Shown one piece after another: positions 1-64,000 of a stretch of 64,000 bases of DNA. The stretch's first letter is position 1. Each line of letters starts with the position of its first letter. This stretch comes from Clostridium ljungdahlii. GTDB lineage: Bacteria > Bacillota > Clostridia > Clostridiales > Clostridiaceae. The DNA lies in NCBI RefSeq assembly GCF_001636845.1, contig NZ_LITT01000023.1, positions 124,001 through 188,000 of the forward strand, given 5' to 3'. The notes beneath the pieces were generated by a model. The model was not told the DNA's origin. It made no database searches and saw only the letters and a program-made list of their open reading frames with translations. The translations under genes and the position numbers were made by a program.

Positions 1-1823
1 GCCCCACCTTCACTGTAGTCAAATCCAAACATCAGATACATTCTAAATACGTCAGAACCATATTCTTGTATGCAGTCATCTGGAGATATGGTATTTCCCT
101 TTGATTTACTCATTTTTTGACCATCAGGACCAAGTATTATGCCTTGATGTCTAAGAGATAGGAAAGGTTCGTCAAAGTCTAAGAAACCCATATCCCTAAG
201 AGCTTTAGTAATAAATCGGGCATACAGAAGGTGCATGCAAGCATGTTCAGGACCACCTACGTACATATCTACAGGGAGCATTTTATCTATTTTAGCTTTA
301 TCAAAAGGGTTTTCGCTATTTTTATTATCAACATACCTTAAATAATACCAGGAAGAACATACAAATGTGTCTAAAGTATCAGCTTCTCTTTTCGCAGGAC
401 CCCCGCAGCAAGGGCATGTAGTATTCATGAATTCTTCTGATTTTAAAAGAGGAGACTTACCATCAGGAGAAAATTCTACATTATATGGGAGTTCAACTGG
501 AAGTTGATCTTCTGGTACAGGAACTGTCCCACATTTTTCGCAATATACTATAGGAATAGGAGTTCCCCAATATCTCTGTCTTGAAATTAACCAGTCTCTT
601 AGTCTGTAGTTTACTTTTCCAGAGCCCAATCCCATACTTTCAAGCTTCTTAGTTACAGCTTCTTTGCCTTCTTTTGTAGTTAGACCATCGAATTCACCGC
701 TATTTATCATTTCGCCATGTTCTACATAAGGTAAGGAGTCTCCACCTTCTATAACTCTTTCAATAGGAAGCTTATATTTTGTTGCAAATGCAAAGTCTCT
801 TTCATCGTGGGCAGGAACTGCCATTACGGCACCGGTACCATAAGTATTTAGTACATAATCGCCTATCCATATAGGAACCTTTCTGCCATTTATAGGATTT
901 ATAGCATAAGAACCACTGAATACACCAGTTTTTTCTCTTGTAATTGACTGTCTTTCGATTTCACTTTGCTTCTTAGCTGATTCTTTATATTTTTCTACTT
1001 CATCTTTGTATTCATCTTTGGTCAATTTATCAACTAAGGTATTTTCAGGTGATAAAACTACATAGGTAACACCAAATAAGGTATCAACTCTTGTAGTAAA
1101 TACACTGAACTCAATATCAGAATCTGCTACTTTAAAAGTTACATTTGTACCGGTGGATTTACCTATCCAATGTCTTTGCATAGCCTTTGTTTTTTCTGGC
1201 CAATCTAGTTTATCTAGGCACTGAAGAAGTTCTTCTGAATAATCTGTAATCTTGAAGAACCATTGAGTTAAATCCTTCTTAGTTGCCTCGGTACCACATC
1301 TTTCACAAAATCCATCTTGTACCTGCTCGTTTGCAAGTACTGTTTTACAGCTAGGGCACCAGTTTACAGGGGCATTTTTCCTGTAAGCTAAACCATGTTT
1401 ATATAGTTGTAAAAATAACCACTGATTCCACTTGTAATATTCAGGACGACAGGTAATTACTTCATTTTCCCAGTTGAACATTGCACCCATAGATTTAAGT
1501 TGTTTTTCCATAGTAGCTATATTTTTTTCTGTAGAATCACTTGGGTGTATTCCAGTTTTAATAGCATAGTTTTCTGCAGGAAGGCCAAAAGAATCAAAAC
1601 CCATAGGTTGGAATACATTATACCCCTGCATTTTCTTAAGTCTTGCCCAGGAATCTACAGGAGCATAGTTAAACCAGTGTCCTGCATGAAGCTTACTACC
1701 TGAAGGGTAGGAGAACATCTCCAGTACATATAATTTTTTATCTAAATTGTTATCGTCAAATTTATAAAGTGATGTTTCTTCCCATTTTGTTTGCCATTTT
1801 TTGTCAGTTTCGATACTGTACAT
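1..1823 (-). CDS. leuS: Leucyl-tRNA synthetase (C-terminal part beyond the window)
   Basis: Charges tRNA-Leu with leucine in the cytoplasm. I translated about 607 residues on the minus strand; the usual length is roughly 800, so the anticodon-binding and C-terminal parts lie outside the window. The class I HIGH-type signature appears as HAGH near residues 46-49 and the KMSKS loop (QKMSKSK) near residue 571. Between them lie Cys pairs (CPSC, CERC, CPCC) and the editing domain with [17 protein letters not shown]. The ATG at 1823-1821 follows an AAGGAGA ribosome site. A leucine-type T-box leader precedes it. Confidence 0.97.
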
Positions 1824-1914
1824 AATATCTTCTCCTTTATTTGTAATTTAATATAGCCTTTACGCTTTTGTAAGCTAAAGAAGTCTAGTAAAATTGTGGT
1901 GTTTATTTGTTGCT

Positions 1915-2161
1915 AGAATATAAAAAAATCTCTCATCTCTTAAAATCAAGAGACGAAAGATTTGGCTTCCGCGGTACCACTCTAATTAAACCAATAAATT
2001 GGTTTCACTCAAAAAATAACGGTTCATACCGTATCTGATTTTCTTCAGATAAGCTCCTAAGGTGAGTTTCGTATTCTGTTCACACTGTTTTTCACCTAAC
2101 AACAGCTCTCTTTAGTGATACAAATACTACTGTTCCTTTTTCAAAGCTAAATATTAGTTTA
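1915..2161 (-). promoter_or_regulatory. T-box leader (tRNA-Leu sensing) of leuS
   Basis: The minus strand reads AGAGTGGTACCGCGGAAGCC at about 1964-1983, a near-consensus T-box antiterminator sequence, followed by the terminator hairpin. Upstream the leader has AGAATACGAAACTCACC, in which CTC followed by A is a likely leucine specifier codon in the Stem I internal loop. Family knowledge: uncharged tRNA-Leu stabilises the antiterminator and switches leuS on. The boundaries are approximate. Confidence 0.9.
1922..1960 (-). terminator. T-box intrinsic terminator of leuS
   Basis: On the minus strand a 13-bp stem (with G-U pairs) closes a 6-nt loop and is followed by seven T residues. It sits directly after the conserved T-box sequence, as expected for the terminator that competes with the antiterminator when tRNA-Leu is charged. 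Confidence 0.85.
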
Positions 2162-2167
2162 TTTCTC

Positions 2168-2197
2168 ATTCTATAATATTAAACAGTTCTATGTCAA
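2168..2197 (-). promoter_or_regulatory. Sigma-A type promoter for the T-box-leuS transcript
   Basis: The minus strand shows TTGACA (2197-2192) and TAGAAT (2173-2168) separated by 18 bp, placing the start near 2161, just before the T-box leader. TATAGA with 16-bp spacing is an alternative -10. Confidence 0.65.
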
Positions 2198-2220
2198 GAA
2201 TTTATTTTTAAATTTTATTT

Positions 2221-2249
2221 TAAAAAAGAACTCCTAAAATAAAGAGTTC
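2221..2249 (-). terminator. Terminator downstream of tRNA-Gln
   Basis: The minus strand reads GAACTCT, an AT-rich loop, then GGAGTTC followed by six T. It lies just 3' of the tRNA and separates it from the leuS promoter. Confidence 0.75.
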
Positions 2250-2254
2250 TCTCT

Positions 2255-2329
2255 TGGCTGCCCATGCTGGACTCGAACCAACACATACCTGTTCCAGAGA
2301 CAGGTGCCTTACCATTTGGCGAATGGGCA
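2255..2329 (-). tRNA. tRNA-Gln (anticodon CUG)
   Basis: A 75-nt cloverleaf with a perfect 7-bp acceptor stem (TGCCCAT/ATGGGCA), discriminator G and an encoded CCA end. The anticodon stem CCTGT/ACAGG closes the loop CTCTGGA, giving anticodon CTG, which reads CAG. The T-loop is TTCGAGT with stem GTTGG/CCAGC. Confidence 0.95.
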
Positions 2330-2355
2330 CTGTTATGTAAATCTCAACAATAAAC

Positions 2356-2383
2356 ATTATATCACCACAAATTCATATGTCAA
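2356..2383 (-). promoter_or_regulatory. Promoter of tRNA-Gln
   Basis: The minus strand has a perfect TTGACA (2383-2378), a 16-bp spacer and a perfect TATAAT (2361-2356), with an extended -10 TG one base upstream. It sits 27 bp before the tRNA 5' end. Confidence 0.8.
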
Positions 2384-2405
2384 TAGTTTATTATTAAATA
2401 CAATA

Positions 2406-2924
2406 CTATTTTATTATTTTTAAAATATATCTGTTAACATAATTTATAAATAAGGTTAACAGATAGTCATATATTAGAAAAGCTATTTGTGCGCTTAATA
2501 CAATTAAATAAGGACCTATTTTTATTTTTAAAAGACCAGGAAAAAATAGACTGTAAACTAAAAATAGTATTAGTAAACATATATTAAAAAAAGCAAGTTT
2601 TATTATAATTTCAAGAGGTAATTTTCTGAGCTTTTCAACAAAATATTTTATTAATCCATAGAGACCAAAAAATACTATATAGGAAAGCACTGTAATTTTA
2701 AACCCGCATATTATAAGAGATAGTAAGGAAGTAGCTGCATAAATAGTAATAGCATTTTTGTAACCTGTAACGAGCACTGATAATGGTATGATAAAAGAAG
2801 CCAAAGCCAGAAGAAAAGCTTTATTTATTGGCACTATGCCACTTAAGTATATTAAAATGACTCCTAAGGTAGTTAAAAAACCTCCTTTGGTTATATTGGA
2901 GGTTTTATTTTGAGCTTTTGTCAT
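2406..2924 (-). CDS. Small integral membrane protein, function unknown
   Basis: A 172-residue very hydrophobic protein, with about five membrane segments and a short basic start (MTKAQNKTSN). I chose the ATG at 2924 because AGAGGTGGG lies at good spacing; a longer frame reading back into the upstream DnaJ-like gene has no support. It follows that gene by 31 bp and is probably co-transcribed with it and with the DUF5685 and CYTH genes. I recognise no family, so the role is unknown; the context suggests it works with the DnaJ-like and DUF5685 proteins at the membrane. Confidence 0.75.
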   Translation of the reverse strand: MTKAQNKTSNITKGGFLTTLGVILIYLSGIVPINKAFLLALASFIIPLSVLVTGYKNAITIYAATSLLSLIICGFKITVLSYIVFFGLYGLIKYFVEKLRKLPLEIIIKLAFFNICLLILFLVYSLFFPGLLKIKIGPYLIVLSAQIAFLIYDYLLTLFINYVNRYILKIIK

Positions 2925-2955
2925 TAATACCCACCTCTTTTTTAGATTGATAGTT

Positions 2956-3537
2956 TTAGCAATTTCCACCTCCACAGAAGCAATCCAAACAATATAATGT
3001 AGCACAGATGTTACATATGTCAGGGTCTCTTCTCCTGTTGTCATAATAAGGCTGTCTATAGGAATTATTCATGCCTCTTAACTTGTTTAATGCCTCTTGA
3101 TATTTAAAATTATTTGGATCAAGGCTGCAGGCGGTGCTTAAATTAGTGCTAGCCTGGTCATACCAGCCCTTTCTAGTATTTAAAATCCCCATGAGGTAGT
3201 GCCATTCTGCGTCTCTTGTATTTATTCCCATGAGTTTTGATTCTGCACTGCTTAAATTTCCATTATAAATATCATTTTCTATAGACTGATATGCGCTAGA
3301 ATTGCTGCCAGTATAGGTATTACTGCTTCCATTATTATATGTATTTGTCCCTTCATTTTTCATCAAATAATCATAGGCTTCATTTATGTCTCTCATTTTA
3401 TCCTCGGCTAAATCCTTAAGTGGATTGTTACCATACTGATCAGGATGATATTTCTTAGCTAAGGTTCTATAAGCCTTTTTTATTTCATCTTTTGAAGCAT
3501 TTTCATTTATTTCAAGTACTTCATATGGATTTTTCAT
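2956..3537 (-). CDS. DnaJ-domain protein with Cys-rich tail
   Basis: A 193-residue protein. Residues 3-66 form a J domain with HPD at 31-33, the motif that stimulates DnaK ATPase. A low-complexity Ser/Asn/Thr linker follows, then a helical TPR-like part (about 90-160), and the C-terminus is [19 protein letters not shown], a possible metal-binding or membrane-associated cysteine cluster. It lacks the G/F region, the canonical zinc finger and the C-terminal peptide-binding domain of DnaJ, so it is a specialised co-chaperone. The ATG at 3537 has AGGGGTG nine bases upstream. It overlaps the DUF5685 gene by 17 bp, implying translational coupling. Confidence 0.85.
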
Positions 3538-4399
3538 CTTTGTAAACACCCCTTTTAAAAACTTTATCCATCTTATCTAAAAGTCCATATTGTAATATAT
3601 TGTGTAGTAATTCTTCATTCTTTTTTATAGGAAGTTTTTCGAAAATATTCATGCACTGTGCAGCACAAGTACCTAAAATGAAATCAATTCTAGTTTCTAT
3701 TTCTTTAAAAAATTTTTCATAGCTTAGATTTTCCACGTTAAAGCATTTATTTATAACATTAAACTTACCCTTTGACATATCACTATGTAAATCATCTAAA
3801 GCATCTATAATATATATCCATTTGCCAAGGTTATATCCAAGAAAGTACAGTTCCTCTTTAATTTTTTCATACTTAAAAGAACTTAATATAAATCCAGTAA
3901 GGTGTGCAAAAGGATGAGATATCATATCTATGGATTTATTATTAGTTTCCTTTTCAAGTTCATAAAGGCTGCTCAAATTTTCCTTTATATGTATAAAAAC
4001 TTTTTTATAATTTTCATCTGTTTTGTTAAAGTATGTTTTGAGACAAATCGAAAATATCTTGCTTTTCAAAGAATGGTCGTCGACTGTGTCATCTAAAAGT
4101 TTGAAATAACTTAGGTATATATTGCAAAAAGCTGCATATTTCAGAGAATCATTGTCCTTTAAAAAAACTTTTTCTTGCAGGGGATGAAGGATACATCTTT
4201 TTTTTACGTAAGTTTGTTCACCAGTTCCTAAAGAGTCTAAAAGCAGTGCAAGAAAAGTCATGTCATAATTTAGAGAGATCCTGGGAACATTACCAATGTT
4301 ATATTTTATAGACCTACATAATCCGCAATAATAAGCTTTAAATTTTTCATAATCTTTTATTTTAAGCTCCATTTTGTATGGAGTTACATAACCAAACAT
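3521..4399 (-). CDS. DUF5685 family protein (possible isoprenoid-synthase fold)
   Basis: A 292-residue, mostly helical protein whose N-terminus ([20 protein letters not shown], then YYCGLCRS with C25 and C28) fits the DUF5685 family as I remember it. Two Asp-rich segments stand out: LLDDTVDD at 101-108 and DALDDLHSD at 199-207, the second after a [11 protein letters not shown] helix. Spacing and context recall the paired Asp-rich motifs of class I trans-isoprenoid synthases of the squalene/phytoene type. This is inference; no enzymatic role is established. AGGAGAATCT precedes the ATG. It lies 8 bp after the CYTH gene and overlaps the DnaJ-like gene. Confidence 0.75.
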
Positions 4400-4407
4400 A
4401 GATTCTC

Positions 4408-4938
4408 CTATTTTTCATTTAATATTTCATATATAGTTTTGGATGTAGTATCTTTTATGGAATATCCAAGCAACTCTACCAGCTCATTTAATTCACCATC
4501 ACTTTTAGTTTCTATTTCTATATATGGAAAAGGACAGAAGGATATATCATTTATATCTATTTCAATTAAGCTGTTTTTATATTTGTAACTTTCCCGATAC
4601 TTTTTTATAGATTGAAGTAAGTTTAGTCCAAGTGATTTAAATATTTTTTTACCTGCTTCTGCGTCAAGTATTTCAGTTTCATTTTCTTCCATTACTTTAT
4701 ATTTTCCCTGACTTAAAAGTTTTTTAGTAGTCATGTAAAAATGGGTTGAATTGTGGAGGAGATCTTCTACAACTCTTATTCTAGCATAACCTTTATTTTT
4801 TATAAGACGTCCATCTTTAAAGTCGTATATATAATTTGTTTGATTTTCCATTTTAACCTTTATAGATTTCATCTGTTTTAGTTTTAATCTTATATGATCA
4901 GGATCTATTTTTATTATTCTTGTTTCACATTCTTCCAA
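4408..4938 (-). CDS. CYTH-domain protein (triphosphate-tunnel family)
   Basis: About 176 residues in the order expected of CYTH/triphosphate-tunnel proteins: an N-terminal charged strand (ETRIIKID), YIYDFKDGRLIKNKGYARIRV with basic tunnel residues, TTKK, then the acidic strands YKVMEENETEIL and IEIDIND...PYIEIET. Family members hydrolyse triphosphates such as thiamine triphosphate or tripolyphosphate, or are adenylate cyclases; the substrate here is unknown. I prefer the TTG start at 4938, eight bases after GGGAG; the upstream GTG at 4947 overlaps that ribosome site. First gene of the cluster with the DUF5685, DnaJ-like and membrane genes. Confidence 0.8.
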   Translation of the reverse strand: MEECETRIIKIDPDHIRLKLKQMKSIKVKMENQTNYIYDFKDGRLIKNKGYARIRVVEDLLHNSTHFYMTTKKLLSQGKYKVMEENETEILDAEAGKKIFKSLGLNLLQSIKKYRESYKYKNSLIEIDINDISFCPFPYIEIETKSDGELNELVELLGYSIKDTTSKTIYEILNEK

Positions 4939-5026
4939 AGAATTCACTCCCTATGAAAAAACTATTGTTATTTTGAATTATACCATAAAAGTTAATATCT
5001 AAAGGTTAAATTAATAAAAATTTAAT

Positions 5027-5061
5027 AAGAGGCCTCCTTAAACCTAATAAGGAAGCCTCTT
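5027..5061 (-). terminator. Terminator of fba
   Basis: A 14-bp stem with a 7-nt loop (arms AAGAGGCTTCCTTA and TAAGGAGGCCTCTT on the minus strand), followed by an AT-rich tract. It begins within 6 bp of the fba stop. The other strand also has a T-rich flank, so it may work both ways. Confidence 0.8.
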
Positions 5062-5066
5062 ATTTT

Positions 5067-5999
5067 TTATTTTAAGGAATTTGCAGAACCAAGAACATTA
5101 TCTATTTTGTATTCCACTACTTTTTGTATTGCATCTCTTCCTGCGCCTAAGTATTTTCTTGGATCAAAAACTTCTGGTTTATCTCCAAAAGTTTTTCTCA
5201 CAGCAGCAGTCATAGATAATCTCAAGTCAGTATCCATGTTTATTTTGCATACAGCCATTGAAGAAGCTTTTCTAAGCATATCTATTGGTATTCCTTTAGC
5301 ACCAGCTAAATTTCCCCCATATTTGTTACAAGTTGCTACTGCTTCTTGATCTACGGCTGAAGCACCGTGAAGCACTATAGGGAAGTTTGGAAGTTTTTCT
5401 TGAACTTTTTCAAGTATATCAAATCTTAATTTAGGTTTGAAATTTGGTGGAAATTTGAATGCACCATGGGAAGTACCTATAGCTATAGCTAGGGAATCTA
5501 TACCAGTTCTGTTTACAAAGTCTTTTGCTTGATCTGGATCGGTATATATATGTTCTGCGGCAGATACATCATCTTCTACCCCTGCAAGTACACCAAGTTC
5601 TGCTTCTACTACTACGCCGTGGTCATGAGCATATTTTACAACCTCTTGAGTCTTTGATACATTTTCTTCATAATCAAAGTGAGAACCATCAAACATTACT
5701 GAAGTAAAGCCATTTTCTACACATAGCTTTACAGTTTCAAAATCAGGACCATGATCTAAGTGAAGGGCAAGATCAATACCTGTTTCTTCTATTGCAGCGT
5801 CTACCATAGCTTTTAAATATTTAGGACCTGCATACTTTATTGCACCTGCTGAACATTGCAAAATAACAGCAGAGTTTTTAGCTTTTGCTCCATTAACTAC
5901 ACCTTGAATTATCTCCATATTATTAATATTAAAAGCGCCTATTGAATATTTTCCTTCATAAGCTTTTTTGAACATATTTTTAGTAGTAACTAATGCCAT
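5067..5999 (-). CDS. fba: Class II fructose-bisphosphate aldolase
   Basis: Cleaves fructose-1,6-bisphosphate to dihydroxyacetone phosphate and glyceraldehyde-3-phosphate, and runs in reverse in gluconeogenesis. The 310-residue length is typical of the short class II type. Zinc ligands H83 (in HLDHGPDF, with catalytic D82), H178 (GTSHGAFKF) and H211 (VLHGASAV) are all visible, as is the substrate-binding NMDTDLR motif. The ATG at 5999 has GGAAGGTGG seven bases upstream; the in-frame TTG six codons earlier overlaps that site. It is a single-gene unit with its own terminator. Confidence 0.96.
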   Translation of the reverse strand: MALVTTKNMFKKAYEGKYSIGAFNINNMEIIQGVVNGAKAKNSAVILQCSAGAIKYAGPKYLKAMVDAAIEETGIDLALHLDHGPDFETVKLCVENGFTSVMFDGSHFDYEENVSKTQEVVKYAHDHGVVVEAELGVLAGVEDDVSAAEHIYTDPDQAKDFVNRTGIDSLAIAIGTSHGAFKFPPNFKPKLRFDILEKVQEKLPNFPIVLHGASAVDQEAVATCNKYGGNLAGAKGIPIDMLRKASSMAVCKINMDTDLRLSMTAAVRKTFGDKPEVFDPRKYLGAGRDAIQKVVEYKIDNVLGSANSLK

Positions 6000-6338
6000 T
6001 GTTATTCCACCTTCCAATATAATATTTTATAGCTATAATATAGGATTCCTAAGTGAAATCTAGATTTATACATATGGATAGATTACTAGTAATTCAATTT
6101 ATTCTTATATTTTATTTGTACAAAAATAAATTATTTTTATGTATAAATCTATAAGTTTAAATTATAAACCCTATATAAAGTTTTTAAAGTCAGGGACAAA
6201 CTTATTTTTTGAACATTTTTACAATATTCGCTAGTTAATCCTAAAGGTACTAAACGTACAATTACAGTATATCAGAAGTAAATTGTTTTTACCATAAATA
6301 CAATATCGAATATATGGAATTTAAATAGAAAGTTGCAT
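6000..6338. other. Intergenic AT-rich stretch with an inverted repeat
   Basis: No gene is visible. Perfect 14-bp inverted arms TAGATTTATACATA (6061-6074) and TATGTATAAATCTA (6138-6151) enclose an AT-rich core that itself contains a palindrome around TTTGTACAAA. The fba promoter must lie near 6000-6060 but no convincing -35/-10 pair stands out. The rest holds nothing I can name. Confidence 0.5.
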
Positions 6339-6719
6339 TCAAAATAGATTTTGGATGTTTAATTGCTCCATTTTCAGTATATGATGCAGCAAATTTTTTA
6401 TCACATTTATAGAGGCTAGGGATTCTTCTCCATTTCTATATGTTATATGTTGTGCTAATTTCCATAGCTCACCATTTATATTGTCTATTTCGTTATGATT
6501 TGAAAAAATCGATACCTTTGGTGAATATTTTTCCCACTGAATCATGAAATTCTCATAATTTTTACGGGCTTCATCCCAAGAATTTGATCTAATAGATTTT
6601 TCTATTTTTATGTTGGAGCTTTCTAATTTATTACATATCATATTTAAATATTGTATTGAAAATAGTATAGATAACATCATTAATATAAATAGGGTAAAAG
6701 ATGTTATAGAACTTTTCAT
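6339..6719 (-). CDS. DUF4363 family protein
   Basis: A 126-residue protein with one N-terminal membrane segment (about residues 7-27) and an extracytoplasmic helical domain rich in Trp, Glu and Lys (NSWDEARKNYENFMIQWEKY). This matches the DUF4363 family of Firmicutes, of unknown function. Its ATG overlaps the TGA of the upstream DUF421 gene (ATGA), so the two are translationally coupled and probably act together at the membrane. Confidence 0.8.
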   Translation of the reverse strand: MKSSITSFTLFILMMLSILFSIQYLNMICNKLESSNIKIEKSIRSNSWDEARKNYENFMIQWEKYSPKVSIFSNHNEIDNINGELWKLAQHITYRNGEESLASINVIKNLLHHILKMEQLNIQNLF

Positions 6720-7411
6720 TTAATCACATCCTGTGTATTTTTTTCTTTTAGTTGGTAATAAAATTTCCCTTTTGAATCCAGTAAAGCTATTAATATGTTT
6801 TTTGTGGAAACTATGCTGTTTTTCTTCATCATTTGTTTGAGCCAGGCTTCATCTTTTTTTGCTATAATCAAGTTTTTAAAGTTTATTTTACCATCCATTA
6901 TGAGTGTTATGGGTAGTACATCTTGAGAAGGTTTTATTTTTAAATCTGTTTTAGTTACAGGGGTAAGTTCGGTTTTAGGTATAACAGAAAGTTGGCCACT
7001 GGTTTCAAGTATGGCATATTCTACGTCGGATAAGTTATAATATCCCTGCATTCTCAATTCTTCCATTAAATCATTTATATTGAACTTTTCATCCTTTAAT
7101 TTTTTTAAGTCCAGCTTTCCCTTATCAATTAATATGGTTGGCTTTCCACTAAAAAACAATCTTATTTTTTCACTCTTAAGTTGGAGCAGTGCTAAAAGAG
7201 TTTGTAAAGTCAAGAGAGTTATTATTGGAATTATACCGTGAATTATAGAAATTCTAGTATCTTGCATTGGAAGAGAAGCCAATTCGGATATCATTATTGC
7301 TACAGCTAATTCAAAAGGTTCCATTTCACCTATCTGTTTTTTCCCCATAAGCCTCATGGATATTACAACTAGTAAATATAAGATAATAGTTCTAAAAAGT
7401 ACTATAAACAT
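6716..7411 (-). CDS. DUF421 membrane protein (YetF/YdfR-like)
   Basis: About 231 residues: three N-terminal membrane helices with RLMGKKQIGEMEPFELAVAIMISELASLPMQD, the family hallmark, then a cytoplasmic domain with GKPTILIDKGKLD and LMEELRMQGYYNLSDVEYAILETSG. B. subtilis YetF/YdfR belong here; roles are poorly known, with some homologues linked to spore or envelope functions. I chose the ATG at 7411, preceded by GAAGGGTGG, over the upstream TTG. Coupled to the DUF4363 gene by an ATGA overlap. Confidence 0.88.
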   Translation of the reverse strand: MFIVLFRTIILYLLVVISMRLMGKKQIGEMEPFELAVAIMISELASLPMQDTRISIIHGIIPIITLLTLQTLLALLQLKSEKIRLFFSGKPTILIDKGKLDLKKLKDEKFNINDLMEELRMQGYYNLSDVEYAILETSGQLSVIPKTELTPVTKTDLKIKPSQDVLPITLIMDGKINFKNLIIAKKDEAWLKQMMKKNSIVSTKNILIALLDSKGKFYYQLKEKNTQDVIK

Positions 7412-7584
7412 AAAATACCACCCTTCAAGTCGCAAATTATATATTGAAAATATATATCTATTTATATATTTACATTAATACAAAAAAATATAAGTAAAAA
7501 CGAGAACATTTTAGAATAAATATGAAGTATAATGATAGTAGCACTTAATTTAGTAGAATATTTAAGTCAAAGGGGATGAATTAT

Positions 7585-9300
7585 ATGGGGAAGGTAAGTA
7601 CTAAATTGATATACAAAGATATTTGTGAAATACAAGAGAAAGACAGAAAAGATGTATTAAATCTTAAAGTTGGTCAGAAAGATATATTGGTTAAAAAGGG
7701 AACCAGTTTGTATAAAATATTTAAGGACAATTATCCTGTACAGGATATACCTGTGGTACTTGCAAAAGTTAATGAAGAATATTTTGAACTTACTAATTCA
7801 TTAGAGAAATCTGGGACTTTTAAGGTAGTAGATATAAGGGACAAGTTAGGAAATAAAACCTATGCAAGAACACTTCAATTTGTTCTTATTAAATCTGTAT
7901 ATGATTTATTTAAGGGGGCAAAAGTTACTATAGAGCATTCTTTAAGTAAAGGTATATTTGGGGAAATTCATAAAGATACTCCCCTTTGTGAAGAGGATAT
8001 AAAGAAGATAAAAAAGAAAATGGAAGAGATAATAAAACAGGATATACCTATAAAAAAAATAGGGATGACTAAAGAACATGCAATAGAAATTTTTAGAAAC
8101 TATGGTATGGAAGACAAAGTAAGACTTTTAAATTATGTAAATACAGATGAAGTAAAATTATATGAATTAGATGGTAGATACGACTATTTTTATGGCTCCA
8201 TGGCATTTTCTACGGGAGTATTGAAGGTGTTTGATTTAATGTATTATGAGCCAGGATTTATATTAAGGCATCCTGTGGAATCTGATCCTTATAATTTGCC
8301 TAAATTTGTAGAATATAAAAAATTAAGTAAGATATTTTATGAAACTGAAAAATGGGGAAATATACTTGAAGTAGGAGATGTAGGATCTCTAAATCATAAG
8401 GTTGAAAACAAAGAGATTGCATACATGATAAGAGTAGCGGAAGCACTTCATGAAAAGAAGATTGCCTATATATCTGATATGATAAGCGAAAGAAAAAATG
8501 TAAAAGTTGTGTTGATTGCAGGACCAAGTTCTTCTGGAAAAACTACTTTTTCAAAAAGACTTTCAATACAGTTAAGAGTCAATGGAATAATACCAGTTCC
8601 AATTTCACTGGATGATTACTTTGTAGATAGGGATCATACTCCCAAAGATGAAAATGGAAATTATGATTTTGAATCTATATATGCCCTTGATTTAAAACTT
8701 TTTAATGATGATCTGGAAGCACTTATGAGGGGAGAAGAAATTGAAGTGCCTACATTTGATTTTAAAACAGGATGTAGAAAATGGGTTGGCAATAAGTTGA
8801 GATTGCCGGAAAAAGGTGTAATTGTAATTGAAGGAATACATGGATTGAACGAACTTCTTACTTCTGCTATTTCAAAAGAAAATAAGTTTAAAATATATAT
8901 AAGTGCTCTTACTCAATTAAACTTGGATAATCACAATAGAATAGCTACTACTGATGTGAGAATTATAAGGAGAATAGTTAGAGATTCTCTTTTTAGAGGT
9001 TATAGTGCGGAAGATACTCTAAAGATGTGGCCTTCTATAAAAAATGGAGAAGAAAAAAATATATTTGTATTTCAGGAAAATGCAGATGTTATGTTCAATT
9101 CTACATTAGTGTACGAGCTATGCGTGTTAAAGGATTATGCACTTAAAGAATTGGATGATATAGATAACTCCAGTTCTGTATATTATGAAGCATTGAGGCT
9201 TAAAAGCTTCCTCCACTTCTTTAAATCAGTGAATGTTAAGTTTGTTCCTGATAATTCCATTTTAAGAGAATTTATAGGGGGAAGTTGTTTCTATAGTTGA
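7585..9300 (+). CDS. TGS-like / P-loop nucleoside kinase (uridine kinase family)
   Basis: A 571-residue protein. The N-terminal half (about 1-220) resembles the TGS and second additional domains of threonyl-tRNA synthetase (GTSLYKIFKDNYP near residue 30; a fragment around MTKEHAIEIFRNYGM). The C-terminal half is a phosphoribulokinase/uridine-kinase P-loop domain with GPSSSGKTT at 313-321 and SLDDYFVDRDHTP downstream. Such proteins are widespread in clostridia and annotated as nucleoside kinases; the substrate is unproven. The ATG at 7585 lies nine bases after AAAGGGG; the ATG at 7576 abuts that site and is unlikely. It diverges from the DUF421 gene. Confidence 0.87.
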   Translation: MGKVSTKLIYKDICEIQEKDRKDVLNLKVGQKDILVKKGTSLYKIFKDNYPVQDIPVVLAKVNEEYFELTNSLEKSGTFKVVDIRDKLGNKTYARTLQFVLIKSVYDLFKGAKVTIEHSLSKGIFGEIHKDTPLCEEDIKKIKKKMEEIIKQDIPIKKIGMTKEHAIEIFRNYGMEDKVRLLNYVNTDEVKLYELDGRYDYFYGSMAFSTGVLKVFDLMYYEPGFILRHPVESDPYNLPKFVEYKKLSKIFYETEKWGNILEVGDVGSLNHKVENKEIAYMIRVAEALHEKKIAYISDMISERKNVKVVLIAGPSSSGKTTFSKRLSIQLRVNGIIPVPISLDDYFVDRDHTPKDENGNYDFESIYALDLKLFNDDLEALMRGEEIEVPTFDFKTGCRKWVGNKLRLPEKGVIVIEGIHGLNELLTSAISKENKFKIYISALTQLNLDNHNRIATTDVRIIRRIVRDSLFRGYSAEDTLKMWPSIKNGEEKNIFVFQENADVMFNSTLVYELCVLKDYALKELDDIDNSSSVYYEALRLKSFLHFFKSVNVKFVPDNSILREFIGGSCFYS

Positions 9301-9343
9301 TAATTATTATGGCATAAATAACTTTACTTTATGAGGTGGAAAA

Positions 9344-10090
9344 ATGGATGAATTAGAACTTAGAAATTTGTTAAAAGATGTTAAAGACAACAAAATAGGA
9401 GTTGAAGAGGGAATTGAAAAACTGAAGGATCTTCCGTTTAAAGATTTAGGATATGCTATGGTAGACAACCATAGGGAGATACGAGTTGGTTACCCTGAAG
9501 TAATATATTGTGAAGGTAAGACTGTAGATCAGGTAAAGGGAATTGTTGAGTTTATGCTTACCAAGGATAATAATATATTGGGAACTAGAGCTAGTAAAGA
9601 AATGTATAAAGCTGTAAAAGAAATTTGCCCTTATGCAAAGTATAATGAATCAGGGAGAACTATAACTATAGTAAAAAACTCTAAAGAGAAGACAGAATCA
9701 TATATAGCTATAGTTACAGCAGGAACATCAGATATACCTGTAGCAGAAGAGGCTTTTGAAACTGCTAATATTTTTGGAAATAGAGTAGAAAAGATTTTTG
9801 ATGTAGGCGTAGCGGGAATACACAGAATGTTTAGTAAATTAGATATTATAAGAAAAGCTAAAGTAATTATAGTAGTTGCAGGTATGGAAGGTGCACTTGC
9901 TAGTGTCATAGGAGGCCTTGTTGACAAACCTGTTATTGCAGTACCTACAAGTGTGGGATATGGAGCAAGTTTTGGAGGAGTAGCTGCTCTTCTTTCAATG
10001 CTTAATAGTTGTGCTAGCGGAGTAAGTGTAGTAAATATTGATAATGGATTTGGAGCAGGATATATTGCTAGTATTATAAACAAGCTTTAG
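9344..10090 (+). CDS. larB: LarB-type pyridinium carboxylase (AIR carboxylase fold)
   Basis: A 248-residue protein. LarB carboxylates nicotinic acid adenine dinucleotide and hydrolyses it in the first step of nickel-pincer nucleotide synthesis, the cofactor of lactate racemase and relatives. Visible: a helical N-terminus, [20 protein letters not shown], then the PurE-like core [13 protein letters not shown] (from residue 125) and [33 protein letters not shown] and a C-terminal [11 protein letters not shown] 9344 has GAGGTGG nearby. No larC, larE or larA is in the window, so its partners must lie elsewhere or be absent. Confidence 0.92.
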
Positions 10091-10126
10091 TAAAAGTTTG
10101 CTTATTATATTTTGTGGATATAAGTT

Positions 10127-10176
10127 AAAAAGGGCCTGTTGCACTAAGAAACTAGTCTATGTAACAGGCCCTTTTT
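10127..10176. terminator. Bidirectional terminator between larB and the STAS gene
   Basis: A perfect 14-bp stem AAAAAGGGCCTGTT / AACAGGCCCTTTTT with a 22-nt loop lies between convergent genes. T-runs on both strands let it stop transcription from either side. Confidence 0.85.
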
Positions 10177-10178
10177 AG

Positions 10179-10463
10179 TTAATTATTTATTTCAAATACC
10201 TTATCTAATCGTGTCATATTAAAAATTTTCATAACATCTGCATTTCTAACTGAATAAAGTTTAAAGCTTCCGTTCATGTTCTTACACTTTTTATAAATTG
10301 AGACTAAAACTCCAAGTCCAGTACTATCAATAAAGGTACACTTGCTAAAATCCAATGAAAAATTTTTTTCACCTTTATCTATTAGAGAATTAAGTTTTTG
10401 TCTAAGATCATCTGCTTCGTCAACAGCAAAGTTTTCTGGTATTTCGATATTTAGATCCTTCAT
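10179..10463 (-). CDS. STAS-domain anti-sigma factor antagonist
   Basis: A 94-residue single STAS domain, the size of SpoIIAA/RsbV. The phosphorylatable serine is S47 in FIDSTGLGVL. In this family the unphosphorylated form binds and removes a kinase/anti-sigma factor, while the kinase inactivates it by phosphorylation. It is the last gene of the minus-strand set with the RsbW-like kinase, the SpoIIE-type phosphatase and a chemoreceptor, so it is the likely output switch. TGAGGTGAT lies upstream of its ATG. Confidence 0.92.
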   Translation of the reverse strand: MKDLNIEIPENFAVDEADDLRQKLNSLIDKGEKNFSLDFSKCTFIDSTGLGVLVSIYKKCKNMNGSFKLYSVRNADVMKIFNMTRLDKVFEINN

Positions 10464-10474
10464 TTTAAATCACC

Positions 10475-12463
10475 TCAAATTGTAAATTTTTCCACAAGAT
10501 TGTTTAAGGATACGGCTAATGCACTAGATTCCTCAGCACTAGCTGCCACATTTTCAATTGCTGAGTTTTGTTCTTCAGCAGATGCGGCAACTTCTTCACT
10601 GCTAGCTGCAGTGTTTTCAGTAATAGTAGCAACTGTATTAATAAGATTTACTATTTTATCAGAAGTAGCAACTTCATCTTTTGTAACATCCACTATTTCA
10701 TTTACACTGCTTGATATTTGATTTACGGCGTCTATGATACTTACAAAAGATTTATCGGCATCTTTTGCTATTACTACACCAGATTCAACGGCATCTTTGC
10801 TTGAATTCATGTTTTTTACAGCTTTGCTTATTTCATTTACCATTTCGCTTACTAATGAAGATATTTCATTTGCTCCAGTGTTAGTTTCTTCTGAAAGCTT
10901 ACGAACTTCTTCTGCCACCACGGTAAAGCCTTTCCCATGTTCTCCGGCTCTTGCTGCTTCAATAGCTGCGTTTAGTGCTAGTAAGTTAGTTTGAGATGAA
11001 ATACTGTTTATGGTATCAATGATTCCACTTACTTTTTTGGAAAGTTCCTGCAGAACTTTTAAAGTAGTTTCTGTTGCCGTTGATGATTTACGGATATTTT
11101 CAATAGCATCAACTGTATTTTCGATTTTATTTCTTCCTTCTTCTGCAGTGTCCATGGTATGTTTGGAATTCTTTTTAGCTGTGAGTGCCCTATTTTGAGA
11201 TATTTGAACCAAGCTTGATAGTTGAACCAAAACTTCTGATACTTCTACAATAGAGCTATTCTGAGTTTCAGCATCCTTTGCAACTTTTTCTATAGTGCCG
11301 GTCATTTGTTCTGTTGTAGAACTTATTTCCTCATTAGAAGAGGCTAGTTCTTCTGAAGAAGCAGCCAAATTTTCTGATGCATCTCTGACATTACGTATTG
11401 TATTATGCTGATGTTCAATCATTTTATTAAAGTATTCACCTAATGTCTGCAATTCGTCTTCTGTACTTATTTTAGACCTTACAGTTAAATTACCCTCACC
11501 AGCCTTGGTCATTAAACTTTCCAATTGTTTAATTGGATTTATTATATCTCTTATAGAAAATCTATAGGCTAAAAATATTGTAATAAGTAAAGATAATATA
11601 GCTATTATAATTGTAAAATTTCTAATACTTGAAGCAGGAGACATATATGTGTCATAGTCAGCTTCTACTGCTATAATCCAATTATTAGTGGAAACAAATT
11701 TCCCAAACTTACGTGATCCGTTATAGCTATAGTATCCTTCAGAAGTTCCACTTGATTTAGCTTCATTTATTAAAGATTTTAATTGGTTATTAGTGCTATT
11801 TAAAAGATTTTCTTTAAATACTTTGTCTGTTTTAGGATGGGAGATAATAAGCCCATCTTTATTAATCATATATGCATATCCAAAGTTACCCAATTTGACG
11901 TTAGATACTCCTTTAAAAGGTATTATTCCGATTAATGTGCCTACAATTTTATTATCAATTTTTAAAGGATGTGCAATTCCTATTACAGGTTTACCTGTAA
12001 CTTTTGATATTAAAACAGTTTTTTTATTAGTGTTTTTAGAGCCTTCTAAGGCGTCTTTCACGTAGTCTCTGTCACTATAGTCAACGTTATAATTTTCACT
12101 TGAGTTACTAACAATTCCTTTAGCTGACGTATTTGCGATAACTAAACTTTCTATTGTACTATTGTTTTCTTTTTGTATTTTTTGTAGATAATTATAGACT
12201 TCATTATTGTAAGTGGTATCGCCTGAGGCGATTTTTGCCATACGCTCATCAGAACTTAAAATTTTAATATACTCGTCTACCGAATCTATTTTTTCATTTA
12301 TAGACTGCACTGTTTGACTTGAAGTACTTTCCAATTGGTTTTTAATTGTATTTTGCAATAAACTAGAAGTCCTAATATAAGAGAAACTTCCTAAAATAAT
12401 AAGAGGAACAGTTATAAATATAAAGAACATTAAACCTAATTTATTTTTTAAACTTTTTTTCAT
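10475..12463 (-). CDS. Methyl-accepting chemotaxis protein (Cache-HAMP-MCP)
   Basis: A 662-residue receptor: membrane helix 1 (about 8-30), an extracellular double-Cache-like sensor (about 35-280; [36 protein letters not shown]), membrane helix 2 (about 282-302), HAMP (about 303-355), then the coiled-coil signalling domain with the conserved tip [20 protein letters not shown] near residue 490. Cache sensors commonly bind small carboxylates or amino acids; the ligand is unknown. There is no CheB/CheR pentapeptide at the C-terminus. It sits 11 bp before the STAS gene and 134 bp after the kinase gene, and no che genes are nearby. Confidence 0.95.
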
Positions 12464-12597
12464 TAAAATGCCTCCAAACTTTCATATTCTTGTTTAATCG
12501 CTAAAACTCCCATCTTCTATAAAAATGGGAGATAAATAAATTTTGTACTTGAGTAAGTTTTTAAAATAGTTATAATAATGAATATTATTGTTATTTC

Positions 12598-12981
12598 CTA
12601 GCTAGCCAAGGATTTTTCTATAATTAGAGTATTTTGTTTTAATTCAATATGATCTGAAAGATTTTTAATGAGAAATAATCCTCTTCCTTCATCTTCTAGT
12701 ATATTTTCATTATCTAATTGTTTGTTAATTATTGTATCTTTAAATCCAGTACCGCAATCCTTAATTTCAAATTGAACATTTGAATCATCATATACATATT
12801 TTAAATAAATAGGTTTGTCCATGCTCATATTGTTACCATGCTTAAAGGCATTGGTTAAAGCTTCTGTAAGTATTAGCTTAATATCAAAATTGTACTTTGA
12901 AGCATTTAACTCAGCAGTGATTTTATCGATAATCTGTTTGTGCTTGGACAAACCATATAAAATAAATTCATTACTTTTCAT
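12598..12981 (-). CDS. RsbW/SpoIIAB-like serine kinase (anti-sigma factor type)
   Basis: A 127-residue HATPase_c domain of the GHKL family: N-box EALTNAFKHGN, G1 box IKDCGTGF, G2 box EDEGRGLFLIKNLSD. Such kinases phosphorylate a STAS antagonist and may bind a sigma factor or another target. GGAGGATAGAT precedes the ATG. It follows the phosphatase gene by 15 bp. No sigma factor gene is adjacent, so the controlled target is open. Confidence 0.92.
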   Translation of the reverse strand: MKSNEFILYGLSKHKQIIDKITAELNASKYNFDIKLILTEALTNAFKHGNNMSMDKPIYLKYVYDDSNVQFEIKDCGTGFKDTIINKQLDNENILEDEGRGLFLIKNLSDHIELKQNTLIIEKSLAS

Positions 12982-12996
12982 ATCTATCCTCCAAAA

Positions 12997-14505
12997 TCAT
13001 TTTATTTCCAAAGCGATTACTGTACTGTCATCTTTTAATGCTCCGGTTTCATTGATTATGTTATTTAATTTAGCTTTCAAGTAAGTTATAAATTCAGTTA
13101 ATGTGTGTGATTTAAGATAACTTTTTCTAATTTCATTATCATCAAATATGAAGTCCAACCCATCCGTGGGAAAATAAAATCTATCACCTTCTTTAAATAA
13201 AATCACATCTTCATCAAATACTGCATCTTGAAACATACCTAGAAAAGGACCTTTAACTATAAATTCTTGTGGATTGCAGTTGCTTTTTTGAAACATAAAC
13301 TGGCTTATCCCAGCACCTGCTACTCTTGCTTCATTTTTCTTAAAATCTAAACTAAAACAGCAAGCAGCAATGCAGTGGTTATCACTTAAATAGTCAGCAA
13401 TTTTTTTATTTAAAATCTTAACTATTTCAAGTGGATCACAGCTTATTAAAATTGCTTCGCGAAATAAAACAAAAAATGCTAGTACGTTAAGAGCTGCTGT
13501 AATTCCTTTGCCGCTAACATCTCCAATTATTCCAAGAATTAAGTCTTCATTTACTTTGTATAACCTAAAAAAGTCTCCACTTACTGTCTTAGCAGGCATG
13601 TACAAACTTTCTAATTGAAGTTTTTCAGGTATAGGAGATACATCTTCGATGTATTTTCTTTGAAGTTTAGAGGCTTCATTTAGTCTCCTTTTCATATCGG
13701 AAATATTTCTAATTATTGCTTGAATCGCAGGGCTGCCTTTATACATTAAATAACTTGCTGATATTTCTACATCCATTAGAGTATTACCATAACGTACAAT
13801 TTTATAGTCAGATATGGATTTAGACTTTTTACCTTCTAATATCTGTTTCATCCGCCTGTGAGCAGTTTTTATAAATTCCTTTGATATATATTTATAAATA
13901 TTTTCTCCAATGATTTTATCATAGTCTGTACCAACTAAATTACAAGCTTTGTGATTTGCCAGTACGATTTTACTATCTACTGTTATAATGATTGCTTCTG
14001 GTGAAAGATTAATAATTTTGCGATATCTTTCTTCACTTTCTCTAATTGTATTTGCCAATATTTTTTTCTTGGTAATATCTTTTTGCTGTTCTACAATAAA
14101 TGCTACTTCTCCTAAATTGTCCATGACAGGGTTATAAGTACAATCCATAAATTTGTTATGCTCTGGAAAATACTTTTCCATTTTTATTAGTTTTTTGGTT
14201 CTAAGGGCTTCTTTTACACCGCAGTCTTTGCAGTTCCCTTTCATATTTAAAATTTCAAAACACCTTTTACCTTTAACTTCATCTTTAGTTTTTTTATAAA
14301 ACTTACATCCAGCTTCATTAAAAAATAGAATCCTACCATTGGAGTCAAACACCTTTATAATATCAGTAATACCTTTTAAGACTCCTTCTAATATCCATAA
14401 GTTATAATTTTCTTTATTTGCCTTACGTTTAGCAAAGCGTTTTAAACTATCTGGGTAAAGTGTTTCTTTGTGATAAAGTTCACTTTCTCCTGATTTATAG
14501 TTCAA
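12997..14505 (-). CDS. PAS-PAS-SpoIIE (PP2C) serine phosphatase
   Basis: A 502-residue protein with PAS1 (about 38-145), PAS2 (about 158-272) and a SpoIIE/RsbU-type PP2C domain (about 295-500). Metal ligands are visible at D311 (SGDFF), D329 (GDVSGKG), TDGLDF and DDSTVIALE. PAS1 carries C82, C92 and C95 (RCFEILNMKGNCKDC), a cysteine set that could sense redox state or metal. The likely job is to dephosphorylate the downstream STAS protein when the PAS domains receive a signal. The TTG start at 14505 follows AGAGGTGG by six bases. First gene of the partner-switching cluster. Confidence 0.93.
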   Translation of the reverse strand: MNYKSGESELYHKETLYPDSLKRFAKRKANKENYNLWILEGVLKGITDIIKVFDSNGRILFFNEAGCKFYKKTKDEVKGKRCFEILNMKGNCKDCGVKEALRTKKLIKMEKYFPEHNKFMDCTYNPVMDNLGEVAFIVEQQKDITKKKILANTIRESEERYRKIINLSPEAIIITVDSKIVLANHKACNLVGTDYDKIIGENIYKYISKEFIKTAHRRMKQILEGKKSKSISDYKIVRYGNTLMDVEISASYLMYKGSPAIQAIIRNISDMKRRLNEASKLQRKYIEDVSPIPEKLQLESLYMPAKTVSGDFFRLYKVNEDLILGIIGDVSGKGITAALNVLAFFVLFREAILISCDPLEIVKILNKKIADYLSDNHCIAACCFSLDFKKNEARVAGAGISQFMFQKSNCNPQEFIVKGPFLGMFQDAVFDEDVILFKEGDRFYFPTDGLDFIFDDNEIRKSYLKSHTLTEFITYLKAKLNNIINETGALKDDSTVIALEIK

Positions 14506-14938
14506 AGTATACCACCTCTGTACACACTAAATAATAAAAATGATTTTTCAAAATTATGGTACTGAATATTACCAATATAAATGATATACTCTAATGATAC
14601 AATAAGTATATGTTTTTTTAAAGCTATATTGTATTTAATTTCACTAATAAGAATTAAATGAATATGTTTACAATAAATTCAATATTGTTAAATTGATATA
14701 TGTAAGAGTAAAATTAGTTTTAACTAAAATTATAAATTTTTATAATTAGTGCATTAATTTTATTAAATAATAATATAGTATACTATAGGTTTCCTAAGTG
14801 GAGGTTGGATTTAATATAGATCCCATTATTTTTAAACTGCGAAGGCTGAGTCAATAACTAATAGTTAAAGACCAAAATGAATGAGATTTTTCTTCACCAT
14901 GTTGCGAAAATCTTAAATTTGAGGCAGGGTGATAAATA
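14506..14938. other. Divergent intergenic region, no gene recognised
   Basis: 433 bp, very AT-rich up to about 14790, between the phosphatase gene and a small plus-strand gene. From 14790 to 14935 composition is more balanced (GGTTTCCTAAGTGGAGGTTGG, then GCGAAGGCTGAGTCAATAA) and a weak hairpin pairs AGATTTTT with AAAATCTT near 14884-14915. This may be a leader or small RNA, but I cannot assign it to a family. Promoters for both flanking genes must lie here. Confidence 0.4.
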
Positions 14939-15307
14939 TTGTCCCATAGAAAAATAATTGAAGATTATTATTGTGATGTAAATAATTTAGCAGAGCTATT
15001 ATCTAAATTAACTAATTCCTACAGACTGCTAATAGGTGGAGCTGGAGAATTAAATTCTATATCAGGAGTGCATAAAGGTGAAGTTAAAGATTCTTTAAAA
15101 AGAGTGTATAAGCTTGGAAATGCAATTGATAAAGTTGTAGATACATTAAAGGAGTCTACTGAAGTATACTCAGAATACTGTAAACTTACTACTGAAGTTA
15201 TAAAAGAAAAAATGCAAATTAAATATGTGGAAACAGAAATAGATGAAGAATTGTTTCTAAATGATTTAGATGATATGGATGAAGACGATGATACAAAAGG
15301 AGATTAA
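14939..15307 (+). CDS. Hypothetical small acidic protein
   Basis: A 122-residue protein, predicted helical, with an acidic tail (LNDLDDMDEDDDTKGD). The TTG at 14939 follows GGGTG by about nine bases, and an in-frame stop lies just before it, so no earlier start is possible. The regular heptad-like pattern (LAELLSKLTNSYRLL, VYKLGNAIDKVVDTLKES) suggests a coiled-coil or helical bundle. No family recognised. Its stop codon lies inside the terminator stem. Confidence 0.65.
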   Translation: MSHRKIIEDYYCDVNNLAELLSKLTNSYRLLIGGAGELNSISGVHKGEVKDSLKRVYKLGNAIDKVVDTLKESTEVYSEYCKLTTEVIKEKMQIKYVETEIDEELFLNDLDDMDEDDDTKGD

Positions 15308-15337
15308 GTAAAATATATTTTTACTTAATCTCCTTTA
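15299..15337. terminator. Terminator between the small acidic protein gene and pssA
   Basis: A perfect 15-bp stem GGAGATTAAGTAAAA / TTTTACTTAATCTCC with a short AT loop, overlapping the end of the upstream gene and lying between convergent genes. Confidence 0.75.
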
Positions 15338-15360
15338 TAAAATGTAGTTATTTACTAAAA

Positions 15361-15882
15361 TTAGAACTTCTTAAACCTATATTTACAAATCATAAGGTAA
15401 GAAAGTATTATTACAAGTAAAATAGTAAATTCTGCAGGAACAGGATGTCTAAATGTAATCAGACAATATAAAGCCATAAACATACCTGCAAAAGTTATTG
15501 GAATACCAAAAAATTGTCCATCAAAATCAGTAATATTAAATCTTGCCAGTCTATATGCTCCGCATATTGGTAATAACAATACTAACATATAACCTAATAG
15601 TCCAAAAGTAGAAAAATTATAGATATTAAATGTAAGAACTGATGGGGCAACTCCAAAAGAAACTAAATCTGCAAGCGAATCTAGCTGTTTACCTAATTCA
15701 CTGGATACTTTTAAAAATCTAGCAACTCTTCCATCATATCTATCAGCTAAACATGCAAGTAATATAAATATACTGGCCCATAAATAATTTTCCTGAAAGG
15801 ACATCATTAGAGACATTACACCACAACTAAGATTAGCAAATGTAAACGCATTAGGCACTGAACTTCTAGCTATTTTAGCCAC
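15361..15882 (-). CDS. pssA: CDP-diacylglycerol-serine O-phosphatidyltransferase
   Basis: Makes phosphatidylserine from CDP-diacylglycerol and serine, the precursor of phosphatidylethanolamine, in the membrane. The 173 residues carry the full CDP-alcohol phosphatidyltransferase motif: D47, D50, G51, A54, R55, G64, D68 and D72 (DG-x2-AR-x8-G-x3-D-x3-D). About six membrane segments are visible. I chose the GTG at 15882, eight bases from AAGGAG; the GTG at 15891 abuts that site. Short for the enzyme but normal for clostridial and bacillar PssA. No psd gene is adjacent. Confidence 0.9.
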   Translation of the reverse strand: MAKIARSSVPNAFTFANLSCGVMSLMMSFQENYLWASIFILLACLADRYDGRVARFLKVSSELGKQLDSLADLVSFGVAPSVLTFNIYNFSTFGLLGYMLVLLLPICGAYRLARFNITDFDGQFFGIPITFAGMFMALYCLITFRHPVPAEFTILLVIILSYLMICKYRFKKF

Positions 15883-16262
15883 TGTGACCACTCCTTAAAA
15901 ATAACAAAATTAAATTATACTCCCCTAATTTACTAAAAAGTATATAATTGCATAAGTTAATTATACCTCATTTTATGAAAATAGTTAAGTACATAGTCTG
16001 TGTCTTTTCTATGACAAACTTGTAAATTTTCTGTTAAAAACATACAAGAAATTTCAATTCACAACTAAAATCATTTTGGAAAAGCGTTTAATGTAATAAA
16101 TAGGTCATATATTTTCTATTGAATATTCATCAAAAATATGTAAATATTACATATATAAGTTATAATGCTAAAAACTATATACAGAATTTACTCTTTATTT
16201 TATTATATATTTAGTAATTTAATTTGTCTTTTAAAATTAAAAAAAAGGATAGTTGTGAATTT
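15883..16262. other. Divergent intergenic region, nothing recognised
   Basis: 380 bp of AT-rich sequence between pssA (minus) and the VTT gene (plus). I see no gene, no RNA motif and no confident promoter, although both flanking genes need one here. Confidence 0.4.
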
Positions 16263-16931
16263 ATGAGAAATAGTAAAGAAAGTATTTTTAAGTGTTTGAT
16301 AGTATCTTTTTTGATTTTTACTATTGTATTTATTCTATACAAATATAAAGGAAGTTTGTATAAGATAAGTATGGATAGTATTAGAAGTTATATACAGAGT
16401 TATGGGAAATTTTCAGATATTATTTTTATTTTAATTTATACTATAAGGCCTGTAGTGCTTATATTGCCCGCATCTCTTATGTCAATAATTGCAGGGAGCA
16501 TATTTAATTTATATATGGCTCTTTTCCTCAGTATGATTGGCTGCTTTGGATCAGCTACACTAGCTTTCTTTTTATCTAGATTTTTAGGACGATCTTTTGT
16601 AAATAAAATTCTTAAAGGGAAAGCTTTAACATTAAATGACAATATAGAAAAGTATGGATTTAGGATTATGACTGCAATGAGATTAAGTTTTGTATTCCCC
16701 TATGATCCACTTAGTTATGCTGCAGGACTTACAAAAATTAAATATAGAGATTTTATTTTTGGCACTTTAGTAGGAATTTTACCTGAAATGGTGACTTATT
16801 CCTTAATAGGAGGAAATTTGACAAAGCCGTTTTCATTTAAATTTATATTGCCCATAATAGTTTTATTTATTATAGCATGTATTTCTATATATATGCATAA
16901 AAAAAAGTCTAAAGATACCAATAATTTATAA
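16263..16931 (+). CDS. VTT/SNARE-associated (TVP38/TMEM64) membrane protein
   Basis: About 222 residues with an N-terminal helix, the family core (RPVVLILPASLMSIIAGSIF and FLGRSFVNKIL, then YGFRIMTAMRLSFVFPYDPLSYAAGLT, GTLVGILPEMVTYSLIGG) and a C-terminal helix with a lysine tail. Relatives (DedA/TVP38) are thought to translocate or scramble lipids; the substrate here is unknown. I chose the ATG at 16263, with AAAAGGAT about 12 bases upstream, over an unsupported upstream TTG. Confidence 0.85.
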   Translation: MRNSKESIFKCLIVSFLIFTIVFILYKYKGSLYKISMDSIRSYIQSYGKFSDIIFILIYTIRPVVLILPASLMSIIAGSIFNLYMALFLSMIGCFGSATLAFFLSRFLGRSFVNKILKGKALTLNDNIEKYGFRIMTAMRLSFVFPYDPLSYAAGLTKIKYRDFIFGTLVGILPEMVTYSLIGGNLTKPFSFKFILPIIVLFIIACISIYMHKKKSKDTNNL

Positions 16932-16980
16932 GTAACATAATCTTTAGATTAGGACATAATAAATATGAAATTAAATCTAA

Positions 16981-17035
16981 GGTATTTGAAAGAAAATAGG
17001 CTAGCATACTAACTAGTTATTTCTTTGAAGATGCC
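16981..17035 (+). repeat. 55-bp dispersed palindromic repeat, copy 1
   Basis: An imperfect inverted repeat (left arm GGTATTTGAAAGAAAATAG, right arm TTATTTCTTTGAAGATGCC, centre GCTAGCATACTAACTAG). It matches 34577-34631 at 52 of 55 positions with no gaps. It lies in the 5' untranslated region of the CBS-domain gene, ending 17 bp before its start codon and just before the ribosome site. Confidence 0.85.
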
Positions 17036-17051
17036 TAAAGGGGTGTTTGAA

Positions 17052-17480
17052 ATGAAAGTTAAAGATATAATGACTAAATCTGTAATAAGTTTAAATGATG
17101 ACGATACTGTGGAAAAAGCAGCACAAATTATGCAGCAAAATAATGTAGGAGCTGTTCCAGTTTGTAAAAATGGGAAAGTTATAGGAATTGTCACAGATAG
17201 GGATATAGCTATAAGATCAGCATCTCAGAGTGGAGGCACTGAATCCAAATTTGTAAGAGATATTATGTCGGCAAATCCTGTAACCGGATCACCTGATATG
17301 AATTTAGAAGATGCATCTAGAATAATGAGTGATAAGCAAATAAGAAGGTTACCTATTGTTGAAAATAAAAATGTAGTTGGAATGGTATCTTTAGGAGATC
17401 TAGCAGTAAATCCTAAGTCAAATACTCAGGCAGGAGATGCCTTGAGTAGTATATCGGAAAATAACTACTCAGCATTTTAG
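17052..17480 (+). CDS. CBS-domain pair protein
   Basis: A 142-residue protein of two CBS domains (about 5-60 and 70-128) with the VKDIMTKSVISL, GAVPVCKNGKVIGIVTDRDIAIR and RRLPIVENKNVVGMVSLGDLA signatures. CBS pairs bind adenosine nucleotides and regulate partner proteins; stand-alone copies are common in clostridia and no specific partner is evident. ATG 17052 follows AAAGGGGTG. The 55-bp repeat sits directly upstream and may form an mRNA hairpin. Confidence 0.93.
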   Translation: MKVKDIMTKSVISLNDDDTVEKAAQIMQQNNVGAVPVCKNGKVIGIVTDRDIAIRSASQSGGTESKFVRDIMSANPVTGSPDMNLEDASRIMSDKQIRRLPIVENKNVVGMVSLGDLAVNPKSNTQAGDALSSISENNYSAF

Positions 17481-17496
17481 AATTTAATAATTTGTA

Positions 17497-17537
17497 AATA
17501 AATCCACAAGATTTACAAGTAATCTTGTGGATTTATT
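17497..17537 (+). terminator. Stem-loop after the CBS gene
   Basis: A perfect 17-bp stem AATAAATCCACAAGATT / AATCTTGTGGATTTATT with a 7-nt loop. The only T-rich part is in the 3' arm, so termination is likely but weaker than at a classic site. Confidence 0.6.
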
Positions 17538-17617
17538 ACTTTAGGTGATATAATATCAGGTGACATATTTAAATAAAGAATCTAGGTTTGTAATTTATAT
17601 AATTAGAGGAGTTTAAC

Positions 17618-18514
17618 ATGAATAAAGTGAAATTTATTTATAATCCATATTCAGGAGAAAATACAATAATATCAAATATAGATAAAGTTATTATGATACA
17701 TCAAAAATATGGTTATGAAATAGTTCCTTTTAGAATAAGTTTTGAATTTGACATAAAAAAGGCATTTGAAGATATAGATGAAACTTACAAATACATACTG
17801 ATAGCTGGAGGGGATGGAACAGTAGACAATGTTGTAAACTGTATGAAAAAGTTAAATATAGATATGCCTATAGCTATACTTCCAGTAGGAACTGCCAATG
17901 ATTTTGCTAAATTTATAGGAATGTCGCAAAACATTAAAAAGGCATGTCAACAGATATTAAATAGTGTTCCTAAAAAATTAGATTTAGGAAAGGTAAACGA
18001 CAAATATTTCATAAATGTTGCTAGTACGGGACTGTTTACGGATGTATCTCAAAAAACAGATGTAAATTTGAAAAATACTATGGGAAAGTTAGCTTATTAT
18101 GTTAAAGGATTAGAACAACTTCCAAATTTAAGAAAAATTAAGGTGAAAGTCAAGTCTGAAAATGCAATTTTTGATGGGGACATGTACCTTATGCTCATAT
18201 TTAATGGACAGATGGCAGGAAATTTTAAGTTTGCATATAAAGCTGAAATTCAAGATGGACTTTTAGATGTAATTATAATAAAAGCAGGAATGATAAAGGA
18301 CATTATATCACTATTTATAAAAATGTTAAAAGGAGATCACTTGGAAGATACTTCTGGACTTATATACTTTAAATCAAATAAAATAGAAGTGTATTGTGAT
18401 GAAGATATAGTCACTGATATAGATGGTGAAAGGGGACCGGATTTTCCACTTGTTATAGAGTGTATTAAAGGCGGAATGGAAGTTTTAGGATTAAAAGATG
18501 AGATAAAATTATAA
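17618..18514 (+). CDS. YegS/diacylglycerol kinase-like lipid kinase
   Basis: A 298-residue protein. The DAGK catalytic domain has the nucleotide-binding GGDGT at 64-68 (LIAGGDGTVDNVVN), PIAILPVGTANDFAKF, and the C-terminal YegS-like domain with DGDMYLMLIFNG and DGLLDVIII. The family phosphorylates diacylglycerol, ceramide or related lipids; the substrate here is not known. GAGGAG lies upstream of the ATG. It is followed by a membrane protein gene on the same strand. Confidence 0.92.
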   Translation: MNKVKFIYNPYSGENTIISNIDKVIMIHQKYGYEIVPFRISFEFDIKKAFEDIDETYKYILIAGGDGTVDNVVNCMKKLNIDMPIAILPVGTANDFAKFIGMSQNIKKACQQILNSVPKKLDLGKVNDKYFINVASTGLFTDVSQKTDVNLKNTMGKLAYYVKGLEQLPNLRKIKVKVKSENAIFDGDMYLMLIFNGQMAGNFKFAYKAEIQDGLLDVIIIKAGMIKDIISLFIKMLKGDHLEDTSGLIYFKSNKIEVYCDEDIVTDIDGERGPDFPLVIECIKGGMEVLGLKDEIKL

Positions 18515-18592
18515 ATTTATTTAAAACAGTAATATAAGATAAGCAATATTAATAAATATAATTAGAATACTATTAATAAAGAAGGAGAATAT

Positions 18593-19288
18593 ATGGCATT
18601 CTACGTTTATGTTTTTTTATTACTTATCATGTTTATAATGCTCTTTAGAGGAGCTATTTTAATTAGATTTTTATCAGATAAAATAAAAGTTATAGCGTTT
18701 ATTATTATAGGGGCTATGTTGTTAAGGTACATTTCTATTTTTATTATGTACTTTTCAAGCAGTATGAAATATTTATATTTGCTGAAAGTGCCTTTTTTCT
18801 TGAATTTACTATCAGTTCCAATTATAGTTTTTACAGTGCTTTATATTTTTGTAAGAAAAGATAATGTTAAATTTTATTACATATTTATAATAACTGCAGT
18901 ACTTTGTGCTGCATATGCTATGATGATGTATAAGTGTGAGGCTGTACTGCAAAACTTAGAGGAGTACAAGTTTATTTTAGGATATACTCTTGCTTTATCA
19001 AATCAATATATATACTGGGGGTATTTGGTATTTAATACTTTAGTAATATTTTTTGTTTTGGGATTTGTTAATAAAAATAATGCCAATAAACTTGGTATAT
19101 ACATGGTATTGTTGGCAGCTTGCATAACTATATCAGAGCTCATAGCGTGGCTTATGGGTATTAGAGTTTTAGCAGAAAATATACTTGGAGATGTAAGTTG
19201 GATTGTTGTTTTTATATATGCTTTGAATAAAGTGAAAAAAACAGCTGACAGACTTAATTATAAAGCTCCTAGTAAAGTATCTAGATAA
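18593..19288 (+). CDS. Integral membrane protein, function unknown
   Basis: A 231-residue protein of about seven membrane helices with short loops and a basic C-terminal tail (NKVKKTADRLNYKAPSKVSR). No enzymatic motif or family seen. AAGGAG lies upstream of the ATG. It follows the lipid kinase gene by 78 bp and may share its transcript. Its stop codon is the first triplet of a 227-bp palindrome. Confidence 0.75.
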   Translation: MAFYVYVFLLLIMFIMLFRGAILIRFLSDKIKVIAFIIIGAMLLRYISIFIMYFSSSMKYLYLLKVPFFLNLLSVPIIVFTVLYIFVRKDNVKFYYIFIITAVLCAAYAMMMYKCEAVLQNLEEYKFILGYTLALSNQYIYWGYLVFNTLVIFFVLGFVNKNNANKLGIYMVLLAACITISELIAWLMGIRVLAENILGDVSWIVVFIYALNKVKKTADRLNYKAPSKVSR

Positions 19289-19512
19289 AAAATAACTTAT
19301 GCTCCGAACATTTTTACAACATTCAGTACGTTAAATATTTTGATAAGTCTAAGCAAAAAATCCTAAAAATCTAAGAACTTTTGAAAACTCGTACCTCAAA
19401 CAATTCGAAAGTTCTAAGATTTTTTTAGAAATTTTTTACTAAGACTTATATGCAAAATATTTAAAAGTGCTTCATTATTGTAAAAATGTTTCTGCGCATA
19501 AGTTATTTTTTA
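19286..19512. repeat. Giant palindrome A (227 bp) with conserved 18-nt loop
   Basis: The outer arms TAAAAAATAACTTATGC (19286-19302) and its exact complement (19496-19512) match perfectly. Further in, the arms pair with interruptions: CATTTTTACAA, AAATATTTT, AAGTCTAAG, AAAATCTAAGAAC and CTTTTGAA each have a counterpart. The apex AAACTCGTACCTCAAACA (19385-19402) is largely unpaired. It starts at the stop codon of the upstream gene. A related element lies next to it in the opposite orientation. It may act as a two-way terminator; origin by a mobile element is likely but unproven. Confidence 0.85.
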
Positions 19513-19515
19513 AGC

Positions 19516-19798
19516 TAGAAATTTTATATGTAATTATTCTAATAGAAGTTTCATCTTATACATAACATATAATAACAAAATTGAAGGCACATTAAAAAAC
19601 TTTTCCATAAGTCTTAGCGAGGTATTTTAGAAAATCTTAGAAGCTTAGATATGTTTGAGGTATGAGTTTAGCTAAGGTTCTTAGATTTTCAAAATACCGA
19701 GCTTTAGACTTAGTAAAAGTTTTTTACGTGGTGAAATTTGTTATTATATAGTTTGGTATAAGTTTGACTTCTAATCGAAAAATTCTATGAAATTTCTT
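19516..19798. repeat. Giant palindrome B (about 283 bp), related to A and inverted
   Basis: The arms run from TAGAAATTTT at 19516 to AAATTTCTTA at the YgiQ stop codon. Matching blocks include CTAATAGAAGT, TATAATAACAAA, AAAAAACTTTT, AAGTCTTAG, GGTATTTT and AAAATCTTAGAA. The apex at 19652-19669 is, on the minus strand, AAACTCATACCTCAAACA: 17 of 18 bases identical to palindrome A. The inner stem blocks around the loop are also shared with A, so both derive from one element family. Confidence 0.8.
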
Positions 19799-21641
19799 AC
19801 TTAGAACTCTTATGACTGATTTTACGATGACGCCTTTTTGGAGGATTTTTCGGTATTAAGCAGTGAGGACCAGATCCAATTAGATCTTCACGACCACATT
19901 TGATTAAAGCCTCTTTTACTAAATTGTAATTTTTCGGAACAGAAAATTGTAAAAGTGCTCTTTGCTCATTTTTCTCTTTTTGTGATTTAGGTACATATAC
20001 TTTCTCACCACTTAAAGGATTAATGCCTGTATAGTACATAGTTGTAGATAAACTACCAGGTGTAGGATAAAAGTCCTGGACTTGTTCAGGAGTATATCCC
20101 ATGCTTTTTATATACTCAGCTAGTTCTATAGCTGCATTTAAGTCACTTCCTGGGTGACTGGACATGAGGTAAGGAACTAGATATTGTTTTTTATTTATTT
20201 TTTTGTTTATTTCAAAATATTTTTTTACAAATTTATTGTATACGTCCATCTTAGGTTTTCCCATTTGATTTAGAACCCTGCCACTTATATGTTCTGGAGC
20301 TACTTTTAATTGTCCACTTATGTGATATTTACATAAGTCTTCAAAAAAATCCGTATTTTTATCATTTATTAGATAGTCATATCTTATTCCTGAACGTATA
20401 AATACCTTTTTTATACCAGGGATTTTTCTTATTTTTCTCAATAGATTTAAGTATTCACTATGATCTATAATTAAGTTTTTGCAGGGAGAAGGGAAGAGAC
20501 ATTGTCTATTTTTACACACCCCCACTTTTTCTTGTATTTTGCACGCCTTATGCCTAAAATTTGCAGTAGGACCTCCTACATCATGTATGTATCCTTTAAA
20601 GTCATCTAAAGTAGTTAATAATTTGGCCTCATCAATTATAGACTTTTGGCTCCTATTTTGGATAGTTCTACCTTGGTGAAAAGTAAGAGCGCAAAAAGAG
20701 CAGCCTCCATAACAACCCCTATGACTTGTAATGGAGAAACTTACTTCTTTTATAGCAGGTATTCCACCAAATTTTTCGTATATAGGGTGGTATGTTCTCA
20801 TGTAGGGTAAATCATATACTATATCCATTTCCTCTTCTGTTAATGGAAATTGTGGTGGGTTTTGAACAATATAATGATCTCCATGTTTTTGTATTAAGGT
20901 TTTTCCCCTTAATGCGTCTTGTTCGTAATATTCTAGTTTATAGCTTTCGGCATAAGCGTTTTTTTCTTGTGTTACTTTTTCAAAAGAAGGTACTTCCACA
21001 TAATCCTTTATGAGCGATTTATTTTTACAAGGGTACACTGTACCTCTTACATCTGTAATTTTATGGATATCCATTCCGTATTTTAATAGGTTTGCCACTT
21101 GTACTATGGTTTTTTCTCCCATACCATATATGAGTAGATCTGCTTTTGAATCTAAAAGTATACTTCTTCTTACGTTATCGCTCCAGTAATCATAATGTGC
21201 AAATCTCCTTAAGCTGGCTTCTATTCCACCAATCACTATTGGAACATCCTTATAGGCTTCTCTTGCCCTGTTGCAGTATACTATTACAGCCCTGTCGGGT
21301 CTGTAACCAGATTTACCTCCTGGGGAGTAAAGATCATCATGTCTTTTTTTCTTTGACGCGGTGTAGTGATTAACCATGGAATCTATATTTCCAGAGTTTA
21401 TTAAAAAAGCCAATTTAGGTTTTCCAAGTTTCATAAAATCATTTGCATTTTTCCAGTTAGGCTGAGCTATTATTCCTACTTTAAAGCCTTCTTTTTCCAA
21501 AACTCTTGATATTATAGCTGAGCCGAAAGAAGGATGATCTACGTAAGCATCTCCTGTTATAAGGACAAAATCTAACTGGTTTATATTTCTTGCGTTCATG
21601 TCATTTTTACATATAGGTAAAAAAGTAGTATTTAAATTCAA
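19797..21641 (-). CDS. ygiQ: YgiQ family radical SAM protein
   Basis: About 614 residues. The N-terminal domain has [19 protein letters not shown] and the central radical SAM domain has CYGGCSFC near residues 307-314, binding a [4Fe-4S] cluster for S-adenosylmethionine cleavage. Downstream are [23 protein letters not shown] and [15 protein letters not shown], then a basic tail. The reaction of YgiQ proteins is unknown. I chose the TTG at 21641, eight bases after GGAG; the longer GTG frame at 21680 lacks a ribosome site. It converges on the unknown membrane gene across the twin palindromes. Confidence 0.93.
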
Positions 21642-21877
21642 TTTACATTCTCCGTTCTTATATTTCAGATTTAGTTTCACTTATTTTTAGTATAACATAT
21701 TATATTATGAGATAAATATTTAGGAATATGTAGATTTTGAATGGTGATAAGAAGAATAGGACACACACTAAATAATATAAATATGCAAAGATAAATTATG
21801 ATATTTTACATTAAAATGAGCAAAATGAAATTAAAGTATTGTAACAGGTAAATATAAATAAATTTAATATTTACTAG

Positions 21878-21905
21878 TTGCATTATAGTGAATTTGTAAT
21901 ATAAT
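21878..21905 (+). promoter_or_regulatory. Promoter before the M-box leader
   Basis: TTGCAT (21878-21883), a 16-bp spacer and a perfect TATAAT (21900-21905) lie about 30 bp before the start of the conserved M-box sequence. Confidence 0.65.
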
Positions 21906-21934
21906 TATAATATGAAAGTAAATGTTTATGTTTA

Positions 21935-22126
21935 ATTATGTTAGGTGAGGCTCCTATATAGACATATGCTGCTGCCCCGAAACATCGAGAGATGCCAATG
22001 GGTGAACAGGTATTACCGTAGTAAGGTTTTACTTAATGCAGCTGGATGAAAATCTAAAGCTATATAGTGCTAAAACTCGTACGATTTAAAAAGTTTTAGT
22101 TTAAGAGCCCTATGGGCTTTTTTTAG
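21935..22126 (+). promoter_or_regulatory. M-box (ykoK) magnesium riboswitch
   Basis: The leader shows the M-box landmarks: GTTAGGTGAGGCTCCTATAT, TGCTGCTGCCCCGAAACATC, GAGAGATGCCAATGGGTGAAC, and a terminator hairpin AAGAGCCC-TAT-GGGCTTTT followed by T residues at 22103-22126. M-boxes bind Mg2+ and terminate transcription when it is plentiful. The downstream gene carries an MgtE intracellular domain, which fits magnesium control. Confidence 0.93.
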
Positions 22127-22170
22127 TTGTTTGCATATGTTTAAATTTTTTAATTTAGGTGGTGTGTTAA

Positions 22171-22257
22171 ATGGAAAACGGACCTTATGGAGGTCGGTGC
22201 ATCTTAGAAGAAAATTTAATAGAAGGAATGCAGGGAAGTATTAGATCTAATTGGTGA
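22171..22257 (+). CDS. Possible 28-residue leader peptide between M-box and the MgtE_N gene
   Basis: An ATG at 22171 preceded by TAGGTGGTG opens a 28-codon frame, beginning MENGPYGGRC and ending SNW before TGA. It lies between the riboswitch terminator and the main gene. It could be a translated leader affecting downstream expression, or chance; coding is not proven. Confidence 0.3.
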   Translation: MENGPYGGRCILEENLIEGMQGSIRSNW

Positions 22258-22334
22258 TGGCAATGCTATTGATAACTTTTAAAACGTTGATGTAGATTCT
22301 ATAAATATTTCTCTGCATATAAGGAGGAATATTT

Positions 22335-23168
22335 ATGAAAAAGTTATCTAGTTTCTTGTTGAGTAAAGTTCTTTATAAAAAGGTTTATAATGAATTTAAC
22401 GAATATGTAGGGAAACTTTGGGACGTTTATGTATCTTCTGATCATGGAATGCCAAGAGCCATAGGATATAAGATAAAAAAGGGCAAAGAAATACTTAATT
22501 GTGAGTGTAGGAACATAAACTTTTATGACGATAACGACAAGGTTATAATTAAAGGAGAAGGCATAAGGGAAATAATACTTCAAAGTTATTCCTATCTTTT
22601 ATCAAAACATCTTTTAGATAGACAGATAGTGGATATAAATGGGAAAAAACTTGTAAGAGTTAATGACCTCAGAATTGCAGAAATGGCAGGAGAGTATCGG
22701 GTTGTAGCAGTAGATACAGGAGTTCTTGCTTTAGGAAGAAGGCTTGGTATAGAAAAAATCATAAAAAAGTTTTATGATTTATTTAACAAAAAACCTGAAG
22801 ATAGCCTTATAATTTGGGATAATGTAGAATCACTAGAAATGGTAAATAACAATTTAAAACTTTCCGTACCATATAAAAAATTATCTAAGCTTCATCCTGC
22901 TGATTTAGCAGATATATTAGAAGATATGGATGTAAACTACAGAAAAAAAGTTTTTGAAAGTTTAGATGAGGATCTAGCAGCGGATACATTAGAGGAAATA
23001 GATCCAGAAGTACAGCTAGATATTCTGGAAAATTTGAGTCAGTCTAAAAGGGACGAAGTATTATACAATATGCCTAATGATGAAATAGCAGACATTTTAG
23101 ATGAAGTAGATAAAGATACTGCAGAAAAAATACTTATAAATATGAAAAAAATGATGCGGATGAAGTAA
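22335..23168 (+). CDS. PRC-barrel/MgtE_N protein, N-terminal part of a frameshifted gene
   Basis: 277 residues before a premature stop. Residues about 10-80 and 95-150 look like PRC-barrel repeats (GYKIKKGKEILNC, RVVAVDTGVLALGRRLG), and about 190-270 is an MgtE_N magnesium-sensing superhelix (LHPADLADILEDMD, DLAADTLEEIDPEVQLDILE, NMPNDEIADILDEV). The reading frame breaks in the A7 run at 23145-23151: one more A would continue into KNDADEVRSLMEYKEETVGSIM and the downstream CBS part. Together they would form a soluble protein of about 420 residues without the MgtE channel. GGAGGAAT precedes the ATG, and an M-box controls it. Confidence 0.85.
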   Translation: MKKLSSFLLSKVLYKKVYNEFNEYVGKLWDVYVSSDHGMPRAIGYKIKKGKEILNCECRNINFYDDNDKVIIKGEGIREIILQSYSYLLSKHLLDRQIVDINGKKLVRVNDLRIAEMAGEYRVVAVDTGVLALGRRLGIEKIIKKFYDLFNKKPEDSLIIWDNVESLEMVNNNLKLSVPYKKLSKLHPADLADILEDMDVNYRKKVFESLDEDLAADTLEEIDPEVQLDILENLSQSKRDEVLYNMPNDEIADILDEVDKDTAEKILINMKKMMRMK

Positions 23169-23176
23169 GATCACTT

Positions 23177-23596
23177 ATGGAATATAAGGAAGAAACTGTA
23201 GGAAGTATAATGAATAAGGATTTTATCTGTTTTAATATAAATATAACCGTTAAAGATACTATTGAGTTTTTAAAAGAAATTAATCCGGAAGATGAGGTAT
23301 CACACTATATATATATTATCAATGATCAAAAGCAGCTTGAAGGTGTGGTGTCCCTGAAAGACTTGATATTGTCAGATCTTGAAGATACATTAAAGGCGAT
23401 AATGATCAAGGATGTAGTAAGTATAAATCATAATGAAAATATAGATGAGGCCATAGAGATGTGTTCAAAATATAATCTTATTTCATTACCTGTAATAGAT
23501 GATGAAGAAAAGCTGTGTGGCATAGTTATAATGAATGACTTAGTAGAAGACATATTAATACCAAATTGGAGAAAAAGGTTAAGAAAAGTAGGGTAA
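23177..23596 (+). CDS. CBS-pair C-terminal part of the frameshifted MgtE_N/CBS gene
   Basis: 139 residues with two CBS domains (GSIMNKDFICFNINITVKD, YIINDQKQLEGVVSLKDLI, IMIKDVVSINHNENIDEA, LISLPVIDDEEKLCGIVIM). Its ATG has no ribosome site, and the open frame runs back to about 23150, so this is the remainder of the gene begun at 22335. It may be expressed only if the A7 run slips, if the break is an assembly error, or not at all. A strong terminator follows. Confidence 0.8.
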   Translation: MEYKEETVGSIMNKDFICFNINITVKDTIEFLKEINPEDEVSHYIYIINDQKQLEGVVSLKDLILSDLEDTLKAIMIKDVVSINHNENIDEAIEMCSKYNLISLPVIDDEEKLCGIVIMNDLVEDILIPNWRKRLRKVG

Positions 23597-23597
23597 G

Positions 23598-23648
23598 AAA
23601 TTCTATCAATTTCACTTTGAATAAGTGGAATTGATAGAATTTTTTTTA
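23598..23648 (+). terminator. Terminator of the M-box transcript
   Basis: A long stem AAATTCTATCAATTTCACTT / AAGTGGAATTGATAGAATTT with a 5-nt loop and eight T. It starts 2 bp after the CBS part stop. Confidence 0.88.
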
Positions 23649-23716
23649 TGTATTTTTTACTTCGTTTGTGTACAGACTACATTTAGGAGAACGAACCTTA
23701 AAAAGGAGATGGTCAT

Positions 23717-24406
23717 ATGGGTAAGAAAATTATGAGATTTAAAAGAGAATTAGTATTAATACTTGCTATAGTGGTTACATATGCATCAACTTCTCTATTC
23801 TTGCTCCCCTATAATAATGCAGTAAAAGCTGTGACATACTACTATGGCTCAAGAGGAAATATGGTAATACAAATACAGCAAAAACTCAGAAGTTGGGGGT
23901 ATTACAATGGCAGCGTAGATGGAGTATACGGGTATCAAACTTATACTGCAGTAAAATATTTTCAATCAAAAAATGGACTAAAATCTGATGGTATAGTTGG
24001 AGATGCAACTTTAGCAGCCCTTGCAATAAATACCGGAAACAATACTGGTGGAAATAGCCAAAATGTAACATTAATAGCTAGATTGATAAATGGAGAGGCT
24101 AGGGGAGAACCTTATGAAGGACAGGTAGCAGTAGGAGCTGTAATACTAAATAGAACTAGGGATCCTAGGTTCCCATCTACTGTAGCAGGAGTTATATATC
24201 AGCCAGGAGCTTTTACTGCTGTGGTGGATGGACAAATACATGCAAATATGAAACAGAGCTCTATAAACGCAGCAAGAGATGCTTTAAATGGATGGGATCC
24301 TTCAGGAGGAGCAATATACTATTTTAATCCCTCTACAGCAACAAGCTCATGGATATGGTCGAGACCTCTTATTAAAATTATAGGTAAACATAGATTTTGC
24401 AGATAG
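23717..24406 (+). CDS. sleB: Spore cortex-lytic / cell wall hydrolase (SleB-like)
   Basis: A 229-residue exported protein: a signal or anchor helix (about 10-30), a PG_binding_1 domain (about 42-105; GYYNGSVDGVYGYQT, GLKSDGIVGDATLAAL), then a Hydrolase_2 (SleB) domain (about 117-225) with the likely catalytic E127 in INGEARGE, VAVGAVILNRT and GGAIYYFNP. SleB is a lytic transglycosylase that degrades the spore cortex at germination; CwlJ lacks the binding domain. AAAGGAG precedes the ATG. No ypeB, its usual partner gene, follows. Confidence 0.88.
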   Translation: MGKKIMRFKRELVLILAIVVTYASTSLFLLPYNNAVKAVTYYYGSRGNMVIQIQQKLRSWGYYNGSVDGVYGYQTYTAVKYFQSKNGLKSDGIVGDATLAALAINTGNNTGGNSQNVTLIARLINGEARGEPYEGQVAVGAVILNRTRDPRFPSTVAGVIYQPGAFTAVVDGQIHANMKQSSINAARDALNGWDPSGGAIYYFNPSTATSSWIWSRPLIKIIGKHRFCR

Positions 24407-24642
24407 TTTAAAAATAGATAGTCAAAATAAATGAGCTTTCGACAGAATCATTTAATAAAAATTGTTAGTAAATAGGATAAAAATATATATGCTTTTAAGA
24501 TAAGTGAGCAATAGATTTTTATTGTCATATATAAGGGATAATTTCTAAGAAAAGCTAATCAGGAAGTGACACATTTTTTTCCCTGTGTGTGCTAATATAT
24601 TTTTAAGACAATAATGAGCTATGTTATGGGGGGAAAGAATTT

Positions 24643-24993
24643 ATGATAATAGAGAATTTTATTAGTAATGAGAAAGTAGAACAAATTAAGTATGTATACT
24701 TTTATAGATTACTTAAAGGGAAAATAGCTATTTCATATTCCCATAAGGATGTTGAAGAGGTGCAGGCTTATGGAATTGAAGTTGAGAGACAGGACATATT
24801 AGATGGAAAATTGATAAATGTGCAAAGAAATAGTATTCAAAATATAAGTCCTGAAAGGTATAAAGTACATAATTTACTGAAATTACTATATGACAATAAA
24901 GTTTCACCTATTCACTTGGTTGATGTAATAGGTGATTATGTAGATGACTACATTATGGACTTTGACAACCAAAAAAATTATGCAGCATATTAA
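24643..24993 (+). CDS. Small protein, probable DUF6514 family
   Basis: A 116-residue soluble protein with no signal or membrane segment. The layout (VKYVYFYRLLKGKIAISYSH-type N-terminus, conserved mid VERQD, then SPERYKVHNLLKLLYDNKVSPIHLVDVIGDYVDD) matches clostridial DUF6514 from memory. Function unknown. A GGGGGGAAAG site precedes the ATG. It stands alone with a terminator just after. Confidence 0.65.
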   Translation: MIIENFISNEKVEQIKYVYFYRLLKGKIAISYSHKDVEEVQAYGIEVERQDILDGKLINVQRNSIQNISPERYKVHNLLKLLYDNKVSPIHLVDVIGDYVDDYIMDFDNQKNYAAY

Positions 24994-24999
24994 TTTTAT

Positions 25000-25027
25000 A
25001 GAAGAGGGGAGAAATCCTCTTTTTTTA
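25000..25027 (+). terminator. Terminator after the DUF6514 gene
   Basis: A short stem AGAGG / CCTCT followed by seven T, seven bases beyond the stop codon. Confidence 0.7.
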
Positions 25028-25034
25028 TATAAAA

Positions 25035-25104
25035 AATTATATACCTATTATACCTATATTATATTAAAAAATTAATATAATATAGGTATAATAGGTATAT
25101 AATT
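25035..25104. repeat. Perfect 33-bp AT-rich hairpin
   Basis: The arms 25035-25067 and 25072-25104 are exact reverse complements with an AAAA loop. The stem contains two TATACCTAT-like units (ATACCTATTATACCTAT). It lies between a terminator and acpS, so it is not needed as a terminator. It may be a mobile-element relic, a cruciform, or a protein-binding palindrome. Confidence 0.85.
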
Positions 25105-25133
25105 AAAGGTATTAAAATTGGAGGTGTTATATT

Positions 25134-25538
25134 TTGATATTTGGGGTTGGGGTTGATATAGTTGAAATCAGGAGAATAGAACAGGCTGTTAGTAAACATT
25201 CAAATTTTATAGATAGAATTTTTAGCAAAAATGAAGTAGAATATCTTAAAAATAAAAATTTAAGACCTGAATTTATAGCAGGAAGGTTTGCTGCTAAAGA
25301 AGCAATAGTAAAGGCACTAGGAACTGGATTTAGTGGTTTTGATTTTAGAGATATAGAAGTAGATAGAACTGCTTTGGGTAAACCAATTGTAGTATTAAAG
25401 GGAAAGGCAAAGTTAATAGCTAATAAATGTGGGAATTACAAGATTCATCTCAGTATATCTCATGGAATGGATAATGCTATAGCTTATGCCGTAATGGAGG
25501 TAGATGGAGTTGAAGATAGCGACTGTAAAAACAGCTAG
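25134..25538 (+). CDS. acpS: Holo-[acyl-carrier-protein] synthase
   Basis: Transfers 4'-phosphopantetheine from CoA to acyl carrier protein, activating fatty acid synthesis. The 134 residues show the family motifs GVGVDIVEIRRIE (Mg-binding Asp), FAGRFAAKEAIVKALGTG and LSISHGMDNAIAYAV. The start is TTG at 25134, seven bases after GGAGGTG. It overlaps the nnr gene; this pair order is common in Firmicutes. Confidence 0.94.
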   Translation: MIFGVGVDIVEIRRIEQAVSKHSNFIDRIFSKNEVEYLKNKNLRPEFIAGRFAAKEAIVKALGTGFSGFDFRDIEVDRTALGKPIVVLKGKAKLIANKCGNYKIHLSISHGMDNAIAYAVMEVDGVEDSDCKNS

Positions 25539-27009
25539 GGATGTAGATGGGTATAGTATAAATGAATTAAAAATACCAGGGATTGTACTTATGGAAAATG
25601 CAGCACTAAAGGTAGTGAAAAATATAGATTTAAAAAAATGTGATTCTTTTTGTGTAATTTGTACAAAGGGAAATAATGGTGGAGATGGCTTTGCAGTAGC
25701 AAGACATCTTTATAATTTAAACAAAAAGGTTCATGTATTTTTAGTTGGAAAAGAAAGCGGAATGAGTGAAGATTGCAGCATAAATTACAATATTTTAAAA
25801 AATTTAAAGATTAATTTGAATGTAGTGGATTCAGAAGAAAGTCTTGTACAACTTAAAGAGTGTATAAAGGAAAGTGATGTTACTATAGATGCTTTGTTTG
25901 GAACAGGAATTTCTAGAAATATACTGGGAATACAAGATTCGGTAATAACCCTTATTAATGAGTATAGCAGCTATGTTATTTCTATAGATATTCCCTCAGG
26001 GCTTAATGGTGATACTGGAAATGTTATGGGTAATTGCGTGAGAGCTAATAAAACTATTACTTTTCAGCTATATAAAATAGGGTTTTTAAAATATGGAAGT
26101 GATAAATTTACAGGTGAAGTGATAGTAGAGAACATAGGAATTCCAAATTTAGCTGTTGAAAAATTTTCTGGATCTGAATTTATAGTGGATCAAAATTTTA
26201 TAAAAGGAAAACTAAAAGTTAGAGATAAGTTTAGTCATAAAGGAGATTATGGAAGGGTACTTGTTATAGCTGGATCTAGAGGATTTACAGGAGCAGCTTA
26301 TATATGTACTCAGGGAGCAGTAAGAAGTGGCGCAGGACTTGTCACTTTAGGATGTTATAAAGATATACAACCTATACTTAGTGAAAAACTTGTTGAAGGT
26401 ATGACTATAGATTTGGAAGAAAATCTAAAATTAGAAAAGACTATAGAAAAAAGCGATGCTATTGCCATAGGACCAGGTATGGGGGTTAATGATAGTACTT
26501 TAAACTTGGTGAAGAAAGTTATTACTACTTTCAGAAAAACGGTAGTAATAGATGCAGATGGGATCAATGTTTTAAGTGGAAATCTTCACATTTTAAGAGA
26601 GAAAAAATGTGATATAATTTTAACACCTCATTTGGGAGAGATGTCTAAAATTACCGGTTTAGGAATTGAATATATAAGCGAAAATAGAATTAAAGTAGCC
26701 AAAGACTTTGCGAAGGAGTATAATGTAATTGTACTTTTAAAAGGATATAACACGGTTATTACAGATGGAAACTCAGTTGCCATAAATTCTACAGGAAATT
26801 CAGCTATGGCTTCAGGTGGCATGGGAGATTGTCTAACGGGAATCATAGCTTCTTTTTCTGCACAAAAACAAGGTCCTTTTGAAGCAGCTTCTATTGCTGC
26901 ATTTATACATGGATATGTGGGAGAAGAATTATCGAAAGATATGTATTCTGTAAATGCCAGTCATGTTTTGCATCAATTGCCTTTTTCAATAAAAAAATTA
27001 ACAAAATAA
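25510..27009 (+). CDS. nnr: Bifunctional NAD(P)H-hydrate epimerase / ADP-dependent dehydratase
   Basis: Repairs hydrated NADH/NADPH. The N-terminal epimerase (about 1-210) has CTKGNNGGDGFAVARHL, ALFGTGISRN and ISIDIPSGLNGDTG. The C-terminal dehydratase (about 225-495) has KGDYGRVLVIAGSRGFTGA, IGPGMG, VIDADGIN, LTPHLGEM and SGGMGDCLTGIIASF. I prefer the TTG at 25510, eight bases after GGAGGT, because the ATG at 25504 is only two bases from it. It overlaps the acpS end by 29 bp. Confidence 0.93.
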   Translation: MKIATVKTARDVDGYSINELKIPGIVLMENAALKVVKNIDLKKCDSFCVICTKGNNGGDGFAVARHLYNLNKKVHVFLVGKESGMSEDCSINYNILKNLKINLNVVDSEESLVQLKECIKESDVTIDALFGTGISRNILGIQDSVITLINEYSSYVISIDIPSGLNGDTGNVMGNCVRANKTITFQLYKIGFLKYGSDKFTGEVIVENIGIPNLAVEKFSGSEFIVDQNFIKGKLKVRDKFSHKGDYGRVLVIAGSRGFTGAAYICTQGAVRSGAGLVTLGCYKDIQPILSEKLVEGMTIDLEENLKLEKTIEKSDAIAIGPGMGVNDSTLNLVKKVITTFRKTVVIDADGINVLSGNLHILREKKCDIILTPHLGEMSKITGLGIEYISENRIKVAKDFAKEYNVIVLLKGYNTVITDGNSVAINSTGNSAMASGGMGDCLTGIIASFSAQKQGPFEAASIAAFIHGYVGEELSKDMYSVNASHVLHQLPFSIKKLTK

Positions 27010-27104
27010 TCTTATTTTCATATAATTATTTCATAAAAAAGTAATATAGAAAAACATAATAGAATAGATTAGTAGTAAAAAGTTGTGAAAACTGGAGGAA
27101 TGAA

Positions 27105-27713
27105 GTGAGAAAAAGACTACTGATATTAGGAATTATGTTTTTTATTTTAAGTGTAATTTTTTCATCTTGTGGTAAAGACCCTCAAAATACAGAAAAAATA
27201 ATTTATTATTTAAAGAATTTGAACAGCTACAGCTGCAATGTAAATATTTTAATAAAAAATGACAAACAGCAGATAAATTACAATGGAAAGCAATTTTATG
27301 ATAGTAGATATGGAGAGAGATTTGATTTAGACAACAATAGAATAATTATTTATAAAGAAAGCAAGATATATGTTAAGGATATTAAGCGAGGAAATTCCTA
27401 TAATATAGATAAAAATTTTCAAAGCTTATTTAAGTTTAGTTTTATAAAAGAATACATCTCTCTCCTTTATACGAATGAAAAGATTGAAAATTCATTTAAA
27501 AAGGTTGGGAATGAGGAATATCAAGTTATAAATTTAGATATACCTGGCAATAATAAAAATATGTATAAAGCCCAGTTGTATGTAAATATAAAAGATAATG
27601 TTCCTGCATATGTCATAATATATGATTCTAAATATAAAAAACGGATAGAAATTAAATATACCGATTTTAAAGCCAATGTGGAATTAAAAGAGGATATGTT
27701 TAAGATAAACTAG
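27105..27713 (+). CDS. Lipoprotein, probably GerS-like
   Basis: A 202-residue protein with a signal peptide (about 1-21) ending in a lipobox-like FSSC (C22), so it is probably lipid-anchored. The rest resembles LolA/LolB-fold outer-membrane-lipoprotein-carrier relatives: a YLKNLNSYSCNVNILIKND helix-strand start, then beta strands. In clostridia the germination lipoprotein GerS has this fold and sits between nnr and alr. The start is GTG at 27105. Downstream alr is missing here. Confidence 0.72.
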   Translation: MRKRLLILGIMFFILSVIFSSCGKDPQNTEKIIYYLKNLNSYSCNVNILIKNDKQQINYNGKQFYDSRYGERFDLDNNRIIIYKESKIYVKDIKRGNSYNIDKNFQSLFKFSFIKEYISLLYTNEKIENSFKKVGNEEYQVINLDIPGNNKNMYKAQLYVNIKDNVPAYVIIYDSKYKKRIEIKYTDFKANVELKEDMFKIN

Positions 27714-28616
27714 TTCTAGCATAAGAACATATAAGTAACATTTTTAATCAATAATCTCATAATTTTATTGAGGAACGTATACAGGTGCTTAGTGTATTTG
27801 GGGGGTGATATATTTATAGTTAAGCATTATAGGCATTTATAGTAAAAGTTAATTTAAAGTGATGTCGTATATAATAGGTATCTTCAATCAGATGATGTGG
27901 ACAAGAGCTGATTAATCACAAAAGTTCAAATGATTATAAAGGAAATGCAGGCAATAAACTCATGCTCATGATTGAAAAATTGATTGAAGTTTAATACAAA
28001 AGATAGTAAAGTAGTTAAAATTACAGAAGATAACAAGTTCATATATATATTTTTTAAAACTGTCATATGTATTCTGTTTTTTAAGTTAGGATAATTGCTA
28101 TATGCAGCGGTTATATCTTAATTGTAAATAAATTTTAATAAATAAAATCATAGAATTAAATTAATTACATATTTAGAAAGGGATACTTGCATATGGCTTT
28201 TAACAAACTGCGTTTTCAATAATTATGTATATGAAAAGACTGAAACATTTCTTAAAACATATTTTCCAATCCGATATATAGACATATACACACCAGAAAA
28301 TTATGAATATAAGCTTAGAAATTGGTATAGGATAATAATAAGGTTAATGAATGAAAATTTTATTCATAAAGTTGATTTGCATTACAGATGATTAACATAA
28401 AGTTAGTAATTGAGTGTAAAAAGTAAATTATACAATATGCAAATAACTACAATGAATTATTACATATATATTTAATTAATATCTGAAATTGTTACATATA
28501 AAATTATAATAGACTTAAATAGAAATATGGGAAAAGTTATATTAAATCAATATAGATATGAAAAGCCCTATGTAAAAAATACAAGTAGAAAAATGTTGAA
28601 ATTAAAGATAATTTCT
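27714..28616. other. Gene-less region where relatives often carry alr
   Basis: About 900 bp with stops in all frames and no recognisable alanine racemase fragment. A start with AAAGGGAT at 28193 gives only MAFNKLRFQ before a stop; a shifted frame from about 28206 to 28391 reads on for about 60 codons (beginning NCVFNNYVYEKTETFLKTY) and could be a decayed small ORF. A GGGGGGTGATATA patch at about 27799 resembles a ribosome site but leads nowhere. Composition is very AT-rich. Confidence 0.4.
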
Positions 28617-28646
28617 TTGACACACTTGTGGATTTGGTAATATAAT
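28617..28646 (+). promoter_or_regulatory. Consensus promoter of mazEF
   Basis: A perfect TTGACA (28617-28622), an 18-bp spacer and a perfect TATAAT (28641-28646), 45 bp before the mazE start. Confidence 0.85.
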
Positions 28647-28690
28647 TACGTTGTATATATCTTTCGCTTAGGGTAATAGGAGGTATTAAT

Positions 28691-29017
28691 TTGTATATGT
28701 CAAATTCTAAAAGATTGGTGGTAAACCTCTCAGAAACACTATACAATGAATTTAACAAAGCACTTAAAGAAGATTGCAAAAAAAGAAGTGAATTTATTAG
28801 GGAAGTTATCATATTATATATTAATGAGAAAAAAAGGTTAAATAGAATATCAGAAATGGAAAAAGGATATAGGGAAATGGCGCAGCTTAATCTTGAATTC
28901 GCAGAAATGGGCTTTGCAAGTGACATAAAGGAATTAAAAGAATATGAAGCGAAGCTTTCGGAGAGTGATTTGTCAGATGACAACAGTAGTGAAAAGAGGA
29001 GATATATTTTATGCTGA
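28691..29017 (+). CDS. mazE: MazE/EndoAI-type antitoxin
   Basis: A 108-residue protein with an N-terminal ribbon-helix-helix domain ([22 protein letters not shown], then [19 protein letters not shown]) and an acidic flexible tail ([21 protein letters not shown]), as in Bacillus EndoAI. It should bind MazF and repress its own promoter. The TTG at 28691 is seven bases after AGGAGG; the ATG at 28697 is possible. It overlaps mazF by 41 bp. Confidence 0.9.
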
Positions 29018-29327
29018 TTTGAGCCCTGTAGTTGGGTCTGAACAAGGAGGGGTAAGGCCGGTTATTATTCTACAAAATGATGTAGGTAATAAGTACAGTC
29101 CCACTGTAATTGTTGCGGCTATTACTTCTCAGATAAATAAAGCAAAACTACCTACTCATGTTGAAATTTCTTCAGAAGCCTATGGGCTAAATAAAGATTC
29201 GGTAGTGCTGCTTGAACAAATAAGAACTTTAGATAAAAGAAGATTAAAGGAAAAAATTGGGCATATGACAGATGTAGATATGAAAAAGGTAGATGGTGCA
29301 CTTCTAGTGAGTGTAGGACTACAGTAA
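28977..29327 (+). CDS. mazF: MazF/EndoA toxin (mRNA endoribonuclease)
   Basis: A 116-residue PemK/MazF protein: [24 protein letters not shown] (catalytic Arg region), [45 protein letters not shown]. Homologues cut single-stranded RNA, typically at UACAU in Bacillus; the cleavage site here is not predicted. I chose the internal ATG at 28977 because it begins the conserved MTTVVKRGD; upstream starts read through mazE in another frame. The pair forms a type II toxin-antitoxin operon. Confidence 0.94.
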
Positions 29328-29385
29328 GTATTCCAATTTCATCTAATATTTTATGAATTTTATAGTTAATATTGTGAACTATGGG

Positions 29386-29415
29386 CCCCTGCATCTTAAA
29401 TGTAGGGGTGAAATT
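29386..29415 (+). terminator. Stem-loop after mazF
   Basis: A small stem CCCCTGCAT / ATGTAGGGG around CTTAA, followed by a weak T-rich stretch. Plausible terminator, not strong. Confidence 0.5.
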
Positions 29416-29475
29416 TTATGTCCAGGATTATATATAAAAATAAAATTTTGTGTTAAAATAATAAGTATAGTTTTT

Positions 29476-29643
29476 GTTTATCCGATGACTACCTGCTCTA
29501 ATACTCTCACGTCTCCAAGTGGAAGTAAAGAGCAGGTACGTCCCTGGATAACGATTTTCCCTAAAGGATAACGGCTTCTAAGTGCTGAAGCACTAAGAAG
29601 CTTGTTAATAAGCATCAGATGGAGTTAAAACTATATCTGATGC
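29476..29643 (+). ncRNA. Structured RNA between mazF and transketolase (family uncertain; RaiA-like?)
   Basis: Several stems are readable. TACCTGCTCT (29490-29499) pairs perfectly with AGAGCAGGTA (29529-29538). GTTTATCC (29476-29483) can pair with either of two GGATAAC copies (29546-29552, 29566-29572), a possible switch or pseudoknot. GCTTCTAAGTGCT / AGCACTAAGAAGC (29574-29601) forms a 12-bp hairpin with one A-A mismatch. GCATCAGAT / ATCTGATGC (29612-29643) closes the 3' end. Composition is richer in G+C than the flanks. From memory it resembles the clostridial RaiA RNA, but the name needs a covariance-model search. Confidence 0.65.
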
Positions 29644-29680
29644 CAAGAATTCTGTTTATATAGTTTAGGAGGTTAAGGGT

Positions 29681-30505
29681 GTGAAAAGAAATATAGAAGA
29701 ACTTAAGAAGATTGCTGTAACTATAAGAAAAGACATAATAAAAATGTTAACCGAATCTAGTTCAGGTCATCCAGGTGGTTCATTATCTGCAGTAGAGGTT
29801 TTAACCACTTTATATTTTTATGAAATGAATATTAATCCAGAGCAACCTAGAGATTTAAATAGGGATAGATTTGTATTATCAAAAGGACACGCAGCACCTG
29901 CATTATATAGTACCCTTGCAAGAAAAGGATATTTTAATGTAGAGGAGTTAAAGTCACTTAGAAAGATTGGATCAATGCTTCAAGGACATCCTAATATGAA
30001 TGAAGTACCAGGAATAGATATGTCTACAGGTTCTTTAGGACAGGGCATATCTGCAGCTGTAGGAATGGCATTAGCTGGGAAAATAGATAAAAAGGATTAC
30101 AGAGTTTATACTTTACTAGGTGATGGAGAACTTGAAGAAGGTGAAGTTTGGGAAGCAGCTATGGCTGCAGGACATTATAAACTAGATAATCTTACAGCTT
30201 TTGTAGATGCTAATGGACTTCAAATAGACGGACCTTGCGAAGAAGTAATGTCAGCATACCCAATTGGGGATAAGTTTAAGGCATTTAAGTGGAATGTTAT
30301 AGAAGTAAATGGACATAGTTTTGAAGAACTAATAGATGCTATTGAAAAAGCAAAAACAGTTAGAAACAAACCAACTATGATAGTATGTAAGACTATTAAA
30401 GGTAAGGGAGTTTCTTTCATGGAAAATGAAGTTGGCTGGCATGGTTCAGCACCAAATATAGAACAATGTGAGAAAGCATTAGCTGAACTTGGAGGTGAGG
30501 AGTAA
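29681..30505 (+). CDS. Transketolase, N-terminal subunit
   Basis: A 274-residue thiamine-diphosphate-binding subunit of a split transketolase, working with the next gene in the pentose phosphate pathway. Visible: SSSGHPGGSLSAVEVLTTLYF, DRFVLSKGHAAPALYS, the TPP motif GDGELEEGEVWEAA...DNLTAFVDANGLQIDG, and KGVSFMENEVGWHG. The start is GTG at 29681, eight bases after AGGAGG. It overlaps the second subunit by one base (TAATG). The structured RNA lies just upstream. Confidence 0.95.
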   Translation: MKRNIEELKKIAVTIRKDIIKMLTESSSGHPGGSLSAVEVLTTLYFYEMNINPEQPRDLNRDRFVLSKGHAAPALYSTLARKGYFNVEELKSLRKIGSMLQGHPNMNEVPGIDMSTGSLGQGISAAVGMALAGKIDKKDYRVYTLLGDGELEEGEVWEAAMAAGHYKLDNLTAFVDANGLQIDGPCEEVMSAYPIGDKFKAFKWNVIEVNGHSFEELIDAIEKAKTVRNKPTMIVCKTIKGKGVSFMENEVGWHGSAPNIEQCEKALAELGGEE

Positions 30506-31446
30506 TGTCAAATAAAATAGCAACTAGAGAAGCTTACGGAAAAGCATTAGTGGAATTAGGAGCTGAAAATAAAAAAGTAGTAGTCCTTGATGCGGACCTT
30601 TCAAAATCTACTAAGACTGCTAAGTTTAAGGATGCATATCCAGATAGATTTATGGACATGGGAATAGCAGAAGGTAATATGATGGCAGTAGCGGCAGGTT
30701 TATCTACTTGTGATAAGATACCTTTTGTAAGTACTTTTGCTATGTTTGCAACGGGAAGAGCATTTGAGCAGGTAAGAAATTCTATATGCTATCCTAAATT
30801 AAATGTTAAAATATGTGCTACTCATGCTGGTATTACAGTAGGGGAAGATGGAGCATCTCATCAGTCTGTAGAAGATATATCGCTTATGAGAAGCATACCT
30901 AATATGACAGTTATATGTCCAAGTGATGCAGTAGAAGCAGAAGCTGCAGTTAAAGCTGTAGCTGAAATGGATGGACCTTGTTATGTAAGACTGGGCAGGT
31001 CAGGAGTATCTGTTATAAATGACAATGTAGATTATAAATTTGAAATAGGAAAAGCAGTACAGCTTAGAGAAGGAAAAAATGCAGTTATTATTGCAACTGG
31101 TATAATGGTTGATGCAGCACTGGAAGCATATAATAATCTAGCAGAAGAAGGTATTAAAGTATCAGTCTTAAACATACATACAATAAAACCTATAGACAAG
31201 GAAGCAATAATAAATGCAGCAAGACAAACTGGTGCGGTTATAACTGCAGAAGAACACAGTGTTATTGGGGGACTTGGATCAGCTGTATGTGAAGTTTTAA
31301 GTGAAAATTTACCTACTCCAGTAGTAAGGGTGGGCATAAAAGATACTTTTGGTCAAAGTGGAAAGCCTGCAGAACTCTTAAAAGCCTATAAACTTACAGC
31401 AGAGGATATAGTGAAAGCTGTTAAGAAGTGTATAGCTTTAAAATAG
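30505..31446 (+). CDS. Transketolase, C-terminal subunit
   Basis: 313 residues with the pyrimidine-binding and C-terminal domains: VVLDADLSKSTKT, FMDMGIAEGNMMAVAAGLS, THAGITVGEDGASHQSVEDISLMRSIPNM, GPCYVRLGRSGV, VLNIHTIKPID. It couples to the N-terminal subunit through a one-base overlap, keeping the subunits equal in amount. A strong terminator follows. Confidence 0.95.
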   Translation: MSNKIATREAYGKALVELGAENKKVVVLDADLSKSTKTAKFKDAYPDRFMDMGIAEGNMMAVAAGLSTCDKIPFVSTFAMFATGRAFEQVRNSICYPKLNVKICATHAGITVGEDGASHQSVEDISLMRSIPNMTVICPSDAVEAEAAVKAVAEMDGPCYVRLGRSGVSVINDNVDYKFEIGKAVQLREGKNAVIIATGIMVDAALEAYNNLAEEGIKVSVLNIHTIKPIDKEAIINAARQTGAVITAEEHSVIGGLGSAVCEVLSENLPTPVVRVGIKDTFGQSGKPAELLKAYKLTAEDIVKAVKKCIALK

Positions 31447-31456
31447 CAATTTGTAG

Positions 31457-31494
31457 AAGACGATGTTATGATTTCATATAACATCGTCTTTTTA
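31457..31494 (+). terminator. Terminator of the transketolase operon
   Basis: A 13-bp perfect stem AAGACGATGTTAT / ATAACATCGTCTT followed by TTT. Confidence 0.85.
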
Positions 31495-31548
31495 ATAAAG
31501 TAAACTTTAAGCCTTAGTTTGTTAATAATAATTTCATATATTTAATTC

Positions 31549-31576
31549 TTGGTTTCATCCTTCGGTATGATATAAT
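31549..31576 (+). promoter_or_regulatory. Promoter of ftsEX
   Basis: TTGGTT (31549-31554), a 16-bp spacer, an extended -10 TG and a perfect TATAAT (31571-31576), 54 bp before ftsE. Confidence 0.65.
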
Positions 31577-31630
31577 GAATTTTGTAATGTAGCAAGCTGA
31601 AAAACTTGTTAAATATAAGGAGAGATTTAA

Positions 31631-32317
31631 ATGATACAGTTCAAAAACGTAAGCAAGGTTTACAATAATAACATATTCGCACTGTCAAATATAAATTTAA
31701 AAATTGAAAAAGGGGAATTTGTTTTTTTAGTTGGACCTAGTGGAGCGGGAAAAACTACTTTTGTAAAGGCACTTTTGAAAGAAGTTCAACCTACATCAGG
31801 AGACATTATAGTTAACAATCTCAATATTACAAAATTAAAAAGGAGTAAGATACCTTTATATAGAAGAAAATTAGGAGTAGTTTTTCAAGACTTTAGACTG
31901 ATACCTACTTTAAATGTTTATGAAAATGTAGCATTTGCAATGAGGGTTATTGAAGCTAATCCAAAAGAAATAAGAAAAAAAGTACCTGTTGTACTTTCTT
32001 TAGTTGGGCTGGCAGATAAATACAAGTCGTTTCCACATGAACTTTCAGGAGGAGAACAGCAGAGAATTTCACTGGCAAGGGCTATAGTAAACAACCCATC
32101 TATATTAATAGCTGATGAACCTACAGGAAACTTGGATCCGGATACTTCTATGGACATAATGGAAACAATAAATGATATAAATGAGGCTGGAACAACAGTA
32201 CTAATGGCAACTCATGCAAGCGATATAGTTGATTCTATGAGAAAAAGAGTTATAGCACTGGAAAAAGGTATTATAGTAAGAGATGAGCAAAGGGGTGCAT
32301 ACGGATATGAGGATTAG
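31631..32317 (+). CDS. ftsE: Cell division ATP-binding protein FtsE
   Basis: The 228-residue ABC ATPase of the FtsEX complex, which controls peptidoglycan hydrolases at the divisome. Walker A GPSGAGKT at 35-42, Q-loop VFQDFRLIPTLNVYENVAFA, signature LSGGEQQRISLARA, Walker B ILIADEPTGNLD and the H-loop THAS. AAGGAGAG precedes the ATG. It overlaps ftsX by 11 bp. Confidence 0.97.
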   Translation: MIQFKNVSKVYNNNIFALSNINLKIEKGEFVFLVGPSGAGKTTFVKALLKEVQPTSGDIIVNNLNITKLKRSKIPLYRRKLGVVFQDFRLIPTLNVYENVAFAMRVIEANPKEIRKKVPVVLSLVGLADKYKSFPHELSGGEQQRISLARAIVNNPSILIADEPTGNLDPDTSMDIMETINDINEAGTTVLMATHASDIVDSMRKRVIALEKGIIVRDEQRGAYGYED

Positions 32318-33197
32318 TACTGTAAGTTTTTCTATTAAGGATGCATTTAGAAATTTAAATAGAAATAAAACTATAAGTATAGCATCTGCAACTACGGTAG
32401 CAGCTACGCTTTTTATTTTCGGTATATATCTACTTGCTATGATAAATATCAAACAAGGTATATTGGAAGTGCAATCTAAAGTAGAGGTAAAGATATATCT
32501 TCAGGACAATATAACTAGAATTCAGAAGAGAAATATCGAGGATAAAATAAATACTACAGCTGGAGTAGTGGATGTAAGTTACGAAACAAAATCTCAGGCA
32601 CTAGATAAGTTTAGAAATCAGTTGGGAAAGGAAAATAAATCTTTAGTAGAGGGACTTGAGAAGGACAATCCAATTCCAAGTGCATACATAGTGAAGGTTT
32701 CAGATCCCCAAGTTGTGTCCCGGGTAGTTAAAAATGTACAGGGAATGCCCGGAATATATAGTGTACAAGATGCCAGAGAAATTGTGGATAAAATTATAGC
32801 TATAACTAGAACTATAAAATGGGTAGGAACTATTATATTTATAATATTAATAGGAGTTTCACTATTTTTAATAGGAAATACAATAAAGATAACTGTTTAT
32901 TCTAGAAGAAAAGAAATAGAAATAATGAAATACATTGGAGCTACAGACTGGTTTATAAGATGGCCTTTTATTATAGAAGGTATTATAATAGGCGTTGCAG
33001 GGGGAATAGTTTCAGATATAATACTTTATTATCTGTATAAAATAGTATACGTTAAAGCGGCGTCTGCCCTTGTAATAATGCAGTTAATTAGTCCTACTTA
33101 TGTAATTACTAGTATTTTGGGAATATTTGTCTTGGTGGGTGTTATTATAGGTGCTGTAGGAAGTGCACTATCCATTAGAAAATTCTTAGAAGTTTAA
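32307..33197 (+). CDS. ftsX: Cell division permease-like protein FtsX
   Basis: A 296-residue membrane partner of FtsE with one N-terminal helix (about 24-45), an extracellular domain (about 46-165) that binds hydrolase regulators in other species, and three C-terminal helices (about 170-190, 220-245, 265-290), with SRRKEIEIMKYIGATDWFIRWPF between them. I chose the ATG at 32307 inside the ftsE end; an AAAGGGG site lies about 11 bases upstream. A terminator follows. Confidence 0.95.
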   Translation: MRISTVSFSIKDAFRNLNRNKTISIASATTVAATLFIFGIYLLAMINIKQGILEVQSKVEVKIYLQDNITRIQKRNIEDKINTTAGVVDVSYETKSQALDKFRNQLGKENKSLVEGLEKDNPIPSAYIVKVSDPQVVSRVVKNVQGMPGIYSVQDAREIVDKIIAITRTIKWVGTIIFIILIGVSLFLIGNTIKITVYSRRKEIEIMKYIGATDWFIRWPFIIEGIIIGVAGGIVSDIILYYLYKIVYVKAASALVIMQLISPTYVITSILGIFVLVGVIIGAVGSALSIRKFLEV

Positions 33198-33234
33198 ATT
33201 AGTAGGATAATTAATTAAATTTTAAAGCTATATA

Positions 33235-33270
33235 TAGCATGCAGAAATTTTATTTTTGCATGCTAGTTTT
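33235..33270 (+). terminator. Terminator of ftsEX
   Basis: A 13-bp stem TAGCATGCAGAAA / TTTTTGCATGCTA followed by GTTTTATAATAG. Confidence 0.75.
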
Positions 33271-33368
33271 ATAATAGTTTTACAAATTTATTTTTTTTAG
33301 TGTTATAATTATTTAAGATTTACATAAATACTATAATAGTGAATGTTTCAAAAAATGAGGTGAGCAAA

Positions 33369-34544
33369 TTGAATAATAAGAGAAAATGGATATTATGGAC
33401 TATAGCAATTGTACTTATAACAAATATCCTTACAATGTTTGGAACTACTAGTTTTATAACAAGTGCTCAGGGAAATACTGTAGGAAATTTTGGAAAGCTA
33501 TTTGAAATTAGAAGTCAATTATATAAATATTATGATGGACCTATAAATGATTCAACTTTAGTTGAAGGTGCCATTAAGGGAATGACTTCATCGCTGAATG
33601 ATCCTTATACTGTATTTATGAATAAAAAAGAATTTGAAGAGTTTAATGTTCAAACTCAGGGAAATTATAGTGGTGTTGGAATTCAGGTTGCAGCAAAAGA
33701 CAATAATATTGTTGTAATGGATGTATTTGATAATTCCCCTTCAAAAAAAGCGGGAATAATAAAAAATGATATAATTGAGAAAGTAAATGGAACCAGTGTT
33801 AGTGGAAAAGATCTAGATAAAGCTGTATCTTTAATGAAAGGTCAAGAGAATACGGAAGTTACGCTGACATTATATAGAGAGAGCAAAGGAAATTTCGATG
33901 TAAAAGTTAAAAGACAGAAAATAGACATTGCCACTGTAAAAGGTGAAATGCTGCAGGATAATGTAGGATATATTCAGGTAAGTATGTTTGACGAAAATAC
34001 TGCAAAAAACTTTAAAGATCAGTTGAATAAATTGAAGAATCAGGGTATGAAATCATTAATTATAGATTTAAGAGATAATCCAGGTGGACTTTTAGATCAA
34101 TGTGTTGATATGGTGTCTAATTTTGTACCTAGTGGTAAGGTTATAGTTTCTACAGTTGATAAATACAGCAATAAAAAAGAGTATAAATCAAAAGGTGGGG
34201 ATTTTACTAATTTGCCTTTGACAGTATTGACTAATGGAAATAGTGCCAGTGCATCGGAAATATTTTCAGGAGCCATTAGAGATTATAAAATTGGGACTTT
34301 AGTTGGAGAAAAAACCTATGGAAAAGGAGTAGTTCAAACTATACTTGATACAGGAAGTGGCACTGCACTCAAAGTTACTATATCAAAATATTATACTCCA
34401 AATGGAGAAAACATACACAAGAAAGGGATAAAACCTAATGTAGAAGTGATATATCCTGAAGAACTTAAGAAAGCTGCTTATGATAGGAACAAAGATCCTC
34501 AATTTAGCAAAGCGCTTGAAATAGCAAAAAGCAAAATAAAATAG
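33369..34544 (+). CDS. ctpA: S41 C-terminal processing protease (CtpA/CtpB)
   Basis: A 391-residue exported serine protease: N-terminal anchor helix (about 6-27), a PDZ domain (about 85-175, GVGIQVAAKDNNIVV), then the S41 domain with the catalytic Ser in NGNSASASEIFSGAIRDYK and the Lys in GEKTYGKGVVQ. In Bacillus CtpB acts in sporulation signalling and sits beside minJ, as here. I chose the TTG at 33369, six bases after GAGGTG; the upstream GTG frame is unsupported. Confidence 0.92.
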   Translation: MNNKRKWILWTIAIVLITNILTMFGTTSFITSAQGNTVGNFGKLFEIRSQLYKYYDGPINDSTLVEGAIKGMTSSLNDPYTVFMNKKEFEEFNVQTQGNYSGVGIQVAAKDNNIVVMDVFDNSPSKKAGIIKNDIIEKVNGTSVSGKDLDKAVSLMKGQENTEVTLTLYRESKGNFDVKVKRQKIDIATVKGEMLQDNVGYIQVSMFDENTAKNFKDQLNKLKNQGMKSLIIDLRDNPGGLLDQCVDMVSNFVPSGKVIVSTVDKYSNKKEYKSKGGDFTNLPLTVLTNGNSASASEIFSGAIRDYKIGTLVGEKTYGKGVVQTILDTGSGTALKVTISKYYTPNGENIHKKGIKPNVEVIYPEELKKAAYDRNKDPQFSKALEIAKSKIK

Positions 34545-34576
34545 ATTTAAATTCTGACGAACTAGGAAAACATTTA

Positions 34577-34631
34577 GGCATTTGAAAGAAAATAGGCTAG
34601 CATACTGACTAGTTATTTCTTTGAAAATGCC
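34577..34631 (+). repeat. 55-bp dispersed palindromic repeat, copy 2
   Basis: Identical in length to 16981-17035 and differing at only three positions. Arms GGCATTTGAAAGAAAATAG and TTATTTCTTTGAAAATGCC flank a GCTAGCATACTGACTAG centre. It lies between ctpA and the MinJ-like gene, not next to a start codon. Confidence 0.85.
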
Positions 34632-34661
34632 TTAAGCGAATATAATTGTATTTGAAGTTTT

Positions 34662-34690
34662 AAGTTAGACAGATTGGTTCTGTCTAACTT
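34662..34690 (+). terminator. Stem-loop before the MinJ-like gene
   Basis: A 12-bp perfect stem AAGTTAGACAGA / TCTGTCTAACTT with a 5-nt loop, without a T-run. It could be a weak terminator of ctpA or a leader hairpin. Confidence 0.45.
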
Positions 34691-34717
34691 AATTTATGGA
34701 GAGGGGAACTAATCTTA

Positions 34718-36019
34718 ATGATATTATTGTATACATTGAAGTCCATAGCTTTTGCATTGACAGAACCGTATTTAATAATTATTTTAGCTGTTCTTGCACT
34801 TATGTTATACAGAAAAAATAAACAGATAACTGTAATGCAAAAGATGATAATTGGAGAAAGAATTAACTCTCCTTTTGAACTTACAATATCACAAATCGTA
34901 ATAGGAATTTTTGCAGGGGTTCTCATTACTACTATTATGTCCTATTTAGGAATAGTTTTTGATGAAAGTTCCTCTGTAGATTTAGTATTTTTAGCATCTA
35001 TAATATTTATGTTTTTTAATCCAAGGTTCATATGTTTTTCTTACTCTGGTGCAGTACTTGGATTTTTAAGTCTTACGATGGCTATATTATCTTCAAGGTT
35101 TAACCTTCCAAATTTGGATTTCTTAAAGATAGATGTAGTTGCCCTCATGAGTATGGTAGCTGTAATACATTTTGTAGAGGGAATTTTAATTATATTGGAC
35201 GGAAAGACAGGATCTATTCCGGTTTTTACAAGTAAAGGTGGCAGTATAATAGGTGGATTTGCCCTGCGAAGATATTGGATAGTTCCAGTTGCTATATTTT
35301 TTATGATTCATGATAAATCTGCAATAGCAAGTTCATGGCAGGTGTCTCTTCCTGGATGGTGGCCTATAGTAAAAACTTCTATACCGTTTAATATTTTAAA
35401 AAATGCAGTTCTTACATTAATGCCATTTTATGCTGTAGTGGGATACAATAGTGTGACTTTTACTAAAAGTGTAAAGGAAAAGAGTCGAATATCTGGTGTT
35501 ATTGTAATGCTATACGGTATTATTTTATTTGGGGTAGCACAATTGGCAGTTTTAAATATTGTGTTGAAATTCTTTGTAGTTATATTTGCACCTTTAGCTC
35601 ATGAAGGAATTATTATCCTGCAGAGGTATTTGGAAAATAAAGGGGCACCTAAATACATAAGCAGCAGTGAAGGGATTATGGTACTTGCTGTGGCACCTAA
35701 TTCACCTGCAAGTGAAATGGGAATAAAAACTGGAGATTTGTTGGTGGAAGTGAATGGTGAAAAAGTTGAAAGTGAAGATAGAATAACTGAAATAGTAAAG
35801 GAATATTCAAATTTTATTTGCTTTAAAGTAAAAGATGTATCTGGAGCTTTAGAACAGGTTAGTTATAACAAGATGAACAAAGATAAGAGGCTTGGAATAG
35901 TTTTTGTACCCAGAGAGGTGCCTAAGGACAGTATGGTTGTAAAGTTTGATAAAAGCCGATTTTCTCAAATGCTAAATGATATGAAAAATAAGGATAAAGA
36001 TAAAGATAAGGATGATTAG
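34718..36019 (+). CDS. PDZ-domain membrane protein, MinJ-like
   Basis: A 433-residue protein with about seven or eight membrane helices over residues 1-300 and a C-terminal cytoplasmic PDZ domain (about 315-400: EGIMVLAVAPNSPASEMGIKTGDLLVEVNGEKV). The C-terminus is a Lys-Asp repeat (KNKDKDKDKDD). MinJ of Bacillus, the bridge between DivIVA and MinD, has this layout, and in Bacillus it also lies between ctpB and uvrBA. Assignment rests on architecture and gene order. A GAGAGGGG site lies upstream of the ATG. Confidence 0.75.
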   Translation: MILLYTLKSIAFALTEPYLIIILAVLALMLYRKNKQITVMQKMIIGERINSPFELTISQIVIGIFAGVLITTIMSYLGIVFDESSSVDLVFLASIIFMFFNPRFICFSYSGAVLGFLSLTMAILSSRFNLPNLDFLKIDVVALMSMVAVIHFVEGILIILDGKTGSIPVFTSKGGSIIGGFALRRYWIVPVAIFFMIHDKSAIASSWQVSLPGWWPIVKTSIPFNILKNAVLTLMPFYAVVGYNSVTFTKSVKEKSRISGVIVMLYGIILFGVAQLAVLNIVLKFFVVIFAPLAHEGIIILQRYLENKGAPKYISSSEGIMVLAVAPNSPASEMGIKTGDLLVEVNGEKVESEDRITEIVKEYSNFICFKVKDVSGALEQVSYNKMNKDKRLGIVFVPREVPKDSMVVKFDKSRFSQMLNDMKNKDKDKDKDD

Positions 36020-36022
36020 GAA

Positions 36023-38005
36023 ATGGGAGTTTTTAAAATACATTCTAAATTTAAACCTACTGGAGATCAACCAAAAGCTATAGATAGTATAGCGGGTGGT
36101 GTTTTAAAAGGAAATAAATTTCAAACATTACTAGGAGTAACTGGATCAGGTAAGACGTTTACCATGGCCAACATAATAGAAAAAGTACAAAAGCCTACAC
36201 TGGTGCTTGCACATAATAAAACTTTGGCAGCACAGTTATGTTCAGAATTCAGAGATTTCTTTCCGAATAATTCTGTAGAATATTTTGTATCATATTATGA
36301 TTATTATCAACCAGAAGCATATATACCTCAGACAGATACGTACATAGAAAAAGATGCATCCATAAATGATGAAATTGATAAATTAAGGCATTCTGCTACT
36401 TCTGCACTCCTGGAAAGAAAAGATGTAGTTGTAGTGGCATCAGTATCTTGCATTTATGGACTTGGAAACCCTGAAGAATATAAAAAATTAACTTTGTCTC
36501 TAAGGCCGGGGATGATAAAAAATAGAGATGAAGTCCTAAAAAAGTTAGTAGAAATACAGTATGAAAGAAATGATATAAATTTTGTAAGAGGGACCTTTAG
36601 GGTAAAAGGGGATATAGTGGACATATTTCCAGCGGCATCTACAGATCATGCTATAAGGGTAGAGTTTTTTGGAGATGAAATTGATAAGATAAGGGAATTT
36701 GATGTGCTCACAGGAGATACCATTGGACTTAGAAAACATGCAAATATATTTCCAGCATCTCATTTTGCCACTTCAAGAGAAAAAATGGAATTAGCTATAG
36801 AAAAGATAGAAGAAGAGTTAGAATACAGACTTAAAGAACTTACATCTCAGGATAAATTGCTTGAAGCACAGAGATTAAAACAGAGAACTAATTTTGATAT
36901 AGAAATGATGAGAGAAGTAGGATATTGCAGTGGAATTGAAAATTATTCTAGAATAATGGATGGAAGAGCTAAGGGAAGTCCTCCACAAACCCTTATTGAT
37001 TATTTTCCAGATGATTTTTTGCTTTTTATAGACGAAAGTCATGTTACTCTTCCTCAGGTAAAAGCCATGTATGCAGGAGACAAATCCAGGAAAGATTCAT
37101 TAGTGGAGTATGGTTTTAGACTTCCTTCTGCCTACGATAACAGACCTTTAAAATTTCAAGAATTTGAAAAAAAGATAAATCAGGTTGTATTTGTAAGTGC
37201 TACACCAGCAGACTATGAATTGGAACATTCTGAAAATGTGGCAGAACAAATATTAAGACCTACAGGACTTTTAGATCCTGAAATTGTAGTGAAACCAATT
37301 AAAAGACAAATAGATGATTTGTATAATAGTATACAAAAAACTATATCAAGAGGATATAGGATACTTGTTACTACGCTTACTAAAAAGATGGCAGAAGATT
37401 TAACAGATTATTTTAAAGACATGAATGTCAAGGCGAGATATCTTCATTCCAGTATAGCTACTATAGATAGGATGAAGATAATAAGGGATTTGAGAAAAGG
37501 AGAATTTGATGTCTTAGTGGGAATTAATCTTCTAAGAGAGGGACTTGATATACCCGAAGTTGCATTAGTTGCAATCTTAGATGCAGATAAGGAGGGATTT
37601 TTAAGGTCAGAGAGATCTCTTATTCAAACTATAGGAAGGGCTGCAAGAAACTCTGAAAGCAAAGTTATAATGTATGCTGATGTTATTACAAAATCTATGG
37701 ATAAAGCTATAAGTGAAACTAAAAGAAGAAGAAAAATACAAATTGAGTATAATAAGAAGAATGGAATAGTTCCAAAAACAATTAATAAGGCAATTAGAGA
37801 AGTTATAGAGTCAACTATGGTTTTAGAAGAAAAAGAAGAATATAATAGTCTAGAAGAAGCAGTAAAGGCGGACAATGAAAAAATAGATGAACTCATTGAA
37901 GCTCATGAAAGACAAATGAAAAAGGCAGCAAAAGAGCTTAGATTTGAAGAAGCTGCTAAACTCAGAGATGCAATACTTAAGTTAAAAAAACAGAAAAATA
38001 AATAA
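36023..38005 (+). CDS. uvrB: Excinuclease ABC subunit B
   Basis: The 660-residue damage-verifying helicase of nucleotide excision repair. Motifs: Walker [11 protein letters not shown] (about 37-46), the beta-hairpin region [48 protein letters not shown] (Walker B), [38 protein letters not shown], and the C-terminal UvrC-binding UVR motif ([18 protein letters not shown]). It starts 3 bp after the MinJ-like stop and precedes uvrA. Confidence 0.98.
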
Positions 38006-38043
38006 TATGGATAAAAGAATTAGATAACTAAGGAGTTAAGTTT

Positions 38044-40866
38044 ATGAAAGATAGCATAGTAATAAAAGGTGCTAAAGTTCACAATTTAAAAAATATAAGT
38101 TTGACTATACCAAGAGATAAGTTAATAGTTTTTACTGGGCTTTCAGGTTCGGGAAAATCTTCATTAGCATTTGATACTCTTTATGCAGAAGGTCAGAGAA
38201 GATACGTTGAATCATTATCTGCATATGCAAGGCAATTCTTGGGTCAGATGGATAAACCAGATGTGGAATATATTGAAGGCTTATCACCTGCTATATCTAT
38301 AGATCAGAAAACTACAAGTAGAAATCCACGTTCTACAGTAGGAACAGTTACAGAGATATATGATTATTTGAGGCTATTGTATGCACGTATAGGGGTGCCA
38401 CATTGTCCAAAGTGCGGCAAGGAAATAACCCAGCAGACAGTGGATCAAATGGTAGATAAAATTATGGAGATGCCAGAGAGAACTAAGATACAGATACTTT
38501 CACCTGTAATAAAGGGGAAAAAAGGAGAACACATAAAGATACTGGAGAGTATAGTCAAAAATGGGTTTGTAAGAGCTAGAATTGATGGAGAGATAGTAGA
38601 TCTTCAAGATGAAGAGATAAAATTAGAAAAAAATAAAAAGCATACTATTGAAATAGTAGTAGATAGGTTGGTAATTAAAAGTGAAATAAGGAGCAGACTT
38701 GCAGATTCTATAGAAACCTCCTTAAAATTGTCCGATGGGATACTTATTGTAAATATATTGGGTGGAGAGGATATACTTTTCAGTGAGAAATTTGCATGTC
38801 CGGAATGTGGTATAAGTATAGGAGAGATTACTCCTAGAACTTTTTCTTTCAATTCACCTTTTGGAAAATGTGATACTTGTGATGGGCTTGGTACCTTGCT
38901 TGAGATAGATGAGAATTTAGTAATACCTGATAGAAAAAAGAGTATATTAGAAGGTGCTATTACGGCTTGGGGAGAAGGAAGTTTAAAGGAAGGTTCCTGG
39001 ACTTTTAGTATACTGAAGGCTCTTTCGAGTACATTTAAATTCAAATTGGATACACCTATAGAAAAATTAGATCCTAAAGTAGTAGACATATTACTTTATG
39101 GATTAAGAGGTGGAAAAATAAGAGTTAAATACAGAAAAGAAAACAGAATGATGGAATTTAATCATTCTTATGAAGGAATAGTCAATACTTTGAAGAGAAG
39201 GTATATGGAGACAAATTCCGACTATATAAAAAAAGAAATAGAAAATTATATGAGTGATAATCCATGTCCAAAATGTAAGGGCGCCAGATTAAAGCCTGAG
39301 GTATTAGCAATTACAGTAGGAGAAAAAAACATATTTGAGCTGTGTAACATGTCTATAAAAGATGAATTGAAATTTTTTAAGGAGATACAGCTTTCGGAAA
39401 AAGATAAGATTATAAGTGACCAAGTATTGAAAGAAATAAGTGGTAGGTTGCAATTTTTAATAGATGTAGGATTGGACTATTTGACATTGTCCAGAACTGC
39501 CGGAACTTTATCCGGAGGAGAGTCCCAAAGAATAAGACTTGCAACCCAAATAGGTTCAAGTTTGGTTGGAGTGCTTTATATATTGGATGAGCCAAGTATA
39601 GGGCTTCACCAAAGAGATAACGACAGACTTATAGCTACTTTAAAACATTTAAGAGACATTGGAAATACATTGATAGTAGTAGAACATGATGAGGATACAA
39701 TGAAACAGTCAGATTTTATAGTAGATATAGGACCGGGAGCAGGAGAACATGGTGGAGAGGTAGTAGCTGCAGGGCCTATTTCGGATATTATAAAATGTGA
39801 TAGATCCATAACAGGACAGTATTTAAGCGGAAAGAAAAAAATAGAAATACCTGAACATAGAAGAGAATGCAGCGGAAAATATATAAAAGTAATAGGTGCT
39901 GCAGAGAACAATTTGAAAAATATAGATGTTTCCTTCCCCTTAGGGATATTTACTTGTGTTACCGGTGTATCTGGATCTGGAAAAAGTACTTTGGTAAATG
40001 AAATATTATACAAAGCACTACATAAAGAATTAAACAATTCAAAAGATAGGCCGGGACATTATAAAAATATTTTGGGAACAGAAAATGTAGATAAAATTAT
40101 AAATATAGACCAAAGTCCTATAGGAAGGACTCCAAGATCCAATCCTGCAACTTATACAGGAGTATTTGATATAATAAGAGAAGTGTTTGCAAGTACTTCT
40201 GAATCCAAGGTGAGAGGATACAAACCTGGACGATTCAGTTTTAATGTAAAAGGAGGAAGATGCGAGGCTTGCAGTGGAGATGGAATAATAAAAATAGAAA
40301 TGCAATTTTTATCAGATGTATACGTGCCTTGTGAAGTCTGCAAGGGCAAAAGATACAATAGAGAAACTCTCCAAGTAAAGTATAAAAATAGAAATATTGA
40401 TGATGTGCTAAATATGACTGTAGAAGAAGCATTAAAATTCTTTGAAAATATACCAAGAATAAAAAATAAGCTGCAAACTCTTATGGATGTAGGACTAGGA
40501 TATATCAGATTAGGTCAACCTTCCACACAATTATCTGGTGGAGAGGCACAGAGAATAAAGCTTGCCCATGAATTATCTAAAAGAAGTACGGGAAAGACAA
40601 TGTATATACTTGACGAACCTACTACAGGACTTCACATAGATGATGTAAACAAACTTATAAATATACTTCAGAGAATTGTAGATGTAGGTAATACAATTGT
40701 GGTTATAGAACACAACTTAGATGTTATAAAGTGTGCGGATTATATCATTGATCTTGGACCTGAAGGTGGAGAAAAAGGGGGAAACATTCTCTGCATGGGT
40801 ACTCCAGAACAAATATCTGAAAATAAGGGTTCTTACACAGGACAATACTTAAAAAAGATGTTATAA
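38044..40866 (+). CDS. uvrA: Excinuclease ABC subunit A
   Basis: The 940-residue damage sensor of nucleotide excision repair, with two ABC modules. Walker [10 protein letters not shown] (about 31-39) and GVSGSGKST; signatures [14 protein letters not shown] and [14 protein letters not shown]; the zinc modules are visible as [21 protein letters not shown]-type and CEACSGDG...CEVCKGKR cysteines. AAGGAG lies upstream of the ATG. The uvrB-uvrA order is conserved across Firmicutes. Confidence 0.98.
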
Positions 40867-40873
40867 TTTACAT

Positions 40874-40910
40874 AAAGACTAGCATAACCACACCTATAAT
40901 GCTAGTCTTT
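40874..40910 (+). terminator. Terminator of uvrBA
   Basis: A 12-bp stem AAAGACTAGCAT / ATGCTAGTCTTT, 7 bp after the uvrA stop; only three T close it. Confidence 0.6.
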
Positions 40911-40935
40911 CCATGTATTAAGGGAGGATATTTAA

Positions 40936-41376
40936 ATGGATCTTAGTAAATTGAGTATAGTTTTTAAAATTGTTATCATAGGCATAGTATATATTATAAT
41001 ATTTTGGGCACTGAAAATAATGTACAAGGATGTTAAAAATGGAAGCAAGAAAGGTAGAAATATCAATAGGAAATCCTTTGGGCTTGAAGTAGTTAATCCA
41101 GGTGAAAATGCAAATCTTAGGAGAGGTGCTGTAATTCCAGTGCGAAGGGAGATAACCATAGGAAGAAAAGGCGATAATCAACTTATGCTAGAGGATCCAT
41201 ATACCTCGGGACATCATGCAAGAATTTACGTAAAAAATGGAAAAGAGTGTATATTAGAGGACATGGGAAGTACTAATGGTACTCTTTTAAATGGTAAAAA
41301 ATTAAGAGGCAAGCATTATTTGGCTTCTGGCGATGAAATTAAAATTGGAAACACATCCTTTAAAGTTATAGGATGA
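40936..41376 (+). CDS. FHA-domain membrane-anchored protein
   Basis: A 146-residue protein with an N-terminal membrane helix (about 8-29), a basic linker (KNGSKKGRN) and an FHA domain (about 70-142) with GRKGDNQ, the phosphothreonine-binding SGHHARI and GSTNGTLLNG. FHA proteins bind phosphothreonine peptides. Next to FtsW/RodA and PBP genes this mirrors the FhaB-RodA-PbpA cluster known in Actinobacteria, suggesting Ser/Thr-kinase control of wall synthesis; no kinase gene is in the window. Confidence 0.9.
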   Translation: MDLSKLSIVFKIVIIGIVYIIIFWALKIMYKDVKNGSKKGRNINRKSFGLEVVNPGENANLRRGAVIPVRREITIGRKGDNQLMLEDPYTSGHHARIYVKNGKECILEDMGSTNGTLLNGKKLRGKHYLASGDEIKIGNTSFKVIG

Positions 41377-41428
41377 TTAAATATAATTAGTTTTTAAAAA
41401 CTATCATAAATAAGTGGGTGGTGGAATA

Positions 41429-42631
41429 TTGGATACTACTAGAGATGAAAAAAAGTTATTAAGATATACATATTTTTTATGTTTTGTATGTTTCTTGAAT
41501 TTGGCAATTATAAAGCAGCCTTTTGATAAAGGTGCTATGATAATGGCACTGGTAACTTGTCTTCTTATAGGATATTCTTACTTTGTAATAAGAAAATTTT
41601 TCTCCGACGGAGATAAATATATATTTATTTTTTCTAGTATACTGTCAGTTATAGGTATGGTAATGATATATAGAATAGATACTGCAGCCTCTATTAAACA
41701 AATAATTTGGTTTGCAATCGGAGTTACTGGATTCATACTCATTGTTGTATTAATGCCGGATACTAGTGGATTCAGCAAGTATAAATATATATATTTGGTA
41801 GTTACATTAATATTTATGGCAATGGGTACTTTTTCAGGTACTGAAATTAATGGTTCAAAAAACTGGGTTAGCCTGGGTGGAATTCAGTTTCAGCCATCTG
41901 AATTTGGAAAACTATTTTTGGTAGCCTACCTGGCGGCGGAATTAAAGGATTATAAAAATTTTAAAAATTTAATAATACCTTGTGCAGTAGTAATGATGTC
42001 CTTAGTATTTATGGTAATTCAGAGGGATCTTGGATCTGCTCTTATATTTTTTGGCATATCTGTGACCATGCTGTATATAGCTACCTCTAAATTTAGGTAT
42101 GTAGCTATATGTTTTTTGCTTTCAGCTGCAGGGTCAGTAATAAGCTATAGATTGTTTAATCACGTTAGAACAAGGGTTATGATATGGAAAAATCCTTGGC
42201 CTTATGCTAATAATCAGAGTTATCAAATTGTTCAATCTATGTTTTCTATAGCATCTGGAGGACTTACCGGAACGGGACTAGGACTAGGACATCCGGAATA
42301 TGTGCCTATTAATACTACGGATTTTATATTTGCGGTGTTGTGCGAAGAACTTGGAATACTTATAGGATTTGCCATAATAATATTGTATTTTTTGTTGTTT
42401 TATAGATGTATGAGAGCTGCTGTGTATGGAAGTGATAAATTCTCAAGACTTTTGGCAGTAGGCTATAGTGCAATGATTGCATCGCAGGTTTTAGTTATAG
42501 TTGGTGGTGTTATGAATGCTATCCCACTTACAGGTATAACATTACCTCTTGTAAGTAGGGGAGGAAGTTCTATGCTAATAACATTTTTTTCGCTGGGTAT
42601 AATTCAGAAGATATCAGAAGAGGGTAGGTAG
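41429..42631 (+). CDS. FtsW/RodA/SpoVE family peptidoglycan polymerase
   Basis: A 400-residue SEDS protein with about ten membrane helices. Signatures: NGSKNWVSLGGIQFQPSEFGK, LVFMVIQRDLGSALIFFGI, IVQSMFSIASGGLTGTGLG, FIFAVLCEELG and IPLTGITLPLVSRGGSSM. It polymerises glycan strands from lipid II with a partner PBP, here the next gene, 4 bp downstream. I prefer the TTG at 41429, seven bases after GGGTGG; the GTG at 41414 lies in that site. RodA versus FtsW cannot be decided from sequence alone. Confidence 0.92.
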   Translation: MDTTRDEKKLLRYTYFLCFVCFLNLAIIKQPFDKGAMIMALVTCLLIGYSYFVIRKFFSDGDKYIFIFSSILSVIGMVMIYRIDTAASIKQIIWFAIGVTGFILIVVLMPDTSGFSKYKYIYLVVTLIFMAMGTFSGTEINGSKNWVSLGGIQFQPSEFGKLFLVAYLAAELKDYKNFKNLIIPCAVVMMSLVFMVIQRDLGSALIFFGISVTMLYIATSKFRYVAICFLLSAAGSVISYRLFNHVRTRVMIWKNPWPYANNQSYQIVQSMFSIASGGLTGTGLGLGHPEYVPINTTDFIFAVLCEELGILIGFAIIILYFLLFYRCMRAAVYGSDKFSRLLAVGYSAMIASQVLVIVGGVMNAIPLTGITLPLVSRGGSSMLITFFSLGIIQKISEEGR

Positions 42632-42635
42632 CATT

Positions 42636-44063
42636 ATGAATAACATAGTGAACAATATAAAGAAAGTGATGATGGTCTTCTTAATATGTTTTATAGCACT
42701 TATTTCTTATATGACTTATTTTGAAATGGTAGTGGGACCTAAGATAGAGAATAGTCCTTATAATAGAAGATTATGGATAAAGAGAAATGAGGTGCTTAGG
42801 GGAACGATATATGATAGAAATGGTAATGCACTTACTAAGAGCGATCCTATAAATTCTGAAACTCAGAAAAGAGAATACACAGGGGGTGCAATGTTTGCCC
42901 ATGTACTTGGTTATGTGGATCAAAAATATGGAATTACAGGGCTTGAGAAGAAATATGATGAACAGTTAATGTCCAGTAATATTCAGGATAGTATAAAGAG
43001 CCTTATTCAGAATAAGGGGAAATCTCAAAAAAAAGTGGGAAATAGTTTAAAAACAACTTTGGATTTGGAAACTCAAAAAATGGCTTATGACTTGCTTGAT
43101 GGAAACAAGGGGGCAGTTGTGGCGTTAAACCCTAAGACTGGTGAAGTAATAGCACTTGTGTCAAGACCTTCTTTTGATCCTAATGACCTTGCAAATACGT
43201 GGCAGCAGTTAAATCAGGATAAAAATAAACCTCTTTTAAATAGAGCTACGGCAGGACTTTATCCACCTGGATCTACTTTTAAAACTGTAACTGCTGTAAG
43301 TGGATTAGAAAATATATCAGGAATTGAAAATAGATATTTTCAGGATAATGGTGAACTTCCTTTAGGCGGAGGATATTCTCTGCACAATTTTGAAGGAGAG
43401 GTTTTTGGAAGTATTAATTTTAAACAAGCATATACTCATTCCAGTAATGTTTATTTTGGATCACTTGGAATTGAGCTTGGAAATGACAGGTTAAAACAAA
43501 CTGCTGAAAAGTTTTTCTTTAACAAGGAAATACCTACAGACGGAATACCTGTAGAACCTAGCAAATTTCCAGTGCTAAAATCCTATGAAAAGGGAAGTAT
43601 AGCCCAGAGTGCTATAGGGCAGAGCAGTGATTTGGCAAGTCCACTTCAAATGGCAGTAGTTACAAGCACTATAGCCAATGGTGGTGTCTTGATGAAACCT
43701 CATTTGGTAAGCGATGTACTTACAAGTACAGGTGAAGAAGTAAAGAACATACAAGCAGAACAAGTGGGCCAAATAATTTCTTCAAATACAGCAAATACTA
43801 TGAAAGACCTTATGAAATCTGTTGTAGAATCTGGAACAGGAACTAATGCTTCTGTGGAAGGTGTAGAAGTAGCAGGAAAAACGGGAACAGCAGATAATCA
43901 GACAGAAGGACCTGGTTCACCACCTCATTCCTGGTTTATAGGTTTTGCACCTTATGATGATCCACAGATAGCTGTGGCGGTAATTGTAGAAAATGGAGGA
44001 CAGGGAGGAAAGTTAGCAGCTTCTATAGCTTCGGAAGTTATAAGAACAGCATTACGAAAATAA
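42636..44063 (+). CDS. pbpA: Penicillin-binding protein (class B transpeptidase)
   Basis: A 475-residue monofunctional PBP. An N-terminal anchor helix (about 10-32) is followed by a short PBP-dimer-like region (about 45-145) and the transpeptidase domain: SxxK at S213-K216 (GSTFK), SxN in THSSNVYFG, and KTG in AGKTGTAD. The N-terminal domain is shorter than in PBP2, as in the PbpA of FHA-RodA operons. It probably crosslinks the strands made by the preceding SEDS polymerase. Confidence 0.93.
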   Translation: MNNIVNNIKKVMMVFLICFIALISYMTYFEMVVGPKIENSPYNRRLWIKRNEVLRGTIYDRNGNALTKSDPINSETQKREYTGGAMFAHVLGYVDQKYGITGLEKKYDEQLMSSNIQDSIKSLIQNKGKSQKKVGNSLKTTLDLETQKMAYDLLDGNKGAVVALNPKTGEVIALVSRPSFDPNDLANTWQQLNQDKNKPLLNRATAGLYPPGSTFKTVTAVSGLENISGIENRYFQDNGELPLGGGYSLHNFEGEVFGSINFKQAYTHSSNVYFGSLGIELGNDRLKQTAEKFFFNKEIPTDGIPVEPSKFPVLKSYEKGSIAQSAIGQSSDLASPLQMAVVTSTIANGGVLMKPHLVSDVLTSTGEEVKNIQAEQVGQIISSNTANTMKDLMKSVVESGTGTNASVEGVEVAGKTGTADNQTEGPGSPPHSWFIGFAPYDDPQIAVAVIVENGGQGGKLAASIASEVIRTALRK

Positions 44064-44205
44064 TTGAAATTTTAAAATTCCCCGGGAAATTTTGTTGTAA
44101 AAAGTAAATTTGTTGTAAATTTAATGTTATAATATAGGCAATAAGCGGATTATCGAATTATATGCAAAAATATTTAACATTATGACAAGATAAAAAGGAG
44201 AAAAT

Positions 44206-44814
44206 ATGAAGGGGAAAACTCATGCAGAAGTGGGAATAGTTACTTTTTTGTCCGTTTACAACGTACTTCCGGGGAAATTTAATTATATTGGCCTTTTAAT
44301 AGTAGCGTTTTCATCAATACTTCCAGATGTGGATCACCCTAAAAGTATAATAAACAAATATATACTTCCATTTAGGAATAAGACAAGTAAGATTATGGTG
44401 TATAGCTCTTTAGGGATAGGACTACTTTGGTACGATTATCTTCATACTAATGCACCTATTATTAAAGCTATTGGTATATCGTTTATAATAATAGCTGTAT
44501 CTTCTCATAGAAATGGATTGACTCACAGCTTGATGGGGATGATATTGTTTTCTTTTATTATAGGATATTTAGGAAACATGTATAATATACACTATTTGGT
44601 GTACTATTTTATGATAGGATATGGAATGCATCTACTTTGTGACATGGTTACGAATAGAGGGGTACCCCTTTTTTACCCTTTTAAGAATAAAAAATTTAAA
44701 CTGCCGTTAACTTATAATACTAATTCTAAAATTGGTTGTGTAATAGAGGATTTTTTAATGATATTTGGACTTTTATTTACAATATATAAGCTTCCAATTA
44801 TATTTTGTAAGTAG
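44206..44814 (+). CDS. YdjM-family membrane-bound metal-dependent hydrolase
   Basis: 202 residues with about four or five membrane helices and metal-type residues: KTHAEVG near the start, LPDVDHPKS, HRNGLTHSL and YGMHLLCDMVTNRG with PLFYPF. These match the YdjM (DUF457) family. In E. coli ydjM is in the LexA regulon; the adjacent uvrC gene is suggestive, but no LexA/DinR box is visible here. AAGGAG lies upstream of the ATG. Confidence 0.85.
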   Translation: MKGKTHAEVGIVTFLSVYNVLPGKFNYIGLLIVAFSSILPDVDHPKSIINKYILPFRNKTSKIMVYSSLGIGLLWYDYLHTNAPIIKAIGISFIIIAVSSHRNGLTHSLMGMILFSFIIGYLGNMYNIHYLVYYFMIGYGMHLLCDMVTNRGVPLFYPFKNKKFKLPLTYNTNSKIGCVIEDFLMIFGLLFTIYKLPIIFCK

Positions 44815-44831
44815 TTTTAGGAGTGGATGTA

Positions 44832-46700
44832 GTGTTTGATTTTGAATATCAATTAAAGGTATTACCGGATAAACCGGGAGTATATTTAATGAAAAACTCT
44901 TTAGGTGAGGTAATATACGTTGGAAAGGCAAAAATTTTAAAGAATAGAGTTAGGCAGTACTTTCAAAATTCTAAGAATCATTCTGAAAAGGTAAAGGCTA
45001 TGGTGAAGCATATTGCTGAATTTGAATATATAGTTACAGATTCAGAAATGGAAGCTCTTATTTTAGAATGTAACCTAATTAAAAAATATAGACCTAGGTA
45101 TAATATCCTTTTAAAAGATGATAAAGGATATCCTCTTATAAAAATAACAGTAAATGAGGATTTCCCGAGAATAATATCTGCTAGAAATATGGTAAAGGAT
45201 GGCTGTAAATACTTTGGACCTTATATTAGTCCTTCTGCTGTATATGAAACTATGGAAATTATAAAAAAGATATTTCCAATTAGGACTTGTAGACTATCAA
45301 TAAAAGAAGGAGAAATGAAGGGAAGGCCTTGCTTAAACTACTATATAGGATTGTGTAAAGCTCCTTGTACTGGATACATTACTAAACAAGAATACGGAAA
45401 AATCGTAAGTGGAGTTATGGATTTTTTATCAGGAAAAAATAGAGACATAAGTAAAAAGCTTAAAGAAGATATGGAAATTGCCTCGAAAAAACTTGAATTT
45501 GAAAAAGCTGCAGAACTGAGAGATAAAATTATAGCAGTGCAAAAGATAATTGAAAAACAAAAGATAACCACTGGAGGATTTGAAGATGAAGATTTTATAA
45601 ATATGTATTCAGATAATGTGGACAGCTGTGTTCAAGTATTTTTCTCTAGATCTGGAAAAATAGTAGGAAGAGAGCATTTTATTTTAGAAAATACACAGGA
45701 TTTGCCTAAGGGCGAAATAGTGTCAAATTTTATAGAGGGATTTTATGGGGGAACTGCATATATAGCAAAAACAATATATGTGCCTGAAGCTGATGAAATT
45801 GAACTTCTCCAGAATTGGCTTAGTATGAAAAAAGATGCCCGGGTATATATTAAAATACCTCAAAAAGGAGAAAAAAGGGCTACTTTAAATATGGTGGAGG
45901 AAAATGCCAGGACAACTTTAAAAAATTTTAAATTGAAATTAATTCAAGATAAGAAGATGTATAATACTTCTCTCGAAGAACTTACAGAAGTATTAGATAT
46001 GGAAGATATACCCCACAGAATAGAAGCATATGATATATCTAACATTCAGGGCGTGGACTCAGTAGGCACTATGGTAGTGTTTGAAGATGGAAGAGCTAAA
46101 AACAGTGATTATAGAAGATTCAAAATAAATTCTGTAAAAGGAGCCAACGACTACGATAGTATGAGGGAAATACTGACTAGAAGATTTAAGCATGGCTTTG
46201 ATGAAATAGAGAGAATAAAGAAAAAAAATTTGAAGTTTAGTGCAGGAAAGTTTTGTGCCTTTCCAGATTTAATTCTTATGGATGGTGGAAAGGGCCAGGT
46301 AAATGCGGCCTTAGAGGTGTTAAGAAAATTTAATATAGGCATACCTGTGTGTGGAATGGTAAAAGATGATAGACATAGGACTAGGGGACTTATATATAAA
46401 AATGAGGAAGTTTTGATATCTCCTCATTCCAATGTAATTAAACTCATTGCTAGAATACAGGATGAAGTTCATAGGTTTGCAATAACCTATCATAGGAGTT
46501 TGAGAAACAAAAGAGTACTTCATTCTGTATTAGAAGACATACCTAATGTAGGTAACAAGAGAAGAAAAGAATTGTTAAAAAAATTTGAGAGTATAGAGAA
46601 TATAAAAAAGGCTGCCATGAATGAACTTATGGATACGCCTTCAATAGATAGACGTACTGCCGAAAGTATAATTTCATATTTTAAAAAGAGTGAAAATTAA
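44832..46700 (+). CDS. uvrC: Excinuclease ABC subunit C
   Basis: The 622-residue dual endonuclease of nucleotide excision repair. GIY-YIG domain (PDKPGVYLMKNSLGEVIYVGKAK, residues about 10-35), UVR domain (SKKLEFEKAAELRDKI), the RNase-H-like 5' nuclease (IEAYDISNIQGVDSVGTMVVF; DLILMDGGKGQVNAAL), and C-terminal helix-hairpin-helix motifs (IPNVGNKRRKELLKKF). I prefer the GTG at 44832, with AGGAG eight bases upstream; the GTG at 44823 overlaps that site. Confidence 0.97.
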   Translation: MFDFEYQLKVLPDKPGVYLMKNSLGEVIYVGKAKILKNRVRQYFQNSKNHSEKVKAMVKHIAEFEYIVTDSEMEALILECNLIKKYRPRYNILLKDDKGYPLIKITVNEDFPRIISARNMVKDGCKYFGPYISPSAVYETMEIIKKIFPIRTCRLSIKEGEMKGRPCLNYYIGLCKAPCTGYITKQEYGKIVSGVMDFLSGKNRDISKKLKEDMEIASKKLEFEKAAELRDKIIAVQKIIEKQKITTGGFEDEDFINMYSDNVDSCVQVFFSRSGKIVGREHFILENTQDLPKGEIVSNFIEGFYGGTAYIAKTIYVPEADEIELLQNWLSMKKDARVYIKIPQKGEKRATLNMVEENARTTLKNFKLKLIQDKKMYNTSLEELTEVLDMEDIPHRIEAYDISNIQGVDSVGTMVVFEDGRAKNSDYRRFKINSVKGANDYDSMREILTRRFKHGFDEIERIKKKNLKFSAGKFCAFPDLILMDGGKGQVNAALEVLRKFNIGIPVCGMVKDDRHRTRGLIYKNEEVLISPHSNVIKLIARIQDEVHRFAITYHRSLRNKRVLHSVLEDIPNVGNKRRKELLKKFESIENIKKAAMNELMDTPSIDRRTAESIISYFKKSEN

Positions 46701-46740
46701 ATCCTATATTTTTAACTTTATTTTAAATAAAAAATTTAGT

Positions 46741-46769
46741 TTGATAGATAAAAGAAAATATGATACAAT
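46741..46769 (+). promoter_or_regulatory. Promoter of murB
   Basis: TTGATA (46741-46746), a 17-bp spacer and TACAAT (46764-46769), about 70 bp before the murB start. Confidence 0.55.
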
Positions 46770-46840
46770 TTGTAATTGCATTGTATATTATAATTACATA
46801 GTGTAACGCTTAATTTTAATTTTCAAGGAGAATATTTATA

Positions 46841-47755
46841 ATGAATAAGTTTAAAGATTTTGCTACAAATTTAGAGAAAATATTAGATAAAGAAGACATA
46901 AAAATAGACGAACCTATGAAGGAACATACTTCTTTTAGAGTAGGAGGTCCTGTAGATATATTAGTTACTCCTAAAAAATTTCAGGAAGTAGTAGATGTTA
47001 TAACGTTATGTAAAGAACATAATATACCTTATTATATAATGGGAAATGGTTCTAATTTACTTGTTAAAGATGGCGGAATAAGAGGCATAATGATTAAACT
47101 TATAAAACTAAATGAAGTTAAAGTTGAGGACAATAAGATTATTACAGGAAGCGGCGTATCGCTGAAGGATATTTCAGCTACTGCTCTTAATAACAAATTA
47201 TCAGGTTTTGAATTTGCCTGTGGTATACCTGGAAGCGTAGGTGGGGCAGTTACAATGAATGCAGGTGCTTATAATGGTGAAATTTCACATGTTGTAGAAG
47301 GTGCAAAAGTTATAGATAGTGAAGGAAAAATCAAAGTATTAGATAGAAAACAATTAGAGTTAGAATATAGAAGCAGTTCCATTTTAAAATACAAATATAC
47401 TGTCCTAGAAGTAACCTTTAATTTGGAGCATGGAGATTATGAGAAGATAAAAAACCGTGTAGAAGATTTGAATAGAAGGAGAAATGAAAAACAACCTCTA
47501 GAATATCCATCTGCAGGAAGCACCTTTAAAAGGCCAGAAGGTTATTTTGCTGCAAAACTTATAGAAGACAGTGGATTAAAGGGGAAGAGTGTAGGTGACG
47601 CTCAAGTATCTGAAAAGCATTCAGGATTTATAATAAATAAAGGGAGTGCAACAGCAAAAGATATTTTAGATTTAATAGCTATTGTACAGCATAAAGTTAA
47701 GGAAAAATTTAATGTAGACTTGTATACTGAAGTTAGAGTTATAGGGGAAGAGTAG
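46841..47755 (+). CDS. murB: UDP-N-acetylmuramate dehydrogenase
   Basis: Reduces UDP-GlcNAc-enolpyruvate to UDP-MurNAc with FAD and NADPH, a committed step of peptidoglycan synthesis. The 304 residues fit the short, Gram-positive type: FAD-binding [61 protein letters not shown] with the catalytic region, and [29 protein letters not shown] lies upstream of the ATG. Confidence 0.97.
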
Positions 47756-47760
47756 AGAGC

Positions 47761-47799
47761 GGAGAATTGGTGCTGTGTATTGCACTGGTTCCCCTTTTT
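47761..47799 (+). terminator. Terminator of murB
   Basis: GGAGAATTGGTGC pairs with GCACTGGTTCCCC over 13 positions with one mismatch and G-U pairs, then five T. Confidence 0.7.
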
Positions 47800-47876
47800 A
47801 GGTTATATTTATTGTTGTAGTTTGTTGTGATATAATTAGAAAAAGTAAAAATATTTTTAAATGGAGGGATGTGACT

Positions 47877-48761
47877 ATGAGATTTGTTATAGTGACAGGA
47901 TTATCTGGAGCGGGAAAAACTCAGGCTATAAGAAGTTTAGAAGATTTAGGGTACTTTTGTGTAGATAATCTTCCTCCTACACTAATACCGAAATTTGCGG
48001 AAGCATGCTATAAAACTGATGGGAAAATAGATAAAATAGCCCTGGTAATAGATATAAGAGGAGGTCAATTTTTTAATGACATATTTGAAAGCTTGAATTA
48101 TCTAAAGAAGCAGGGTTATAAATATGAAATATTGTTTTTAGATGCTTCAGAGGAAGTACTTATTAAAAGATTCAAAGAATCCAGGAGAAAACATCCCCTA
48201 GCACCTGACGGAAGAATTTTAAATGGTATAATTATGGAAAGAAACAAACTTAGGGAATTGAAAGACAGGGCAGACAACATAATAGATACATCTAACTTAG
48301 TAACTAGGGAACTTAGAGAAGAGATAACTAAGATATATTCAGAAGAAGGACAGATGGAAACAGAGCTTATGATTACTGTACTCTCTTTTGGATTTAAATA
48401 TGGCATACCTGTTGATTCAGATCTAGTATTTGATGTGAGATTTTTACCAAATCCTTTCTATATACCTGAGTTAAAAGAATATTCGGGCAAGGATACCTCT
48501 GTAATGAAATATATAATGAGTTTTAAGGAAACTAATGAATTTATAAATAAACTGGAAAACATGTTAGAATTTTTAATTCCAAATTATCTAAAAGAAGGAA
48601 AGAGACAACTGATTATCTCTATAGGATGCACCGGGGGAAGGCATCGTTCTGTATTTATTGCAAATGCCATTTATAATAGACTAAAAAACAATGGACACAA
48701 GGTTAATATTGATCATAGAGATATAGAAGAAGATGTTAATAAAGGTGGTAAAAAATTATGA
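47877..48761 (+). CDS. rapZ: RapZ/YvcJ nucleotide-binding protein
   Basis: A 294-residue P-loop protein with Walker [10 protein letters not shown] at 8-16, [18 protein letters not shown], a [11 protein letters not shown] segment, and the C-terminal [19 protein letters not shown] with the HR motif. In E. coli RapZ binds small RNA to tune GlmS; in Bacillus YvcJ has a competence link. It heads the conserved rapZ-yvcK-whiA operon. The ATG at 47877 is nine bases after GGAGG; the GTG six bases earlier is too close. It overlaps yvcK (ATGA). Confidence 0.95.
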
Positions 48762-50086
48762 AGATTGTAGATTGGCTTAGACCTGGCATAAAAGTTAAAA
48801 GGTGGGTTATGCTTGGAGCCATGGGAGTACTCTTTATAATATTTGGAGTAATAGAATTTGTAAACAGAAGATTTTACAGCCTTTACTATATATCATTTTA
48901 TGTATTTTTAATCATATCTGGGATATTTGTAGTGTATATTTCCATAACTCAAGGTATGAGGTCTATAATAGCACTTATAAATAAAGGATATTTAAGTGTG
49001 TCGTTAGATTCCAGAAAGTTAGAAAATTTAATATATGAAAAACGTCTTTTGGTAAAAGGCCCTAAAATAGTTGCTATTGGAGGAGGAACTGGCCTTTCCA
49101 CTATGCTAAGAGGACTTAAATACTATACGTCTAATATAACTGCTATAGTAACTGTAGCAGATGATGGAGGAGGCTCCGGAGATCTAAGGGAAGATCTTGG
49201 AATGCTCCCACCAGGAGACATAAGAAACTGTATAATGGCACTTGCTGATACTGAGCCACTTATGGAAGATTTACTTCAGTATAGGTTTAAGGATGGAAGA
49301 TTGAAAAATCAGAGCTTTGGAAATTTATTTTTAGCAGCTATGGATGGAATATCTGGAAATTTTGAAGAAGCTGTCCATAAAATGAGTTCTGTACTTGCGG
49401 TAACAGGTAAGGTAATGCCTGTTACCCTTGACAATTTAACTTTAAAGGCCAAATTGAAAGATGGATCTATTGTAGAGGGAGAATCAAATATTCCCCAAAA
49501 AGCAATAGAAAGAAATAGTCCAATAGATAAAGTCTTTATAGAGCCTAGAGATGCCAGGGCATTAAAAGAAGCTGTAGAAGCCATAAAAGAAGCCGATGCA
49601 GTAATACTTGGACCGGGTAGCTTGTATACTAGCGTAATACCAAATCTTTTAGTTGGTGATATAGCTAGTGCGCTGCAAAATACAAATGCTGTAAAACTTT
49701 ATGTTTCGAATATAATGACCCAGCCGGGAGAAACGGATGGATTTTCTGTAGAAGACCATATTAGGGCTATATTTAACCATGTCGGTGCTCCTATAATAGA
49801 TTATGTAATTATAAATGTAGGTAAAATAAATACGGAGCTAGAAGGGAAATATAAAGAAGAAGAATCTCATTTAGTTAAAATAAATGAAGATTTAGTAGCT
49901 TCTATGGGGGTAAAAGTAATTGAAGGGGATTTTATAAGTATTAAGAATGGACTTATAAGGCATAATTCTGAAAAATTAGCTTCCATACTTATAGAAACTA
50001 TTATGGATAAAAAACTGTTATTTGATAGAAAGAAGATAATAGAATATTTCTATTTATCAGAAAGATTAAAGGAAAATAGGAGATAA
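48758..50086 (+). CDS. yvcK: YvcK (gluconeogenesis factor, CofD-like fold)
   Basis: 442 residues. Two N-terminal membrane helices (about 17-36 and 41-60) precede the CofD-like domain: [56 protein letters not shown], and [20 protein letters not shown]. YvcK is needed for gluconeogenic growth and proper cell shape in Bacillus, binds UDP-sugars, and is related to 2-phospho-L-lactate transferase. The membrane extension is common in clostridia. Coupled to rapZ by an ATGA overlap. Confidence 0.95.
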
Positions 50087-50099
50087 GTGGGAGATATAT

Positions 50100-51050
50100 A
50101 TGTCATTTTCATTGAAAGTAAAAAATGAAGTTTGTAGGTATTCAGATATAGATGAGGAAGAAGCTATAGCAGAATTGTCTGCCATAATGAAGGTTAGTGG
50201 AACTTTGATGCTTGGAGGGAATAGGCAGTTTAGCTTTAAGATAATTACTGAAAATGCGGCAATTGCCAGATTCATATTTAAGATATTGAAGGATATTTTT
50301 CATATACATACTAGAATACTGGTTAAAAGGAGTAATTCTTTAAAAAAAAATAATGTGTACGTAATAATGATAACAGAAGATGCTGATGTAAGATCCATAC
50401 TTAAAAAAGTAGGACTTTTAAAGGAAGAAGAAGATGTTTTTTCACTGGATTATAGTATAACAAAAAATATTAAGGAAAATGAAAAACTAAAAAAGGCCTA
50501 TATAAGGGGAGCTTTTTTAGGTGGTGGGAGTATAAGTAATCCAGAAAAGACATATCACCTTGAATTTGTAACCCATGACAGTGATTATGCATTGGATTTG
50601 AGTAAACTTATAAATGGATATGGATTAAGCTCTAAAGTAATACAGAGAAAGAGTAGTTTTATAGTGTATATTAAAGAAGGAGAGCAGATAGTGGATCTTT
50701 TGAATATAATAGGAGCACACTCTTCTCTTTTGGAATTAGAGAACATAAGGATAATGAAGGAAATGAGGAATAACGTAAATAGGTTGGTGAATTGTGAGAC
50801 TGCAAATTTGAGTAAAACTGTTAATGCAGCAGTAAGACAAATGGAAAGTATAAAGCTTATACAAAAAGAAATAGGGTTAAATAGACTGCCTGAAAATTTA
50901 AGGGATATTGCGGAACTTCGGTTAAATTACCCAGATGAATCTTTAAAGGAATTAGGTGAAATGTTGAATCCTAAAGTAGGTAAATCTGGAGTAAATCACA
51001 GACTTAGAAGAATTGAGAAAATAGCAGATGAACTGAGAAAAGAAAGGTAG
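50100..51050 (+). CDS. whiA: WhiA, LAGLIDADG-like DNA-binding protein
   Basis: A 316-residue protein: an N-terminal WhiA domain, a LAGLIDADG-homing-endonuclease-like middle part (AYIRGAFLGGGSISNPEKTYHLEF), and a C-terminal helix-turn-helix (NYPDESLKELGEMLNPKVGKSGVNHRLRRI). Known roles: sporulation-related transcription in Streptomyces and cell division and chromosome segregation in Bacillus. It lies 13 bp after yvcK. Confidence 0.96.
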   Translation: MSFSLKVKNEVCRYSDIDEEEAIAELSAIMKVSGTLMLGGNRQFSFKIITENAAIARFIFKILKDIFHIHTRILVKRSNSLKKNNVYVIMITEDADVRSILKKVGLLKEEEDVFSLDYSITKNIKENEKLKKAYIRGAFLGGGSISNPEKTYHLEFVTHDSDYALDLSKLINGYGLSSKVIQRKSSFIVYIKEGEQIVDLLNIIGAHSSLLELENIRIMKEMRNNVNRLVNCETANLSKTVNAAVRQMESIKLIQKEIGLNRLPENLRDIAELRLNYPDESLKELGEMLNPKVGKSGVNHRLRRIEKIADELRKER

Positions 51051-51061
51051 GCACAGATTAT

Positions 51062-51412
51062 ATGTCAAAACACGAGGATATAATCAAGTACATACTTTCA
51101 CTAGAAACTGGTACTAAAATTTCAGTGAGAAGTATAGCAAGTGAGTTAGGGGTTAGTGATGGAACGGCATATAGGGCTATAAAAGATTCAGATAGCCTTG
51201 GAATAGTTACTACAATTCCAAGAGTGGGAACTGTGAGGATTGAAAAAGTTGAAAAGAAAAATATGGAGTCTCTAACTTATGGTGAGGTAATAAACATAGT
51301 AGATGGAAGTTTGCTTGGGGGAAAAAATGGAGTACATAAAGTACTACATCGATTTATAATAGGAGCTATGACCATAGAAGCCATGAAACAGTATATAAAA
51401 AAGATTGTTTAG
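51062..51412 (+). CDS. DRTGG-CBS regulator, N-terminal part of a frameshifted gene
   Basis: 116 residues. The start is a helix-turn-helix (SKHEDIIKYILSLETGTKISVRSIASELGVSDGTAYRAIK) followed by the first part of a DRTGG domain (MESLTYGEVINIVDGSLLGGKNG, KVLHRFIIGAMTIEAMKQYI). The frame ends early in the A6 run at 51397-51402; with one more A it reads on as KKDCLVIIGNREEAQRLALL and joins the CBS part. The whole would be the HTH-DRTGG-CBS-hotdog YtoI/SpxR-type protein (about 434 residues). Confidence 0.85.
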   Translation: MSKHEDIIKYILSLETGTKISVRSIASELGVSDGTAYRAIKDSDSLGIVTTIPRVGTVRIEKVEKKNMESLTYGEVINIVDGSLLGGKNGVHKVLHRFIIGAMTIEAMKQYIKKIV

Positions 51413-52365
51413 TCATAATAGGAAACAGAGAAGAAGCCCAAAGACTTGCCCTTTTAAACGATGCAGGAGTCCTTATAACTGGTGGCTTTGGATGCAGCAA
51501 TCAGATAAAGAACCTGGCTAACGAAAAGGGTCTTCCTATAATATCTACCAGCTATGATACTTTTACTGTAGCTAGTATGATAAATAAAGCTATTTCAGAA
51601 AATTTAATAAAAAAAGAAATAGTGCTTGTAGAAGATATAATGCAAATTAACCCGTCGTATCTTAACGTTAAGGATACGGTACTTAAGTGGAAGCAAATGA
51701 TGAAAGAATTTAAGCATGACAGATATCCTGTAGTAGATGATGAAAATAAACTAGTAGGAATTGTTGCACCAAAGGATTTACCAAGTCATGGTTCTGATGA
51801 TGAAGTTATAGGCAGGGTGATGTCCAAGGAACCAATTACAGTAACACCTAAAACTACAGTAGCTTATGCAGCTCATATAATGGGGTGGGATGGTATAGAA
51901 TTATTTCCTGTAGTAAAAGGTAAAAAATTAATAGGAGTTATAACTAGGAAAGATGTGATAAAGGCACTTCAATACATGGCAAGGCAACCTCAACTAGCAG
52001 AAACTCTTGAAGACTCCATACTAAAGAAATTTGAATTTCAGGTTAAGGATGGTAGAAATTGCTTTACAGGAAGAATAACTGCAGAAATGTTAGATTCTAT
52101 GGGGACAGGTTCCTGGGGTACCTTAAATATGCTCTTGTCCACTATGGCAATTGTAATCTTGAGACAGAAAAACAATGCAAATATACTTGTAGATAATATA
52201 AATACATATTTTATGAAGCCCGTACAAATTGATAATGAAATTACAATATATGTAGATGTAATAGGCAAAGGTATAAATTATTGCAAAGTAGAAGTTAGTA
52301 TGCTTAATGATAAAAAGGATATAGTTGGGAAAAGCATTTTATCTGCAAAAATGATAAGAAGGTAA
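51403..52365 (+). CDS. DRTGG-CBS-hotdog C-terminal part of the frameshifted gene
   Basis: The open frame continues with DRTGG remnants (VIIGNREEAQRLALLNDAGV, ITGGFGCSNQIKNLANEKGL), two CBS domains (VEDIMQINPSYLNVKDTV; GRVMSKEPITVTPKTTVAYA, DGIELFPVVKGKKLIGVITRKDV) and a thioesterase-like hotdog end (GSWGTLNMLLSTMAIVILR). The only start found is an internal ATG at 51577 without a ribosome site, so it is not an independent gene. The broken join is the same type, minus one A, as at 23145. It lies 6 bp before dnaE. Confidence 0.82.
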   Translation, partial: DCLVIIGNREEAQRLALLNDAGVLITGGFGCSNQIKNLANEKGLPIISTSYDTFTVASMINKAISENLIKKEIVLVEDIMQINPSYLNVKDTVLKWKQMMKEFKHDRYPVVDDENKLVGIVAPKDLPSHGSDDEVIGRVMSKEPITVTPKTTVAYAAHIMGWDGIELFPVVKGKKLIGVITRKDVIKALQYMARQPQLAETLEDSILKKFEFQVKDGRNCFTGRITAEMLDSMGTGSWGTLNMLLSTMAIVILRQKNNANILVDNINTYFMKPVQIDNEITIYVDVIGKGINYCKVEVSMLNDKKDIVGKSILSAKMIRR

Positions 52366-52371
52366 TGTTTA

Positions 52372-55300
52372 ATGGACAAAGGAAAACATAGATGGGTTAG
52401 CTTACATCAACATACGGAATATTCCCTCCTGGATTCTTCAGCTAAAATTCCAGAACTTATAGCCAGGGCAAAAGAACTGGGAATGGATAGCATGGCAATA
52501 ACAGACCATGGTGTTATGTACGGATGTGTAGAATTTTATAAAGAAGCAAGGGCACAGGGAATCAAGCCTATAATAGGTTGTGAGATATATGTATCTCAGG
52601 GAGATATGACTATAAAGCAAAATAACGGAAAAAATGAAAACTATCATCTGGTACTTTTAGTGAAAAATGAAGAAGGATATCATAATTTAATGAAAATAGT
52701 ATCCACAGCTTCTATAAAAGGATTTTACTATAAGCCAAGAGTAGACCATGATTATTTGAAAAATCACAGTGAAGGGTTAATAGCACTAAGTGCCTGTATG
52801 AGTGGTGAAGTTCAATCCAATATATTAAAAGGAAATATAGATAAAGCTGAAGAGACAGCTTTGTTTTATAAAAATACTTTTAAAGATGGTTTTTATTTGG
52901 AAATTCAATATCATGGAATAGCAGATCAGCTCAAGATAAATGAACAGTTGATTTCTATGTCTAAAAAATTAAATATACCTCTGGTTGCTACAAATGATGT
53001 ACATTATATAAAAAAAGAAGATTACAGGGCTCATGATATTTTGCTTTGCATACAAACTGGCAAAACTGTAGATGAAGAAAATAGAATGAGATATCCTTCG
53101 GATGAATTTTATCTAAAATCACCAGATGAAATGTATGACATGTTTTCCAATGTTCCAGAGTCTCTAGAGAATACGATTAAAATAGCAGATCAGTGTAATT
53201 TCGATTATGAGTTTCATAAATCAAAGCTTCCTAAATTTCCCCTACCGGAAGATACAGATCCTTATGAGTACATGAAGGATTTATGCTATAAAGGACTTTA
53301 TAAAAGATATAGTGATGTAACAGATGAATTGAAAAGTAGGCTGGAATATGAGCTAGGCATAATAAAGAAAATGGGTTATGTTGACTATTTTCTTATAGTA
53401 TGGGATTTTATAAGATTTGCGAGAAAAAATGGGATAATGACAGGACCTGGACGAGGAAGTGGGGCAGGTTCTATAGTTGCCTATACACTTGAAATAACTA
53501 AAATAGATCCTATAAAATATAAGCTTATATTTGAACGTTTCTTAAATCCTGAAAGAGTTTCTATGCCGGATATTGACAGTGATTTTTGCTATGAAAGACG
53601 TGGAGAAGTAATAGATTATGTTGTAGAAAAATATGGTAAAAACAGTGTATCTCAAATTATAACTTTTGGAACCATGGCAGCCAAGATGTGTATAAGAGAT
53701 GTAGGTAGAGCGATGAATTACAGTTATGGGGAAGTAGATAGAATAGCCAAAATGATACCTTCAATTCCAAATATAACTATAGATAAAGCACTTGATATGA
53801 ATCCTGAGTTTAAAGAAGCTTATGACAGTGAGTCAAGAACTAAGGAACTTCTAGATATTGCTAGAGCACTTGAAGGACTTCCAAGGCATACCTCCACCCA
53901 TGCGGCAGGAGTTGTTATAGCTTCAGAACCTCTTGTAAATTATGTGCCACTTCAAAAAAATGAAGATAATATAGTTACACAATTTACTATGAACACTCTG
54001 GAGGAACTAGGGCTTCTCAAAATGGACTTTTTAGGATTGCGTACGTTGACTGTTTTAAGAGATGCTGTTGAAATGATTAAAGAGGATAAGGGTATAGAAA
54101 TTGACTTAGATACTATAGATTATGATGATAAAGCTGTTTACAATATGATAGGTGAAGGAAAAACTGTAGGGGTATTTCAGCTTGAGTCACCTGGTTTTAG
54201 TTCTTTTATGAAGGAACTAAAACCAGATTCTTTGGAGGATATAATAGCAGGTATCAGTCTGTATAGACCAGGGCCTATGTCAGAAATACCTAAATATATT
54301 AAAAACAAAAATAATCCTGAGGGGATAGAATATGTAACCCCTCAGCTTGAGCACATTCTTTCTGTTACTTATGGGTGTATGGTATACCAGGAACAAGTAA
54401 TGCAAATTGTAAGGGATTTAGCAGGATATTCCATGGGTCGAAGTGATTTGGTAAGACGTGCTATGTCAAAAAAGAAGCATCATGTTATGGAAGAAGAGCG
54501 CCATAATTTTGTATATGGAATTGTAGATGAAAATGGAGAAATCCAGGTACCAGGCTGCGTGCGAAATGGTATATCTGAAAAAATAGCCAATGACATATTT
54601 GATTCTATGATGGATTTTGCATCCTACGCATTTAACAAATCCCATGCTGCAGCATATGCTGTAGTGGCATTTAGAACGGCGTATTTAATGTATTATTATC
54701 CTACTGAGTTTACAGCAGCTATGTTAAATAGTGTAAAAGGAGACAGTGAAAAAGTAGCCTATTATATAAGGTTTGCCAAAAGTATTGGAATAGAAATAAT
54801 GCCTCCAAGTATTAATGAAAGCTGCACAAAGTTTACAGTAGAAGATGGAAATATAAGATTTGGATTATCTGCTATAAAAAATGTAGGTGAAAATGTAATA
54901 GATAGCATAGTCAGATCAAGGTTAAAACATGGTAAGTTTAAAGACCTGGTGGATTTTTGTAATAGTATAGATTTAAATTCCATAAATAAAAGAGTAGTAG
55001 AGAGCTTAATTAAAGCAGGTGCCTTTGACTGTTTTGGCGTGCTGAGGTCTCAACTTATAGCAGTACATGAAAAAGTAATTGACAGCGTTACAAATTCTAG
55101 AAAAAAGAATATAGAAGGACAGGTGAGTTTATTCTCTCAAATTGAAGATAGCAGTGTAAGAATAAAGTATCCTTCTATAGAAGAATTTAAAAAGCTAGAT
55201 ATGCTGGCTATGGAAAAGGAGATGACAGGATTATACCTTTCAGGACATCCACTGGATGAATATGTAAGAACATTAGAATTACAAACAGATACTAAAATAT

Positions 55301-55848
55301 CTGACATAGTAGGTAGGAAGACTTTGGAAGATAATTTTGTAGAGGAAGCTAAAGTAAAAGACGGAGATAGAGTTATAGTTGGTGGTATACTTTCCGAAGT
55401 ATCTAAAAAGATTACTAAAAATAATGATATGATGGCTTTTGCAAAGTTAGAAGATCTCTATGGACTTATGGAGATAATAGTATTTCCCAAAGTGTTTCAG
55501 AGAGTTAAGAGCCTAATTGAAGATGATTATATGATTATAGTAAAGGGCAGAGTAAGTGTAAGGGAAGATGAACAGCCTAAGCTTCTCTGTGAAGTTATAG
55601 AGCCTCTGGTGAGAATAGATACGGAAAAACTTTATATTTTGATTGAGGATCAAGATATTTTAAAGGAAGCTTTAGAGAGAATTAGACCGGTATTTGTAAA
55701 CTTTAAAGGAAATATTCCCGTATATTTGTGTACAAAAAAAGAAAGAAAAAAGTTTAGGTTGGATAGGGAATTATGGATAAAATCTGATTTGGAACTTATG
55801 TCTTTTCTAAGAAAAAGCTTTGGAGATAATAATGTAAAAATTATATAG
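52372..55848 (+). CDS. dnaE: DNA polymerase III alpha subunit (DnaE)
   Basis: 1158 residues. N-terminal PHP domain (SLHQHTEYSLLDSSAKI; MAITDHGVMYGCVEFY; ATNDVHY), then the C-family palm with GPGRGSGAGSIVAY and PDIDSDFCYERRGEVIDYVVEKYG (catalytic Asp), the fingers, LYRPGPMSEIPKYI and ASYAFNKSHAAAYAVVAF, and a C-terminal OB fold (VKDGDRVIVGGILSEVSKK). It is DnaE rather than PolC: no exonuclease insertion. In Firmicutes, DnaE extends primers on the lagging strand. Confidence 0.97.
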   Translation: MDKGKHRWVSLHQHTEYSLLDSSAKIPELIARAKELGMDSMAITDHGVMYGCVEFYKEARAQGIKPIIGCEIYVSQGDMTIKQNNGKNENYHLVLLVKNEEGYHNLMKIVSTASIKGFYYKPRVDHDYLKNHSEGLIALSACMSGEVQSNILKGNIDKAEETALFYKNTFKDGFYLEIQYHGIADQLKINEQLISMSKKLNIPLVATNDVHYIKKEDYRAHDILLCIQTGKTVDEENRMRYPSDEFYLKSPDEMYDMFSNVPESLENTIKIADQCNFDYEFHKSKLPKFPLPEDTDPYEYMKDLCYKGLYKRYSDVTDELKSRLEYELGIIKKMGYVDYFLIVWDFIRFARKNGIMTGPGRGSGAGSIVAYTLEITKIDPIKYKLIFERFLNPERVSMPDIDSDFCYERRGEVIDYVVEKYGKNSVSQIITFGTMAAKMCIRDVGRAMNYSYGEVDRIAKMIPSIPNITIDKALDMNPEFKEAYDSESRTKELLDIARALEGLPRHTSTHAAGVVIASEPLVNYVPLQKNEDNIVTQFTMNTLEELGLLKMDFLGLRTLTVLRDAVEMIKEDKGIEIDLDTIDYDDKAVYNMIGEGKTVGVFQLESPGFSSFMKELKPDSLEDIIAGISLYRPGPMSEIPKYIKNKNNPEGIEYVTPQLEHILSVTYGCMVYQEQVMQIVRDLAGYSMGRSDLVRRAMSKKKHHVMEEERHNFVYGIVDENGEIQVPGCVRNGISEKIANDIFDSMMDFASYAFNKSHAAAYAVVAFRTAYLMYYYPTEFTAAMLNSVKGDSEKVAYYIRFAKSIGIEIMPPSINESCTKFTVEDGNIRFGLSAIKNVGENVIDSIVRSRLKHGKFKDLVDFCNSIDLNSINKRVVESLIKAGAFDCFGVLRSQLIAVHEKVIDSVTNSRKKNIEGQVSLFSQIEDSSVRIKYPSIEEFKKLDMLAMEKEMTGLYLSGHPLDEYVRTLELQTDTKISDIVGRKTLEDNFVEEAKVKDGDRVIVGGILSEVSKKITKNNDMMAFAKLEDLYGLMEIIVFPKVFQRVKSLIEDDYMIIVKGRVSVREDEQPKLLCEVIEPLVRIDTEKLYILIEDQDILKEALERIRPVFVNFKGNIPVYLCTKKERKKFRLDRELWIKSDLELMSFLRKSFGDNNVKII

Positions 55849-55872
55849 ATAAGAAGTATATTTTTGTGAGAA

Positions 55873-55921
55873 AACAACCAAAATACTAGAAGAAAGAGAT
55901 TCTTATAATATTTTGGTTGTT
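55873..55921 (+). terminator. Long stem-loop after dnaE
   Basis: AACAACCAAAATA and TATTTTGGTTGTT form a 13-bp stem with a 23-nt loop that can pair further (AGAA/TTCT). A T-rich tract follows. Confidence 0.6.
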
Positions 55922-56063
55922 AGAATTTTATTTGAATAAAGTTCATAATGTGGTGAAAAGTACATAATTGTATGTTATAATTATGATTGTAATTGTAGTA
56001 AATTAAATTGGTTTTAACTAAAGAGGGACATAAATAGTCCCTGCGGTCATAGGGGGTGTGCGT

Positions 56064-57020
56064 ATGAAAACAATAGCTGTGTTAACAAGTGGAGGAGATG
56101 CTCCTGGAATGAATGCTGCTATAAGGGCAGTAGTAAGGACAGCTCTAGATAAAAATTTAAACGTAATGGGAATTAAAAGAGGGTATAGTGGATTAATGAA
56201 TGGCGAAATAGTACCCATGCAGAGGAGTAGTGTTGCAGACATTATACAAAGAGGAGGAACTATATTAAAGACCGCTAGATCTAAGGAATTTAAAACAGAA
56301 GAGGGAAGAGAAAGAGCAGTAAATATATTAAAAACATTTAGAATAGATGGATTAGTAGTTATAGGTGGAGATGGATCTTTTAGGGGAGCACATGAATTAT
56401 CTAAATTAGGAATAGCTACGATAGGATTACCAGGAACTATAGATAATGATCTGGCATATACAGATTTTACTATAGGATTTGATACAGCAGTAAATACCGT
56501 TTTAGATGCTATAAATAAGTTAAGAGATACTTCTACTTCCCATGAAAGAGTAAGTATTGTAGAGGTTATGGGAAGAAATTGTGGAGATATAGCTCTTTAT
56601 TCTGGACTTGCAGGTGGAGCTGAAAATATAATTTTACCTGAAAAAGGATATGATGAACAAGAATTGTGCAGAAGTATATTAGAAGCAAAGATGAAAGGAA
56701 AAATGCACAATTTAATATTACTTGCAGAAGGTATTGGTGGAGCTGAAGCTTTAGCTGAGAAGGTTGAGAATATTACCGGTATAGAAACTCGAGCTACAAA
56801 ACTTGGACATATTCAAAGAGGAGGAAGTCCTACTTGTTCAGATAGAATTTTAGCTTCAAGATTTGGATATAGAGCTGTCGAATTGTTAGAACAAGGAAAA
56901 TCTTCTAGAGTTGTTGGAATTAAAAATGGAAAGGTTGTTGATTTGGATATAGATGAGGCACTAAGTGAGCCAAGAAGGTTTGATGAAAAGCTGTATGAGA
57001 TAGCTTATGCGCTAGCGTAA
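56064..57020 (+). CDS. pfkA: ATP-dependent 6-phosphofructokinase
   Basis: 318 residues. It phosphorylates fructose-6-phosphate in glycolysis. Visible: [63 protein letters not shown] (catalytic Asp), [32 protein letters not shown] chose the ATG at 56064, five bases after a GGGGGTG site; the GTG at 56058 is in that site. It precedes pyk by 30 bp, the usual pfkA-pyk operon. Confidence 0.97.
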
Positions 57021-57050
57021 ATAATATTTTCTATTAAGGAGTGTGTTACT

Positions 57051-58808
57051 GTGCAAAAAACAAAGATGATTTTCACCATTGGCCCCGCAAGTGGTTCAGA
57101 AGAAGTTTTGTCAGAACTTATTGAGGCTGGAATGAACGTATCAAGACATAATTTTTCTCACGGAGATCATGAAGAACATGAGAAGAGAATAAATATGGTA
57201 AAAAAACTTAGAGAAAAATACAATAAGCCAATAGCAATAATGCTTGATACAAAGGGACCTGAAATAAGAACAGGTAATTTTAAGGAAGATAAGGTGGAAT
57301 TGCAAGAAGGGCAGCAGTTCGTTGTTTATTGTGGAGAAGATATTTTAGGTGATGAGACTAAATGTTCCATAACTTATGCTGAATTGAGTAATGATGTAAA
57401 AAAGGGCGACAGCATACTTATCGATGATGGTCTAGTTGGCCTTGAAGTTGAAAGTGTTGAAGCAAATAAAATAAATTGTACAGTTAAAAATAGTGGGGCA
57501 GTTGCCAATCATAAGGGTGTGAATGTACCTGGGGTTTCTATATCCATACCTGCCATAACTGAAAAAGATAAAGATGATTTGAAATTTGGATGTTATATGG
57601 AAATAGATATGGTAGCAGCATCCTTTATAAGAAAAGCAGCTGATGTTATGGCTATAAGGAAAGTACTTGAAGCAAATGGAGGACAAGATATACAGATATT
57701 TTCTAAAATAGAGAGTCAAGAAGGTGTTGACAACATAGATGAAATAATAAAGTTTTCTGATGGGGTAATGGTAGCAAGGGGAGATATGGGAGTAGAAATT
57801 CCTATAGAAAAAGTACCAATGATTCAGAAATTTATAATAGAAAAATGTAATAAGGCAGGAAAACCTGTTATAACTGCTACACAGATGCTTGATTCTATGA
57901 TAAGAAATCCTAGACCAACAAGAGCAGAAGCTTCTGATATAGCTAATGCTATATTTGATGGTACAGATGCTATAATGCTAAGTGGAGAATCTGCTAATGG
58001 AAAATATCCTGTGGAAGCTGCTAAAACTATGGCAAGGATAGCTAAGAGAGCAGAGGAGCAAATTAATTATGATTCTTTGCTTGAGAAAAAGAGAGAAGCG
58101 CATATACAGAATGTACCAAATGCTATAAGTCTTGCTGCATGTTCTACAGCTTCAGAATTAAAAGCTTCTGCTATAATAACGGCTACTCAAAGTGGTAATA
58201 CTGCTAGAATGGTTTCAAAATACAGACCAGGATGTCATGTTATAGCTGTAACTCCAAGTGGTAAAGTAGCCAGGGGGCTTGCTTTAAATTGGGGCGTTTT
58301 TCCAATACTTGCTAAAAAGGTAGAATCTACAGATGAAATGATAGACAATTCTGTTGAAATAGCTTTGAAAAGTGGATATGTAAAAAAAGGAGACCTGGTA
58401 ATCATAGCAGCAGGCATACCTGTAAGCTATTCTGGAACTACCAATATGCTTAAAGTTCATATAGTAGGAGATATACTAGCTCAGGGAAGAGGTTCAGGGA
58501 CTAGACCAGGTTATGGAACTGCAAAGATAGTAAGTAGTCCGAAAGAAGCAGATGAAGTAGTTGAAAAGGACGATATTCTAGTAGTTAAAGATTTGGATAA
58601 AGGATATATTAATATTTTGGATAGAGTGGCAGGAATCATAGCAGAAAAAGGTGGATTAACTTCTCACCTTGCTATTGAATGCCTTACAAGAGAAATACCT
58701 ATTATTTGCAATGCAGGAGGTGCTACTGAAATATTAAAGACAGGTACATTTATTACTATGGACGTTATAAGAGGAATAGTATATAATGGCAGAGTAAATA
58801 TAATGTAG
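57051..58808 (+). CDS. pyk: Pyruvate kinase with PEP-utilising C-terminal domain
   Basis: 585 residues. The catalytic barrel has KMIFTIGPASGSEE, MLDTKGPEIRTGNF, SKIESQEGVDNIDEI, GVMVARGDMGVEIPIEKVP, TQMLDSMIRNPRPTRAEASDIANA; the allosteric C-terminal domain has TQSGNTARMVSKYRP. An extra PEP-utiliser mobile-like domain (about 500-585) carries GGLTSHLAIECLTREIPIICNAGGA; in Firmicutes pyruvate kinases this tail is usual. The start is GTG at 57051 after AAGGAGTG. Confidence 0.96.
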   Translation: MQKTKMIFTIGPASGSEEVLSELIEAGMNVSRHNFSHGDHEEHEKRINMVKKLREKYNKPIAIMLDTKGPEIRTGNFKEDKVELQEGQQFVVYCGEDILGDETKCSITYAELSNDVKKGDSILIDDGLVGLEVESVEANKINCTVKNSGAVANHKGVNVPGVSISIPAITEKDKDDLKFGCYMEIDMVAASFIRKAADVMAIRKVLEANGGQDIQIFSKIESQEGVDNIDEIIKFSDGVMVARGDMGVEIPIEKVPMIQKFIIEKCNKAGKPVITATQMLDSMIRNPRPTRAEASDIANAIFDGTDAIMLSGESANGKYPVEAAKTMARIAKRAEEQINYDSLLEKKREAHIQNVPNAISLAACSTASELKASAIITATQSGNTARMVSKYRPGCHVIAVTPSGKVARGLALNWGVFPILAKKVESTDEMIDNSVEIALKSGYVKKGDLVIIAAGIPVSYSGTTNMLKVHIVGDILAQGRGSGTRPGYGTAKIVSSPKEADEVVEKDDILVVKDLDKGYINILDRVAGIIAEKGGLTSHLAIECLTREIPIICNAGGATEILKTGTFITMDVIRGIVYNGRVNIM

Positions 58809-58924
58809 TTATATTTTTGAATATATCAAATATTTATTGAAATTTAACATAACTTTAATGTATAATATAACAATATGTGGCTAAAATTATATAACAGAGA
58901 AAGTAAGACAACTGATTCTATTTT

Positions 58925-58952
58925 TTGCACCTTTGCGGGTGCAATTTTTTTT
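58925..58952 (+). terminator. Terminator of pfkA-pyk
   Basis: A stem TTGCACC / GGTGCAA followed by eight T. Confidence 0.85.
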
Positions 58953-59045
58953 GTACAAAGTGCTTTTTTAATTGTATACTGTACTTATGGAAATTTTGAA
59001 TGACAAATTGGATTAGTTCTAGATTTTGTTTAAGTAGGTGAATGT

Positions 59046-60476
59046 ATGAGTGAAAAAATAGAAAAAAATAAGGAATATATAATTGAAATAGATGGCATGG
59101 GATACCAGGGAGAAGGAGTTGGAAAGGTAGATGGGTTTACAATTTTTATACAGGGAGCTATTCAGGGAGAGAAGGTAAAGGTAAAAGTCATAAAGGTAAA
59201 TAAAAATTTTGCTTTTGGAAAATTGGTAGAGGTACTTGAACCATCTCCTTATAGAGTAAATCCTCTCTGCAGTATATATAAAAGATGCGGTGGATGCCAG
59301 CTTCAGCATATGTCCTATGAAGGGCAACTTGATTTCAAAAAAAAGAGAGTAAAAGATTGTTTAGAGAGAATAGGAAAATTTGAAGTAGAGGAAGAGGATA
59401 AAATATTTAGAGATAATGTTTTAGAGAAAAACAGCGAAGATACTTCAGTAAAATTGTATAACACTCTAGGTATGACAAATCCCTATAGATATAGAAATAA
59501 AGTACAATTGCCAGTAGGTAAATGTAATAAAAAAATAAATATAGGATTTTATGCAAAGGCAAGTCATGAAATAATAGATATGGAAAGCTGTCTTATTCAG
59601 AACGAAACTTCGGATAAAATAGTGAAACTCATTAGAGATTGGATTGAAAAGTATAATGTAGAGCCTTATGATGAAAAAATAGGCAGGGGTACTATAAAAC
59701 ATATAATAACTAGAAAAGGATTTGCTACAGGTGAAGTTATGCTGGTAATTGTAACCTTTACTGAAAACTTGCCTCATAAAAAAGAACTTGTAGAACTTAT
59801 GTGTAAGAACGTACCTGGAATAAAGAGCATAGTACATAATATAAATAATAATAAAACGAATGTTATATTAGGCAAAAAATGTGTAAATCTATGGGGACAG
59901 GATACTATAAGGGATGCTATAGGTAATTTTAAATTTAACATATCCCCTCTTTCGTTTTTTCAGGTAAATCCTATTCAAACGGAAGTGCTTTACAGTAAAG
60001 CATTGGAATATGCAGGTTTAAGCGGGAATGAAGTTGTGTTTGATGCTTATTGTGGTACAGGAACTATATCTTTATTTTTATCTCAAAAGGCAAAAAAGGT
60101 ATATGGTGTGGAAATAATAGATGAAGCCATAAAAAATGCAAGAATAAATGCTGAAGAGAATGGGGTAAATAATGTAGAGTTTATAATGGGAAAGTCTGAG
60201 ATAGTGATACCAGAACTCATAAGCAAAGGAATAAAGGCTGATGTGGTAGTGGTTGATCCACCAAGAAAGGGATGTGATATGGGGCTTCTTAAGGCAATTT
60301 CAGATATGGCACCAAGGACTGTGGTTTATGTGTCCTGTGATCCTGCAACTCTTGCTAGGGATTTAGCAGTCTTGAGGGAGCTTGGATACATGACTAAGGA
60401 AGTGCAGCCTGTGGATATGTTTGCACAAACTGCCCACGTGGAGACTGTGGCTAAGCTTAAAAGGAAAGACAGTTAG
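59046..60476 (+). CDS. rlmD: 23S rRNA (uracil-C5)-methyltransferase, RlmD/RumA family
   Basis: A 476-residue SAM-dependent enzyme making 5-methyluridine, probably at U1939 (or U747 and U1939 in the RlmCD type). N-terminal TRAM domain (about 3-60), an Fe-S cysteine set ([14 protein letters not shown] and a later C near ESCLIQN), the Rossmann core with [19 protein letters not shown] and [15 protein letters not shown], and the catalytic Cys in [28 protein letters not shown] lies around the ATG. Confidence 0.94.
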
Positions 60477-60950
60477 AGGTACTGGTATAGCTGGGGCTAT
60501 CGAATGGTAAAAACTGTATATGCTTGGTGATACTGAGGTAGGAAACAGTAAGTTAAGAATGAAAAGAAGTTAAAAATTAGCTTCTTTTTGTTTTAGTATT
60601 AAAAAAAATTTACTTTTAAAAGAATTTACTATCAAAAAATGTATGAAAAGAAACATTAAAAATTTTAAAAAGTAGAACGTAATATGTACTATTATTTATA
60701 TTATACAAATATTTTTATGTAAATATGCAGCCCTTAAATCAGAAAGATAAATTAAATACTGTTATAGCACTTTATAAAAAATAATCTAACGTGTTGCTCT
60801 AATTGATTCATTGTATTGAAAATAGTTGTTTTCCTAGAGCAGAATTTTCTGATTTTTTAAATTTAAGTAGTTCTTTTCAATGGTTTCAAAATTTAACTAA
60901 CACAGCAGGTAACTATAATAAATTATTACGAAAGGTTAAAAATAATTGTT
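60477..60950. other. Intergenic region with a terminator and AT-rich filler
   Basis: 474 bp after the rlmD stop. A hairpin AAAAGAAG / CTTCTTTT at 60562-60588 with TTTTTG is the likely rlmD terminator. The rest (60600-60950) is very AT-rich, has stops in all frames and shows no recognised element. It marks the change from core to accessory sequence. Confidence 0.45.
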
Positions 60951-61373
60951 ATGAAAAAACACAAGTATTCATTATTACTTAATTATGATTGCCAAACATT
61001 ATTGAGTTTGAAAACTATATCATATGAAAATCCAATTATTGCTATGGAATTTAATGCTTTTTTATCACTATTCTGTTGGGAAGCTTTAAAATATTTTAAA
61101 AAATATAAAATTCCACTAAATATTACTGAGAATAAAAATTTTTCAATGGAGAATGTTCGTCTTAAAACAAAATTATTTGAAGATAAATATGCTAAAGCTG
61201 AGAAAACGATTTTAAATTGTGATTATTTACAAGATTATATTTTTAAACGTAAACTACGTTTTAGATTTATGCAAGATTGGAACATTCATTATAACTTAGG
61301 GATTTTTATTGATAGAAAAGGTAATATAGTTGGAAATTCTCAATACGGTTATTATATTTATCAAGATAATTGA
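60951..61373 (+). pseudogene. Unknown ORF, first part, ended by an in-frame TGA
   Basis: 140 residues of an unknown protein rich in aromatic and basic residues (KFFKKYKIPL-like stretches, YYIYQDN end). It ends at TGA 61371-61373; the next codon continues the same frame into the ORF at 61377, so this looks like a single reading frame broken by one stop. The ATG has only a distant AAAGGT ribosome-like site. No family recognised. Confidence 0.55.
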
Positions 61374-61376
61374 TTA

Positions 61377-61712
61377 TTGAAGAAACGTATACCTGAAGTA
61401 ATAAAGTTAACAAATACAAAAATGATAAATTATGAATTTGTTCCAAGAAAATATTATGATTATGGATATTATTGTGGACAAGTGCACATTGAAGTTAAGA
61501 GAAAAAGTAATGGTCTGCCAGTTCTTTCTAAAGGTGATATTGAAGAAATTATGGAAGCATATTTAGGGGACTTTGATTCAAAAATATTAGAAGACCCTAT
61601 GATGTCGAATTTAGCAAAGGTAATAACCGGTGTAGGAAGATTTAGTTATGCAAATGTATGGGAAGCAAAGAGTATCAATGGTGGGGATGCAAAATATGGA
61701 TTTATTCTTTAA
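61377..61712 (+). pseudogene. ORF remnant fused to the start of a phage DUF2815-type protein
   Basis: In the same frame as the preceding ORF. Residues 1-70 (QVHIEVKRKSNGLPVLSKGD) are of unknown origin; from about residue 75 it reads MSNLAKVITGVGRFSYANV, then WEAKSINGGDAKYGFIL, which I recognise as the N-terminus of DUF2815 phage single-strand-DNA-binding proteins. It then hits a stop after about 111 codons, where the family normally continues for over 100 residues. So this is a truncated phage gene. Confidence 0.55.
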
Positions 61713-62041
61713 AATAATTGAAAAGATGACTATATTTGAAGGAAACAAGATTATTGTAACCTTGCTTGATGTTACTGAGGTTGAAGTTGTAATTGAATAA
61801 AGGATTTAAGGAGAGCCAGAAGGAGTGAACTATAAAATTCACTATGACTGTTTTTTTATTATAGAGGAAACTCAACTTTTTTCTACAAAATAATGCCTTG
61901 AGGACATTGGAATGACTGGGTTTCAAATTAAGTGAAAAAGATTACAAGCCATTAGAAACTATATAAAAGGACATGTGAATACACGTGTTAGTTCAGCATG
62001 AATAGTGTATATTGCTGACGGCTTAAAAATATTTCATAGAG
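61713..62041. other. Decayed sequence after the phage remnant
   Basis: About 330 bp with short broken frames (one reads IEKMTIFEGNKIIVTLL before a stop; another GEPEGVNYKIHYDCFFII before a stop; another CLEDIGMTGFQIK before a stop). The pattern is that of eroded coding sequence, probably the rest of a phage or other mobile fragment, but no function can be assigned. Confidence 0.4.
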
Positions 62042-62044
62042 TTT

Positions 62045-62063
62045 ATTGACTAATCTAGTCAAT
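62045..62063 (+). promoter_or_regulatory. TetR operator 1 with promoter
   Basis: The perfect palindrome ATTGACTA-ATC-TAGTCAAT. It contains the -35 TTGACT (62046-62051); the -10 TACAAT lies at 62069-62074 with a 17-bp spacer, so binding would block RNA polymerase. Confidence 0.75.
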
Positions 62064-62077
62064 AAGACTACAATATA

Positions 62078-62096
62078 ATTGACTAAATTAGTCAAT
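62078..62096 (+). promoter_or_regulatory. TetR operator 2
   Basis: The same palindrome with centre AAA in place of ATC (ATTGACTA-AAT-TAGTCAAT), centred 33 bp downstream of operator 1, about three helical turns. It covers the transcription start and the leader. Confidence 0.75.
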
Positions 62097-62119
62097 ACGG
62101 TTGAAAGGAGGATTTTTAA

Positions 62120-62764
62120 GTGGAAGAATTGACAAAACACAAGATATTTACAATGGACGCTATGAAGCGTGATACATTGTTTACTGTGGCCATGAGCAAG
62201 TTTGCTAAGAGCGGCTACAAGAAAACCACTACTGATGAGATAATCTCAGAGGCAGAAATATCAAAAGGTCTGCTTTTTCATTATTTTGGAACGAAAAAGG
62301 ATTTGTATATATTTTTATTTGAATATGCTAACACAACAATAATGCAGGATTTCTATGGACAAATTAATATAAAGGAAAAGGATATTTTAGAAAGACTTCG
62401 GAAAATGTTTCTATTGAAGATAGAGCTGACCAATAAATATCCTGCTATCTTTGATTTTGTGGCATCAGCATTTTATGAAAAAGATCCTACAGTGGCTACA
62501 AAAATTAGTAAGTACACAAATCAATTGTATTCTGATGCTCAGAAGGAGATATTTAAAGACATTGATCTATCTCTTTTTAAGGAGAACATTGATACACATA
62601 AAGCAGTTAACATTATTATATACACCTTTAGAGGCTATAGCGAAGCTCAGGCTTCACCTGAAAAACGCACTGAAGATTACCGTAAGGAATATAAGAGATA
62701 TATAAAGGACATTAATGAGTATATAACGATGCTGCGTGCAGCATTTTATAAGGAGGGCGAATAG
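62120..62764 (+). CDS. TetR family transcriptional repressor
   Basis: 214 residues. N-terminal helix-turn-helix (FTVAMSKFAKSGYKKTTTDEI, then SEAEISKGLLFHYFGTKKDLY, the family hallmark) and a helical ligand-binding C-terminal domain. The start is GTG at 62120, eight bases after AAAGGAGG. The twin palindromes just upstream make self-repression likely; the next gene starts 2 bp later and would be controlled by the same promoter. Codons are less AT-biased than upstream core genes (for example GGC TAC AAG), a sign of transfer. Confidence 0.93.
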   Translation: MEELTKHKIFTMDAMKRDTLFTVAMSKFAKSGYKKTTTDEIISEAEISKGLLFHYFGTKKDLYIFLFEYANTTIMQDFYGQINIKEKDILERLRKMFLLKIELTNKYPAIFDFVASAFYEKDPTVATKISKYTNQLYSDAQKEIFKDIDLSLFKENIDTHKAVNIIIYTFRGYSEAQASPEKRTEDYRKEYKRYIKDINEYITMLRAAFYKEGE

Positions 62765-62765
62765 T

Positions 62766-64000
62766 ATGAAATTCGCTTATAGTTTTAGTGACATTACAAA
62801 TGAAGCTATTGGGTTTGCAGGGGGAAAGGGTAGTTCACTTTGCAAGATGTACAATGCAAGAATTAATGTTCCAAACGGATTTGTCATTTTATCTACAGCT
62901 TTTGAGAATAATGAGTTGAAGGTAGAAGCACACTCAGATATTGGAAAGTGTCTTGAAATGCTTTCTGACAGCACTTTTGCAGTTCGATCATCCGCTCTTT
63001 CAGAGGACAGCGCAAAAACCTCATTTGCAGGGGAGTTTGAATCGGTATTGGATGTTGCAAGGGTTGATGTATTTTCTGCAATAAGAACGGTTGCAGCTTC
63101 GGCAAAGTCTGAACGTGTGAGCGAATATAGCAAGATTCATGGAATTGATGATGCTCACAAAATTGCAGTTGTAGTTCAAAGTATGATAAATGCAAAGACG
63201 GCAGGGGTGGTTTTTTCTGCGAACCCAATTACCGGAAGCCATGCAAATATGGCAGGAAACTTTGTTTTTGGTGCAGGGGAGCAGCTTGTTTCAGGGGAGA
63301 AAAACGCTTATCCTTTTAGTATTTCAAGAATTGGTGGAAAATATAATGGTGATAAATCCTTGGTAGCCCATGCTAAGGCCTTGTATAAAGCAATATTGAA
63401 GGCAGAGGAGATTTTTGGATGCATGCTTGATATTGAATGGGTTGTGGATGACGGAAGGCTTTACATTGTGCAGGCGCGTCCAATTACAACTCTTCAAACC
63501 ATTGATTATGATACCTATGAGATAAATCAAAGCCTTGACACAGATGCATTATGGAGCAGTAATAATGTAGGAGAGGCTGTACCTGATGTAATGAGTCCGT
63601 TTACCTGGAGCTTGCTGCATGAGATGGATTTGGAGTGCCAGAAAGTGCCCGGGTATTTCATGTTTGGCAATATTTGTGGGAGAACCTATTCAAATATCAG
63701 TGTTATGATTTCTGCCTTAAGGGTACTTGGATTTAATGTTGAAAAGTCAAAAGAGTTTATAGGTGATGTGTTTGGTCACATCCCTGAGAACATCGAAGTA
63801 CCTGTTTATCCCTTTGGAACGGCTCAATTAATCAAGGAGATGTTCCAGAGATCCAAAAAGAGCATAAAAAGGATGTGGGATTCAAAAAAACAAAAGGCTT
63901 ACTACTTGGAGCATACACCTGTGTGGTATGTGGAAACTCTTGAAAGGATAGAAGCTGCAAACACCAAGGAGGAATTATTAAGGCTCTGGATATCTGATGT
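62766..64000 (+). CDS. PEP-synthase / rifampicin-phosphotransferase-like protein (partial)
   Basis: About 411 residues are inside the window; the frame runs off the end. An N-terminal PPDK ATP-binding domain (about 1-245) shows GFAGGKGSSL, VPNGFVIL, FAVRSSALSEDS and FAGEFESVL, then AGVVFSANPITG and a conserved DIEWVVDDGRLYIVQARPITT. From about 260 comes LWSSNNVGEAVPDVMSPFTWSL, typical of the Rph/PEP-utiliser multidomain family, then an intermediate domain. In rifampicin phosphotransferase a histidine swivel domain follows. Whether this is PEP synthase, rifampicin phosphotransferase or another dikinase needs the missing C-terminus. AAGGAGG precedes the ATG; the gene follows the repressor by one base. 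Confidence 0.85.
   Translation, partial: MKFAYSFSDITNEAIGFAGGKGSSLCKMYNARINVPNGFVILSTAFENNELKVEAHSDIGKCLEMLSDSTFAVRSSALSEDSAKTSFAGEFESVLDVARVDVFSAIRTVAASAKSERVSEYSKIHGIDDAHKIAVVVQSMINAKTAGVVFSANPITGSHANMAGNFVFGAGEQLVSGEKNAYPFSISRIGGKYNGDKSLVAHAKALYKAILKAEEIFGCMLDIEWVVDDGRLYIVQARPITTLQTIDYDTYEINQSLDTDALWSSNNVGEAVPDVMSPFTWSLLHEMDLECQKVPGYFMFGNICGRTYSNISVMISALRVLGFNVEKSKEFIGDVFGHIPENIEVPVYPFGTAQLIKEMFQRSKKSIKRMWDSKKQKAYYLEHTPVWYVETLERIEAANTKEELLRLWISD

Follow-up and report, generated by a model that had tools for sequence, protein, structure and literature searches.

Giant Twin Hairpins with a Conserved Tip Form a DNA Repeat Family at Gene 3′ Ends in Clostridium ljungdahlii and Other Clostridia

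Introduction

Ordinary MITEs, such as Correia and RUP, are short non-coding elements that have terminal inverted ends and leave internal-deletion remnants. The attC sites of integrons are hairpins in which unpaired features are conserved and the stem sequence is free. In bcr1, a repeat of the Bacillus cereus group, a 5-bp TTTAT duplication is found. The palindromic REP/BIME sequences are highly repeated. Most copies lie downstream of genes and in convergent or tandem intergenic regions; units in opposite orientation are common, and their ends can supply a stop codon. Single REPs measure 20–40 bp and carry a GTAG/CGTC tag (excerpts of PMC3733652). The bcr1–bcr18 repeats of the Bacillus cereus group are intergenic, some of them are MITE-like and they are often parts of UTRs (excerpts of PMC3446304). 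The length of bcr1 is 147–167 nt, and Clostridium tetani contains the stem-loop family Clot-1 of 74 nt with 19 copies (excerpts of PMC2267715). In the present work, a pair of giant hairpins from the genome of Clostridium ljungdahlii is described and compared with these systems.

Results

Structure of the Unit

The window, i.e., the whole 64,000-nt stretch of DNA that was analysed, belongs to contig C12 of the genome under study (G000); G006 and G008 are two close relatives, and the three are referred to below as the three close species. A sequence-only reading of the window had described two inverted repeats, A and B, which fold on themselves, share an apex and fill the space between two convergent genes. 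Folding with DNA parameters bore this out: hairpin A has an energy of −54.2 kcal/mol (shuffle mean −17.2, z = −12.2) and hairpin B of −59.5 kcal/mol (shuffle mean −19.6, z = −11.9), and none of 200 shuffles folded as well as A or as B. The 18-base apices are identical at 17 positions, AAACTCGTACCTCAAACA being found on the forward strand in A and AAACTCATACCTCAAACA read on the reverse strand in B. The hairpins adjoin the stop codons of both genes, and no ORF of at least 80 aa lies in between. The features are as follows:

18593..19288, + strand: putative membrane-protein ORF, stop codon 19286–19288 at the foot of A (ORF call; name from the sequence-only reading)
19270..19792, no strand: whole twin-hairpin unit, approximate ends set by eye against other copies
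19286..19512, + strand: hairpin A, loop polarity sense to the upstream putative membrane-protein gene
19349..19353, + strand: CTAAG in the 5′ arm of A, outer of two, conserved slot
19371..19375, + strand: CTAAG in the 5′ arm of A, inner, conserved slot
19385..19402, + strand: tip of A, 18 nt, from sequence and family counts
19414..19418, + strand: CTAAG in the 3′ arm of A, inner, conserved slot, A.A mismatch with 19371–19375
19439..19443, + strand: CTAAG in the 3′ arm of A, outer, conserved slot
19516..19798, − strand: hairpin B, loop polarity sense to ygiQ
19613..19617, − strand: CTAAG in the 3′ arm of B, outer
19636..19640, − strand: CTAAG in the 3′ arm of B, inner
19652..19669, − strand: tip of B, 18 nt
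19680..19684, − strand: CTAAG in the 5′ arm of B, inner
19709..19713, − strand: CTAAG in the 5′ arm of B, outer
19797..21680, − strand: YgiQ-like ORF, stop codon 19797–19799 adjoining B (ORF call; name from the sequence-only reading)

The outer ends of the unit are related to those of other copies, which are TATAGAGTTTCTAA..TTAGAAACTCTATA-like, and by eye the unit extends into the 3′ end of the upstream ORF (to about 19270). The outer arms of A and B are dissimilar by eye. The unit is collinear with G008 (96% over 800 nt) and is altered in G006.

A sequence-conserved internal loop, CTCCG in the 5′ arm and CTGCG in the 3′ arm, was also seen near the foot of A-type hairpins of G000 (for example at window positions 19302–19306 and 19493–19498), and it recurs in copies from C. 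magnum, C. thailandense and G132. At window positions 6199–6238 and 11932–11955, short sequences that match parts of A and B may be remnants.

Copy Number and Distribution

A and B together make up one member of a DNA repeat family, of which the genome contains at least 84 copies. The tip, with at most one mismatch, was found 84 times in G000, 72 times in G006 and 81 times in G008, and the reversed-pattern control gave 0 matches in these three genomes and 2 across all 206 genomes of the bacterial family. A BLAST search of the 513-nt sequence against its own genome returned at least 90 matches, many of which are a palindrome matched a second time on the opposite strand; 40 of the 195 candidates of this first look were scored. 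At least 11 other loci of G000 match about 450–500 nt or more of the window unit with 79–85% identity.

The distribution of the family is patchy. With at most one mismatch the tip was found in 9 of the 206 genomes and in 4 of 46 genera, and 10 other genomes of the same genus contained none. The remaining carriers have 12 (G108), 119 (G112), 2 (G125), 5 (G126), 8 (G131) and 8 (G132) tips. Among the matches listed, the named carriers are C. thailandense, C. magnum, C. ragsdalei and C. rhizosphaerae, together with one MAG. Shared sequence links G108 to C. magnum and G125 to C. rhizosphaerae, and the tip positions of G112 agree with C. thailandense. The exact tip occurs in 2 of the 291 genomes of a class sample (G000 and G131) and in none of the 278 that lie outside the bacterial family, where an exact-only search would miss variants. 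No match to the repeat was found in plasmid and phage collections, and viral contigs contained no exact tips. A literature search that included the tip strings, with subscription journals mostly outside its reach, returned no description of the repeat family.

Conservation of the Tip and Pairing of the Arms

An intact hairpin was found around 190 of 198 tips (at most two mismatches). By eye, three of the eight others (L174, L245 and L198) lack one arm, with the break at the tip, while L111 contains an interruption next to the tip and L283 appears to be a chance match.

Conservation between genera was estimated for 175 hairpins (110, 42, 14 and 8 from four genera and 1 from the MAG) using 240 random between-genus pairs. 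The identity of the tip was 0.95 (shuffled 0.62), against 0.59–0.67 for the arms (shuffled 0.56–0.59); these hairpins were located via the tip (at most three mismatches), and the tip value is partly set by this retrieval. When five contig stretches from the three close species were searched by the arms alone, with arm profiles built from tip-bearing copies, 51 hairpins were recovered, all with at most two tip mismatches (29 with none, 20 with one and 2 with two). Changed tips were found in the right-hand hairpins of two G131 units, L269 and L271. Conservation of the tip across genera is as expected of a recognition site. Outer ends are shared within a clade and differ between genera; L163 of G126 has outer ends GGGGCTGTCTCAAAATAT..ATATTTTGAGACAGCCCC, very unlike those of the C. 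ljungdahlii group, and an identical tip.

Within a hairpin, the two arms match each other at 0.79 (175 hairpins). The motif CTAA occupies the four arm slots in 140, 143, 168 and 154 of the 175 hairpins, against 7, 7, 7 and 0 for its complement TTAG. Thus, CTAA stands on the same strand in both arms and A.A mismatches are retained.

The pairing of own arms was compared with that of arms swapped within subfamilies of G000, using three zones and 5000 permutations; the relatedness of the copies remains in this test. For A (34 copies), own and swapped arms gave −25.2 and −21.9 kcal/mol in the inner zone, −19.7 and −16.4 in the middle zone and −21.1 and −14.7 in the outer zone. The values for B (20 copies) were −31.0 and −25.7, −20.1 and −16.4, and −18.7 and −14.7 kcal/mol, respectively. 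None of the 5000 permutations matched own-arm pairing in any zone of A or B, so that the arms change in a coordinated manner. Both the conserved loop and the drift of arms that keep pairing had been proposed from the window alone, and both hold for the family. RNAalifold found no pairs in the cross-genus alignment A1, in which the arms are out of register.

RNA Fold or DNA Palindrome

If selection acted on the fold of the sense RNA, G.U would be expected to exceed A.C among the imperfect pairs of the sense strand. The raw counts were 318 for G.U and 508 for A.C (175 hairpins, shared positions counted repeatedly), and those from consensus pairs were 118/140 for A (65 copies), 90/117 for B (45 copies) and 50/105 for C. 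thailandense (37 copies); neither set is independent between copies. Counted by sites, the ratios were 43/38, 40/49 and 29/46, respectively, with no clear preference. Pair-keeping double changes amounted to 223 (A), 177 (B) and 275 (C. thailandense) cells, without an excess of G.U. The test thus gave no support for selection on a sense RNA fold, and the result speaks for a palindrome that is maintained as DNA; the surplus of A.C in C. thailandense might even be a hint of the opposite strand. Simple arm-to-arm correction would be expected to remove the A.A mismatches. Their presence, like that of the tip, therefore calls for a different cause, which may be recognition. In a search of window positions 19000–20100 and six loci against Rfam, no match reached the gathering score, and the sub-threshold matches were to miRNA families only.

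Position Relative to Genes and Terminators

Most of the hairpins lie at gene 3′ ends. In the five contig stretches, the upstream neighbour was a sense gene for 39 of 48 hairpins, and each of these genes ended within 44 nt of the foot. None of the 48 was located between divergent genes; 22 were between convergent and 25 between tandem genes, and one was at the end of a stretch. A sense stop codon was found 40–230 nt upstream of 90 of 133 tips, in 65 of these 90 at 110–139 nt, and an antisense stop at the mirrored distance for 27 of 133. A gene start lay on the 5′ side of 17 and on the 3′ side of 8 of the 133 tips. Note that the genes in these counts are plain ORF calls and that same-place copies of the three close species were counted separately, so not all counts are independent.

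Of 111 solo hairpins, 69 had a sense stop only, 6 an antisense stop only, 13 both and 23 none, and in G000 alone the numbers were 20, 0, 3 and 5, respectively. Of the 64 hairpins (out of 175) with a neighbouring hairpin, 43 had a sense stop and 21 none. Since a twin unit offers a sense hairpin to either flanking gene, the sense bias needs no special mechanism there. In solo hairpins, which may derive from twin units, the bias could come from retention of the gene-proximal half. Among the 23 solo hairpins without an adjacent stop, 7 had an antisense stop at 177–253 nt, as expected if the gene-proximal half was lost, and 3 had a sense stop at 168–261 nt. The sense preference of solo hairpins is also expected from an RNA role.

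Canonical terminators were found after 1 of 39 elements, at 35 of 150 control gene ends and in 2 of 172 coding stretches, using a home-made finder for which 35 of 150 is also the detection rate at ordinary gene ends.

Twin Arrangement, Inversion and Mobility

All 32 pairs of neighbouring intact hairpins within 700 nt run + then −. Same-polarity tips 160–182 nt apart were found at two loci (C12:343.8 kb and L038), where one hairpin is non-intact by the filter. The arrangement is extragenic, gene-downstream and twin inverted, as in REP/BIME. In the C. ljungdahlii group the terminal inverted ends begin with TATAG, and two short remnants retain both ends; a scan for the outer-end motif returned mostly background. 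Between + and − tips lying 3.8 kb apart on contig C8 of G000, the ORFs look ordinary by eye (alanine-racemase-like and lipoprotein-like) in the part of the interval that was covered, all but 781 nt.

Five units of G131 (L269–L272 and L274) span 1.1–1.8 kb by their inverted ends, which in L269 comprise 30 bp at 97% identity. In L269 and L271 a hairpin is present at either end, and in L272 the right-hand hairpin has apparently been lost. The middle of L269 contains no ORF above 52 aa, and a middle segment of L271 is inverted relative to L269, L272 or L274. L269, L271 and L274 are alike over 554–558 nt (98.4–99.6%), and L269 and L274 over 1822 nt (97%), so that this genome with 8 tips has three long copies 97–99.6% alike at different loci. 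The site of L270 corresponds to an orthologous gene junction of G132 (L284) that has no unit, with 62 nt between the matches. These near-identical copies and the unit-less junction suggest mobility. At five other G131 loci the queried pieces matched G132 on one side only, and L267 also matches further away. Inspection by eye of the G131 sites and of the unit-less G132 junction resolved no target-site duplication.

Tip positions were compared over about 276 kb of C12 with five mismatches allowed; this admits chance tips, and only intact hairpins were used. For intact hairpins with anchors on either side, G006 has a tip at the same place and with the same polarity in 7 of 8 cases, and G008 does so in 3 of 3. 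Starting from G006, 7 of 8 hairpins are kept in G000, which has a reduced form of one, at 453.9 kb. Copies on this stretch are thus mostly old and not recently mobile there. Contig C24 of G000 and C22 of G008 showed no orthology and no long match.

The comparison with G006 revealed the in-place inversion of at least one whole unit: C12:265890–266522 aligns to G006 in reverse (94.4% over 638 nt), and its flanks are collinear (92.7% and 96.3%). For the unit at C12:272 kb, the reversed match in G006 lies within the unit (80% over 524 nt). Window hairpin A matches G006 in reverse with 85% over 251 nt, which is the level between unlinked copies.

Other palindromes were also noticed. A 168-nt multi-hairpin insertion (TTTAT-CCGATGACTACC...) at window positions 29482–29649 (C12:153482–153649) is absent from the same place in G006 and G008 and belongs to a second, polymorphic palindromic family; by eye, TTTAT stands on both sides of it. 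A small palindromic insertion of about 52–63 nt relative to G006 and G008 lies at 34586–34650. At two G132 loci, L286 and L288, the place that the giant hairpin has in G131 is held by another palindromic family (AGAGGACATAGGACA...), which also starts soon after stop codons. Locus L102 (C12:247901–267900 of G000) contains, upstream of its tip at C12:266009, a long near-perfect hairpin GTGCCAGGCACC...GGTGCCTGGCACC directly after a stop codon, beside the flipped unit.

Search for Mobilising Machinery

A search for a Y1/TnpA-like or other enzyme with matching sites had been proposed from the window. The Y1_Tnp profile was found in 18 of 24 genomes searched, among them carriers (7 of 9) as well as many non-carriers, and was not detected in the carriers G006 (72 tips) and G131 (8 tips), so a Y1/TnpA partner is not supported. 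RVT_1 was found in 8 of 13 genomes, including the carriers G000, G008, G108 and G125, and was not detected in the carriers G006, G131, G132, G112 and G126. DDE_3 (IS630-type) was found in G112 only, of six genomes searched, the other five being G006, G131, G132, G125 and G126. Neither an autonomous copy nor a mobilising enzyme of the Y1, reverse-transcriptase or IS630 type was revealed.

Discussion

Evaluation of Explanations

The best explanation, to which we assign a probability of about 0.5, is a non-autonomous twin-hairpin DNA element, REP/BIME- or MITE-like, that would be recognised by its tip. A full unit has a giant hairpin at either end, the two being of opposite polarity (A+ B−). It settles at gene 3′ ends with its own ends abutting the stop codons, where it appears to replace the ordinary terminator of the gene. 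The part conserved across genera is the hairpin tip together with same-strand CTAAG, and not the outer ends as in ordinary MITEs. An enzyme would recognise the extruded hairpin, as a cruciform or as single-stranded DNA, via the tip and would move or copy the unit. Symmetry of the arms would be maintained on the DNA by arm-to-arm correction or renewal, and the tip and the A.A mismatches would be held by selection. Units can flip in place and would lose the interior or one hairpin, giving rise to solo hairpins and short remnants. The mobile element with a recognised loop that the sequence-only reading had proposed thus stands as regards the repeat family, the coordinated arm changes and the conserved tip, and falls short as regards the Y1/TnpA partner. 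Against the best explanation speak the failure to find a mobilising enzyme, a target duplication or an autonomous copy, the outer ends, whose variation between genera would be unusual if the element were cut there, the anchored copies shared by close species and the changed tips in L269 and L271. A more specific proposal, which we consider doubtful, is a mobile-DNA class in which an enzyme other than Y1, reverse transcriptase or the IS630 type recognises the tip of the extruded giant hairpin and moves the element. The recognised feature would be the 18-nt tip with the four same-strand, mismatched CTAAG sites instead of the ends; the element would land at gene ends and replace terminators, and the twin unit would invert in place.

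An unlikely, though serious, rival is a functional RNA: the hairpin would be transcribed as a 3′ UTR or terminator, its loop AAACUCGUACCUCAAACA would be bound by a protein or RNA, and selection would keep the sense orientation. The sense, stop-adjacent position, the scarcity of terminators after the elements and the conservation of the loop and A.A mismatches across genera agree with it; the wobble counts, in which G.U does not exceed A.C either in the raw numbers or in consensus pairs, and the Rfam result do not. The same holds for the bidirectional terminator that had been proposed for the window unit, since position and scarce canonical terminators fit and the wobble test gave no sign of selection on the sense fold. 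That the hairpins are instead ordinary MITEs, moved in trans by a DDE transposase via terminal inverted repeats, with an incidental interior and a 3′-end location that reflects mere tolerance, we consider improbable. The inverted ends, both in the C. ljungdahlii group and in L269, and the two remnants that retain them are what such an element would show, and other palindromic families either lie just after stop codons (G132) or vary in presence between close species. It remains at odds with ends that vary between genera, with a tip that a MITE does not need and that is the most conserved part, and with the failure to detect DDE_3 in five of six genomes. Very improbable is an element driven by Y1/TnpA (REP/RAYT-like) or by a reverse transcriptase. 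The twin inverted arrangement and gene-end position recall REPs as described in the excerpts of PMC3733652, and most carriers encode Y1_Tnp, but this profile was not detected in two carriers and was found in many non-carriers, and RVT_1 was not detected in five carriers.

If the tip is recognised, the usual logic of non-autonomous elements, with conserved ends and a free interior, would be reversed, and an undescribed enzyme would be indicated in acetogenic and related clostridia. Dozens of gene ends in some genomes would then be given over to a mobile palindrome, which would bear on termination and mRNA decay in gas-fermenting strains. Genetic tools exist for C. ljungdahlii, so the idea of tip recognition is testable.

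Comparison with Known Systems

The free stem sequence and conserved unpaired features are shared with attC sites, whereas the stem is far longer here and no cassette array was seen. Inverted ends, absence of coding sequence and internal-deletion remnants are common to this family and ordinary MITEs; in contrast to the latter, it is the interior tip that is conserved here, with ends that vary from genus to genus. As intergenic repeats of Firmicutes, the hairpins resemble bcr1–bcr18 (PMC3446304, in excerpts), and they are set apart by description, a giant palindrome with a constant tip not being among the features given for bcr repeats in the excerpts at hand. Clot-1, compared by description only (excerpts of PMC2267715), is likewise an intergenic-type stem-loop family of a clostridium. 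The family resembles REP/BIME in that both are palindromic and multicopy, lie downstream of genes, include units in opposite orientation and have ends that can supply a stop codon (PMC3733652, in excerpts). However, in place of REPs of 20–40 bp with GTAG/CGTC, hairpins of about 250 nt with arms of about 115 nt, an 18-nt tip and CTAAG are found here, and, unlike for RAYT-REPs, the Y1 transposase was not detected in two carrier genomes. Thus, this is a patchily distributed twin-hairpin family that is REP/BIME- or MITE-like in its behaviour and lacks those defining features of RAYT-REPs that were tested.
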